In this document: positions 1-42,134 of the stretch, one piece after another
How positions within the stretch are numbered: position 1 is the first letter of the stretch
How the letters are laid out: each line of letters opens with the position of its first letter
From: Pseudomonadota bacterium
GTDB taxonomy: Bacteria > Bdellovibrionota > Bdellovibrionia > Bdellovibrionales > Bdellovibrionaceae
Assembly (NCBI GenBank): GCA_021300175.1
Contig: JAJTIC010000012.1
Location: 1 to 42,134, forward strand
Direction of reading: 5' to 3'
Length of the DNA: 42,134 bases
Program-made: the position numbers and the translations under genes
The notes under the pieces: generated by a model
The model's input: only the letters and a program-made list of their open reading frames with translations
What the model was told of the DNA's origin: nothing
The model's database searches: none

Positions 1-64
1 CTTCTACTTTAGAGAAATTCTCACCTAGGTATTCTTCCAAAAGCCTTAGGTCAGGATGATTCAT
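1..64 (-). CDS. 5' end of an unidentified gene, cut by the window edge
   Basis: An ATG at 62-64 opens a minus-strand frame that stays open to the window edge (21 codons, beginning MNHPDLRLLEEYLGENF). It begins immediately after the TAG stop (65-67) of the CapK-like gene, and the GAGGAG at the end of that gene is a good ribosome binding site. The two are therefore probably translationally coupled in one operon. Too little is visible to assign a family. Confidence 0.5.
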   Translation of the reverse strand, partial: MNHPDLRLLEEYLGENFSKVE

Positions 65-1483
65 CTACTCCTCGCTTTCGATAACATGACGAAATTTTTG
101 GCGCCAACCTTGAAAAACTAAGTCCTTAGCTTCGATAAATTCTATACTCAATCCTTCAGGCCATATTTCTCTCAAAGATTTCTCAATTCTAGAGAGATCT
201 GCTGCCTCTTCGGGCACTATTCTCAATGTTGGAAGACCCCGTCGTCTCTTGAGAATTTGAAATTGGAAAACCTCTCTGACTTTATGATCAAGGGTATCCA
301 TAATAAAATGGGTCGGCCATTCTCTGCCGTTAATCGTGACTAAGTCATGAACGCGGCCTTGAATGTCCGATAGAAACTGACCTTGATGATCAACAGTTCC
401 GATATCGCCGGTGTCGTAGCGAACCAATGGAAATCCCAAATTAGTAAATGCAGTCACGATCAGTGGTCCTGATTGAACTGGTTCAATGTAAAATGCACGT
501 CGAAAAATCTCCAGTTGGTTCCAAGGAGCCTCAGGCCTGCTGTGTGCCACCACTCCAAACTCTGCGTTTCCATATCGATTGACAACCTTACATTTAAAAG
601 CTGCTTCAATTCTATTCACTATTTTTTGCGTGAGCATTTCCCCAGATGGCTCAAAGATATTCACGAGTGGGCCCTGAAAGCTTTTCTTTCGATCAAGGAT
701 ATAATTAGCAAGTGCAAAAGCGCTCGATGGATGCCCTTGCAACATGTATGGTCTTTCCCTCAGCAATTGCTGATATCCTCGATCTAAATTCTCAAAATCA
801 AATCGACTGACCATCAACCGTGACCTGTTCTGCGATCTCATCTTGACCCAGTCGATCAGCCGGTCTTTTGCATTTTTAGGAACCAAATTCAAAAGCTCTA
901 GATCCGCTGAGATATGACAATCGTTGTGATGTGGCTTTCTCCCAGCCATTTCAAGCGCGATTAAATTAATGGCAGAAGTCCAATCGAGACCCTCTTGATC
1001 ATAGTAAAAGAAAACGGACGCACCAGTACTCCCCCCTGTCTTTCGAACATGCTGTGCCCGTGGACTTCGGAGAAGGTCAGTGTTTTCTCTGACAATTTGC
1101 TTCGTGAGTATGGGAATTTTTTGAATTGCACGAGGATCAGTGAGGACTTCATTTGCCTGGAAACCGACTTGAGCAAACAACTTTTGATAGAATGGAACTT
1201 TTTGCTCACAGTACTGGAGAAACTGAAAGAGTCGTTTTACCTGTTGATCTTTTTGCTGATCATCCGTCAACTGTGAAAATCGCTGCAACTCTTTCAATTT
1301 GGGCGAAATCTGGCGTCCTGTATACTTTTCCAGCATTGGCATTGCTACATAACCCGTAAAGTATCTCAGCACGATGACGGACTCCTTGTGATCGAGAAAA
1401 CTAACAAATTCCCTTATTAGAGTCCTTAAAACTAAAATTCCCCTGTCAGAACAGCAAGATAAATTAGCACTGCGGGGCTTCAA
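65..1483 (-). CDS. CapK / phenylacetate-CoA ligase-like adenylate-forming enzyme
   Basis: Member of the CapK/PaaK branch of AMP-forming enzymes, which activate a carboxylate as an acyl-adenylate; in polysaccharide loci the true substrate is usually unknown. Visible motifs are the phosphate-binding TGGSTG at residues 149-154, YGNAEFG at 304-310 (the Y-G-x-x-E adenine region) and RYDTGD at 355-360, followed by a QGR hinge. Length (472 aa) fits the family. The frame opens with TTG at 1483 with AGGG five bases upstream; methionines at residues 48 and 50 are alternative starts that would trim a region poorly conserved in the family. It diverges from the methyltransferase-export operon and abuts another gene at its 3' end. 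A role in surface-glycan modification is inferred from context. Confidence 0.75.
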   Translation of the reverse strand: MKPRSANLSCCSDRGILVLRTLIREFVSFLDHKESVIVLRYFTGYVAMPMLEKYTGRQISPKLKELQRFSQLTDDQQKDQQVKRLFQFLQYCEQKVPFYQKLFAQVGFQANEVLTDPRAIQKIPILTKQIVRENTDLLRSPRAQHVRKTGGSTGASVFFYYDQEGLDWTSAINLIALEMAGRKPHHNDCHISADLELLNLVPKNAKDRLIDWVKMRSQNRSRLMVSRFDFENLDRGYQQLLRERPYMLQGHPSSAFALANYILDRKKSFQGPLVNIFEPSGEMLTQKIVNRIEAAFKCKVVNRYGNAEFGVVAHSRPEAPWNQLEIFRRAFYIEPVQSGPLIVTAFTNLGFPLVRYDTGDIGTVDHQGQFLSDIQGRVHDLVTINGREWPTHFIMDTLDHKVREVFQFQILKRRRGLPTLRIVPEEAADLSRIEKSLREIWPEGLSIEFIEAKDLVFQGWRQKFRHVIESEE

Positions 1484-1546
1484 AAGACCCTAAAAAAGAG
1501 GACTTCCCTGGCGCAGCTCTGTAATATCTTAGACAGGAGAAATCAC

Positions 1547-2557
1547 TTGGGTCTCAGTCGCAAAGAGTACATATCGCTTCTTTTTTTGAAAGGGAGAGTT
1601 AAACAGCTTCCGGTTATTGGTAGCATCTTAATTTTCATATGGTGGCGGCTCAAGAAAGTCATTTATCCATTTTACTACCTTATGGGCTACTATCCATTAA
1701 GAATAACGTGCCCCCCTGAGAGCTACTCCCCCGTGGCACCGTCTGATCTTATTGAAGGCGTTTCGTTGAATTTGCGGAAAATATCCTCACCGGGGGAAAG
1801 TTGTTTGGCTTCTGAAATAGACTATTCGGAAGAAGCCTTTAAAAGAATTTTTAAAGACTTGATTGAACCCCCTGGAAAGATGGAACGAAAATCTTGGGAG
1901 TTTGTAAAGGTGATTCAAGGCCTTGAGAAGTTAGGCTGCCTTAAGCAGAACGCAAGAGGGCTTGGAGTCGGCTCTGGGTGTGAAAAGCCGCTTTATTACT
2001 TTGCATCTCACTGTACTGAAATCGTAGGCATCGATCTTTACGCAAGTGATCACCCTGACTGGGTTCACACCGCGAACTCAGATATTCTTGCCAACCCAAG
2101 CAAATACGCTCCTTTTAGTTACCCAACAGAGAGACTTGTTCTCAGGCACATGGACGCAACCCAGATGTCTTTGCCCGATGAGTCGTTCGATTTCGTTTTC
2201 TCTTTTTCGGCCATAGAGCACTTTGGGTCGAGAGACAATATCCGAAAAACAATGAATGAAATACAGAGGGTCTTGAAGCCAAATGGTATAGCCGCAATCA
2301 CGACTGAGTTAATTATTACCAAAGGTGCATCTCATCACGAGTACTTCACTTTTCCTGAGCTCAATGAGGTTATGATCCAAACTCCGGGGCTACAGCTCAT
2401 CGGGGATTTAAATCTCGCCCTTAATGAAAGTGACTTAGCACATGTGATTGATTTGCAAAAGAATGTAGCCACTGATGTCTCAATTATCTTTAAACATGGT
2501 TCAATGGCCTTTACGCCTGTTGTGTTGTTTTTGAGAAAGGCCCCGAAAAATGTTTAA
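1547..2557 (+). CDS. class I SAM-dependent methyltransferase, polysaccharide locus
   Basis: Predicted methyltransferase of 336 aa. The SAM-binding region is visible as GLGVGSGCEKPL followed by an acidic strand end (GIDLY). Further on come the D-A-T motif (HMDATQMSLP) and a post-motif-II stretch SFSAIEHFG, then LKPNGIAAITTE, typical of Methyltransf_11/25 folds. Residues about 20-45 are hydrophobic and basic, suggesting peripheral or single-span membrane attachment. The start is TTG with AGGAGA six bases upstream. The last codons overlap the start of the Wzm permease by 8 bases, so it is first in an export operon. It may methylate the glycan, for example as a cap at the non-reducing end; that is inference from position. 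Confidence 0.75.
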   Translation: MGLSRKEYISLLFLKGRVKQLPVIGSILIFIWWRLKKVIYPFYYLMGYYPLRITCPPESYSPVAPSDLIEGVSLNLRKISSPGESCLASEIDYSEEAFKRIFKDLIEPPGKMERKSWEFVKVIQGLEKLGCLKQNARGLGVGSGCEKPLYYFASHCTEIVGIDLYASDHPDWVHTANSDILANPSKYAPFSYPTERLVLRHMDATQMSLPDESFDFVFSFSAIEHFGSRDNIRKTMNEIQRVLKPNGIAAITTELIITKGASHHEYFTFPELNEVMIQTPGLQLIGDLNLALNESDLAHVIDLQKNVATDVSIIFKHGSMAFTPVVLFLRKAPKNV

Positions 2558-3314
2558 TACACAGCACATTGCCGATCTGCTGACTGAGCTCACTAAGAAA
2601 GAGCTTTCCATTCGCTACAAAAATATGGTGTTTGGATACCTATGGTCGATTGCAAGTCCTTTAGCCTATGCATTTATCTATTTTTTTGTCTTCCAGGTCG
2701 TTCTAAAGATACCTCAACCAAACTATGCCCTCTTCTTGATTGCTGGCTTGTACCCTTGGCAGTGGATTTCAAACTCGCTCGGCCAAGCGCCTACTAACTT
2801 TGTCAGTAACAGCAGCCTGATCAAAAAAACTCAGTTTCCACGCTTTCTCATTCCACTTGTTACTGTGATTCAAGATTCGCTTCACTTTTTGTTTACAATT
2901 CCCATTCTCATCCTGTTTGCAATTTACTTTAATGTCCCTCCGTCGGCTGATTGGATATGGAAAGTTCCTTTGATTTTTGGGGCACAGTTTCTTTTTGTCT
3001 ATTCTCTGCACCTTTTGATCGCCACCCTCACGCTATTTTTCAGAGATATCGAGAGATTTGTTCAAATTTTTGTCACCGTCGCTTTTTACCTCACACCGGT
3101 TTTGTACTCTGAGACAATGATCCCTGAGAGGTATCAGAACTTGATTCCATTAAACCCATTTGCGACCTTGCTTATTAACTGGAAGCATACCTTCCTAGGA
3201 ATTGATTTAGACTGGGGTTTAGTTGGGTTTTCTTATCTTTGGTCACTCTTCTTCTTTGTCGTCGCTCACTGGATCTATAAGAAGCTCTCTTGGCGTTTTG
3301 CGGAGATTATGTAA
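2550..3314 (+). CDS. wzm: ABC-2 polysaccharide export permease (Wzm-like)
   Basis: Integral inner-membrane subunit of an ABC exporter that moves undecaprenyl-linked polysaccharide to the periplasm. The 254 aa show a cytoplasmic N-terminus with the family's typical LTKKELSIRYKNMVFGYLWS region, then about six membrane spans, including a TPVLYS segment and a C-terminal span ending in WRFAEIM. Length matches Wzm/KpsM/RfbA proteins. The stop shares one base with the ATG of the ATPase gene (TAATG), so both halves of the transporter are translationally coupled. Confidence 0.88.
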   Translation: MFNTQHIADLLTELTKKELSIRYKNMVFGYLWSIASPLAYAFIYFFVFQVVLKIPQPNYALFLIAGLYPWQWISNSLGQAPTNFVSNSSLIKKTQFPRFLIPLVTVIQDSLHFLFTIPILILFAIYFNVPPSADWIWKVPLIFGAQFLFVYSLHLLIATLTLFFRDIERFVQIFVTVAFYLTPVLYSETMIPERYQNLIPLNPFATLLINWKHTFLGIDLDWGLVGFSYLWSLFFFVVAHWIYKKLSWRFAEIM

Positions 3315-4037
3315 TGTCGATTGCTGTTCAGTTTTCAAATGTGTCTAAGCACTATCCCTACTATCACCACTTGAGCGGCGGATTGAAACACTTCCTTTTC
3401 AATTTTCCAAAGTATCTTCGCGAGATCAGAAAACAGAAATTTACAGCACTTGAGAGTATTTCATTCACCATTAAAAAAGGTGAGTCAGTGGCCATTATTG
3501 GTAAAAATGGCAGTGGAAAATCGACGACTTTGGGCATGATTGCAGGGGTTCTAAAGCCTAATAATGGTGATGTGATGGTGAACGGCCGGGTTTCACCTCT
3601 CCTTGAACTTGGTGGCGGATTTCATCCTGAACTGACTGGCGCTGAAAATATTCGCCTGAATGGAGTTCTTTTAGGCCTTTCCAGAAAACAGGTCGCAGAA
3701 AAGTTTGAGCAAATTGTTGCTTTCAGCGAGCTTGGACAATTTATTGATCATCCCATTAGAACCTACTCTTCGGGCATGATGGCACGATTGGCTTTTTCAG
3801 TTGTCGCCAATTTGAATCCTGAAATTCTGCTGATTGATGAAATTCTTGCCGTGGGTGATGCCGGTTTTCAAAAAAAGTGTCTTGAAAAAATGAAAAGTTA
3901 CAAAACTCAGGGAGTCACAATTATTCTCGTCACACATAGTGCGCATGATGTCCAATTTCTCTGTGATCGTTGCATTTGGATCGACAACCATAAAATTAGA
4001 GCAGATGGACCAACTTCAGAAGTACTGCCAGAGTACA

Positions 4038-4057
<20 letters not shown>
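3314..4057 (+). CDS. wzt: ABC polysaccharide export ATPase (short Wzt-like)
   Basis: Nucleotide-binding subunit that powers the preceding permease. Numbered from the chosen ATG: Walker A GKNGSGKST at 63-71, signature YSSGM at 151-155, Walker B LLIDE at 172-176 and H-loop histidine near 208. An upstream in-frame ATG at 3290 exists, but 3314 gives the family N-terminus, has GGAG at 3302-3305 and overlaps the wzm stop by one base. At 247 aa it ends just after the ATPase domain, so it lacks the C-terminal carbohydrate-binding domain of long Wzt proteins such as E. coli O9a. Its last 20 bases overlap the convergent reductase gene. Confidence 0.88.
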
Positions 4058-5961
<1,904 letters not shown>

Positions 5962-6004
5962 TTAAAGTAATGAAAATAGTGGCAGTCTTATCGCCGATCA
6001 ACTC

Positions 6005-7108
6005 TCAACCGAGGACCTGACTCACCGCTGCCTTGAATTCGCTGACAAACTGATCTTTCGAGAATTTTTCTGCCTGCTGGTAGCAGACCTTTGCATCAAA
6101 TTTGCGAGCTAAGAATCGATGGATCGCCGCCTTAAGGCCCTCATGACTTTCAGAGTCAAAGAACTCGGCTGTTTGATTGGTTTGCGTTTCAAGGACCCCT
6201 CCGTGACGAAGGGCAATCAGAGGAGTCCCTGAAGCGAGGGACTCGACAGGCACAATCCCAAAATCCTCAACGCCGGGGAAAATCAATCCCCGTGCTCTTG
6301 CAAGATGATCAATCACCTGGGCCCGTGTGGCATTGCCTAAAAATTCCACTGTGGGTCCTGCCATGGCTTTGAGCTTTAGCTCTTCTTGACCTGATCCGAT
6401 AATTTTCAGCGGAAGCTTCAGCTCGTTACAAACTGAAATCGCTAAATCCACTCGCTTGTTCGGGGCAAAAGCACTGAGCACCAAGAAAAAATCCTCTTTC
6501 TTCGGTGGTGATGCCTGAATGGCATTAAAATCTTTCAAATCAGCGAAGGGATATACTAAACCTGAATCTCGGCCGTAATATTTTTTAACTCGCTCTTGGA
6601 TGAATCGCGAGATCGAAACAAATTGATCCACGGACTGATTGCTGTCCTGATCAAAGCCGACGATATGGTTTTTAAATACTGCAGCTCCCCAGCGCTGATA
6701 AAAAGGGGCATGGGGACCAAAATACGTGTCGTACTGGTCGTACATATAGCGCATGGGACTTAAGATATAACAAAGATGCTTGGATCCCGAGGGTTTTTCA
6801 ATTCCTTTAATCAGGCAGTGGGATACTGAAATCACCAAATCACAGGGTTCAACTATTTTCATGGCCTTCACGGCCGATGGAAACAGGGGCAAAAACTTTC
6901 TGTAATGCAGGTGAATACCAGGGATCTCATTCAGAAATGAAGTGTGGATTTTCCGTGCCTCAATCACTGGCGAAGTCGATCCCTTTTTGTGGATCAGGGT
7001 ATAAATGGGAGCCTCTGGAAACAGCTCACAAATGGCTTCGAGAACTCGCTCCCCGCCTCGAAAGCCAACAAGCCAATCATGGAGGATCACGACCTTAGGT
7101 GATTTCAT
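6005..7108 (-). CDS. GT4-family glycosyltransferase
   Basis: Retaining GT-B glycosyltransferase similar to mannosyltransferases of O-antigen loci (WbaZ-like). The N-terminus VVILHDWLVGFRGGERVL is the family acceptor-side motif. The C-terminal half has FLVLSAFAPNKRVDLAIS and EDFGIVPVESLASGTPLIA, the E-x7-E nucleotide-sugar site. The frame runs upstream to 7219, but the homologous N-terminus begins at ATG 7106-7108; ATG 7118-7120 is the alternative. Neither has a strong ribosome binding site. GDP-mannose or GDP-rhamnose is a likely donor given gmd and rmd next door; this is inference. Confidence 0.82.
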   Translation of the reverse strand: MKSPKVVILHDWLVGFRGGERVLEAICELFPEAPIYTLIHKKGSTSPVIEARKIHTSFLNEIPGIHLHYRKFLPLFPSAVKAMKIVEPCDLVISVSHCLIKGIEKPSGSKHLCYILSPMRYMYDQYDTYFGPHAPFYQRWGAAVFKNHIVGFDQDSNQSVDQFVSISRFIQERVKKYYGRDSGLVYPFADLKDFNAIQASPPKKEDFFLVLSAFAPNKRVDLAISVCNELKLPLKIIGSGQEELKLKAMAGPTVEFLGNATRAQVIDHLARARGLIFPGVEDFGIVPVESLASGTPLIALRHGGVLETQTNQTAEFFDSESHEGLKAAIHRFLARKFDAKVCYQQAEKFSKDQFVSEFKAAVSQVLG

Positions 7109-7179
7109 GATCGACAACATACACCGACCCAATGCAATAGAATAGGACAAAGTGAGAGCTCCTTGATAGGGTCTTCGGT

Positions 7180-8589
7180 GTGCCAAACAAAATTTTTGTG
7201 GTCGATCTCGACGACACACTGATGACTAGTGACCTTCTGTATGAGCAAGCTCTGCTGCTGCTCTTTCGAAAGCCGTGGCTTATTTTCCAGCTGATTTTCT
7301 TAAGCCTTGACGGCCCCCTGGCTCTCAAAAAATTTCTTGAAAGAAATACGGAATTTGATCCTAAAAGCCAGAATTACCGATTGAGTGTCCTAGATCTTAT
7401 TAAACAAAGAAAGTCACAAGGGGACCAGATTCTGTTGTTGTCGGCTTCGCCCCACGCCTGGGTTCGATCTGTGGCCTTTCACCTCGGAGTGTTTGACCAC
7501 TATCAGGGTTCTCAAGAACTCAACATGAAGGGCCCAGCAAAAGCTAATTACTTGAAAAGCCAATTTCCAAGTCATGAGTTCGCGGTCATTACAGATTCTG
7601 TCAGCGATCAGCCCATTCTCGACATGGCTCAAGAAAAATTTCTGGTAAATCCCTCTCAGTCACTCCAGCAAAAAAATCCCCACAGCCAGATCATCAGCGA
7701 TCCGCATTCTGGAGTGAGGTCTTTAGTGAAGCTCATGCGCCCCCATCAATGGGCGAAGAATGCTCTTCTGCTTTTGCCATTGATCTTAGGACATCAATTT
7801 CATCGCTGGGATCTGTGGTTTTTTGCAATCCTAGCTATTCTGAGCTTTTCAATGATTGCTTCGGGAATTTACGCCCTGAATGATCTTTCTGACTTAGCAT
7901 CTGACCGAAGACATCACAAAAAGAAAAATCGTCCTCTGGCTTCCGGGGCTCTGTCGATCCCACAAGGCATCGGAATTTCGATCACCTTGCTCTTGATTGG
8001 CTTTACCCTCGCAAGCCAGCTCCACTTTGATTTTGTGGTGATTTTGGGAGCTTATTTTATTCTGAATTTGGGTTATTCCTTCTCCTGGAAAAGAGTCGCC
8101 TCACTGGATATTTCTTTGCTTGCGATGATGTACACTCTGCGCATCCTCGCTGGGGGAGCTGCCACGGGAATTGCCATTTCGCCTTGGCTTCTTTCGTTTT
8201 CAACATTCTTGTTTTTGGGTTTAGCCATCGCCAAGCGCTGCTCTGAAATTCAGAATCTGGTTTCTGCCAATAAGTCAGGACAAATTCACGGGCGAGGCTA
8301 TCAAGTTCAAGATATTTTTGTGCTACAACCTTTGGGTATTGGTGCAAGTTTGTTATCCATTTTGATTCTATCCCTCTATATGACAAGCACTCAAGTTGCA
8401 GAGCTTTACTTGAAACCTGATCGCCTGTGGCTCCTCAGTCCTTTGTTTGCTTTTTGGTTTGTCAGACTGTGGATTCTTGTAGGGCGAGGTAAAATGGATG
8501 AAGACCCTGTGGCCTTTGCTCTGAAAGATCAACTCAGTTGGGGGATCATGGTTGGTGCGAGCGTGATTCTTTGGAGTGCCATTTCATGA
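7180..8589 (+). CDS. HAD phosphatase-UbiA prenyltransferase fusion, DPPR synthase-like
   Basis: Two-domain protein of 469 aa. Residues 1-170 form a HAD hydrolase: D9-L-D11-D12-T (motif I), LLLSAS near 86-90, a lysine in NMKGPAK and TDSVSDQ near 139-144. From about residue 181 (LVKLMRPHQWAKN) comes a polytopic UbiA-type prenyltransferase with NDLSDLASD at 234-242 and RPLASG at 251-256, resembling mycobacterial Rv3806c, which joins 5-phosphoribose from PRPP to decaprenyl phosphate. The HAD domain would suit removal of the 5-phosphate, a separate step in mycobacteria. The start is GTG at 7180, divergent from the GT4 gene. It is followed with ATGA overlaps by DprE1- and DprE2-like genes, which supports the assignment. 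Confidence 0.82.
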   Translation: MPNKIFVVDLDDTLMTSDLLYEQALLLLFRKPWLIFQLIFLSLDGPLALKKFLERNTEFDPKSQNYRLSVLDLIKQRKSQGDQILLLSASPHAWVRSVAFHLGVFDHYQGSQELNMKGPAKANYLKSQFPSHEFAVITDSVSDQPILDMAQEKFLVNPSQSLQQKNPHSQIISDPHSGVRSLVKLMRPHQWAKNALLLLPLILGHQFHRWDLWFFAILAILSFSMIASGIYALNDLSDLASDRRHHKKKNRPLASGALSIPQGIGISITLLLIGFTLASQLHFDFVVILGAYFILNLGYSFSWKRVASLDISLLAMMYTLRILAGGAATGIAISPWLLSFSTFLFLGLAIAKRCSEIQNLVSANKSGQIHGRGYQVQDIFVLQPLGIGASLLSILILSLYMTSTQVAELYLKPDRLWLLSPLFAFWFVRLWILVGRGKMDEDPVAFALKDQLSWGIMVGASVILWSAIS

Positions 8590-9884
8590 GTGAGCTTTCA
8601 CCGGAAGGACTGTCATGGGGGCGCTTTCCCAGAGTTTCTCAAAGACAGGCTGACGCCTCCCCACTGAAGCCAATTTTGCCGTTAGACCGTTTGTTTCTGC
8701 CTCGGGGCATGGGCCGCAGCTATGGCGATTCTTGCCTCAACTCTCGTGGCCAGCTTTTGAGCACATCCAAGCTTGATCATTTGGTCAGCTTTGATCCCGA
8801 GACTTCTTGCCTGGTCGCCGAAGCCGGCGTCCGTCTCGCCGAGATCATCCATGTTTTTGGACCCAAAGGATATTTTTTACCCGTCAGCCCTGGGACCAAG
8901 TGGGTCACTCTGGGGGGCGCTGTTGCCAATGACATCCACGGGAAAAATCACCACCTTGCTGGAAGCTTTGGCAATCACGTCGTTGAGCTTTTACTGCTCA
9001 GATCTAATGGCGAACGCCTTCATTGCTCACGACTGCAAAATTCTGAATTGTTTTTTGCGACGATCGGGGGACTTGGTCTCACGGGATTAGTTCTCGAAGT
9101 GACCATCAAATTAAAAAAAGTCTCCTCTCTGTGGATTGATCAGAATGTGACTCGATTCCGCAGCCTTGATGAGTTTTATGACTTAAGCCTTCAAAAATCT
9201 CATCACGAATACACGGTGGCTTGGATTGACTGTTTAAACCCCCATGGTCGAGGTTTGTTCATTGCGGGTGACCACTCTTCCCGAACCTCAGGCCCACCGC
9301 CGGTGAAGACAAGAAAGCTTCGAGTGCCTTTTACTTTTCCGAGTATCACATTAAATCCTTTCACCGTCAGAGCTTTTAATTGGGCCTACTTTCATCGACA
9401 GCTCAAGTCTGTCAAAGCATCGACGGTGAGCTATGATCCGTTCTTTTATCCCTTAGACGTCATCCATGATTGGAACTTGATCTACGGCTCGGCAGGTTTT
9501 GTTCAATATCAATTTGTTGTCCCTCCCACGAACGAAGGAAAGAAAGCTCTCTCAAAAGTTTTTCAAAATATTTCAGAATCTGGAGAAGGCTCTTTCCTTG
9601 CTGTCTTAAAAACTTTTGGCGATATCCCCAGTGAAGGTTGTCTTTCTTTTTCTCGACCAGGTTACACGCTGGCTCTTGATTTCAAAGTAAAGCCCGAAGT
9701 CTTTAAGTTACTTGATCGATTGGATGATCTTGTTTTCTCCTGCGGAGGAGCTCTTTACCCCGCCAAAGATGCAAGAATGAGCCCCCAAAGTTTTCGAGCT
9801 TCATTTCCTGATTTGCAAAAATTCTTGCCTCATATTGATCCAAAAATCTCATCAGACTTTGCTCGCCGAATGGAGATCCTATGA
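8586..9884 (+). CDS. dprE1: DprE1-like decaprenylphosphoryl-beta-D-ribose 2'-oxidase
   Basis: FAD-dependent oxidase predicted to oxidise C2' of polyprenyl-phosphoryl-ribose, the first half of epimerisation to arabinose. From the ATG at 8586 (432 aa): RGMGRSYGD at 40-48 and NDIHGKNHHLAGSFGNHV around 115-132 are the VAO-type FAD-binding signatures. LKTFGD near 341-346, PGYTLALDF at 358-366 and PAKDAR at 392-397 line up with the active site of M. tuberculosis DprE1. The position of the drug-target cysteine (C387) is alanine here, while the lysine equivalent to K418 is kept. The ATG overlaps the preceding stop (ATGA), so the longer frame from 8538 is rejected. Confidence 0.88.
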   Translation: MSELSPEGLSWGRFPRVSQRQADASPLKPILPLDRLFLPRGMGRSYGDSCLNSRGQLLSTSKLDHLVSFDPETSCLVAEAGVRLAEIIHVFGPKGYFLPVSPGTKWVTLGGAVANDIHGKNHHLAGSFGNHVVELLLLRSNGERLHCSRLQNSELFFATIGGLGLTGLVLEVTIKLKKVSSLWIDQNVTRFRSLDEFYDLSLQKSHHEYTVAWIDCLNPHGRGLFIAGDHSSRTSGPPPVKTRKLRVPFTFPSITLNPFTVRAFNWAYFHRQLKSVKASTVSYDPFFYPLDVIHDWNLIYGSAGFVQYQFVVPPTNEGKKALSKVFQNISESGEGSFLAVLKTFGDIPSEGCLSFSRPGYTLALDFKVKPEVFKLLDRLDDLVFSCGGALYPAKDARMSPQSFRASFPDLQKFLPHIDPKISSDFARRMEIL

Positions 9885-10612
9885 AAGTTCTTTGCTTTGG
9901 TTCAACTTCAGCCATCGCCCACGAATTTTTAAAACTGCTGAATCCCAAATCTTCTGAGCTTTATCTCGTGGCCAGAAACGCTGAAAAATTAGAAAGAGAC
10001 TTCAAAGATCTGACGACACGAGGATTTAAGACCTTTTCCCTCGTGGCAGATCTTTCAAAATTAGAACTTCATGAAAACTGGCTACAAAGAATTGACTCTG
10101 AGTTCGGAACTCCAGATCTGATCCTGATTGCCTTCGGAGATTTAGGAGATCAATCTCTATCCAGTCGAGATTTCACCCAAGCTTCACTGATCATCACAGG
10201 CAATTACCTCGCTCCCATAAGCCTTCTGACTCACTATTCTGAAAAAATGAAGGCGTCCAAAATAGGAACCCTGGTGGTGATTTCCTCTGTTGCTGGCGAT
10301 CGAGGTCGAGCCACTAATTATGTCTACGGTTCTGCCAAAGCTGGCCTTTCCGAGTATTGCTCAGGGCTCAGACAAGCCCTTCTCCCCTATGATGTGCGAG
10401 TCATCACCGTAAAACCTGGTTTTGTAGATACTCCGATGACTCAGAACTTTAAAAAAGGGGCACTGTGGGCAAGGCCCCATCAAGTGGCCAAAGATATTGC
10501 CGAAGCCGTTCGCGGAAATCGGGATGTGGTCTACACACCTTGGTTTTGGTGGGGGATCATGTTCATCATCAAACACATCCCCGAATTTTTATTTAAGAAA
10601 TTAAAGTTTTAA
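9881..10612 (+). CDS. dprE2: DprE2-like SDR, decaprenylphosphoryl-D-2-keto-erythropentose reductase
   Basis: Short-chain dehydrogenase of 243 aa that would reduce the 2'-keto intermediate from the DprE1 partner to polyprenyl-phosphoryl-D-arabinose, using NADH or NADPH. Visible are GSTSAIA at 7-13 (nucleotide binding), a serine in VISSVAGDRG near 135 and Y149-x3-K153 (YGSAK) with the usual KPGFVDTPM after it. A hydrophobic C-terminus (WFWWGIMFIIKHIPEFLFKKL) suggests membrane association, as in DprE2. The ATG overlaps the dprE1 stop; the 3' end overlaps convergent galE by 4 bases. Confidence 0.85.
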   Translation: MKVLCFGSTSAIAHEFLKLLNPKSSELYLVARNAEKLERDFKDLTTRGFKTFSLVADLSKLELHENWLQRIDSEFGTPDLILIAFGDLGDQSLSSRDFTQASLIITGNYLAPISLLTHYSEKMKASKIGTLVVISSVAGDRGRATNYVYGSAKAGLSEYCSGLRQALLPYDVRVITVKPGFVDTPMTQNFKKGALWARPHQVAKDIAEAVRGNRDVVYTPWFWWGIMFIIKHIPEFLFKKLKF

Positions 10613-11607
10613 ACTTTGTTTTGCGCTCTAATTTGAATGAGCTTTTTTTCCCAATTCAAAGCAGTCTGACAGATAAGCTCTAAATCATCATGGTTTGGCT
10701 TCCACTTAAGAATTTTCTGAGCTTTTGAAGAATCGGCAACCAAAGAATCGGGATCCCCTTCACGGCGCGGGGCTTTCTCGACGGGAAAGCCTTTCTCAGA
10801 AAGCTTTTGCATGACTTCAATCACTTCTTTCACAGTGAAGCCATGACCGTACCCCAAATTGAAGATTTCAGCTTTGCCTTTCTCAAGAGGGTATTGCAAC
10901 CCCAATAAGTGAGCGGCCACCAAATCTTCGACGTGAATGTAATCTCGCTCACAAGTGCCATCTTTGGTTTGATAATCTTCGCCGAACATCATGAGCTTGG
11001 GCCGCAGGCCTAAAGCTGCTTCAGAAGCCACATTAATCAAATGAAAGGGATTCGGTCTTGCTTGGCCGATTTTAAGATCCAGCCTCGCACCCGCCACATT
11101 GAAATATCTAAAAATGATCGGCGAGATCTTTCCAATCTGAGCAAGATCAAACAAAAATCTCTCAGTGAATGACTTGCTCGCCCCATAGGGATTGATCGGC
11201 AGAACAGGTGCAGATTCATTGATGGGATTTTTCTCAGGCGTTCCATACACCGCGGCCGTGGATGAGAAAATAAATCTTTGAATCCCAGCATCCACTGCCA
11301 TCTGGATAAAACGACTGGCTTTGGTAAAATTATTTTCGTAATACTTTTGGGGTTCACGCACTGACTCGGGAACTTCGACAAAAGCCGCAAAGTGCATGAT
11401 GGCTTCTGGCTTAAATTCTGCGAGAAGTTTCTTCACAGGCTGTTCATCGGAGATATCTGCTTTCAAAAAAAGAGCTTTCTCAGGAATGGCCCAAGCGTTC
11501 CCAGCCACCATACTATCAATCACAGCCACTTCGTGACCTGCTTCCAGTAATTGATAAACCGCGTGGGATCCGATGTACCCTGCTCCGCCGGTGACAAGAA
11601 CTCTCAT
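10609..11607 (-). CDS. galE: UDP-glucose 4-epimerase
   Basis: Interconverts UDP-glucose and UDP-galactose (or the N-acetyl forms) with bound NAD. The 332 aa begin MRVLVTGGAGYIGSHAV, the Rossmann motif. Further motifs are AAFVEVPESV, the catalytic YGASK and FRYFNVAGAR, and CERDYIHVEDL, all diagnostic of GalE. The frame extends to 11700, but ATG 11605-11607 gives the correct N-terminus and overlaps the flippase stop as ATGA. It is the last gene of a three-gene operon with the flippase and the membrane glycosyltransferase, so it likely supplies a sugar nucleotide for the same glycan. Confidence 0.92.
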   Translation of the reverse strand: MRVLVTGGAGYIGSHAVYQLLEAGHEVAVIDSMVAGNAWAIPEKALFLKADISDEQPVKKLLAEFKPEAIMHFAAFVEVPESVREPQKYYENNFTKASRFIQMAVDAGIQRFIFSSTAAVYGTPEKNPINESAPVLPINPYGASKSFTERFLFDLAQIGKISPIIFRYFNVAGARLDLKIGQARPNPFHLINVASEAALGLRPKLMMFGEDYQTKDGTCERDYIHVEDLVAAHLLGLQYPLEKGKAEIFNLGYGHGFTVKEVIEVMQKLSEKGFPVEKAPRREGDPDSLVADSSKAQKILKWKPNHDDLELICQTALNWEKKLIQIRAQNKV

Positions 11608-12890
11608 AATCGACCCTCCACTTTCAACTGGGACTGCCTGATCGTGTATACCGAAATCAGGTAAAATCCAAGGGCATCCACCATCAATCGCGCACTCCAA
11701 GCAAGAACCAAGTGATCCTGATACAACTCAGAACTGAACAGCGCTAAACTTCCCATGATCACGCTGTAACTCAAAATCGGCATGAGCGCCGTCCACTTCA
11801 GAGCTGGTCCCGACTGCAAATAGGTATAAGGGATGTATCCGAGGGCATTCCCAGCCACTCCCACAAAAGCCACTTTCATAAAGAAAAAACTCTGAGAAGC
11901 GTAGTCAGAGCCCAACCAATGCAGTAAAAACCAATCGCCCAAGAAGATCACTGCAATGGACCCACCGAGGACTGCCAACAAGATCCACTTATACCCACGC
12001 AAAACAGCGCTGATTTTTTCCTGGTTAAAATAATCAAAATCTTTCGAGAGCACCGGAAACAAAACGCGATAAACAGCATTGGGGATCAAAGAAAATCGCA
12101 ACACCAAATCCATGGGAATGATGTAGTAAGCAACTTTTTCAGGCGGCACATTGGCCGAAATAATCAACCGATCAAAGTAAAGAATGATCGGGTTTGTCAG
12201 CATGATCAGTGTGAACCAAAAAGATTTGGCGTAGTGCTCACGAAGGCTTTCTTTTTTGATATTTCGAGACTGCTCTTTGAGCTTTTTCCGACCCAAAAAG
12301 TAAAATGGAATCAATGTCAAAGTTCGGCCTAACAGCAGAATCGAACAAATCACAGCCAGATTGTTCGTGACGAGAAGGCTTACGAGCGGGAAAAAGTACA
12401 ACCCCCCGTAATTCAAAGCTTGAATCGCATTGGCGATTCGAAAGTTACCAAGTCCTTCGAAAATTCCTCGGGCCAAGGTTGCTGCAAAAGTCGGCAGAAT
12501 TCCGAGCACCAACAAAATGAGTGAAACATGGACTTCGTCAAACAAACCAGGATCTGAAATCTGAAAAAGTCGATCGGTGATCTCGTGATTCCAAATGCCC
12601 GCAATGACAATAGCGGCAAAGAACACCAGCAACAAGTAACGCTCTGACCTTCTCAAAAGCCCCAAGGCCGAGTCCGCATCCCCTGTGGCCAGACTCTGTG
12701 TCATGATTCGCCCAGCTCCCAAATCCAAGATCACAAACAAATTCATCACAGTCCAAAGAACCGTCAGAACTCCAAACCTCGCATCATCCAGATGGCGCCC
12801 TAAGATAGGGATCGCCACCAATGCCAAGAGGGCTGGCAAAAGGTGGCTCACCAAAGTCAGGATAAATCGACGGTCAGATGCTTGGGTCAT
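11604..12890 (-). CDS. polysaccharide flippase, Wzx-like (MOP superfamily)
   Basis: Integral membrane protein of 428 aa with about twelve predicted spans. Features are HLLPALLALVAIPILGRHL at the N-terminus, a cluster of charged residues (KKLKEQSRNIKKES) in a mid loop near residue 210 and a second six-span half. It resembles the polysaccharide biosynthesis Wzx/RfbX transporters, which move polyprenyl-linked oligosaccharides across the inner membrane. No Wzy polymerase is visible in the window. The gene overlaps its neighbours by 4 bases at both ends. Whether it carries an O-unit or a single polyprenyl-phosphate sugar cannot be told from sequence. Confidence 0.78.
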   Translation of the reverse strand: MTQASDRRFILTLVSHLLPALLALVAIPILGRHLDDARFGVLTVLWTVMNLFVILDLGAGRIMTQSLATGDADSALGLLRRSERYLLLVFFAAIVIAGIWNHEITDRLFQISDPGLFDEVHVSLILLVLGILPTFAATLARGIFEGLGNFRIANAIQALNYGGLYFFPLVSLLVTNNLAVICSILLLGRTLTLIPFYFLGRKKLKEQSRNIKKESLREHYAKSFWFTLIMLTNPIILYFDRLIISANVPPEKVAYYIIPMDLVLRFSLIPNAVYRVLFPVLSKDFDYFNQEKISAVLRGYKWILLAVLGGSIAVIFLGDWFLLHWLGSDYASQSFFFMKVAFVGVAGNALGYIPYTYLQSGPALKWTALMPILSYSVIMGSLALFSSELYQDHLVLAWSARLMVDALGFYLISVYTIRQSQLKVEGRL

Positions 12891-14404
12891 TGAGACCTCA
12901 AGCAGTCATGATTAATTTCAATCATTTGCAAATCTGAATTTTGCCACCGACTGGAAGTAAACCGATTTCGCTCGCTGTAACATTGTGACTGAACCAACAG
13001 ATTCCGATATCCACCTCGCTGTGCTCGATCTTCCGATGTCCACATCGCTGAAAAATCTAAAACGAGGGACAAATTCCTTTCAGACAAGAACTCCATGAGC
13101 TTGCCATTTCTAATGAACTCATGAGCTGAGTCATTGGTCAGTCCATCAATATTTGTGACCTTGTTTCCTGAGTACCAAGACAGAACGCCCGCATTCCATG
13201 CAGCAACTTTTGAAATTGAGGACTCGCTCTTCAACCACACTCCCGCTTCATAAAAGCCCCTTTGCCAGGGAAAATGGGCTCCCCAGAAACTCTTCATCGA
13301 CAAAATCATAAATCCCGCAAGGGCCAGAACGCCCACCCATCTTGCAAAAAAACCTCCAAGCACAGACCCTAAAATCAATGTTGGCAGAAAAAGGTTGGCC
13401 ACATACCAAGGCTGAATGGCTTGTGAATTGTGCCGGTAATACACGAAATAACCGATGAGTGTCACAGCACTCACACTCACCCAAAAGATGGACTTGACTT
13501 CTTTCTGCCGAAAAAGACGAGTCAAACCAACACACATAAAAATCAAGATCAAAGGCAGTTTGAGATCCCCTCCGAAAGGAAAGACCAATTGGGTCCATAG
13601 CTGGAAAATGGGTTTGATTGAAAAACCCATCAACTGGGACCAATAAAGCTTCATCGCTGCACTTCCCTGAACCCAGGCTCCTGAAATTAAATAACTGTGC
13701 AGCAGTGACAAAATCACTCCGAATCCTGCCCCCATTGTCAGCACTAAGCCGCTGGCCAATCTCACTGGAGATTCCTTCCTGAGAACCTTGCACAACAAGC
13801 TGCCAGCCGTGATGACACCAAAAAACAAGCCAAAATCAGTCCTCGCCAGAGACCCCAAAAGTCCTATCAAAAAAAGAAGAGCAAAACGAGACCCTCGGTG
13901 AGACGGAGCTCCCCCCTCGGGCGTCTTCAGTAACTGGATCAGGCCTGCCAGTAAAAAGGCGATGACAAGCCACGACTCCATCAAGAACACCATCTGATCC
14001 ATCATCAAGGGACTTAAGATAAGTCCCAGATAAAACAGCAGAGAGAGCTTCCCTGAATGATCACTCAAATGATGAGCCGCAAAGATTTTCCAGAATTTGG
14101 CAACGAAATAAGCATAACTCAGCCCCGCGAGGCCCGATACGACGAGAAAGACACCATGAAGACTTTCAAAGCCCAACTTGAAAAGACCCACCAAAAAGTA
14201 GGCGTACAAAGGGTGAAAACCGGTGGCAGGATGAATTCCATCCAGAGTCCACTGCCCCGTCTGTGAGAAGTTCTTTGCCAGTTGCAGATAATAAAAAGCA
14301 TCATCGGGAACCACTTGAACCAAGTGCTCAGTTCCAAAAGCCACAGCAAGAATGGCTTTGCCCAGACAAAAAACTGCAACCCCACAAAACAATAACCAAG
14401 ACAT
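12887..14404 (-). CDS. GT-C type membrane glycosyltransferase (GT39/ArnT-like)
   Basis: Polytopic protein (505 aa from ATG 14402-14404) with about ten to twelve spans. The first periplasmic loop holds VVPDDAFYYLQLAKNF and HPATGFHPLYAY, the Asp-Asp type motif of GT-C enzymes, which use polyprenyl-phosphate sugars as donors. The C-terminal 110 residues form a soluble domain with AAWNAGVLSWYSGNKV and NIDGLTN, seen in several GT39-like proteins. A TTG six codons upstream is possible, but the ATG has AGGA eight bases before it. It overlaps the flippase gene by 4 bases. A polyprenyl-phosphoryl-arabinose donor made by the neighbouring DprE1/E2 genes is an attractive guess, not shown. Confidence 0.72.
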   Translation of the reverse strand: MSWLLFCGVAVFCLGKAILAVAFGTEHLVQVVPDDAFYYLQLAKNFSQTGQWTLDGIHPATGFHPLYAYFLVGLFKLGFESLHGVFLVVSGLAGLSYAYFVAKFWKIFAAHHLSDHSGKLSLLFYLGLILSPLMMDQMVFLMESWLVIAFLLAGLIQLLKTPEGGAPSHRGSRFALLFLIGLLGSLARTDFGLFFGVITAGSLLCKVLRKESPVRLASGLVLTMGAGFGVILSLLHSYLISGAWVQGSAAMKLYWSQLMGFSIKPIFQLWTQLVFPFGGDLKLPLILIFMCVGLTRLFRQKEVKSIFWVSVSAVTLIGYFVYYRHNSQAIQPWYVANLFLPTLILGSVLGGFFARWVGVLALAGFMILSMKSFWGAHFPWQRGFYEAGVWLKSESSISKVAAWNAGVLSWYSGNKVTNIDGLTNDSAHEFIRNGKLMEFLSERNLSLVLDFSAMWTSEDRAQRGGYRNLLVQSQCYSERNRFTSSRWQNSDLQMIEINHDCLRSQ

Positions 14405-14425
14405 AGCCCGATCCTCGCTCAAAAC

Positions 14426-14455
14426 TTGGCATGGTTCAAATATTTACTCTAGAAA
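14426..14455 (+). promoter_or_regulatory. candidate sigma70-type promoter for metH
   Basis: TTGGCA at 14426-14431 and TAGAAA at 14450-14455 are separated by 18 bases. It is the best -35/-10 pair seen in the gap between the divergent glycosyltransferase and metH. A small hairpin, CAAGC(14466-14470)/GCTTG(14474-14478), follows in the leader. No cobalamin or SAM riboswitch core was recognised. Confidence 0.3.
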
Positions 14456-14527
14456 ACACTGCATCCAAGCTGCGCTTGAGAGCCCGAATTTCTTGACTGA
14501 GTGAAGGCTTTAGGGGACTTTGTTCCA

Positions 14528-17500
14528 ATGCCTTCAAGACAAAAACAACTGCTCGATGCTGCTGATCGAAAAGTCCTCGTTATTGACGGGGCCATGGGGA
14601 CCCAAATTCAGGCTCTGCACCTGGGGGCCGAAGATTTTGGTGGGGAACACCTCGAAGGCTGCAATGAAAATTTGATTTTGACGAGGCCCCATCTTATTCA
14701 AAGCATTCACGAAAAATATTTGGAAGCGGGCGCCGACATTGTCGAGACCAACACGTTCGGTGCCACGCCCCTGGTTCTTGATGAATATGGTTTGGGATCA
14801 AAGGCCTATGAGATCAACCTCAAAGCCGCTCAAATTGCCCGGGCAGCTTGTGACAAATTCACCACTCAAGACTGGCCTCGCTTCGTCGCTGGCAGTATTG
14901 GTCCCACCACAAAATCTCTGTCAGTGACGGGTGGGGTTAAGTTTGAGCAGCTCGAAGAAGAATTTTACCTTCAAGCCAAAGGCTTGATCGACGGCGGCTC
15001 TGATTATCTTTTGATCGAGACAGCTCAAGACTCGCGCAATATCAAAGCCGCTCTGCGGGGAATTGAAAAACTCGAGCACGAACACAAAGCCAAATATCTT
15101 GTGGCAATCAGTGGCACTGTGGAAACCATGGGAACATTGCTTGCTGGCCAAACTGTGGACGCACTGTTGGCGAGTGTCATGCACCGAGATCTTTTTTACA
15201 TTGGTCTTAACTGCGCCACGGGTCCTGAGTTCATGACAGATCATATCCGCACTTTAGCAAAGCTTTCGCCTTATAGAGTTGCCTGCGTTCCTAATGCTGG
15301 CTTGCCAGATGAAGAAGGCTGCTATTTAGAAACTCCAACGATGATGAGTAAAACATTGGAGTATTTTTTAAAGGCGGGCTGGATCAATGTGGTGGGTGGC
15401 TGCTGTGGAACTCGCGAAGATCACATTCATTCGTTTGCTGACCTTGCCAAAGGCTTTAAGCCACGCCCATTACCTGAGCTTCATAAATCGATCCTCAGTG
15501 GAATTGATTTCCTCGAAGTCTCTGATGACATGAGACCTTTGCTCGTCGGTGAAAGAACCAATGTCATTGGTTCTAAGAAATTTAAAACCCTCATCACTGA
15601 CGGACAGTTCGAAACAGCCGCCGACATCGCTCGCGCGCAGGTCAAAGCTGGGGCTCACATCATCGATGTCTGTTTGTCTAATCCAGATCGGGACGAGCAC
15701 AGCGATATGATTCGATTCATGGAGTATGCATCCAAAGTCGTCAAAGCTCCTTTCATGATCGACTCGACCGATGAACACGTGATCGAAAAAGCTCTCACTT
15801 ACTGCCAAGGAAAATCCATTATCAATTCGATCAATCTCGAAGACGGTGAAGAGCGTTTCGAGAAAGTGGTCCCTTTGGCCAAATCCTATGGCGCTGCTCT
15901 TGTGGTGGGCACCATTGACGAAGATCCTGAAAATGGAATGGCGGTTACCCGCGAACGAAAACTCGAGGTCGCCAAACGCAGTTATGATCTCTTGGTGAAT
16001 AAATACGGAGTCCTTCCCGAAGATATTTATTTTGATCCTTTGGTTTTCCCCTGCGCCACCGGTGATCAAAAATATGTGGGCTCAGCTGTGGAAACCATCG
16101 AAGGTGTGCGCCTCATTAAGCAAAAATTTCCTCAATGTAAAACAGTGCTCGGTGTTTCCAACGTGAGCTTTGGCTTGCCTGCAGCCGGTCGAGAAGTTCT
16201 CAATTCTGTGTTCCTGCACCACTGTGTTCAAGCAGGTCTTGATCTTGCGATTGTGAACACTGAAAAGCTTGAGCGCTATGCTTCGCTCCCCGCTCACGAG
16301 ATCGAACTGGCTAACAATCTTCTCTACAACAAAGGCGAAGATCCTGTCGCTGCCTTCGCAGCTCAGTTTCGTGAAAAACGAGTCAAAGCGGCTAAACGCG
16401 ACCTCTCAAAGCCACCCCAAGAAAGACTTCCACAAAATGTCATCGAAGGTTCTAAAGAAGGCCTCATTGAAGATCTGGATCTTTGCCTTCAAAGCATGAG
16501 ACCTCTTGAGATCATCAATGGCCCCCTCATGAAGGGCATGGACGAAGTGGGTCGGCTCTTTAACGACAACAAGCTGATTGTGGCCGAAGTTCTTCAAAGT
16601 GCCGAAGTCATGAAATCAGCGGTGGCCCATCTTGAACAGTTCATGGAAAAATCCGATGCCCATAATCGGGGCACAATGTTACTTGCGACCGTCAAAGGGG
16701 ATGTTCACGATATTGGAAAAAATCTCGTGGACATTATCCTGAGCAACAATGGCTACAAAGTGATCAACTTAGGCATTAAAATTCCCCCTGAAAAACTGAT
16801 CGAAGAAGCTAAAAACCACAAGCCAGATTTTATTGGCCTGAGTGGTTTACTTGTGAAATCTGCCCAGCAAATGGTGATCACGGCTGAAGACTTAAAACGC
16901 GCAGGGATTCACGTTCCACTGATGGTGGGCGGTGCCGCCCTCTCAAGAAACTTCACCGAGAAGAAAATTCTCCCGGCCTACGGTGGACTTGTCTTGTATG
17001 CTCAAGATGCCATGAACGGTCTTGATCTCGCTCACCAACTGCGAGACGAAAAGTCCTATAAACTCCTCGAAGAAAAGATCAACCAACGACGCACAGAGCT
17101 CTCTGAAGAGGCACCTTTAACTATTTCCGAAGAGAGCCCGAAAGAAGATCTGCCGGAAAGATCTCCCCAGGTTGAATGTCTCAAGAGCTCCCCCTCGCCC
17201 CCTGATTTTTCTAAACACGTGGTGAGATCAACCCCAATTGAAACCATCTGGAAATTTATCAATCCCCTGATGCTCTACAATCGTCACTTAGGGATCAAAG
17301 CGGGCTCTGCCAAACTCATCGGCGAAGGTCAGCTCAATCTTTTAAAAGAAAAGGACCCTGCGGCCTATGAAGTGGCGATGAAAGTCGAAGAGGTCAAACA
17401 AGAATACCTCAAACAGGATGTCTTCAAGCCACAAGCTGTGTACCAGTTTTACCAGTGTCGCTCGGAGAAAAATCGAATTCATCTTTTCAACGAGACTGAA

Positions 17501-18016
17501 AAGCATCTTGGATCTTGGGATTTTCCTCGACAAGAAAAACTTCCCCATCTTTGCCTCAGTGACTATGTGGCTATGGACCGCATGGACAACCTGGCTCTGT
17601 TTGTGGTCACGGCAGCCCACCGGGTGCGAGAAATTTCCACAGCCTTGAAAGAGAAAGGTGATTTCCTCAAATCACACATTGTCCAAGCATTGGCTATTGA
17701 GACTGCGGAAGCTTACGCCGAGCAAATGCATTCGCTGATTCGCGCGCAGTGGGGTTTTGCAGATTCTCCTGAAATGCGCATGATGGATCGCTTTCAAGCG
17801 AAGTATCAAGGAAAGCGCTACTCTTTCGGTTACCCCGCGTGCCCACGACTGGACGATCAAGCTTTGCTGTTTAGTCTGTTGAAGCCACAAGATATTGGAG
17901 TTGATCTGACCGAAGGATTTATGATGGACCCTGAAGCTTCGGTATCAGCCGTCGTCTTTCATCATCCCCAAGCTCAGTATTTCAGTGTTGGAAATGCCGC
18001 GGAGTTCAATGCGTGA
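14528..18016 (+). CDS. metH: cobalamin-dependent methionine synthase
   Basis: Transfers the methyl group of 5-methyl-tetrahydrofolate to homocysteine via methylcobalamin. All modules are present in 1162 aa. The homocysteine domain has zinc cysteines in GLNCATGPE (near 229) and GGCCGT (near 291). The pterin-binding domain starts at LLVGERTNVIGS (near 340). A helical cap and the B12 domain follow, with the D-x-H-x-x-G motif GDVHDIGKN and its cobalt-ligand histidine near 726. The C-terminal reactivation domain has DYVAMDRMDN and GYPACPRLDDQA. A Ser/Glu/Pro-rich linker near 855-890 separates the last two. GTG 14501 is in frame upstream, but ATG 14528 has AGGGGAC at good spacing. It overlaps the next gene by 4 bases. 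Confidence 0.95.
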   Translation: MPSRQKQLLDAADRKVLVIDGAMGTQIQALHLGAEDFGGEHLEGCNENLILTRPHLIQSIHEKYLEAGADIVETNTFGATPLVLDEYGLGSKAYEINLKAAQIARAACDKFTTQDWPRFVAGSIGPTTKSLSVTGGVKFEQLEEEFYLQAKGLIDGGSDYLLIETAQDSRNIKAALRGIEKLEHEHKAKYLVAISGTVETMGTLLAGQTVDALLASVMHRDLFYIGLNCATGPEFMTDHIRTLAKLSPYRVACVPNAGLPDEEGCYLETPTMMSKTLEYFLKAGWINVVGGCCGTREDHIHSFADLAKGFKPRPLPELHKSILSGIDFLEVSDDMRPLLVGERTNVIGSKKFKTLITDGQFETAADIARAQVKAGAHIIDVCLSNPDRDEHSDMIRFMEYASKVVKAPFMIDSTDEHVIEKALTYCQGKSIINSINLEDGEERFEKVVPLAKSYGAALVVGTIDEDPENGMAVTRERKLEVAKRSYDLLVNKYGVLPEDIYFDPLVFPCATGDQKYVGSAVETIEGVRLIKQKFPQCKTVLGVSNVSFGLPAAGREVLNSVFLHHCVQAGLDLAIVNTEKLERYASLPAHEIELANNLLYNKGEDPVAAFAAQFREKRVKAAKRDLSKPPQERLPQNVIEGSKEGLIEDLDLCLQSMRPLEIINGPLMKGMDEVGRLFNDNKLIVAEVLQSAEVMKSAVAHLEQFMEKSDAHNRGTMLLATVKGDVHDIGKNLVDIILSNNGYKVINLGIKIPPEKLIEEAKNHKPDFIGLSGLLVKSAQQMVITAEDLKRAGIHVPLMVGGAALSRNFTEKKILPAYGGLVLYAQDAMNGLDLAHQLRDEKSYKLLEEKINQRRTELSEEAPLTISEESPKEDLPERSPQVECLKSSPSPPDFSKHVVRSTPIETIWKFINPLMLYNRHLGIKAGSAKLIGEGQLNLLKEKDPAAYEVAMKVEEVKQEYLKQDVFKPQAVYQFYQCRSEKNRIHLFNETEKHLGSWDFPRQEKLPHLCLSDYVAMDRMDNLALFVVTAAHRVREISTALKEKGDFLKSHIVQALAIETAEAYAEQMHSLIRAQWGFADSPEMRMMDRFQAKYQGKRYSFGYPACPRLDDQALLFSLLKPQDIGVDLTEGFMMDPEASVSAVVFHHPQAQYFSVGNAAEFNA

Positions 18017-19005
18017 GCCGTGAAAAACTGAAGAATTTTTTCATCGGATTTCTTAAGCTCGCGTTCGCAGCCGGAGTGATCGTTTGGCTGATTCAAAGTG
18101 ACAAACTTGATCTTGCTTCCCTTCGCCCCTTACTCGAACCTAAAAATCTTTTGATTTGTTTTTGTTTGACCATAGGAAATGTGACTTTGATCGCTTACCG
18201 CTGGCAAATTTTACTTTTGAGTCAAAAAATTATCACTCCTTTCTACAACACTCTGAAGCTCACATTGATTGGGCTATTTTTCTCTTACCTGATCCCCGGT
18301 GGAGTCGGCGGCGATTTCGTGAAAGCTTTCTATGTCGTCAGAAATAACCCCAGTGCGAAACTCAAATCCGGACTGACCATTGTTGTGGACCGCCTGATTG
18401 GACTTTTTTGTATTATGACCATGGCCCTCTCTGTGATGGTTTATGACTATGATCGTGTGAGCCAATCCCCGGCTTTGCACTCTTTGTTTGGAGTGATGGT
18501 TCTGATTTATTTGGCTTTTTCTTTGGCCTGGGCTTTTGTTTTCTCCCGACGACTGTTTGAGCTTCAGATTCTCCAAAAATTTCTCTCTCAGGTTTTGAAG
18601 TCCCAAAAGCTTTTGAAAACCTACCAAGAAGTGGCCACTTATCGTGACGCCAAAGCCTCTTTTGTTAAGGGATTTCTCCTGACACTCTTAGCTCAATCAC
18701 TCGCCGTGTTCTTTTTTATTTATGTGGGCTCCTTGGTCTATGAAGGACAAATTCCTGTTTCGATTTATTTCTTTGCCGTGCCCGTAGGTTTTATGGCGAC
18801 AGCCGTGCCGATCTCTCCTGGTGGGGTCGGTGTTGGCCAAGCAGCCTTTTACTTTTTGTTTAATACAGCTTATGGAAAGGTCACAGATGTGGGTTCCGCC
18901 ACGATCACAGCCTTTCAAGCTGTGCTGTTTTGCTTGAGCCTCTTGGGGGCGCTTGCCTACATTAAAATGAAACGGGAAATCCCCCCTCAGGAAGAGCCAT
19001 CATGA
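18013..19005 (+). CDS. YbhN/AglD-type flippase-like membrane protein (UPF0104)
   Basis: Polytopic protein of 330 aa in the lysylphosphatidylglycerol-synthase transmembrane-domain family. Family features are LIPGGVGGDFVKAFYV near residues 95-110 and the late motif PISPGGVGVGQAAFYFLF near 270-287, with about eight hydrophobic spans. It lacks the soluble catalytic domain of MprF, so it is not itself an aminoacyl-lipid synthase. Members are linked to lipid or polyprenyl-sugar handling, but the function is mostly unknown. The start is GTG overlapping the metH stop (GTGA), and its end overlaps metF, so it sits inside a methionine/folate operon for no obvious reason. Confidence 0.8.
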   Translation: MSREKLKNFFIGFLKLAFAAGVIVWLIQSDKLDLASLRPLLEPKNLLICFCLTIGNVTLIAYRWQILLLSQKIITPFYNTLKLTLIGLFFSYLIPGGVGGDFVKAFYVVRNNPSAKLKSGLTIVVDRLIGLFCIMTMALSVMVYDYDRVSQSPALHSLFGVMVLIYLAFSLAWAFVFSRRLFELQILQKFLSQVLKSQKLLKTYQEVATYRDAKASFVKGFLLTLLAQSLAVFFFIYVGSLVYEGQIPVSIYFFAVPVGFMATAVPISPGGVGVGQAAFYFLFNTAYGKVTDVGSATITAFQAVLFCLSLLGALAYIKMKREIPPQEEPS

Positions 19006-19925
19006 CTGAAATCTTCAAGCCCGATCGAAAGCTCATTGATATTTTGCGAGAATCTTCTTTCACGATTTCGGCAGAGGTCATTCCACCAAGAAACGGGACT
19101 CCCCAAACCAAAATTTTTGAAGAGCTGAAAGAGCTGATCCATGCTGGCTCCCAGTTTCTCTCAGTCACCAAAGGCGCCGGGGGTTCTTTGCGTGGGGGAT
19201 CTCTCCCTATTGCTCAATCGATTAAAGATTACTTTAAAGTTCCTGCGATTGCTCACTTTACCTGCCGTGATTTGACTCCTCAGGATGTTGAGAATCAGCT
19301 CATGGATCATCACTATGTAGGGATTCGCAATATCTTAGCGCTCAGAGGCGATCCCCCCAGGGATTTGCCAGATTGGAAACCTCTGCAAGGATCCTATAGC
19401 TATGCCTATCAGCTGATCGAGCAGATTCGGAAGCTCAATCAAGGTCAGTTCCTTGAGCGGCCGAATTTTGAAATTCAGTCTGCATTGAACACGGATTTTT
19501 GTATTGGGGCTGCGGCGTATCCTGACGAACCCAATCCCGCCGCGCGCACAGAGCACTTTGCCGCCAAGGTTCGCGCAGGGGCTGAGTACGCCATCACACA
19601 GATGATCTATGATGTGGACTCCTATTCTCGATTTCTCGAAGAGATTGCAAAAGCAAACTGCACTGTTCCTGTATTACCAGGGGTCAGGATTCTTTCTTCA
19701 CAAAAACAGGCTGACAGGATGCGAAATCGATTTCAAGTGCCGATTCCTCGTCATGTCTCCTCTGCTCTTCCCCCAGAGGATTCATCTCCAGATCAAGCTC
19801 TCGAGGTTTTTCTAAAACTTGTGGAAAGCTTCAAAAAAGCTGGAGCCCCCGGTCTGCATGTTTTTGTTCTGACCGACACAGACTTGGCGTGTCGAGCCCT
19901 GCGAAATCTCGCCACACAAATGTAA
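19002..19925 (+). CDS. metF: 5,10-methylenetetrahydrofolate reductase
   Basis: FAD enzyme of 307 aa that makes 5-methyl-tetrahydrofolate, the methyl donor for MetH two genes upstream. The N-terminal FTISAEVIPPRNG holds the conserved glutamate. Further motifs are LSVTKGAGGS, FTCRDLT, NILALRGDPP and YAITQMIYDVDSY, in the order and spacing of MetF. The ATG overlaps the preceding stop (ATGA). Co-transcription with metH is the expected functional coupling. Confidence 0.93.
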   Translation: MTEIFKPDRKLIDILRESSFTISAEVIPPRNGTPQTKIFEELKELIHAGSQFLSVTKGAGGSLRGGSLPIAQSIKDYFKVPAIAHFTCRDLTPQDVENQLMDHHYVGIRNILALRGDPPRDLPDWKPLQGSYSYAYQLIEQIRKLNQGQFLERPNFEIQSALNTDFCIGAAAYPDEPNPAARTEHFAAKVRAGAEYAITQMIYDVDSYSRFLEEIAKANCTVPVLPGVRILSSQKQADRMRNRFQVPIPRHVSSALPPEDSSPDQALEVFLKLVESFKKAGAPGLHVFVLTDTDLACRALRNLATQM

Positions 19926-19976
19926 TTTAAGTTTATGATTTAAGAGCTTTTAAATCCCACGAGCGAAGGAGCAACG

Positions 19977-20702
19977 ATGCTTTCTGATTTTCAATTTCAG
20001 AACAAAGTAAAAATTTACTCTGATGGTGCTGACAAAGCTTCGATGTTAGAAATGAACTCGAACCCAGCCATCACAGGTTTAACGACAAACCCAAGCCTCA
20101 TGAAAAAGGCTGGCGTTTCAGATTACCGCTCTTTTTGTTTAGATATTTTAAAAACCATCCAGAAAAAGCCTGTCTCCTTTGAAGTTTTCTCGGATGACCT
20201 CTCCGAGATGAAACGCCAGGGAATGGACATCAAGACGTGGGGACCCAATGTCTACGTCAAAATTCCTGTCCTCAATTCAGAAGGCAAAGTCACTTACGAC
20301 CTCATCAACGAGCTGTCGCACTCTGGAGTCAAACTGAATGTCACAGCGATCTTGACCATGGACCAAGTTCTAAAAACGGCGGAAGCACTTAAAGGCGGAG
20401 CCTCTTCCATCGTGAGTGTTTTTGCCGGCCGAATTGCTGATACCGGACGTGACCCCATGCCAACCATGATTGCAGCCAGTGAAATTTGCAGAGCGACGGA
20501 CCCAAACATGGAACTTCTCTGGGCTTCCACTCGTGAAGTTTATAATATCGTACAAGCCGAGCAAGCTGGCTGCCATATCATCACGGTTCCTCCAGACATT
20601 ATCAAAAAAATGAGTGGCTTTAATAAAAATCTCCTCGAAGTCAGCTTAGATACAGTGCGAACTTTTAAAAAAGACTCTGACGCCGCTGGATTCAAACTTT
20701 AA
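19977..20702 (+). CDS. tal: transaldolase, small (TalC/Fsa-like) family
   Basis: Class I aldolase of 241 aa in the short transaldolase branch of the pentose phosphate pathway. ITGLTTNPSLMKKAG (near 32-46) is the family N-terminal motif, K95 in NVYVKIPVLN is the Schiff-base lysine, and IVSVFAGRIADTGRDP and ELLWASTREVYNI are conserved later segments. A strong AAGGAG ribosome binding site precedes the ATG. A fructose-6-phosphate aldolase activity is a possible alternative, as these proteins are hard to separate by sequence. It sits 51 bases after metF. Confidence 0.88.
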   Translation: MLSDFQFQNKVKIYSDGADKASMLEMNSNPAITGLTTNPSLMKKAGVSDYRSFCLDILKTIQKKPVSFEVFSDDLSEMKRQGMDIKTWGPNVYVKIPVLNSEGKVTYDLINELSHSGVKLNVTAILTMDQVLKTAEALKGGASSIVSVFAGRIADTGRDPMPTMIAASEICRATDPNMELLWASTREVYNIVQAEQAGCHIITVPPDIIKKMSGFNKNLLEVSLDTVRTFKKDSDAAGFKL

Positions 20703-20713
20703 AAGGACAAGCT

Positions 20714-21238
20714 ATGACCCTCTTACTCAAACAAATTTTTAATTTTTTTCGCCTCCTGAATAGCGATACAGGAACCAATCAGCTGGCGAGTGGTTTAGCT
20801 CTGGGACTTGTCTTAGGCTTTTCTCCGTTTCTCTCACTCCAAACTTTTCTAGTGCTTTTTATTTGTTTCTTTTTCCGAGTTCAATTGGGAGCTGCTTTTC
20901 TTTCAGCTTTCTTTTTTAAGTTCGTGGCATTTCTTATCGATCCTGCGAGTGATGCTCTTGGCAGAGCTGTTTTAGAGTCAGAATCTTTGCGGCCCCTTTG
21001 GGTCAGTCTCTATAACATGCCACTGGTTCCACTCACTCGGTTCAACAACTCCATCGTGATGGGATCTGGCCTGATTGGTCTTATCTTAGCAGTTCCTTTC
21101 TTTTTTATTTTTAAGAAATCTATTCTGAAATACCGACAGACCATCGTAGCCCAATACCAACAGTCCAAAATCTGGAAAGCATGGACGGCAACCACAATTT
21201 ACAAATGGTACACAAGTTACGAAAAACTTTACGGGTAG
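20714..21238 (+). CDS. TIGR03546 family membrane protein
   Basis: Small membrane protein of 174 aa with DUF2062-like character: a glycine- and leucine-rich LASGLALGLVLGFSPFLSLQ stretch and hydrophobic segments near 25-50, 55-75 and 115-135. A basic C-terminal tail (KYRQTIVAQYQQSKIWKAW) is probably cytoplasmic. Such proteins are known as TIGR03546 and are encoded next to TIGR03545 proteins, as here, 6 bases upstream. The function is unknown. A ribosome binding site (AAAGGA) lies just before the ATG. Confidence 0.72.
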   Translation: MTLLLKQIFNFFRLLNSDTGTNQLASGLALGLVLGFSPFLSLQTFLVLFICFFFRVQLGAAFLSAFFFKFVAFLIDPASDALGRAVLESESLRPLWVSLYNMPLVPLTRFNNSIVMGSGLIGLILAVPFFFIFKKSILKYRQTIVAQYQQSKIWKAWTATTIYKWYTSYEKLYG

Positions 21239-21244
21239 GACAAA

Positions 21245-23194
21245 ATGACAACTGCAAATCAAACACCAACTAAAAAAGCTAAAGGTCCCATTCGTTCGGA
21301 AGCTGTTGTTCCTTTCACCATTGTCCTCGCGCTCTTCATTACTTACTTCCACTTCTTTTTCGACTCTCACTTAAGAAGAGGTATGGAACTCGGCGGATAT
21401 TTTATTCTGGGAGCTGAAGTCAATGTGGCTCAAGTTGATTCTAGCTTCTTGAAAGGAACGCTGCGAATTCAAGGCATCCAAATCACCGATGCTGCCAAGC
21501 CAACACATAACCTCGTTGAAATTGGCGACGTTCGCTTTGGTGTCCTGTGGGACGGATTACTGCGAGCCCGCGTGGTCGTTGAAGAAATGGCCGTCGAGCA
21601 AATTAAAATTGGAACACAAAGAAAGTCTCCAGGAAAAGTGAAGCCCCCGGAAGAAAAAAAGGATGAGGGTCCTGGCGCTGTTGACCAACTGAAAGAGAAG
21701 GCCCTCAATAAAGTTGAAGAAAAATACGACGGGAATGTGCTCGGCGATCTTGCGGCCCTGCTATCAGGAGGATCTGCCAAAGAAATCCAAGGTGAAATCG
21801 AAGGAAATATCCAAGCCAAGAAGATGGTGACTGACCTTCAAGCAAGTCTCAAGGAAAAGCAAAAATCTTGGGAAGAGCGCCTCAAAAATTTGCCTAAGCC
21901 TAAAGAGGTCGAAGATCTTGGAAAACGACTTTCTCAAGTGAAAACGAAGGATTTCAAATCCCCTCAAGAGCTCGAGCAGTCGCTCAAACAAATTGATTCT
22001 ATTTTGAAAGAAGCTGATTCTAAATACAAAGCTGTCGACCAGACGGGAAAGGATCTGCGAAGCGAATTGAAAGCTTTCGAAGCAGAGCTTAAAAAAATCG
22101 AAGACCAAGTGAAAGCTGACATCAAAGAACTCGAGTCTCGGTTTAAAATTCCTTCACTAGATGCCCATTCTCTCTCCAGGGCTCTATTTGCCTCTTATTT
22201 GGATCCCTATTTAGCAAAAGTAAATTTCTATAAATCAGCATTTGAAAAATATGCGCCCCCCAATGTGGTCGCTAAAGTCAAAGGTCAACCGACGGGCGAT
22301 CCCGATTTGCAAATCCAACCTCGGCCCAGATCCCAAGGTACTTCTTACGAATTTGGCAGACCTGGCTCTTACCCTGTCTTTTGGATCAAAAAGATTTCAG
22401 TTTCTTCACAGGCTGGGGCATCACCAGATGCAGGCAATGTGGCAGGACAAATCCTCGATGTGACTAGCAATCAGCTTCTCACTAACAAACCCACCGTCGC
22501 AAAACTCAAAGGGGATTTCCCGAGTTTAGGTGTTGGCGGATTTAATACCGAACTCACTTTCGACAATCGAAAAGCAGAAAGCCTCATTCAATTTCTATTA
22601 AAAGTTACTAATTTTAGTATCCAAAAGAAGGAACTCCTTTCAAGCTCTGATGTAGGGATTGAGCTGTCGAAAAGTTCGGGCGAACTGACTACCGACTTGA
22701 AACTTGTGGACTACAAAAACTTAGACCTTTCTATCAATAATCGCTTCAATCAAAACGAATTCACAATCACCAGCAAAGAAAAAGTTGCCCGAGAAATGTT
22801 ATCGAGTGCTTTTGCGAGCCTTCCGACACTGACTTTAGACGTGAAAGGTCAAGGGCAGCTTCCAACTCCCAGGTTATCTGTAGATTCAAACGCAGGTCGA
22901 GAAATTGCCAGAGCTCTTGAAACTCAAATCAAAGGAAAGATCGCAGAAGCCAAAGCAAAGATTGAAAAATACGTTCAAGATCAAATCGGTGCAGAAAAAG
23001 CAAAGCTCGAAGCTGAGTTCAGCAAAATCAAATCCCAATTCGAAGGTGAAGTCGCCAAAGCCCAGTCTAAAATTGAAGCTGAAAAGAACAAAGCCAATGC
23101 TCAAGTGAATGCGGCTAAGAAAGATAGCGAAAATCAGCTCAAGCAAAAAGCTAACGAAAAACTCAAAGACCTTAAAAAGAAGTTTGGTTTCTAA
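21245..23194 (+). CDS. TIGR03545 family protein, AsmA-like membrane-anchored, coiled-coil rich
   Basis: Protein of 649 aa. One N-terminal span (about 20-38, VVPFTIVLALFITYFHFFF) is followed by an AsmA/TamB-like beta segment (VNVAQVDSSFLKGTLRIQGI, VLWDGLLRARVVVEEM). Next comes a charged alpha-helical region (about 180-310, Lys/Glu/Leu heptads), a central beta-rich part (about 370-560) and a Lys/Ala/Glu-rich coiled coil to the C-terminus (about 565-649). This layout fits a large periplasmic body tethered in the inner membrane. The family is uncharacterised. It pairs with the upstream TIGR03546 gene and is 3 bases from the following lipoprotein gene. Confidence 0.72.
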   Translation: MTTANQTPTKKAKGPIRSEAVVPFTIVLALFITYFHFFFDSHLRRGMELGGYFILGAEVNVAQVDSSFLKGTLRIQGIQITDAAKPTHNLVEIGDVRFGVLWDGLLRARVVVEEMAVEQIKIGTQRKSPGKVKPPEEKKDEGPGAVDQLKEKALNKVEEKYDGNVLGDLAALLSGGSAKEIQGEIEGNIQAKKMVTDLQASLKEKQKSWEERLKNLPKPKEVEDLGKRLSQVKTKDFKSPQELEQSLKQIDSILKEADSKYKAVDQTGKDLRSELKAFEAELKKIEDQVKADIKELESRFKIPSLDAHSLSRALFASYLDPYLAKVNFYKSAFEKYAPPNVVAKVKGQPTGDPDLQIQPRPRSQGTSYEFGRPGSYPVFWIKKISVSSQAGASPDAGNVAGQILDVTSNQLLTNKPTVAKLKGDFPSLGVGGFNTELTFDNRKAESLIQFLLKVTNFSIQKKELLSSSDVGIELSKSSGELTTDLKLVDYKNLDLSINNRFNQNEFTITSKEKVAREMLSSAFASLPTLTLDVKGQGQLPTPRLSVDSNAGREIARALETQIKGKIAEAKAKIEKYVQDQIGAEKAKLEAEFSKIKSQFEGEVAKAQSKIEAEKNKANAQVNAAKKDSENQLKQKANEKLKDLKKKFGF

Positions 23195-23197
23195 GTT

Positions 23198-23749
23198 ATG
23201 AAGTTTAATGACTTGTCTCATCTTTTCACTTTTGATTTTTGCAGGCCATCCGCATTACCACCACGTTCGCCTGCCTTGCTTGCCTCGGTCCTGATTTTCT
23301 CTGCTATGATTCTACTTTCTGGCTGTGCCACGCCTAAGAAATCTCGATTGGCGGCCACGACTCTTGCTTTTGCAGGAGGGGCTGTTATCGGCGCACAGAC
23401 TGCTCCCAAGGACGAACGTAAAGAACTTCACTCGATGTACTGGGCCGGTATCGCAGGCCTCACTGCTGCCGTTATTTCTAACTATATCTACAGCGAAGAA
23501 GATGAACTTCTGAAAGCTCGCCTGGAAGTCGAAAAACTGAAAGCCGAAATGGACCTTCTTCAGAACTCCAAGAAAATACTTATCAAAGAGGGCACCGGCT
23601 ACTTTCAAAATCCTCAAGGCGAACAGTTTTTTCAAAAAGGCAAAGCCAAATGGAGAATTTACGAAATTGATCAGTGGGTCAAAGATGGGCCTTATCGTTT
23701 GTACCATCAAGACAAACTGGTTGAGCTCTATCCCGAGGAAAAGAAATAA
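23198..23749 (+). CDS. probable lipoprotein with coiled-coil segment
   Basis: Predicted lipoprotein of 183 aa. After a long N-region, a hydrophobic segment ends in the lipobox LLSGC near residue 43, followed by ATPKK. A glycine/alanine-rich stretch (LAFAGGAVIGAQ), a second hydrophobic segment (WAGIAGLTAAVISNYIYS) and a Lys/Glu helix (EDELLKARLEVEKLKAEMDLLQ) come next. The C-terminus is a small domain (GTGYFQNPQGEQFFQKGKAKWRIYEIDQW). Internal ATGs at 23267 and beyond do not fit a better signal; ATG just before ILLSGC would be too short. No known family was recognised. It may work with its operon neighbours at the envelope. Confidence 0.65.
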   Translation: MKFNDLSHLFTFDFCRPSALPPRSPALLASVLIFSAMILLSGCATPKKSRLAATTLAFAGGAVIGAQTAPKDERKELHSMYWAGIAGLTAAVISNYIYSEEDELLKARLEVEKLKAEMDLLQNSKKILIKEGTGYFQNPQGEQFFQKGKAKWRIYEIDQWVKDGPYRLYHQDKLVELYPEEKK

Positions 23750-23751
23750 CT

Positions 23752-24744
23752 GTGAATTGGACTCTCGCTATCCAAAAACTTAAAGGAATCCCGAGGAACT
23801 CCATCCCGGTGCTTCTGATCCTGTTGATCATCTCTTTGACCTTTAATTTTTCTCAGTGGCTCAAAACGAAAGAACTCAAAATTCTCAACCAAAAATTAGT
23901 TACTTCCACCCAAAGCGAACGGGAACTGCCCTTCATTAGATTCTTTTTTGAAAACTATGCTTTGAATAGCTTACAAGGTAACTTCCAAAAACAACGAAGA
24001 CTTGCTGCTTTTGCTTCTCCGAAACTTCGAGAGCAAATTCTTGCGGATCTAGATCGCTTGGAATCAAGAGCCTCCGACTTCAAAGAATCACCCAATTTAT
24101 CTACAAAAATTGAGCTGAGCCGAGTTATCAAAAAAAGGAGCAATAACTATGAAGTAGATCTCGCCTCATATTCAGATCAAAAGGTCCTCCGTTATGGTTT
24201 TTCATTGGAGAAGAAATCAGACCCGCTTTCAGAGTTCCCTTATCAAATCAATCGTCTAGAATTTTTAAAATCTAAATCTTTAGATCAAAAATACTCAACC
24301 TCTCAGGAAGGCAATTCAAACAAGGATTTCTCTGATGAAATCTCTAAGAGTTTCCCAATCTCAGTGAATCAATTTTCTGTTTTTGAATTCACCTGCTCTA
24401 TAGAATCAGTCTCTGTGAATCCCAAAGAGTCATTGCAGTTTAAAATGTCAAATCTAGATGTGACACAGCTACAGCTCAGCCCTTCTCAAGCTTCTGTTGA
24501 TCAAGTGAGTGTGGACATTCACTGCCCTGAACGAAGCTACAATCTCAATTTAACTCTCTCTCAGAATGAGTATCTTCTTTACCTAAAAGTCAGTGCAGAC
24601 TTTCTTTCCCCTAAACACAATCGTCCACTCACTGGTAGTCCTGGACAAAATCAAAAGAACACTTTAAAATATAATCAGCACAAAATTGATTCTCAACTCG
24701 ATAAAAAAATCAAATCTGAACTTGGATTTATCATCGAGGATTAA
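23752..24744 (+). CDS. single-pass membrane protein with TraE/VirB8-like layout
   Basis: Protein of 330 aa, not firmly recognised. A short basic cytoplasmic start precedes one span near 19-36 (SIPVLLILLIISLTFNFS). About 120 residues follow whose order (helix with PFIRFFFENYALNS, SPKLREQILADLDRLESR, then alternating strands) resembles TraE/VirB8 proteins of type IV secretion. Residues about 205-290 form a further beta-rich part, with two cysteines (TCSIES and IHCPE) that could pair in the periplasm. The start is GTG at 23752, two bases after the lipoprotein stop. The VirB8-like reading is a pattern judgement only. Confidence 0.5.
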   Translation: MNWTLAIQKLKGIPRNSIPVLLILLIISLTFNFSQWLKTKELKILNQKLVTSTQSERELPFIRFFFENYALNSLQGNFQKQRRLAAFASPKLREQILADLDRLESRASDFKESPNLSTKIELSRVIKKRSNNYEVDLASYSDQKVLRYGFSLEKKSDPLSEFPYQINRLEFLKSKSLDQKYSTSQEGNSNKDFSDEISKSFPISVNQFSVFEFTCSIESVSVNPKESLQFKMSNLDVTQLQLSPSQASVDQVSVDIHCPERSYNLNLTLSQNEYLLYLKVSADFLSPKHNRPLTGSPGQNQKNTLKYNQHKIDSQLDKKIKSELGFIIED

Positions 24745-24753
24745 CTCCTCGAT
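24733..24753 (+). terminator. hairpin spanning the stop codon, possible terminator
   Basis: ATCGAGGA (24733-24740) and TCCTCGAT (24746-24753) form a perfect 8-bp stem around the loop TTAAC, which contains the TAA stop of the preceding gene. No T-run follows, so it is not a classical intrinsic terminator. It lies in the 34-base gap between convergent genes and could stop or stabilise either transcript. Confidence 0.4.
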
Positions 24754-24778
24754 AACTCTGAATGAACAGCGGTTCGGG

Positions 24779-26143
24779 TCACGAGTTGGTTCTCGCAACA
24801 GCAGGGCTTCCCACTGAAGGAAAAACTTTTCTTTTTAATGTGAATCCAAAAGTAGTTCCAAAGCCTTCAATCGAGCTCATCTCAATTTTGCCACCATAAG
24901 ATTCAATGAGCTGTTTAACCGTGTAAAGACCGAGACCATTCCCATCACTTTTGCCTCTTGTGAAGCCAAGATCAAAGATGCGGTCTTGCAGGTCATGAGG
25001 AATTCCACGCCCGTTGTCTACGACTTCAACATAGACATCGTCTCGCCTTTGGCGAAATGAAACTCTCACTTTCAAAATGGCCGATGAGCGTTCTGCCTGA
25101 CATGAGTTTTGAACGAGATTCAGAACAATCCGATAAATATCATGCGTCTCCATTTCATAATTCCCAGAGAAGTCTCGCCCAACCACTGTGAATTCAGACT
25201 TAGGATATCGAACAGCAAACTCCTCAATCAAGTTAGCCAAGACACTCTTAAGACTGATCCCTATGGACGGCCCATTAGTGTTTGCTTCGTTATGAATTGG
25301 ACTTCGAGAGCTGTTTTTCAAATCGCCAGATGATTTTCGCAACAGAGCTTTTGAGATGTCTTTAACCCGCTCGATAGCCGACTGAAGAACTCCAAGTTCT
25401 TTTGATCCCAAGTGTCCTTGAGCCGCAAGATCAGAGACGACGAGTAATGCAGACAAAGGAGACTGAATATCGTGTGCGAGTTGCCTTGCTTGAAGAACAT
25501 TCTGCCTTTCAAGAGCCAACATTTTCTCAGCTGTTAACTTTTGATACTCCTGTTGTTCCTTTTCTAGTTTTAATAAGGCCTCGTTCTTCAGTCGGACTGT
25601 CAAAATATTCAAAAGACCTAATGTCGCCAGCAAGATGGCCAGAAAGAGTGGCGAAGTAAAGGCCGCTCTCATCAACTTTTGAGAGTTCAAGCAATACTTC
25701 AGCTCAGCAATTCTCATAAGTCCCGAATGCAATGAAAAACTTTCAGGCGACTCACAACTCAAAGTATTCTGCCTTGGTAGCGAATAGTTGGCAGCTATGA
25801 CCTGATCCATTTTTTGAAGAGTTATTGGATAGACTACCGATGCAAAATGCAGTTCTAGAATTCCAAGGTAGGGACTGACTTCAAAGGCATTTTTAAGCTT
25901 TGTGACCACATCATTGAACTGAGAACTTTCAAGAAATAGCTTCCCACGAGACTCCATCAATAAATCTCTGGCAACAGAAGCCTCCCATCCTGAAAAATAC
26001 CGAATGATGACTTCCTGTTGATTCGACCTTAACTGAGAGAAACTCAGGAGATATCCAACGATGATCAGGCCGCCGAAAGCTAAAAGCCACCGAGGACCAA
26101 GCACAACATAAATGCCCTTCAGCCATCCCAAAATGCCCATCAC
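24779..26143 (-). CDS. orphan membrane sensor histidine kinase
   Basis: Sensor kinase of 454 aa. Span 1 lies near 17-35, a periplasmic sensor of about 125 residues follows, and span 2 lies near 164-183. A short coiled coil leads to the HisKA domain with H224 in QLAHDIQSPLSALL. The HATPase domain has LVQNSCQAE (N box), VVDNGRGIP (G1) and GNGLGLYTVKQLIESYGG (G2). The sensor is not recognised; it has cysteines at 130 and 151. No response regulator is adjacent. GTG at 26143 and ATG at 26140 are both possible starts; GAGGGG is 13 or more bases upstream. Confidence 0.85.
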   Translation of the reverse strand: MMGILGWLKGIYVVLGPRWLLAFGGLIIVGYLLSFSQLRSNQQEVIIRYFSGWEASVARDLLMESRGKLFLESSQFNDVVTKLKNAFEVSPYLGILELHFASVVYPITLQKMDQVIAANYSLPRQNTLSCESPESFSLHSGLMRIAELKYCLNSQKLMRAAFTSPLFLAILLATLGLLNILTVRLKNEALLKLEKEQQEYQKLTAEKMLALERQNVLQARQLAHDIQSPLSALLVVSDLAAQGHLGSKELGVLQSAIERVKDISKALLRKSSGDLKNSSRSPIHNEANTNGPSIGISLKSVLANLIEEFAVRYPKSEFTVVGRDFSGNYEMETHDIYRIVLNLVQNSCQAERSSAILKVRVSFRQRRDDVYVEVVDNGRGIPHDLQDRIFDLGFTRGKSDGNGLGLYTVKQLIESYGGKIEMSSIEGFGTTFGFTLKRKVFPSVGSPAVARTNS

Positions 26144-26177
26144 TCGCCATCATAAGCCCCTCAAGCATGGTTTAAAA

Positions 26178-26208
26178 CTGTCAGGATTCTGACAGGTAAT
26201 TCTTACCT
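26178..26208 (-). promoter_or_regulatory. two overlapping inverted repeats upstream of the kinase gene
   Basis: AGGTAA(26194-26199)-TTC-TTACCT(26203-26208) and CTGTCAG(26178-26184)-GATT-CTGACAG(26189-26195) are perfect palindromic pairs sharing two bases. Read on the minus strand, the second hairpin is followed by TTTT, so it could be a weak terminator after the TlpA gene or a leader hairpin or operator for the kinase, which starts 35 bases further on. Confidence 0.45.
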
Positions 26209-26351
26209 AGCAAAATGAGAACAGGTGCTTAGGATGCTCTTTGCACCCAATGAATCTGCTCTGAGTTTCGAAATTAAGTAACTCGCTAAATGAAATCAAC
26301 CTCAACCCAAATAAATGGGCAGCGTGCGCGTTAATCCTTATAAACCTGCAG

Positions 26352-26915
26352 TTAGGGCTTAAGCAATGACCTCATATAATCGAGGGCTTCTGGAGTCGCC
26401 CAATCAATGGAGCCAATGATTTTGCGAGCGAGCTTATGTTCTCGATCAGCAACGAACGACTCTGGCAGCCGATCAGCACTGTACATCGTCCCTAAGCTTC
26501 GATCATGGTCCCAAATCACATGAATATTGGGATTCTCCCCTTTGGGAAAAGCTTTCAGAAAGGATTGCATCTCCTCTTCTGAGCTATCCTGAGAAATAGC
26601 GATGAGCTGAACTTCGCCCTTCATCTCTTCGATCAATTTCACCATTGATGGAAATTCTTCCACGCAGGGCCCACACCAGGAGGCCCAAAAATTGACGATC
26701 ACTGGCTTCCCCTGGAACTGACTTAACTGAATCTTTTCTCCCCGAGTAGACACGCTCGAAAAGTCTGGCAGACCTTGCTTCTCCATGGATTCAATTAACT
26801 TCAGGCGGCGATCACCTTCTTCTGAAAGTGTAATTTTACCCCAGTACCCAAATAAAAAGAAAAATCCAACTGCGACAAGTGCTGTGGCTAAAAGAGCCTT
26901 TAAATAAATTTTCAT
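26352..26915 (-). CDS. TlpA/ResA-type membrane-anchored thioredoxin
   Basis: Thioredoxin-fold protein of 187 aa facing the periplasm. One N-terminal hydrophobic segment (about 4-24) lacks an obvious cleavage site, so it is probably an anchor. The redox centre is WCGPC (C81, C84) in FWASWCGPCVEEFPSM, and RLPESFV supplies the cis-proline loop. Family members reduce periplasmic disulfides, often in cytochrome c maturation; the client here is unknown. ATG 26915 is the start. It precedes the kinase gene by 208 bases on the same strand. Confidence 0.85.
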   Translation of the reverse strand: MKIYLKALLATALVAVGFFFLFGYWGKITLSEEGDRRLKLIESMEKQGLPDFSSVSTRGEKIQLSQFQGKPVIVNFWASWCGPCVEEFPSMVKLIEEMKGEVQLIAISQDSSEEEMQSFLKAFPKGENPNIHVIWDHDRSLGTMYSADRLPESFVADREHKLARKIIGSIDWATPEALDYMRSLLKP

Positions 26916-27025
26916 GACTAAAAACTACCACCACAAGATCGATCCAACAATTCGATATATTCACAATTAATCTTCAAGAAAGTTAATCACTCTGTTTCAG
27001 ATAGTCATGTTGGTTAGACAAAATA

Positions 27026-27053
27026 AAAAGGGACTCTTTCCAGAGTCCCTTTT
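27026..27053 (-). terminator. strong intrinsic terminator of the ribosomal supercluster
   Basis: An 11-bp perfect stem (27026-27036 with 27043-27053; AAAAGGGACTC paired to GAGTCCCTTTT) closes a 6-base loop. On the minus strand it runs into TTTTTATTTT. It lies 27 bases past the rplQ stop. The symmetric A/T ends could also stop plus-strand transcription. Confidence 0.9.
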
Positions 27054-27079
27054 GAATCAGATCTAAAAATTTCGTAAGT

Positions 27080-27610
27080 TTAAGCTCTCGCCGCTACTCT
27101 TGATTTCTTTTGCTGCTTCTTCGCTGCTACTTTTTTCTTTGCAGCCAAGGCTCCAGCTTTAGTTTTAGGCTTAGCCGCAGATTTCTTTTCTGCCGCCTTT
27201 TCACCCTTTTTAGACGCTGACTTCTCAGTTGTGTCAGCTGTCTTTTCCCAATTATGGTCCACGAACTCCAAGAAAGCCATCTCATCCTGATCACCGGGAC
27301 GACGACCAATCTTGATAATTCTTGTGTAGCCACCATTTCTTGCAGCCATTCTTGGTGAAATATCAGTCAAGATAGTGTTCACTGCCGTTTGGCTCGCCAA
27401 ACGAGACAACAACAATCTTCTTGCTGCCAAATCTCCACCTTTACCAACTGTGATCGCTTTCTCGATATGACGTCTTACTTCTTTCGCTTTGTCCACAGTC
27501 GTGGTGATACGTCCATGCTCAACCAAAGAAACCATCAGCCCACGCAACAGCGCTTTTCTCGCTGTTGGTTTTCTACTAAAATGTTTTACTCTTCTGTTAT
27601 GTCTACTCAT
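27080..27610 (-). CDS. rplQ: 50S ribosomal protein L17
   Basis: Large-subunit protein at the peptide exit-tunnel side. The core (1-120) is canonical: MSRHNRRVKHFSRKPTAR, ALLRGLMVSLVEHGRITTT and NGGYTRIIKIGRRPGDQDEMA. Total length is 176 aa against about 120-130 in most bacteria: residues from about 132 on are a low-complexity Lys/Ala tail. It is the last gene of the cluster, 28 bases after rpoA and just before the terminator. Confidence 0.95.
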   Translation of the reverse strand: MSRHNRRVKHFSRKPTARKALLRGLMVSLVEHGRITTTVDKAKEVRRHIEKAITVGKGGDLAARRLLLSRLASQTAVNTILTDISPRMAARNGGYTRIIKIGRRPGDQDEMAFLEFVDHNWEKTADTTEKSASKKGEKAAEKKSAAKPKTKAGALAAKKKVAAKKQQKKSRVAARA

Positions 27611-27638
27611 AACTATTCTCCACTAAGTCTTTAATGAC

Positions 27639-28670
27639 TTATTGCTGTTCACGCTTCGAAACAGGAGGAACGTTAGGATCCCATCCTGGAGGCGGCCATC
27701 CTTCAATTTTCATCCCGAGTCCCAAGCCCATCTCAGACAGAATTTCTTTGATTTCATTCAAAGACTTTCTGCCAAAGTTCTTAGTTTTCAGCATTTCAGC
27801 CTCAGATCGAACAACAAGTTCGCCGATGTATCTAATGTTTGCATTCTTCAAGCAGTTTGCCGAACGAACAGACAGTTCAAGATCGTCCACAGATCTGAAG
27901 AGGTTGTCATTCAGGCTTGAATTTCTGTTCTCGCGAGACTCTTCAACAGGCTCCATAGTCTCATCAAAGGTCAAGAAGATCTGCAGCTGCTCTTTCATGA
28001 TTTTAGATGAAAGTGCAACAGCCTCTTCAGGCTTCAATGAACCATCTGTCCATACTTCCAAAGTCAATGCATCGTAGTCAGTTCTCTGGCCAACACGCGC
28101 GTTTGAAACGGAATAATTAACTTTTCGGATTGGCGAGTGAAGCGCATCAACAGCAATGTATCCAACCGGATACTCTGCATTTCTGATCTCAGCAGCATCA
28201 TAGCCACGTCCGAAAGTAACCAAAATTTCTGCATTGAAAGAGGCGTTTGCACCCAAAGTAGCAATGTGCTGCTCTGGATTCAAAACTTCAATCTTATCAG
28301 AAGTAACAATGTCCGCAGCAGTTACTTTACCAGGACCCTTCTTTGAAATTCTCAAAGTCTGTGGTTCAGAATTGAACTGTCTGAAGCGCACTTCTTTAAG
28401 ATTCAAAATAATGTCAGTCACATCTTCCAAAACATCTGGCAATGTCGTGAACTCATGAAGAACGCCTTCGAACTTCACAGCTGACACAGCAGAACCCATC
28501 ATTGAACTCAATAGGATTCTTCGGAGAGAGTTCCCCAAAGTCACACCAAATCCTCTTTCAAGAGGTTTGATGGTAAACTTGGCGTACTCCTCTCTCAAAG
28601 ACTCTTTATCAACTTCAAAGGCCTTTGGTTTAATGAGATCACGCCAAAATTTGTAATAGTGCTCTTGCAT
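27639..28670 (-). CDS. rpoA: RNA polymerase alpha subunit
   Basis: Assembly scaffold of RNA polymerase, 343 aa. The N-terminal dimerisation domain has [20 protein letters not shown] and [20 protein letters not shown]. The C-terminal domain (about 255-320) has [14 protein letters not shown] and [13 protein letters not shown], the helices that touch UP-element DNA and activators. The C-terminal extension [18 protein letters not shown] is typical of delta-type bacteria. It sits between rpsD and rplQ as in the usual alpha operon. Confidence 0.97.
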
Positions 28671-28693
28671 ATTCTTGCCCCCAAAAGCTCAGT

Positions 28694-29320
28694 TTATCTT
28701 GAATAGTATTCTACGATCATGTTCTCTTCGACTGGTAATGAAACATCCTCACGCTTCGGAGAGTCTTTCACACTGCCCTTCAGAGCTCCATGATCCACTT
28801 CTAGCCACGCAGGAATCTGACGACGAGAAACAGCCTGAACAGCCGATAGAACTTTGTTCATTTGTCTGCTCTTCTCAGCGACTTCCACAACATCGCCTTT
28901 TTTGACAGCATATGAAGGGATGTTTACGATCTTTCCATTCACCAAAATATGCTTGTGACCTACGATTTGACGAGCTTCTCTACGAGAATTCGCAAAACCC
29001 ATTGTGTAGACCACGTTATCAAGTCTCATCTCAAGACCATTCAAAAGAGCATTTCCAGTGATCTCTTTAGAGCGATCTGCAGATACGAAAATCTTATGGA
29101 ACTGTTTCTCAGATAAACCATAGTAGCGCTTTGCTTTCTGCTTTTCACGCAACTGCAATGCGAACTCTGAGAACTTTAATCTTTGCTGACCATGCTGTCC
29201 TGGAGGATAAGGTCTTCTCTCAAATGCGCACTTGTCTGTATAACAGCGATCACCCTTGAGAAAAAGTTTCGTATTCTCTCGACGGCACAACTTGCAAACT
29301 GAATCGTTAATGCAACTCAT
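28694..29320 (-). CDS. rpsD: 30S ribosomal protein S4, zinc-binding (C+) type
   Basis: Primary 16S rRNA binder, 208 aa. The N-terminus carries a full Cys4 set (C9, C12, C26, C31) in VCKLCRREN and GDRCYTDKCAF, so it is the zinc-binding paralogue type. The S4 RNA-binding domain follows with LDNVVYTMGFANSRREARQ and GHKHILVNGKIVNIPS. In E. coli S4 represses the alpha operon by binding its leader; whether it does so here is not visible. It lies 15 bases after rpsK. Confidence 0.96.
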   Translation of the reverse strand: MSCINDSVCKLCRRENTKLFLKGDRCYTDKCAFERRPYPPGQHGQQRLKFSEFALQLREKQKAKRYYGLSEKQFHKIFVSADRSKEITGNALLNGLEMRLDNVVYTMGFANSRREARQIVGHKHILVNGKIVNIPSYAVKKGDVVEVAEKSRQMNKVLSAVQAVSRRQIPAWLEVDHGALKGSVKDSPKREDVSLPVEENMIVEYYSR

Positions 29321-29335
29321 GTCATTACTCCTTAA

Positions 29336-29728
29336 TTAAATACGACGTCGTTTAGGAGGACGACATCCGTTGTGAGGTACTGGTGTTGTATCTTTCAGAG
29401 ACAGAACGCGCATTCCCGCAGCAGCTACTGCTCGAATAGCGGGCTCCCTTCCAGCTCCTGGACCCTTCAGATAAACATCCACTGATCTCATTCCCGCATC
29501 CATTGCCTTCTTAACAGCATCTTCAGCAGTTACTTGAGCAGCAAATGGGGTTCCTTTTCTTGAACCCTTAAATCCCAGCATTCCAGCTGTGCACCAAGAA
29601 ACCGTATTTCCTGCAGGATCAGTGATTGTCACATGGACATTCCCGAAACCCGCATTGATATAGCAATTCCCTTGGGGAACATTTCTCTTAATCTTCTTTT
29701 TTACAACTTTAGTTTTTTCAACATTCAT
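29336..29728 (-). CDS. rpsK: 30S ribosomal protein S11
   Basis: Platform protein near the Shine-Dalgarno/anti-Shine-Dalgarno helix, 130 aa. [34 protein letters not shown] and the C-terminal [18 protein letters not shown] are diagnostic. The N-terminus is basic ([13 protein letters not shown]). The small gaps on both sides place it in the rpmJ-rplQ transcript. Confidence 0.96.
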
Positions 29729-29747
29729 GGCTAAACCCGATCCTTAA

Positions 29748-30122
29748 TTAGACAGCTTTTTTCTTGTTCGCTACCGTCTTACGAGGGCCCTTACGAGTAC
29801 GAGCATTCGTACGCGTTCTCTGTCCACGCACAGGTAAACCTTTTCTATGTCTTGTCCCTCGGAAGCAGTTCAAGTCCATCAATCGCTTGATTGCCATCCC
29901 GATATCACGTCTCAAGTCCCCTTCAATTTTGAAACGACTTTCAATAATTGAACGAATCCTTGCAACATGGTCATCAGTCAAAGCATCCGAGCGCATAGTC
30001 GCAGGGATATTTGCTTCTTTACAAATCTCCACCGCTCGTGACTTACCAATTCCAAATAAGTATGTGAGAGCTACTTCAACTCGCTTATTTCGAGGAAGGT
30101 CAACACCCGCAATACGTGCCAT
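29748..30122 (-). CDS. rpsM: 30S ribosomal protein S13
   Basis: Head protein contacting tRNA and L5 (bridges B1a/B1b), 124 aa. [30 protein letters not shown] (helix-hairpin-helix) and the C-terminal [19 protein letters not shown] that reaches the P-site tRNA are all present. It starts 2 bases after the rpmJ stop. Confidence 0.97.
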
Positions 30123-30124
30123 AA

Positions 30125-30238
30125 CTAGCCCTGCCTTTGCTTGTGCTTAGTGTTTTCGCAAATGACTCGAATGACGCCCTTGCGCTTAATAATTTTGCAC
30201 TTGTTACAAATTTTTTTTACAGAAGGTCTTACTTTCAT
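30125..30238 (-). CDS. rpmJ: 50S ribosomal protein L36, zinc-binding type
   Basis: Small gene of 37 codons found by reading the gap between rpsM and adk. The protein begins [20 protein letters not shown] and keeps the complete zinc set C11, C14, C27, H32. GGTGG about 8 bases before the ATG (30236-30238) can serve as ribosome binding site. The preceding leader carries a tRNA-like sequence and a promoter-like motif. The usual map and infA between secY/adk and rpmJ are not here. Confidence 0.95.
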
Positions 30239-30245
30239 AAGCCTA

Positions 30246-30273
30246 CCACCACTCCAACTGAGCTAAACAGCCC
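30246..30273 (-). other. tRNA-like 5' half (D-arm remnant or mimic) in the rpmJ leader
   Basis: The minus strand contains the 12-base tRNA consensus TAGCTCAGTTGG (30254-30265), correctly preceded by seven acceptor-like bases starting with GG. The 3' D-stem strand (GAGC), anticodon arm and T-arm are absent; the rpmJ start follows instead. It is not a functional tRNA gene. Confidence 0.4.
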
Positions 30274-30276
30274 GTA

Positions 30277-30304
30277 AATATATGTTATTACTAATATTTT
30301 ACAA
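30277..30304 (-). promoter_or_regulatory. candidate promoter for rpmJ-rplQ
   Basis: On the minus strand TTGTAA (30299-30304) and TATATT (30277-30282) are 16 bases apart in an AT-rich stretch. Transcription would begin near 30270-30273, exactly where the tRNA-like sequence begins. It would drive the alpha-operon part independently of secY-adk. Confidence 0.45.
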
Positions 30305-30382
30305 AATCCGAGGACTCACCAAAAATATTAGCGGGTCAAGCTAACATCGCAATATTCAGATGTCCAGCACTGAAAATAAAAA

Positions 30383-31021
30383 TTATGCCAACAGACTTCG
30401 AATCGCTTCAAAGACCTGTCCAGCTTCTCTATTCCCAGAAACTTCTACATACTTCCCATTGTCTCGGTAAAATCCACGAAGAGGCAGGGTGTTTTCTTCG
30501 TAGGTTTTCAATCGAGTGGCAATCACATCCTCTTTATCATCATTTCTCTGAACAACCTGCCCAGAACACTGATCACAAACTCCGGCCTCTTTTGGTGGCT
30601 TAGAGTGGATATGATAGACAGCCCCACAAGACTGACAAACTCTTCGACCTGTTAATCTGTCGAGAAGCTCCTCTTTCGGCACCTCGAGAAAAATAGCCTT
30701 CCCAATAGACATGCTGTTCACCTGAAGCATCTTCCCTAAAGCCTCAGCCTGAGCAACCGTCCTGGGAAAACCATCCAGGATAAACGATTTCCCTTTTAAA
30801 CCTTTTAAAACTTCTTCAACCATTCCAATAACGATCGAGTCAGGAACTAAGTCCCCACGATCCATGTAACTTTTTGCAGCTAAACCAAGCTCAGTTGAGT
30901 TTTTGATCGCAGAACGGAACAAATCTCCCGTGGAGATTTGAACCATACCCAACTTGTCAACGAGCATTGCTGACTGTGTTCCTTTGCCAGCACCGGGAGC
31001 TCCAAACAGAATAATGTTCAA
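30383..31021 (-). CDS. adk: adenylate kinase, zinc-binding LID type
   Basis: Converts AMP + ATP to 2 ADP, 212 aa. P-loop GAPGAGKGT at 7-15, NMP-binding STGDLFR near 30-36 and FPRT near 85-88 are present. The LID domain carries four cysteines (C129, C132, C149, C152) in CQSCG and CDQC, the structural zinc site common in Gram-positive and delta-type enzymes. Start overlaps the secY stop (ATGA), the classic secY-adk coupling. Confidence 0.97.
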
Positions 31022-32340
31022 AACTGAACCCTCCGGCTCCTGATTTTAGTTCCCTTTAGAAGACCTTCATATTTCTGGCTAATCAGATGTGACTGAATTT
31101 GTTGTGTTGTATCTAAAGCAACTCCCACTAGGATCAACAAGCTGGTTCCACCAAAATAGAATGGTACCTTTGCCATACTAATCAAAAGACCTGGAAGAAC
31201 ACACACCGCACTTAAGTAAACGGCTCCCCCAACATTCACGCGGTCCAAAACTTTTTGAATATACTCGGAAGTAGATTTACCCGCTCTTACACCTGGAATA
31301 AATCCACCTGATTTCTTCAGATTCTCAGAGACCTCATTCGGGTTAAACACGATCTCAGTGTAGAAAAATGCAAAAAAGATGATCAGAGCTACAAACAAAA
31401 TATTATAGATCGTACCTGAGGGGCTCAAAGCATCTTGCAGAGCCTTGAGCCACGGAGTTTGTACAAACTGAGCCATCGTAGCTGGAAACATCAGTAACGA
31501 GCTCGCAAAAATTGGAGGAATCACGCCTGAAAAGTTAATCTTTACAGGCAAATGACTTGAAGGAGTTGACATGCTCTGCATGCCAGCCCCTCGCTGTGAA
31601 TATTGAATAGGAATTCTTCTCTGGGCGACTTCCATGTAAATCACAGCTGCAATAATCAAAACCATGAAAGCAATCAGAGCAAGGATTACCGCCACTGACA
31701 TTTCACCGTTCTTCAAGAGGTTCCAAAGAGCTTGAGCCCCAGTAGGAATGCTCGCTGCAATACCAGTGAAAATGATCAAAGAAGTCCCATTTCCAATACC
31801 ACGCTCAGTGATTTGCTCACCTAACCACATGATAAAACAAGTACCAGCTGTCAAAGTAATCACTGTCATCAGTTGAAATGGCACGAAGCCAACATTGGCC
31901 GCTATCACCAACGGTCGACCATCGGGACTCGCAGAATTCATCAGCCAAGTGCTAATGCCATATCCTTGAACAACCGCCAACACGACTGTCGCATACCGCG
32001 TGTACTGATTAATCTTTCTTCGGCCATGCTCACCCTCTTTTTTAAGAGCCTCAAGATATGGAACTGCCGAGGTTAACAACTGAAAAATAATTGAGGCAGA
32101 AATGTATGGCATAATTCCCAACGCAAAGATTGAAAACTGCGCTAAAGCACCACCAGTGAAGGTATTAAACAGTCCAAAAATACCCTGACTCTGAGCCTGA
32201 AAAAAAGCCATCACTGCATTACTATCTACACCAGGCGTGGGTACATGCACACCCACTCTGTAAACAGCCAGCATTGCCAGAGTAAAAATAATTTTCTTTG
32301 CTAAATCAGAACCTTTTGTTGCTTCACCGATGTTTGCCAC
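31018..32340 (-). CDS. secY: protein translocase subunit SecY
   Basis: Channel-forming subunit of SecYEG in the inner membrane, 440 aa with ten spans. Conserved parts include the first span ([21 protein letters not shown]), the plug region with [14 protein letters not shown], the cytoplasmic [10 protein letters not shown] loop and the C-terminal [20 protein letters not shown]. Length is normal. It follows rplO by 2 bases and overlaps adk by 4. Confidence 0.97.
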
Positions 32341-32342
32341 TA

Positions 32343-32777
32343 CTAGATGACCTCTGTTTTGCCGCCCGCAGCTTCTACTGCCGCTTTGGCTGCGTTGCTA
32401 AATTTGTGCGCCTTCACTGTTAAAGACTTTGTTAACTTACCTTTAGCCAAGATCTTAACTGGGAAAGTGTGAACAATTCCAGCTTCTTTCAGGCTTTCAG
32501 GAGTCACAACACCAGACAACTTTTCCAGCTGCTCCAAATTTACCACTGAATACTTTGTTTCAAACTGTGTATTGTTGAATCCAAACTTAGGTAACCGACG
32601 GTGCAAAGGAGTTTGTCCACCTTCGAATCCTCGACGAACTTTACCGCCCGTGCGAGCCAACTGTCCTTTGTGTCCCTTGCCTGCCGTCTGACCCAAACCA
32701 GATCCACGCCCTCTACCCAATCTTTTTGGGTAGTGTGTTGATCCTTCTGCTGGAGCCAATGTTGATAATGTGCTCAT
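32343..32777 (-). CDS. rplO: 50S ribosomal protein L15
   Basis: Late-assembly large-subunit protein, 144 aa. The glycine/arginine-rich N-terminus ([20 protein letters not shown]) and [18 protein letters not shown] are diagnostic. The C-terminal globular part ends [14 protein letters not shown]. Gaps to rpmD and secY are 3 and 2 bases. Confidence 0.96.
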
Positions 32778-32780
32778 AAA

Positions 32781-32966
32781 TTACCTCTGAACCTGAACAT
32801 CAACAAGATGTTGAATTTTCATGACCTGTCCGCGATTAGCCGGGTTATCAGCTAAAGTGACAGAGTGATGACGTTTTTTTAATCCCAATGCTTCAATCGT
32901 TCGCCTCTGAGACTGAGTACAACCGATCGGAGACTTTACCAATGTCACAACAAATGTCTTTGCCAT
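32781..32966 (-). CDS. rpmD: 50S ribosomal protein L30
   Basis: Small 61-aa large-subunit protein. FVVTLVKSPIGCTQSQRRTI and LGLKKRHHSVTLADNPANRG match the compact bacterial L30, ending KIQHLVDVQ. It sits between rpsE and rplO as expected. Some lineages lack L30; it is intact here. Confidence 0.95.
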   Translation of the reverse strand: MAKTFVVTLVKSPIGCTQSQRRTIEALGLKKRHHSVTLADNPANRGQVMKIQHLVDVQVQR

Positions 32967-32975
32967 AAATTCTCC

Positions 32976-33425
32976 TTAGTCCACTGCGATCTGCAGCTGT
33001 CTGAGACCATCAAGAGTCGCTCTCACAGCATTGTGAGGGTTTCTAGTACCAACACATTTTGTGAGGATATCTTTCACGCCAACGGACTCAAGCACTGCAC
33101 GAACAGCTCCACCAGCAATAACGCCAGTCCCTTCAGCTGCAGGCTTCATGATAACTTTCGCAGCTCCGAACTTTCCAACCACTTCGTGAGGAATTGTTCC
33201 GTTCTTGAGAGCCATGCTTCGGCAACTCTTTTTAGCCGCTCGACTTGCCTTACCGATAGCTTCTGGAACTTCTCCAGCTTTACCAGTACCAAATCCAACT
33301 TCGCCAGTCTGGTTACCAACAACCACTAAAGCAGCAAAGGAGAATCTTCGGCCACCTTTTACAACCTTAGTTACTCGGTTGATGGCAACAACTCTTTCTT
33401 CAAATTCACTCGTTTGTTTTTCCAC
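32976..33425 (-). CDS. rpsE: 30S ribosomal protein S5
   Basis: Decoding-fidelity and mRNA-entry protein, 149 aa. [37 protein letters not shown] and [20 protein letters not shown] are diagnostic of the double-stranded RNA-binding and S5-C domains. The start is GTG (33423-33425) with AAGGAG seven bases upstream. The N-terminus is slightly shorter than in E. coli (167 aa). Confidence 0.96.
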
Positions 33426-33436
33426 CTATGATCTCC

Positions 33437-33805
33437 TTAAAATTTCAATCCAGCTTCGCGGGCACCTTCAGCAAGAGCTTGAACGCGTCCGTGATAGATA
33501 AAACCATTTCGATCAAAAACAACGTTTTCAATCTTCTTGGCTTTCGCCGCCTTAGCGATTTCTTGTCCAACCAGTTTAGCCAATGCTTTACCACTCTCGT
33601 CTGACTTCAAAGTCACTGAGCTCGCTGCAGCCAGCGTTGTTCCAGTTACGTCGTCGATGATTTGTGCGTACATATGCTTAGAACTTCTGAAAATAGAAAG
33701 TCTTGGACGCTCTTCAGTTCCAACAACTTTCTTTCTCACTCTTACCTTTTTTGTAAGTCTCGCTACTGCCCGTTCTGAAGTCTTTTTTCTAAATTTAAGT
33801 TTCAT
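33437..33805 (-). CDS. rplR: 50S ribosomal protein L18
   Basis: Binds 5S rRNA with L5 in the central protuberance, 122 aa. [20 protein letters not shown] and the C-terminal [20 protein letters not shown] are family signatures. The basic N-terminus ([19 protein letters not shown]) is typical. It lies between rplF and rpsE. Confidence 0.96.
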
Positions 33806-33815
33806 ACTTCACCTT

Positions 33816-34358
33816 TTACTTTCCAGCTGACTTTCCAGCTTTACGACGAATGTGCTCACCGCCGTATCGCACACCTTTACCGAGGTACGGCTCTGGTGGT
33901 CGGAAACTTCTGATCTTGGCAGCAACTTGGCCAACGAGCTCTTTACTCGCACCAATCACAGAAATGTTCGTCTGTTTATCGACCTTAATCTCAATGCCTT
34001 CAGGAATTTCAAAAATGACAGGGTGACTGAAACCTAAAGCTAATTCGAGTTTCTTACCAGATACATTCGCTCTATATCCAACCCCGTGAAGCTCAAGAGT
34101 TCTTGTGAAACCCTGTGAAGTTCCCGTCACAGCATTCTGGATCAAAGCTCTATACATTCCATGAAGAGATTTTGCCTCTTTTGTTTCAGAGTTTCTCACA
34201 AGGACTATCTTCTTCCCCTCAATCTTCGCAGAAACTTCAGGCCTTAACTTGATCGTCAGGTTAGCTTTCCCTGCCTTCACGTTCACTTCGTTTGCCGGGG
34301 TAACCGACACCTGCACTTTATCATCAAAATACACTGGTGACTTTCCAATACGTGACAT
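33816..34358 (-). CDS. rplF: 50S ribosomal protein L6
   Basis: Factor-binding-site protein near the sarcin-ricin loop, 180 aa with two similar alpha/beta domains. MSRIGKSPV at the start, LELHGVGYRANVSGKKLEL in the middle and PEPYLGKGVRYGGEHIRRK at the C-terminus identify it. Its length is normal, and it sits 7 bases after rpsH. Confidence 0.96.
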   Translation of the reverse strand: MSRIGKSPVYFDDKVQVSVTPANEVNVKAGKANLTIKLRPEVSAKIEGKKIVLVRNSETKEAKSLHGMYRALIQNAVTGTSQGFTRTLELHGVGYRANVSGKKLELALGFSHPVIFEIPEGIEIKVDKQTNISVIGASKELVGQVAAKIRSFRPPEPYLGKGVRYGGEHIRRKAGKSAGK

Positions 34359-34365
34359 ATTTCAC

Positions 34366-34755
34366 CTACCAAATCTTACAGATGAGTTCGCCACCCAAGT
34401 TCATCTTTTGAGCTTCATCTCCGCTCATTAGACCTTTGGATGTGCTTAAAATTGATGTTCCCAAACCGGATCGGACCACTGGGATCTCTGTAGACTTCAC
34501 GTAAACGCGTCTTCCAGGGCGGCTTACTCGAGTGATGGAATTGATGGCATGCTCACCGGACTCACTGTATCTCAAGTAAACGCGCATAACTCCCTGCTTT
34601 GAATCCTTCGCTACTTTATAGCTTCGAATCAAACCCTTCTTAGCCAAAATCTCAGCCAATCCAGCTCTCAACTTGGAAGCTGGAATATCCACCTTCTCAT
34701 GACGAGATGCACCTGCGTTTCTAATTCTTGTCAAAAATTCTGCAACTGTATCCAT
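34366..34755 (-). CDS. rpsH: 30S ribosomal protein S8
   Basis: Central-domain 16S rRNA binder, 129 aa. MDTVAEFLTRIRNAGASRHE at the start and RPGRRVYVKSTEIPVVRSGL, GTSILSTSKGLMSGDEA at the C-terminus are canonical. In E. coli S8 represses the spc operon at the rplX-rplE leader; that segment is altered here because rplX is missing. Confidence 0.96.
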   Translation of the reverse strand: MDTVAEFLTRIRNAGASRHEKVDIPASKLRAGLAEILAKKGLIRSYKVAKDSKQGVMRVYLRYSESGEHAINSITRVSRPGRRVYVKSTEIPVVRSGLGTSILSTSKGLMSGDEAQKMNLGGELICKIW

Positions 34756-34764
34756 CTTTCTCTC

Positions 34765-35070
34765 CTACCAGCTGGCCTTTGTTACGCCCGGAAGAAGCCC
34801 TGCCAATGCAAGCTCTCTAAACTTCATTCTGGATAATCCAAACTTTCTATAATTCCCACGAGGACGACCTGTGAGCTCACATCTTGCTCCCCAGCGGATT
34901 GAAGAAGTATTGCGAGGCAAAGCCTGAAGCTTCTTACGAGCTTCATTTCTTTCTTCCTCAGTTAACTTCATGTCCACTGCCTTTGCTCTCAATTCATTTC
35001 TGTGAGCAAAATACTTCTTGGCTGTAGCTTTCTTTTTATTATTTTTCTCGATACTTGCTTTACGTGCCAA
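34765..35070 (-). CDS. rpsN: 30S ribosomal protein S14, long zinc-free type
   Basis: Head protein of 101 aa. The C-terminal half [20 protein letters not shown] followed by [18 protein letters not shown] is the S14 signature. It is the long form without the Cys-x2-Cys zinc pairs, in contrast to the zinc-binding S4 and L36 nearby. It follows rplE by 12 bases. Confidence 0.96.
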
Positions 35071-35082
35071 TCTACACCTCGA

Positions 35083-35622
35083 TTATTTTCTGAAAGGCAT
35101 TCCCAATGCCTCAAGCAGAGCTTTTCCGTGAGCATCGCTCTCTGCAGTTGTACAAATTGTGATATTCATTCCACGCACCTTATCTACTCTTTCGTAGTTG
35201 ATCTCAGGAAAAACAATCTGCTCTTTAAGTCCCATATTATAGTTACCACGACCATCAAAACCTTTATTAGGCAATCCACGGAAGTCTCTCACTCGAGGGA
35301 GAGCCAACGAGTTTAAACGGTCCAGGAACGCCCACATTCTTTCTTTTCTCAAAGTCACGCGAACACCCAAAGGAATTCCAGCTCTCAGTTTAAAGTTAGA
35401 GATGGCTTTTTTAGCCTTGGTGATCACAGCTTTCTGACCAGTGATCGCTGTGATTTCATCAACCACAGAATTCAAAATTTTCGGATTCTGAACGGCATCA
35501 CTCGTAGTAACGCTGATAATAATCTTCTCAAGATTTGGCACCTGCATTGGATTCTTCAGACCCAACTGTTTCGTCAAGTGAGGTACGATTTCTTTTCTAT
35601 ATTTTTCTTTAAGTCTGTTCAT
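35083..35622 (-). CDS. rplE: 50S ribosomal protein L5
   Basis: 5S rRNA-binding central-protuberance protein, 179 aa. [39 protein letters not shown] and [20 protein letters not shown] are diagnostic. It begins only 12 bases after the rplN stop: no rplX lies between them. The ribosome binding site (AGGGAG) is within that short gap. Confidence 0.97.
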
Positions 35623-35634
35623 ACTTTGTCTCCC

Positions 35635-36003
35635 TTAGAGAACTTCTGGAGCCAGAGAAACAATCTTCACAAATTGCTTAGCTCTCAACTCTCTTGCTAC
35701 AGGTCCAAAGATACGTGTTCCCACTGGCTCTTTGGCGGCGTTAATTAAGACTGCAGCATTGTCATCAAAACGGATGTAACTTCCATCAGGACGGCGCAAT
35801 TTCTGAACAGTTCTAACAACAACTGCTTTAGCGACATCACCCTTTTTCAACTTTGCAGTTGGAAGAGCTTCTTTGATAGAAACGACGACGATATCCCCGA
35901 TCTGGGCATATCTTTTCTTAGAGCCACCCAGAACTTTGATACACATCAACTCTTTCGCTCCAGAGTTGTCCGCAACATTCATTCTACTTTGCATCTGAAT
36001 CAT
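35635..36003 (-). CDS. rplN: 50S ribosomal protein L14
   Basis: Intersubunit-bridge protein of 122 aa. [39 protein letters not shown] and [20 protein letters not shown] are canonical, and the C-terminus (SLAPEVL) is complete. There is therefore no fusion with L24, the product that normally follows. Confidence 0.97.
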
Positions 36004-36012
36004 AAGATCCCC

Positions 36013-36282
36013 TTAACCCTTTGTCGCTTCTACGATTTCAACGAGTTTAAATCGCTTGGTTTTGCTGAGTGGGCGCGTTTCTCGGATTCTTACAGTGTCG
36101 CCAACCTGTGCTTTATTGCCCTCATCATGAGCTTTGAACACAGACGTGCGCTTCATGTACTTTCCGTACTTCGCATGTCTTACCATTCGATAAACAAGAA
36201 CAGAAATCGTCTTGTCCATCTTGTTGCTAATCACTTCACCAACAACTTCAATTTTTCTTCCTCTAGAATTCTCAGTACTCAT
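36013..36282 (-). CDS. rpsQ: 30S ribosomal protein S17
   Basis: Primary 16S binder of 89 aa with an OB fold. [40 protein letters not shown] and [17 protein letters not shown] match the family. Gaps are 14 bases to rpmC and 9 to rplN. Confidence 0.95.
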
Positions 36283-36296
36283 ACCACCACCTCGGG

Positions 36297-36485
36297 TTAC
36301 TTGCTTTTTGCAGCAAGTGCAGTGTTCAATTTCGCAATATCTTTTCTCAGAAATCTGATCACAAGAGGATTGCTCAGCTGACCAAGTTCATTCTTCATTT
36401 TTGCTTCGAAAAGCTCTTGAGTCATGGCAGCTTTCTTCTTTTTCAACTCACTTAAACTTAAATCTTTTACGTCCGAAAATTTCAT
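36297..36485 (-). CDS. rpmC: 50S ribosomal protein L29
   Basis: Exit-tunnel rim protein of 62 aa. The two-helix pattern [20 protein letters not shown] followed by [20 protein letters not shown] and AKLNTAL is typical. It contributes to the docking site of trigger factor and SRP beside L23. It lies 3 bases after rplP. Confidence 0.94.
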
Positions 36486-36488
36486 ATA

Positions 36489-36896
36489 CTACTCCCTCAC
36501 CAGAAATCTTGTTTTGAAAGGAAGCTTGTGAGCGGCTCTCAAGAAAGCTTCCTGAGCCTGCTCTTTTGTCACTCCATTCATTTCGAACAAAATTCTTCCC
36601 GGCAATACTCGAGCAACCCAAAACTCTGGGTTACCTTTACCAGATCCCATTCGCACTTCTTGTGGCTTCTTAGTCACTGGCACGTTCGGAAACACACGAC
36701 ACCAGATCTTTCCACCACGCTTAATACTTCTTGAAATTGCAATACGGCCTGCTTCTAACTGACGAGCTGTCAGACGACCTTCTTCAGTGGCCTGTAATGC
36801 AAAGTCACCAAAATCGATGCTTGAGCCACGAGTCGCAACTCCGCGAGCTCGCCCAACAAACTGTTTTCTATGTTTTACTCTTTTAGGACTTAACAC
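36489..36896 (-). CDS. rplP: 50S ribosomal protein L16
   Basis: A-site/5S region protein of 135 aa. From the GTG at 36894-36896 the protein reads (M)[18 protein letters not shown], the family N-terminus, with GAGGAGG six bases upstream. [37 protein letters not shown] and [10 protein letters not shown] follow. An upstream in-frame ATG at 36935 would add 13 foreign residues and is rejected. The start overlaps the rpsC end by 14 bases. Confidence 0.95.
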
Positions 36897-37548
36897 GACC
36901 AGCCTCCTCAACCTCACGAGCAGAAAGCACATCACCTTTATAGATCCATACTTTCATACCGATAATTCCGTAAGCCGTTAAAGCTTCAGCAGTTCCGTAA
37001 TCAATGTCTGCTCTCAGAGTGTGCAAAGGGACAGACTTCTCGTTGTACCATTCCGAACGAGCAATCTCAGCACCGTCAAGACGACCAGAAACTCTGATCT
37101 TGATCCCACGAACGCCGCCCTTGATCGCAGCTGCAATTGACTTCTTCATTGCTCTTCTCCAAGAGATTCGCTTTTCAAGCTGGAGGGCAATACTTTCAGC
37201 GACAAGCTGAGCATCCACATCAGGCTTTCTTACTTCTTGGATGCTCAAAAAAACTTCATTCGGAGTTTGCTTTTGAACTTCTGCTTTCAAAGCATCAATT
37301 CCAGTACCCTTTTTCCCGATAACAACACCAGGTCGAGCAGTGTGAATGATAACTTTCACTTTTTTAGCAGCTCTTTCGATCTCAATTTTTGCGACTCCGG
37401 CATGCTTTAGCTTCTTACGAAGATAGTTTCTCAACTTGATATCTTCATGAAGATTCTCAAAGTACATCTGGCCTTTTGCGTACCAGCGAGAGTCCCAAGT
37501 TCTAATTACGCCCAATCTTAACCCTACTGGGTTTACTTTTTGTCCCAC
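36883..37548 (-). CDS. rpsC: 30S ribosomal protein S3
   Basis: mRNA-entry-tunnel protein of 221 aa. [20 protein letters not shown] opens it; the type II KH motif [19 protein letters not shown] (near 73-91) and the C-terminal [19 protein letters not shown] complete the identification. It lies 3 bases after rplV and overlaps rplP. Confidence 0.97.
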
Positions 37549-37551
37549 GAT

Positions 37552-37884
37552 CTACCTCTCGTCCAATACTACGTTGATGTGACTCATTCTCTTCCGAACG
37601 CCAGTTGCTCGCCCTTGTGCTCTGGGGCGAAAGCGCTTCAACACAGGCCCTTGGTCAACGTAAACTGTTTTTACATAGAGCTTGTCGAGATCGATTGTTT
37701 TCTTTTGATCAGCATTTGCTACTGCTGACTCAATCAGCTTTTTCAGCAAAGTTGCCGTCTTCTTGTTGAGGAAAGTCAGAGTCTTGATTGCATCAGACAC
37801 GTCTTTTCCTCTGACCATATTTGCAACGAGTCTCGCTTTTTGCTCTCCGACTCGTGCGTATTGTAAGCTAGCTTTTACTTCCAT
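37552..37884 (-). CDS. rplV: 50S ribosomal protein L22
   Basis: Protein of 110 aa lining the exit-tunnel constriction by its long beta hairpin. QYARVGEQKARLVANMVRGK and the hairpin RFRPRAQGRATGVRKRMSHI are diagnostic. This hairpin is a known site of macrolide-resistance mutations in other bacteria; nothing unusual is seen here. It lies 10 bases after rpsS. Confidence 0.96.
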   Translation of the reverse strand: MEVKASLQYARVGEQKARLVANMVRGKDVSDAIKTLTFLNKKTATLLKKLIESAVANADQKKTIDLDKLYVKTVYVDQGPVLKRFRPRAQGRATGVRKRMSHINVVLDER

Positions 37885-37894
37885 AATTCACCAA

Positions 37895-38191
37895 CTACTT
37901 TTTTGCAGCAGCGCCGGCTGCTGGAGCAGCTTTTTTCTCTGCATGCCCGTTAAATGTTCTTGTAGGAGCAAACTCACCAAACTTGTGCCCGATCATGTTC
38001 TCAGTCACATACACAGGAACAAACTTACGTCCATTGTGTACGGCGAAAGTTAATCCTACTGCTTCTGGAAGAACTGTAGATCTGCGCGACCAAGTCTTGA
38101 TCACTTTTTTGTCATTTTTTTGAATCGCATGGTCGATCTTTTTCATCAGATGGAGATCGATAAATGGACCTTTTTTAATTGAACGTGCCAC
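37895..38191 (-). CDS. rpsS: 30S ribosomal protein S19
   Basis: Head protein that pairs with S13, 98 aa. [40 protein letters not shown] and [15 protein letters not shown] are canonical. The end carries a short Ala/Lys/Pro tail ([13 protein letters not shown]), like the low-complexity tail of L17 in this cluster. Confidence 0.96.
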
Positions 38192-38200
38192 GGCCTACTC

Positions 38201-39019
38201 CTACTTTCTTCTCTTCACGATTGAGGAATCAGTTCGTTTATTGTGTCGGGTCTTGTATCCCTTACAAGGCTGACCCCAAGGCGTTACTGGGTGATGTCCT
38301 TTACCCACACCCTCACCACCACCCAATGGGTGATCGATCGGATTCATCGCCATACCTCTCACTCCAGGTCTGATACCTCTCCAACGAGACCTACCAGCTT
38401 TACCCAATGAGATGTTCTCATTATCAGTGTTTCCGACCTGACCAACTGAAGCCTTACATACAGAAAGTACGAGCTTCACTTCGCCAGAAGGCAAACGAAC
38501 CTGACAGTATTTTTCTTCTTTAGAAACCAAAACTGCTCCAACGCCGGCACCACGTGCCAACTGAGCACCTTTACCTGGGCGAACTTCCACATTGTGAATC
38601 GTTGTACCAACAGGGATAGCGTAGAGCGGAAGTGCATTTCCTGGCTTGATATCTGCTTTTTCAGAAGAGATAACAGTATCTCCTACGTTGAGACCGATTG
38701 GAGCAACAATGTACGCCTTGGTTCCATCAGCATAAACAATCAAAGCAATGCGAGAAGTACGATTTGGATCGTACTCGATAGCAGCTACTTTTGCTGGAAC
38801 ATCGATTTTAGTTCTTTTGAAATCAACCAAACGGTAGCGTCTCTTATGACCACCGCCAAAGTGACGCATTGTGATTGCACCTGTGTTGTTTCGCGCTGAT
38901 GACCGCTTCATTGGTTCCGTCAAAGACTTCTCAGGCCGAGCCTTCGTGATCTCTTTGAAGTCAAAACCAGTAACCTGTCGAAGCGCATGAGATCTTGGAT
39001 TATATGTCTTGATACCCAT
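38201..39019 (-). CDS. rplB: 50S ribosomal protein L2
   Basis: Core large-subunit protein near the peptidyl-transferase centre, 272 aa. [45 protein letters not shown] and the C-terminal [20 protein letters not shown] with its key histidine (DHP) are intact. It lies between rplW and rpsS. Confidence 0.98.
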
Positions 39020-39021
39020 GA

Positions 39022-39300
39022 CTATACCCCTTCAAACAAAGCGATCTTCTCGCCTGCAGCTAATTTTACAAATGCCTTTTTGAAATAAGGAGCTTTGCCC
39101 ATTCCAAACTTGGTCATTTTCCCACGACCTCGACCCAAACTGGTTCTTACTGTCTCAACCTTCACTTTGAAGTTTTTTTGAACAGCATTTCTGATCTCAG
39201 TTTTTGTAGAATCGAGATCTACTTCGAATACATAGACACCAGCCGCATTATGGATAGTGTTTTTCTCAGTAATGAGCGGTTTTCTAATTACTTGTTTCAT
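39022..39300 (-). CDS. rplW: 50S ribosomal protein L23
   Basis: Exit-site docking protein of 92 aa. [40 protein letters not shown] and [17 protein letters not shown] match L23. It lies 3 bases after rplD and 2 before rplB. Confidence 0.95.
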
Positions 39301-39303
39301 AAA

Positions 39304-39927
39304 TTACTCCGCCTGCATTCTTTCTACGATTTTCGCTACTGCATCCTTTGAAAGAATAGCGTGATCGTACTTCAGCAAGTCATACACATTCAGGCCATTG
39401 ATGTCGGCCAACTTATAAGTGGGTAAGTTCTTAGACGCTCTCTTAAGATTCTCAGTCGGAGCACCATTTACCAAAACAGCTTTCTTAAGACCGAAAGTCT
39501 TCAGCTGCTTCGCCAATTCACCAGTCTTTCCTTTTGATTCCATTGAGTCGACAACGTAAAGACGGCCTTCTTTCGCAAGATGAGAAAGCGCCATTTTCAA
39601 AGCTAACTTTCTGATCTTTTTAGGAAGCGAGTACTCATAGGAACGAGGCACTGGACCAAACAACTTCGCTCCACCAGGCATCAAAGGCGATCTGCTAGAA
39701 CCCTGACGGGCATTACCAGTTCCCTTTTGTTTGAACGGCTTGACCCCGCCACCGCTAACGAGTCCTCTAGTCTTCGTCATCGCAGTTCCCTGCCGACGAC
39801 TAGCCAACTGCCACTTCACAACTTCATGAAGAACAGCCTGCTTGACTTCAACAGCGAATACTTCTGGAGCTAAATCGATGGTAGATACTTTTTCTTTTTT
39901 CCAATTTAATACATTTACGCTCGCCAT
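39304..39927 (-). CDS. rplD: 50S ribosomal protein L4
   Basis: Tunnel protein of 207 aa; in E. coli it also represses its own S10 operon. [40 protein letters not shown] (the tunnel loop) and the C-terminal [20 protein letters not shown] are canonical. The leader ahead of rpsJ has inverted repeats that could be a control site, but no E. coli-type element was matched. Confidence 0.97.
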
Positions 39928-39929
39928 AA

Positions 39930-40607
39930 TTAACCCCTTACCAGCTTCACAAGAGAGTTTCTTGCGCCTGGAACTGGTCCCTTGACCATCACTACGCCTT
40001 CAGATTGCAGAACCTCAACAATCTCAACATTCTTTACAGTGATAGCTTCATCTCCGTAGTGACCTGGGAATCGCTTACCCGGCATCACTCGACCTGGCCA
40101 TGTTCTGTTACCGACTGAACCTGGTCTTCTATGAAATTTAGAACCGTGAGATGCAGGGCCTCCTGCAAAATTCCAACGCTTCACTGAGCCCGCGAATCCG
40201 TGCCCCTTTGATCGGCCAGTAATTTTAACAACATCGCCCTTTTTCAAAGAGTCGATCGATACTTGAACGCCAACAGCTGCATCAGCAACTGGAGCTTCTA
40301 AGCGAATTTCTCGAGACAATTGAGCTCCATTTTCAAAGCCAGCGCTTTTCGCATGACCCTTCAGAGCCTTGGAACCATTCTTCGCCTTAGATGGTCGACA
40401 TGCGATCTGAACCGCATCATATCCATCAGAATTTTTTGTTTTAACTTGTGCAACAACCCAAGGCTCATATCGTAAAACTGTGACAGGAACTGCTTCACCC
40501 TGCTCATTGAAAACTGTCGCCATTCCTTCTTTGAAGGCGAACAATCCGTTCAGCTTTACTCCGCCAGAGGATGCTGCTGCATCGGTGGCATTCTCTTTAT
40601 TCTCCAC
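39930..40607 (-). CDS. rplC: 50S ribosomal protein L3 with N-terminal extension
   Basis: Early-assembly protein of 225 aa. The core starts at KLNGLFAFKEGMATVFNEQG; about 17 extra residues rich in Asn/Ala/Ser (ENKENATDAAASSGG) precede it. SKGHGFAGSVKRWNFAGGPA, RRPGSVGNRTWPGRVMPGKR and MVKGPVPGARNSLVKLVRG are diagnostic. The start is GTG (40605-40607) with AGGAG seven bases before it, so the extension is probably translated. It follows rpsJ by 23 bases. Confidence 0.96.
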   Translation of the reverse strand: MENKENATDAAASSGGVKLNGLFAFKEGMATVFNEQGEAVPVTVLRYEPWVVAQVKTKNSDGYDAVQIACRPSKAKNGSKALKGHAKSAGFENGAQLSREIRLEAPVADAAVGVQVSIDSLKKGDVVKITGRSKGHGFAGSVKRWNFAGGPASHGSKFHRRPGSVGNRTWPGRVMPGKRFPGHYGDEAITVKNVEIVEVLQSEGVVMVKGPVPGARNSLVKLVRG

Positions 40608-40630
40608 AACTTTCTCCTGTTCTGTGGGCT

Positions 40631-40951
40631 CTACTGGATAGCAGAGAGTTTAATTTCTACGTCAACACCCGCCGATAAATCGAGTTTCATCAATTGATCA
40701 ATGGTCTGCTGAGTTGGTTCTAAAATATCAAGCATGCGCTTGTGAGTTCTGATTTCAAATTGCTCACGAGACTTTTTGTCGGCGTGAGGAGATCTCAAAA
40801 CTGTATAACGATTGATTCGCGTTGGAAGTGGAATTGGACCAGCCACTTTCGCTCCTGTTCTACGAGCTGTTTCAACGATTTCTTTCGTCGACTGATCTAA
40901 CAGTTTGTGGTCGAAAGCTTTCAATCTGATTCTGATCTTTTGACTCTGCAT
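40631..40951 (-). CDS. rpsJ: 30S ribosomal protein S10
   Basis: First gene of the S10 operon; in other bacteria S10 (NusE) also joins the transcription antitermination complex. The 106 aa read [40 protein letters not shown] and [20 protein letters not shown]. An in-frame ATG at 40984 exists, but ATG 40949-40951 has AGGAA six bases upstream and the family N-terminus. A leader of about 200 bases precedes it. Confidence 0.97.
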
Positions 40952-41160
40952 AAATTTTCCTAGTTCCTTCGTTAACTTGGTCAATCTTCTTTTTCTTCGT
41001 AAACAGCTGAAATCACTATCATCTTTGCGAGGCGATTAAGTTTTTCAGCGTTCAGGCGAAACTATCCCATCACCACCAAAACCCGTCTCAAATCGCATAT
41101 ACTTGATTTGACTGCAGTTTTGTTGGCCGTTACCGCCTCGCCTGACGTAACAAGTGCGCA

Positions 41161-41190
41161 AATATGCAATAACAGAGAGATCAATGTCAA
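41161..41190 (-). promoter_or_regulatory. candidate promoter of the S10-spc-alpha cluster
   Basis: On the minus strand TTGACA (41185-41190, a perfect -35 consensus) is followed after 18 bases by CATATT (41161-41166). Transcription would begin near 41154, leaving a leader of about 200 bases before rpsJ. Confidence 0.5.
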
Positions 41191-41233
41191 AAGGAAATAA
41201 AAAAAAATACAATTATTTTTGATGGTTTAGAGT

Positions 41234-41259
41234 GGCTTGAGCGCCGCTCCTGCTAAGCC
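41234..41259 (-). terminator. possible terminator after the fusA-like gene
   Basis: GGCTT (41234-41238) pairs with AAGCC (41255-41259), with an inner GAGC/GCTC stem. On the minus strand a run of nine T (ending near 41201) comes about 25 bases later, so the fit to an intrinsic terminator is only fair. Confidence 0.3.
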
Positions 41260-41269
41260 CTTGAAATGC

Positions 41270-42134
41270 TTAGAATCTACCCATTCTTTGAAGAAGCTCA
41301 TCCCGAACTTTAGGTGGAATTTCATAGTATTCTTTGAACTCCATTGAAAAACTTGCTCGCCCTTGCGTTAAGGATCTCAGGTCGGTGGCATAGCCAAAAA
41401 GGGTAGCCAGCGGAGCATCCGCGGAAATAATCTGACCGCCCCCGGCCTTAACACTCATCGAGTGAACCTTGCCCCTCCGTGAATTGAGATCGCCAACAAC
41501 ATTCCCGACAAAGTTATCCGGGCAGGTCACCTCAAGTTTGAAGACTGGCTCAAGCAAGACTGGCTTAGCGGCTCTTACGGCATCTCTTAATGCCAAGCTA
41601 GTGGCAGCTTTGTATGCTATCTCTGAAGCATTCTTCTCGTCCCGAAACTCAACCTTTTTGAGATTGGCTTTGAAATCAATAAGGCCATAGCTTGCGATAG
41701 GCCCAACCTCCGCCGATTCTCTAAATCCAGCTTCGATAGCTCTAAGGATATGAGCCGGTAGAGGCGTGACCCTTTGAACCGCATTAGCAAATGCTAAACC
41801 AGCTCCCCGTGACTGAGGCTCAACTTCTATTTCAACAAAAGCATACAGGTCTTCGCCCGCAATTTGTCTTTCATAAGTGTGAGAAGCTTGCCCTCGAGCA
41901 CTAATTGTTTCCCGATAGGAAACTTGAGGCTTCCCTACATTCGCCTGAATCTTATGCTCCCTAAGCAATCGATCCACTAAAATTTCGAGATGGAGCTCGC
42001 CCATCCCCGACAGGAGAGTCTGTCCAGTTTCTGGATCATTTCTTAACCTCGCGGATGGATCTTCTTTCACGAGCTTCTCGAGTCCCGACATCATTTTGTC
42101 TTGATCCGCTGAGGACTTCGCCTCAACGGCAACA
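41270..42134 (-). CDS. fusA: elongation factor G, C-terminal part (divergent type), cut by the window edge
   Basis: About 288 residues of EF-G domains III-V; the frame stays open to the window edge (VAVEAKSSADQDKMMSGLEK corresponds to the start of domain III). LLSGMGELHLEILVDRLLRE (domain III), AKPVLLEPVFKLEVTCPDNF and LFGYATDLRSLTQGRASFSM (domain V) are conserved. Domain IV diverges: loop I reads AGEDLYAF instead of the usual GGRGQY/F, and the position matching the tip histidine (E. coli H583) is Asp by hand alignment. It may be an EF-G2-like paralogue rather than the main translocase, although it sits in the usual fusA place before rpsJ. Confidence 0.88.
   Translation of the reverse strand, partial: VAVEAKSSADQDKMMSGLEKLVKEDPSARLRNDPETGQTLLSGMGELHLEILVDRLLREHKIQANVGKPQVSYRETISARGQASHTYERQIAGEDLYAFVEIEVEPQSRGAGLAFANAVQRVTPLPAHILRAIEAGFRESAEVGPIASYGLIDFKANLKKVEFRDEKNASEIAYKAATSLALRDAVRAAKPVLLEPVFKLEVTCPDNFVGNVVGDLNSRRGKVHSMSVKAGGGQIISADAPLATLFGYATDLRSLTQGRASFSMEFKEYYEIPPKVRDELLQRMGRF

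Follow-up and report, generated by a model that had tools for sequence, protein, structure and literature searches.

D-Arabinofuranose (D-Araf) is usually regarded as a sugar of the mycobacterial cell wall, whose synthesis serves as a target for tuberculosis drugs. Among the closest described systems to the locus analysed here are the O1 and O2 O-antigen loci of Citrobacter youngae, which carry Wzm, Wzt, Gmd and Rmd together with ORF12 to ORF15; ORF15 is the PPPRS-PRP protein, ORF14 the flippase and ORF12 the GT136 protein, and the pentofuranose is added in the periplasm, after polymerisation (PMC11127046). The two-step activity of a HAD-UbiA fusion was demonstrated for ORF15 in 2024, and Kelly et al. 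(2024) described homologues of DprE1/E2 in candidate Araf side-chain systems (PMC11127046). Here we analysed a stretch of 42,134 nucleotides (the window), which is an entire contig; as the contig ends at base 1, the locus may be cut. Judging from their sequences, three adjacent genes in the window very probably direct the synthesis of a polyprenyl-phosphoryl-D-arabinofuranose donor, and the locus as a whole is probably a three-component system that adds D-Araf to an ABC-exported polysaccharide.

The HAD-UbiA fusion and the DprE1-like and DprE2-like proteins

The three genes lie on the plus strand and encode a HAD(phosphatase)-UbiA(phosphoribosyltransferase) fusion of 469 amino acids (7180..8589), a predicted polyprenyl-phosphate ribofuranose synthase of the ORF15 type (PPPRS + PRP); a DprE1-like FAD oxidase of 432 amino acids (8586..9884, ATG at 8586); and a DprE2-like SDR reductase of 243 amino acids (9881..10612). 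The initial annotation had described three open reading frames with ATGA overlaps, and both junctions could be seen in the sequence: ..tttcATGAgtg.. between the fusion and the DprE1-like gene (ATG 8586, TGA 8587-8589) and ..cctATGAaag.. between the DprE1-like and DprE2-like genes (ATG 9881, TGA 9882-9884). The domain, NCBIfam and PDB matches agreed on the identities it had proposed for all three products.

In the fusion, a HAD domain (PF12710, residues 66-147, 36.5 bits, cut-off 27) and a UbiA domain (PF01040, residues 205-446, 74.5 bits, cut-off 34.2) share a single 469-residue frame, and the protein matched NF006088/PRK08238, "UbiA family prenyltransferase," over residues 5-468 of 469 with 501.6 bits (cut-off 351). 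HAD motifs I to IV were kept (D9/D11, S88, K121 and D139/D143), with the nucleophile present, as were the loop II motif NDxxDxxxD (N234, D235, D238 and D242) and the loop IV R..E pair (R353 and E356) of the UbiA domain. The spacing of the UbiA residues is identical, at an offset of 13, to that of N247/D248/D251/D255 and R366/E369 in ORF15, which are the positions mutated in C. youngae (PMC11127046). Thus, where domains lacking catalytic residues would have spoken against the proposed function, every residue checked in the fusion was present. Nor did the UbiA domain group with ubiquinone or heme enzymes: it scored 152 bits on the decaprenyl-phosphate phosphoribosyltransferase models versus 30 to 35 bits on the ubiquinone and heme models, and in a midpoint-rooted tree, in which Rv3806c was represented by an alignment fragment only, Rv3806c clustered with 38 relatives, one of them the window protein, apart from 17 other UbiA proteins. 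The structure prediction that had been proposed for comparison with Rv3806c led to the same protein. An AlphaFold model of the fusion built from 23 sequences reached a pLDDT of 92.8, and its top PDB match was Rv3806c (8j8j; TM 0.82 by target length), which was also the best PDB match by sequence; the model additionally matched HAD phosphatases of the phosphoserine phosphatase type.

The DprE1-like protein matched the Mycobacterium tuberculosis DprE1 structures with an E value of approximately 3e-73 over residues 38-432 of 432, and the DprE1 active site was kept (H118/K120 for H132/K134, Q307/Q309 for Q334/Q336 and K394 for K418). The mycobacterial residue C387, the covalent target of benzothiazinones, is replaced by A363, and alanine also occupied this position in five aligned relatives (all those long enough to cover the site). 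No second full-length DprE1 turned up in the genome, whose sole other match was weak, partial and on another contig. For the DprE2-like protein, the best PDB match was DprE2 (E value, 9e-29), NF005489 was matched with 275.9 bits (cut-off 267), and the SDR residues S136, Y149 and K153 were present. We use the names DprE1-like and DprE2-like because the mycobacterial-type NCBIfam models gave both proteins scores under their equivalog cut-offs (343 bits on NF053785, cut-off 500, and 167.8 bits on NF053786, cut-off 250).

Sequence establishes the gene identities and catalytic residues for the first two steps of the pathway, and the fold does so additionally for the first; the reactions are assigned by analogy with characterised homologues. 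In step 1 the fusion, as a fused transferase and phosphatase, would act as polyprenyl-phosphate ribofuranose synthase, with PRPP as the donor and a dephosphorylation by the HAD part, and in step 2 the C2 position would be oxidised by the DprE1-like protein and reduced by the DprE2-like protein to give polyprenyl-P-D-Araf. UbiA, FAD_binding_4 and SDR are broad families, and the fusion could instead be a quinone or lipid prenyltransferase joined to an unrelated phosphatase, next to an oxidase/SDR pair acting on another metabolite. However, the UbiA grouping with Rv3806c to the exclusion of the 17 other proteins, the conserved catalytic residues of the fusion, the DprE1 active-site residues with near-full-length similarity and the recurring linkage of the three genes make such an assignment very improbable. 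The proposal of polyprenyl-P-D-Araf synthesis by a fused transferase/phosphatase and a DprE1/E2 pair is well supported by the retained catalytic residues and the UbiA grouping.

Distribution of the fusion and its linkage to DprE genes

In a sample of 369 genomes from the phylum, 30 had a protein above the NF006088 cut-off. Among 28 full-length fusion loci from this sample, some of them on stretches cut by contig ends, half (14) had DprE1 or DprE2 near the fusion and the other 14 had neither in the stretch examined, so that whether a locus makes arabinose or another pentofuranose may be predictable from sequence. The order fusion-DprE1-DprE2 recurred in at least 10 other loci, and this recurrence, together with the match scores, excludes a chance arrangement of the trio. 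The gene content around other DprE loci varied widely; GT-C-type (PMT_2) genes adjoined the fusion or DprE genes in three loci (L033, L009 and L006). Outside the sample, a match covering at least 80% of the fusion occurred on 79 plasmid records. A Burkholderia stagnalis replicon carried the fusion, an FAD oxidoreductase and an SDR, with a GtrA gene close by, and a Rhizobium plasmid carried the order fusion-GtrA-FAD oxidoreductase-SDR. The novelty that the initial annotation implied for the fusion did not hold, as the arrangement belongs to a catalogued family (NF006088) and has been tested biochemically; its presence in 30 of the 369 genomes and on many plasmids, together with the ORF15 activity, shows that it is not new (PMC11127046).

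Candidate flippase and transferase genes on the opposite strand

A minus-strand set of three genes, joined by two further ATGA overlaps, runs convergently to the trio: a probable GT-C arabinofuranosyltransferase of 511 amino acids (12887..14422), a MOP-superfamily (Wzx-like) flippase that is a candidate for lipid-linked arabinose (11604..12890; PF01943, 66.8 bits) and a GalE-type UDP-glucose 4-epimerase (10609..11607; TIGR01179, 405.8 bits, cut-off 262.3), the end of whose gene overlaps that of the DprE2-like gene by 4 nucleotides. GalE probably supplies backbone sugar. A pathway to lyxofuranose through DprE1/E2 and an ORF13-like C3 epimerase was also considered and is not favoured, the gene at 10609-11607 being so strong a GalE match.

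In step 3 of the proposed pathway, the lipid would be flipped to the periplasmic side of the membrane, most likely by the MOP protein. Searches of the genome (93.5% complete) for GtrA and SMR genes gave none, which makes the MOP protein the best local candidate; eight EamA domain matches lie elsewhere in the genome. It is also the weakest link in the pathway, since no homologue of it was found in any other DprE locus examined. An LPG_synthase_TM gene (18013-19005) was rejected as the flippase, as 21 of 24 relatives carry it and most of these lack the fusion.

Step 4 would be the transfer of D-Araf to a polysaccharide by the protein encoded at 12887-14422. This protein matched no Pfam or NCBIfam family, and a fold model from four sequences was poor (pLDDT 37) and was not used; its approximately 9 to 10 hydrophobic helices and DD motif (D40-D41), rather than a solved fold, make it a probable GT-C-like enzyme. 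A single-sequence search of the 369 genomes gave one other match, in genome G185, directly behind a DprE2 gene, and the protein had no match on plasmids. A four-member profile (A1) added members in G454 and G558, each of them next to DprE1 and DprE2 genes. Profile A1 includes proteins picked for lying beside DprE genes (L006 and L072) and the members in G454 and G558 resemble L006 most, which leaves the profile search not wholly independent of the single-sequence search. Weaker A1 matches in four further genomes (G554, G532, G636 and G278) had no adjoining DprE genes in the stretches examined. Against AftB, the A1 profile gave an E value of 2e-4 and aligned D41 and R194 to the catalytic D62 and R221, and alignments A4, A5 and A6 gave no match; we regard this similarity as suggestive only. 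AftB membership was set aside, the match being weak and not repeated across alignments. The window transferase and its DprE-adjoining relatives (L095, L006, L111 and L112) might tentatively be seen as an uncatalogued Gram-negative arabinofuranosyltransferase family whose matching lipid-arabinose flippase came from one protein family or another depending on the lineage (MOP here, LPG_synthase_TM in L005, L006, L111 and L112, GtrA or EamA elsewhere), a proposal on which we place somewhat less than even weight. The transferase family and the flippase type are less charted than the rest of the pathway.

GalE is joined to the flippase and transferase genes by the ATGA overlaps, GT-C enzymes use various lipid donors, and a MOP protein could act on some other lipid-linked glycan; the minus-strand flippase and transferase could thus serve another polyprenyl-P sugar, such as galactose or glucose, independently of the arabinose genes. 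We consider this quite improbable, as the scan of window proteins turned up no lipid-sugar synthase of the GtrB type and members of the transferase family adjoin DprE genes in G185, G454 and G558. An assignment of both genes to the D-Araf lipid draws on their linkage and family, as does that of the acceptor.

The polysaccharide genes and comparison with known systems

On the other side of the trio lie a Wzm-type ABC-2 polysaccharide exporter permease (2550..3314, plus strand; PF01061, 45 bits, and the galactan-export permease model NF050109, E value 7e-13) and a Wzt/TagH-type polysaccharide export ATPase (3290..4057, plus strand; NF010065, 226 bits, and NF050108, 194 bits, both under equivalog cut-offs). 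These are followed on the minus strand by an SDR sugar reductase/epimerase (4038..4973; PF16363, 97 bits), GDP-mannose 4,6-dehydratase (Gmd; 4951..5940; TIGR01472, 449 bits, cut-off 415) and a GT4-family glycosyltransferase (6005..7219; PF00534, 68.9 bits), which probably starts closer to 7108 and so diverges from the fusion gene. The SDR is possibly Rmd, a GDP-6-deoxy-hexose reductase, as its gene overlaps gmd. The initial annotation, right about the identities of the trio, had overlooked the GT-C-like, flippase and ABC O-polysaccharide genes that adjoin it; these suggest a destination for the arabinose, and the acceptor of step 4 would most likely be the polysaccharide that the Gmd, GT4 and Wzm-Wzt genes make and export. 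Counting against the full pathway are the minus-strand position of the transferase and flippase genes, which converge on the trio, and the scores of the DprE1-like and DprE2-like proteins under the equivalog cut-offs.

That strand arrangement is also in keeping with a different acceptor for the polyprenyl-P-D-Araf made by the trio, be it a pilin, a secreted oligosaccharide or some other glycan, with the GalE, flippase and transferase genes serving that acceptor or being unrelated. The same donor is used for pilins in Pseudomonas (TfpW; PMC12369383) and for Nod factors (NoeP; PMC5080398), and the neighbours of other DprE loci vary widely. On the other hand, the trio is flanked by Wzm/Wzt, Gmd and GT4 to one side and by the flippase and transferase genes to the other, and the window proteins scanned included no recognisable pilin. 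A different acceptor is thus unlikely, and addition of D-Araf to the ABC-exported polysaccharide is the reading we prefer. This compact Gram-negative locus, seemingly with donor synthesis, flippase and transferase together, would make the pathway testable in a simple host and open to testing its flipping and transfer steps, both of which are poorly known.

Compared with the mycobacterial DPA pathway (Rv3806c, Rv3807c, DprE1, DprE2 and AftB), the locus would share the order of reactions and has a homologous transferase, oxidase and reductase. However, its phosphatase is a fused HAD domain to which Rv3807c is unrelated, its DprE1-like protein has alanine at the mycobacterial Cys387 position, and the window proteins scanned showed no member of an Emb/AftA family. 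Polyprenyl-P-D-Araf outside mycobacteria, known or proposed, has precedents in the noeCHOP cluster of Azorhizobium and Rhizobium and in PSPA7_6245-6251 of Pseudomonas paraeruginosa, and the literature confirmed both the Azorhizobium arabinosylation genes (PMC5080398, PMC2443382) and Pseudomonas pilin arabinosylation (PMC12369383) cited in the initial annotation. In those systems the acceptors are Nod factors and a pilin, respectively, whereas the window acceptor is most likely a polysaccharide; additionally, the PSPA7 transferase has no HAD domain, unlike the window fusion (PMC11127046). As in NF006088/PRK08238 generally, the window protein has the full-length HAD-UbiA architecture and is a member of that family without any difference. 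In view of the fusion biochemistry and the DprE1/E2 homologues in Araf candidates of Kelly et al. (2024), the locus represents a known type of system (PMC11127046). It resembles C. youngae O1/O2 in having a HAD domain at the N-terminus of a UbiA phosphoribosyltransferase whose catalytic residues are identically spaced, a polysaccharide locus with Gmd and Wzm/Wzt, and candidate genes for a flippase and a GT-C-like transferase. It differs in having DprE1/E2 (arabinose), where C. youngae has neither (ribose) or ORF13 (xylose), and in its candidate flippase, a large protein of the MOP superfamily where that of C. youngae has 4 helices.

Fusion loci without DprE1/E2 and partial or unfused relatives

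The DprE1-like oxidase and DprE2-like reductase genes were absent from the stretch taken in half of the HAD-UbiA fusion loci inspected from the sampled genomes of the phylum (L073, L075, L078, L080, L083-L089, L092, L093, and L098), and the pathways at these loci may add ribofuranose or another pentofuranose. Four HAD-domain proteins of about 350 to 390 amino acids (L094, L096, G256, and G259) matched the fusion profile NF006088 mainly over its first part. The UbiA motif NDxxDxxxD was absent from the L094 and L096 proteins, and proteins of this type are possibly a diverged or different fusion. Additionally, UbiA-only phosphoribosyltransferase relatives occurred unfused in the same phylum (L035, L090, L091, and L097), adjoining DprE1 at L090 and L091; thus, either the HAD domain was acquired or lost, or it is provided separately.

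LPG_synthase_TM genes and a possible alternative flippase

Genes for MetH, an LPG_synthase_TM membrane protein (18013-19005), and MTHFR overlap at positions 14501-19925 of the window and apparently form one operon; the membrane protein was kept in 21 of 24 relatives' genomes. At four other loci (L005, L006, L111, and L112), a "flippase-like" LPG_synthase_TM gene adjoins the fusion or DprE genes, and at L006 and L112 it is placed between DprE1 and the GT-C gene, a candidate arabinofuranosyltransferase type. For lipid-linked arabinose at these four loci, the protein may be an alternative flippase.

DprE1 residue 363 and benzothiazinones

Codon 363 of the window DprE1 (8586-9884, forward strand; codon at 9672-9674) encodes alanine, as did all five aligned relatives covering this position, which is equivalent to Cys387 of mycobacterial DprE1, the benzothiazinone target. 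Judged from this residue, the window enzyme and its alanine-bearing relatives are therefore predicted to be naturally insensitive to covalent benzothiazinones.

Follow-up and report, generated by a model that had tools for sequence, protein, structure and literature searches.

Several described systems bear on the locus studied here. Type IV secretion systems (T4SS) comprise VirB8 (TraE, TrwG), for which an NPxG motif is typical, and VirB9 (TraK, TrwF, DotH, CagX), whose C-terminal domain binds the lipoprotein VirB7 (TraV, TrwH) in the outer ring; VirB8-type and VirB9-type proteins are encoded by separate genes in T4SS elements. RcsF-IgaA-Rcs and NlpE-Cpx are lipoprotein-linked envelope-stress sensors, and proteins of the AsmA superfamily (AsmA, TamB, YhdP, YdbH) begin with a membrane helix and contain long beta strands. 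The TIGR03546-TIGR03545 pair (NCBIfam) has long been catalogued and is widespread, its function being unknown. How Bdellovibrio senses prey contact and entry is, to our knowledge, still open.

The window, i.e. the whole stretch of 42,134 nucleotides that was analyzed, carries four consecutive ORFs on the plus strand, separated by 6 (orf1-orf2), 3 (orf2-orf3) and 2 bases (orf3-orf4). An earlier sequence-only reading had suggested that these ORFs form one trans-envelope assembly, and its coordinates and its spacing of 2-6 bases were confirmed. The four ORFs are nevertheless two unrelated units, orf1-orf2 on the one hand and orf3-orf4 with a neighboring kinase on the other:

20714..21238, plus strand: orf1, TIGR03546 / DUF2062 polytopic protein of unit 1 (174 aa)
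21245..23194, plus strand: orf2, TIGR03545 protein of unit 1 (649 aa)
23198..23749, plus strand: orf3, lipoprotein of unit 2 (183 aa)
23752..24744, plus strand: orf4, VirB8-VirB9N fusion of unit 2 (330 aa, GTG start)
23905..24324, plus strand: VirB8-like (NTF2-like) domain of orf4, residues 52-191, with a structural match to Brucella VirB8
24349..24600, plus strand: beta sandwich of orf4 that resembles the VirB9 N-terminal domain (residues 200-283, approximately); it contains C215 and C258 and matches the R388 core complex
24779..26143, minus strand: sensor histidine kinase that completes unit 2 as its third gene, convergent to orf3-orf4
25595..26143, minus strand: membrane/periplasmic sensor part of the kinase, whose C130 and C151 are retained by all 21 sequences of the alignment
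23195..26351, no strand: interval from orf2 to a thioredoxin-like gene, 3157 bp, exactly orf3, orf4 and the kinase

The coordinates given earlier ended at 24744; unit 2 runs on, on the opposite strand, to 26143.

The division into two units is based on gene order, compared by eye across genomes; in part of the underlying searches, including those for orf3, the number of candidates scored was limited for each genome. Among 140 genomes of the order searched, 31 carry the fusion and 109 do not. In these carriers orf4 lies beside orf3 throughout (31/31), while it adjoins TIGR03545 only once. TIGR03546 and TIGR03545 in turn are adjacent (within 300 bp, on one strand) in all 61 family genomes with TIGR03546 over the cut-off, the TIGR03545 piece of G019 ending at a contig end, and in 60 of the 61 the pair stands without the fusion beside it. 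Furthermore, six relatives present the exact empty site: from orf2 to the thioredoxin-like gene they have -4 to 133 bp and no called gene, compared to 3157 bp in the window. Conservation of the four-gene order had been set beforehand as a test of a single system, and the last two genes are not kept beside TIGR03545. Since the fusion adjoins TIGR03545 in one of 31 carriers and the pair occurs alone in 60 of 61 genomes, the four-gene system is refuted as a conserved one, and on gene order together with the empty site the four-gene module was rejected. The idea of an undescribed envelope system survives in altered form: a module seems to exist, yet its members are orf3, orf4 and the kinase.

Unit 1 belongs to the catalogued pair. 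As proposed from the sequence, orf1 is a TIGR03546 member (183 bits, cut-off 79) and orf2 a TIGR03545 member, which scores 433 bits at a cut-off of 173 and covers positions 2-555 of the 556 in the profile; they stand in the usual order, and only the downstream neighbors differ in the window. The model of orf2 (pTM 0.51) displays a membrane helix, a beta region, a coiled coil, a second beta region with long strands and a long C-terminal helix. An AsmA-like fold with a hydrophobic beta groove is unproven by structure: Foldseek gave no match for the orf2 model at E<=0.001, and a second structural look listed a chain of the LPD-3 complex (Z 7.3 over 281 residues) and a Vps13 fragment (Z 5.8) in between rows that were mostly BamA and other unrelated proteins. 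At the sequence level, the window's orf2 matched none of the AsmA, TamB, YhdP and DUF748 models, while among 21 TIGR03545 members one matched DUF748 (8e-8) and one AsmA (2e-4). The TIGR03545 profile gave seven weak extra matches (the G019 fragment aside), of which five were fetched and four scanned; of these N-terminal matches two were to TamB and one to DUF748/AsmA. The N-terminus of orf2 is probably AsmA/TamB-related, and unit 1 probably pairs a periplasmic protein related to the AsmA superfamily with a small partner in the inner membrane, a pair which could plausibly move lipid between the membranes. Like members of that superfamily, orf2 begins with a membrane helix and has long beta strands, but it differs from them by the long coiled coil between its two beta regions and by its long terminal helix.

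The central protein of unit 2 is orf4. It had been described as a single-pass protein with a VirB8-like layout and a beta-rich C-terminus with two cysteines, and all of these features recur in its model (pLDDT 76, pTM 0.67): a single membrane helix at the N-terminus leads to an alpha+beta domain, then to a beta domain and, past residue 283, to a low-confidence tail with one helix. A C-terminal VirB9 domain was not found in this model. The two cysteines, C215 and C258, are invariant in an alignment of 27 fusions. The eight best Foldseek matches of orf4 in the PDB all come from T4SS core complexes, with E<=0.001 for six of them and 1.1e-3 and 3.0e-3 for the remaining two, the VirB9-type identity of the chains being read from the entry titles; the beta sandwich matches R388 core-complex chains at E 5.9e-5 to 1.4e-4. 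In a second structural look the sandwich reached Z 8.4-8.5 (rmsd 2.2, 85 residues aligned) and the VirB8-like domain Z 8.2 against Brucella VirB8, 5jbs_D (rmsd 3.6, 124 residues aligned). While a Z of 8 to 9 is near the warning range of the tool, the top rows all agree: the first 14 are T4SS or conjugation entries, and the first unrelated row follows at Z 5.8. VirB8-type rows cover approximately residues 51-191, and VirB9-type rows end at 283-299. Similar results were obtained by profile-profile comparison, in which the fusion matched separate VirB8-type genes (prob 99.3, E 6.5e-21) and separate VirB9-type genes (prob 96.9, E 1.6e-10), while controls, i.e. reversed profiles and five alignments (lipoprotein, TIGR03545, kinase sensor, VirB4, VirB10), stayed at prob 0.1-0.7. 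VirB10 as part of the fusion gave no profile match and was discarded. Thus, based on profiles and predicted structure, orf4 fuses in frame a VirB8-like domain, anchored in the membrane, to a subsequent VirB9-N-terminal-like domain.

Pfam yielded no match for the window's orf4 and no gathering-level VirB8 or VirB9 match in the fusions or in the T4SS copies scanned; below threshold, VirB8 appeared in 1 of 27 fusions (E 0.058) and TcpC in 5 of 27 (best 0.004). Sequence searches of the PDB returned no match at E<=5 for fusion profile A2, none for the unfused VirB9 profile and one chance match for the unfused VirB8 profile. With NCBIfam, one of three unfused VirB8 proteins matched TraK of Bacteroidetes conjugative transposons (E 0.002). 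The window's orf4 is divergent, with 15-23% identity to the other 26 fusions and an end branch of 2.35 in the tree. It is missing the NPxG-like motif, near forms of which occur in 26 of 31 fusions vs. 7 of 14 T4SS copies, counted with slightly different patterns.

The partner of orf4, orf3, carries the lipobox LLSGC, so that its reading as a lipoprotein is upheld. It also has a stretch resembling a Gly zipper and, towards the C-terminus, a conserved motif centered on two tryptophans. Homologs occur in all 14 T4SS loci of the order examined (several of them picked for that match) and in one of three more distant loci; in T4SS elements they occupy a VirB7-like position. A PDB search with the lipoprotein profile gave 22 weak matches, none of which was taken as a relative.

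The third member is a sensor histidine kinase. In the window it matches HATPase_c (PF02518, E 8e-24) and gave no HisKA match, and in an alignment of 29 kinases A-H-D of the histidine region shows a conservation of 95% or more. A kinase with one particular sensor domain adjoins orf3-orf4 in all 31 carriers, with one small intervening gene in five. The sensor-domain profile, with the best candidates per genome scored, matches in all 31 carriers; among the other 109 genomes it gave one match at E<1e-9 (G071, where the kinase is split over two frames and has no orf3 or orf4 beside it) and one at 4e-4 (G045). The linked kinase is the best kinase match among the matches listed in 28 of 30 carriers (the query genome left out), G070 being an exception and the linked kinase of G084 falling outside the matches listed; here, too, candidates were capped for each genome. 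Five PDB matches of the sensor profile were not accepted as relatives; the best, a designed repeat protein (E 1.3e-7), had no stretch passing individually. No response regulator was found among ten neighboring or kinase proteins scanned.

The cassette of orf3, orf4 and kinase is kept in 22 of 24 Bdellovibrio genomes and is missing in G007 and G025. The carriers include G016, whose orf4 is spread across a pair of overlapping frames, G019, where a contig break divides the locus, and G068, whose orf4 was recognized first by its C-terminal half and later at full length, while a 275-residue ORF of G308, whose match to the fusion profile is confined to the VirB8 half, was not counted. A phylum-wide search for the fusion scored the best candidates per genome, and other matches in the phylum were followed in part. 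The neighborhood is constant in Bdellovibrio, which could alone hold the three genes together. However, the arrangement differs in G068, G070 and the more distant G160, which argues against linkage by neighborhood only: the kinase is convergent in 29 of 31 carriers, whereas in G070 and G068 it lies upstream in the orientation of orf3-orf4, and in G160 kinase, orf3 and orf4 all lie on one strand. In the open-access literature we found no description of the cassette, nor of a VirB8-VirB9 fusion in Bdellovibrio.

What might such a cassette do? Given this anatomy and linkage, we see an even chance that core parts of a T4SS were exapted as a trans-envelope sensing complex which feeds the kinase. 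In this scenario orf4, anchored in the inner membrane, would extend into the periplasm and, by analogy to VirB8, VirB9 and VirB7 in T4SS, would meet the outer-membrane lipoprotein orf3. Both together would form a bridge that has neither channel nor ATPase and that may be changed by envelope damage, membrane spacing or prey contact; the sensor domain of the kinase would read this change and the kinase would signal to a regulator encoded elsewhere. One might tentatively go a step further and envision the fused subunits, devoid of a secretion machine, as an antenna from inner to outer membrane that is read by its dedicated kinase and possibly detects prey contact or entry, a version we consider possible but doubtful. 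With a kinase that accompanies a lipoprotein and an envelope protein of T4SS origin in 31 of 31 carriers, the cassette is a compact candidate envelope sensor. If true, secretion-system core parts would serve signaling without secretion.

The same gene linkage would fit a structural tether between the membranes, with the kinase merely setting its expression upon an envelope signal, and a chain of VirB8, VirB9 and lipoprotein could cross the periplasm without a channel. Yet the dedicated sensor domain tracks the cassette more strictly than regulation alone needs. While this point is not decisive, we regard the tether as unlikely.

Some carrier genomes also harbor related T4SS elements, part of which have integrases, and the window's genome has a T4SS element on contig C85. 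ICE-like elements in Bdellovibrio are spoken of in PMC3539863, a search of whose text for VirB, TraE and type IV secretion gave no match. One could envision VirB8, VirB9 and lipoprotein mimics, expressed under control of the kinase, as a decoy or exclusion device that jams incoming or resident T4SS; the shared genomes and a VirB4 match in 14 of 31 carriers would fit. However, carriers are not clearly different from the others in this respect (14/31 vs. 59/109, Fisher p 0.42; no co-occurrence of cassette and VirB4 seen among 31 carriers and 109 others), and no PADLOC family matched orf3 or orf4, so that we judge this device improbable. Anti-phage defense as such was dismissed, as PADLOC gave only two weak matches, one to the orf2 coiled coil and the other to the catalytic part of the window's kinase.

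Still less probable is a T4SS remnant or accessory that still cooperates with T4SS components encoded at other sites of the genome. Homology to T4SS parts, the element on C85 and, in G068, a VirB4-type gene located downstream of the cassette at a distance of about 5 kb speak for it. However, a VirB4 match (E<=1e-6, best 8 candidates per genome scored) is absent in 17 of 31 carriers, single-contig genomes included, and the conservation of the cassette throughout most of Bdellovibrio fits poorly as well. In addition, one branch separates fused from T4SS copies (support 100/98) in an unrooted tree of 45 rows, 31 of them fused, with G160 included and G016 as well as T4SS loci L117 (no VirB9 called), L124 and L130 left out. 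Since this tree is unrooted, the direction, i.e. fusion from T4SS genes, is only inferred. Finally, a trans-envelope system of all four genes, serving lipid transport or secretion, is hardly credible in view of the gene order and the exact empty site, although the short gaps on one strand favor it and the pairing of an AsmA-like protein with a lipoprotein would be reminiscent of YdbH-YnbE.

The cassette can be set against two kinds of known systems. Compared to T4SS, orf4 holds the folds of both VirB8 and VirB9 in the order of the separate genes, and orf3 has homologs in T4SS loci. In contrast to T4SS, however, the two are fused and VirB9 is represented by its N-terminal domain only. The cassette loci differ as well: they contain a kinase, no VirB6, VirB10 or pilin genes, as judged by gene clusters, were found at the 31 loci (some stretches of which end at contig ends), and a VirB4-type gene occurs at one of 31. 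With RcsF-IgaA-Rcs and NlpE-Cpx the cassette would share, by analogy, the connection of a sensor kinase to a lipoprotein of the outer membrane, while its linker is made of T4SS-type parts.

The four consecutive reading frames at 20714-24744 belong to two separate units, the second of which also includes a histidine kinase on the opposite strand. The features concerned are as follows.

20714-21238, + strand: orf1, TIGR03546 (DUF2062)
21245-23194, + strand: orf2, TIGR03545
23198-23749, + strand: orf3, lipoprotein
23752-24744, + strand: orf4, VirB8-like and VirB9-N-terminal-like domains in one protein (the fusion)
24779-26143, - strand: histidine kinase, forming a cassette with orf3 and orf4
26352-26915, downstream of TIGR03545 and convergent with it: thioredoxin-like gene
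Locus L088 on contig C85 of the window's own genome (G000), 12242 bases: type IV secretion system (T4SS) element with VirB2-, VirB4-, VirB8-, VirB9- and VirB10-type genes and an orf3-like lipoprotein
Locus L079, 6779-7504, and other Bdellovibrio loci: F420-0:gamma-glutamyl ligase-like gene (PF01996), adjoining the cassette in many Bdellovibrio genomes
Locus L079, 8910-9575, also L078, L094, L096 and L101: gene of about 220 codons, probably a membrane protein, between kinase and fusion gene

The sequence-only reading placed the four frames correctly (gaps of 6, 3 and 2 bases) and named their products well: orf1 and orf2 score well above the cut-offs of their families, orf3 is a lipoprotein in which weak matches point to a Gly-zipper-like stretch, and a VirB8 domain is present in the predicted structure of orf4, for which a family search of the window protein gave no match. 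Its proposal of one four-gene trans-envelope system is unsupported, as the fusion gene lies apart from TIGR03545 in 30 of the 31 genomes that carry it and the insertion site is empty in six relatives. Of 140 genomes in the order, 46 matched a profile of the fusion; 31 of them have a fused gene, and the remainder show unfused T4SS-type genes or weak matches. The carriers comprise 22 of 24 Bdellovibrio (genus g4) genomes, along with that of the window and eight more. In all 31 an orf3 homologue adjoins the fusion gene and a histidine kinase adjoins the pair, convergent with orf4 in 29, five of which have the gene of about 220 codons in between. In the other two (G070 and G068) the kinase shares the strand of orf3 and lies upstream of it, while in the more distant G160 of the same phylum kinase, orf3 and orf4 follow each other on one strand, with a spacing of 14 bases and then a 1-base overlap. 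Thus the gene company is constant while the order changes. The flanks in Bdellovibrio include isocitrate/isopropylmalate dehydrogenase-, F420-ligase- and Hsp33-type genes. The fusion gene of G016 (L112, 7698 to about 8613) occupies two overlapping frames, being broken, recoded or subject to a sequencing error.

The bounds of the cassette are marked by a comparison of gaps. In 11 of 20 related loci, TIGR03545 has a convergent thioredoxin-like gene (labelled by eye from its CGPC motif) downstream, the remaining nine having none within the stretch examined. In six of the 11 the gap between both genes measures -4 to 133 bases and contains no called gene, and in the other five it is occupied by other genes, which makes it a variable spot. 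The window's own gap is 3157 bases wide, and its content is exactly orf3, orf4 and the kinase. This accounts for the chance row of four genes.

The TIGR03546-TIGR03545 pair itself is widespread. Within the family, TIGR03545 is present in 63/66 genomes and TIGR03546 above cut-off in 61/66, and in all 61 both are neighbours on the same strand; phylum-wide, TIGR03545 occurs in 220/368 genomes (E<=1e-10). The pair lies close to the rplQ/rpoA cluster in 12 of 20 related loci, judged by gene cluster. Seven weak extra matches to the TIGR03545 profile were found (a G019 fragment left out), six of them inside profile positions 7-110; Pfam assigned two of four to TamB and one to DUF748/AsmA, the fourth giving no match. 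In a set of 21 TIGR03545 members there is one match to DUF748 (8e-8) and one to AsmA (2e-4). The orf2 model (pLDDT 74, pTM 0.51) runs from a membrane helix through a beta region, a coiled coil and a second beta region of long strands to a long C-terminal helix. The structural neighbours of this model form an inconclusive set that includes the LPD-3 complex, a lipid-bridge protein (Z 7.3, 281 residues). In our reading, the pair joins a relative of the AsmA superfamily to a partner in the inner membrane, and we infer a role in lipid transport.

The make-up of orf4 is indicated by three loci (L086, L088 and L089), in which two neighbouring, overlapping genes correspond to its halves. An alignment of 27 fusions matched both unfused gene types with profile probabilities of 99.3 and 96.9, while controls with reversed and other alignments reached 0.1-0.7, and structure prediction for orf4 of the window gives a VirB8 domain followed by one resembling the N-terminal domain of VirB9. 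In an unrooted tree, one well-supported branch parts the fused (31 rows) from the unfused sequences (14 rows), which fits a single origin of the cassette. The VirB9-like domain of the window has two cysteines spaced 43 residues apart; a pair with this spacing recurs in 4 of 14 T4SS copies, including that of the own genome, and is therefore likely a structural disulphide. The window's fusion shows unusual divergence, and the NPxG-like motif kept in 26/31 fusions is absent from it.

Both L088 and L089 encode a VirB4-type ATPase above cut-off, with TrbI/VirB10 matches below it. TrbC/VirB2 and CagX/VirB9 give further weak matches in L088, an integrase is present in L089, and a coupling protein is matched in L086. 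By eye, an integrase-like frame is found at the edge of L088. At 8297-9424 this locus also encodes a protein that resembles a lipoprotein and has collagen-like repeats (Pfam E 0.003, under cut-off), a possible adhesin of a kind found at the head of several of these T4SS elements. All 14 T4SS loci of the order hold an orf3 homologue, several having been picked because of that match, as does one of three more distant loci, the other two stretches ending at contig ends. The cassette-type kinase is absent from all 14 and all three.

With at most eight candidates scored per genome, a VirB4 profile matched 73 of 140 genomes without enrichment in carriers (14/31 versus 59/109, p 0.42), and 17 of the 31 carriers, several single-contig genomes included, gave no match at E<=1e-6. 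G068 alone among the 31 has a VirB4-type gene near its cassette, about 5 kb downstream (L125, 13165 to end), where the contig end truncates it. Taken together, fold, gene company, co-occurrence, tree and empty site support the reading of a cassette derived from a T4SS, equipped with a kinase of its own and not in need of a secretion system. We found no description of it in the open-access literature searched.

With the window's kinase as query against 38 genomes, the linked kinase was the best match in 28 of 30 other carriers. The sensor part is homologous between loci, with two cysteines invariant in 21/21, and its profile finds the cassette kinase in 31/31 carriers. Among the other 109 genomes it matched G071 (3e-12) and G045 (4e-4), the latter in a protein of FHA-type look by eye. 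The G071 kinase (L137, 4846-6299), the only clear match outside carriers, lies in two frames without orf3 or orf4 alongside; it is a single case and could reflect a sequencing error. Both Bdellovibrio genomes without orf3 and orf4 also lack the sensor domain. In L105 a member of the loose cluster that includes the collagen-repeat protein of L088 adjoins the kinase (4693, + strand).

The linkage supports that orf3, orf4 and the kinase act together, while contact and signalling are putative. Orf4 is anchored in the inner membrane and carries two T4SS-type domains, and a bridge of orf4 and lipoprotein could let the kinase register a change at the outer membrane. In T4SS, the VirB8 and VirB9-N-terminal domains are periplasmic and lie between the inner-membrane complex and the outer-membrane ring. 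Since its kind occurs in the local T4SS elements, the orf3 lipoprotein probably stands in for VirB7. Unlike the VirB9 of T4SS, orf4 is missing the VirB9 C-terminal domain, and part of that domain is thus probably replaced by the lipoprotein as well.
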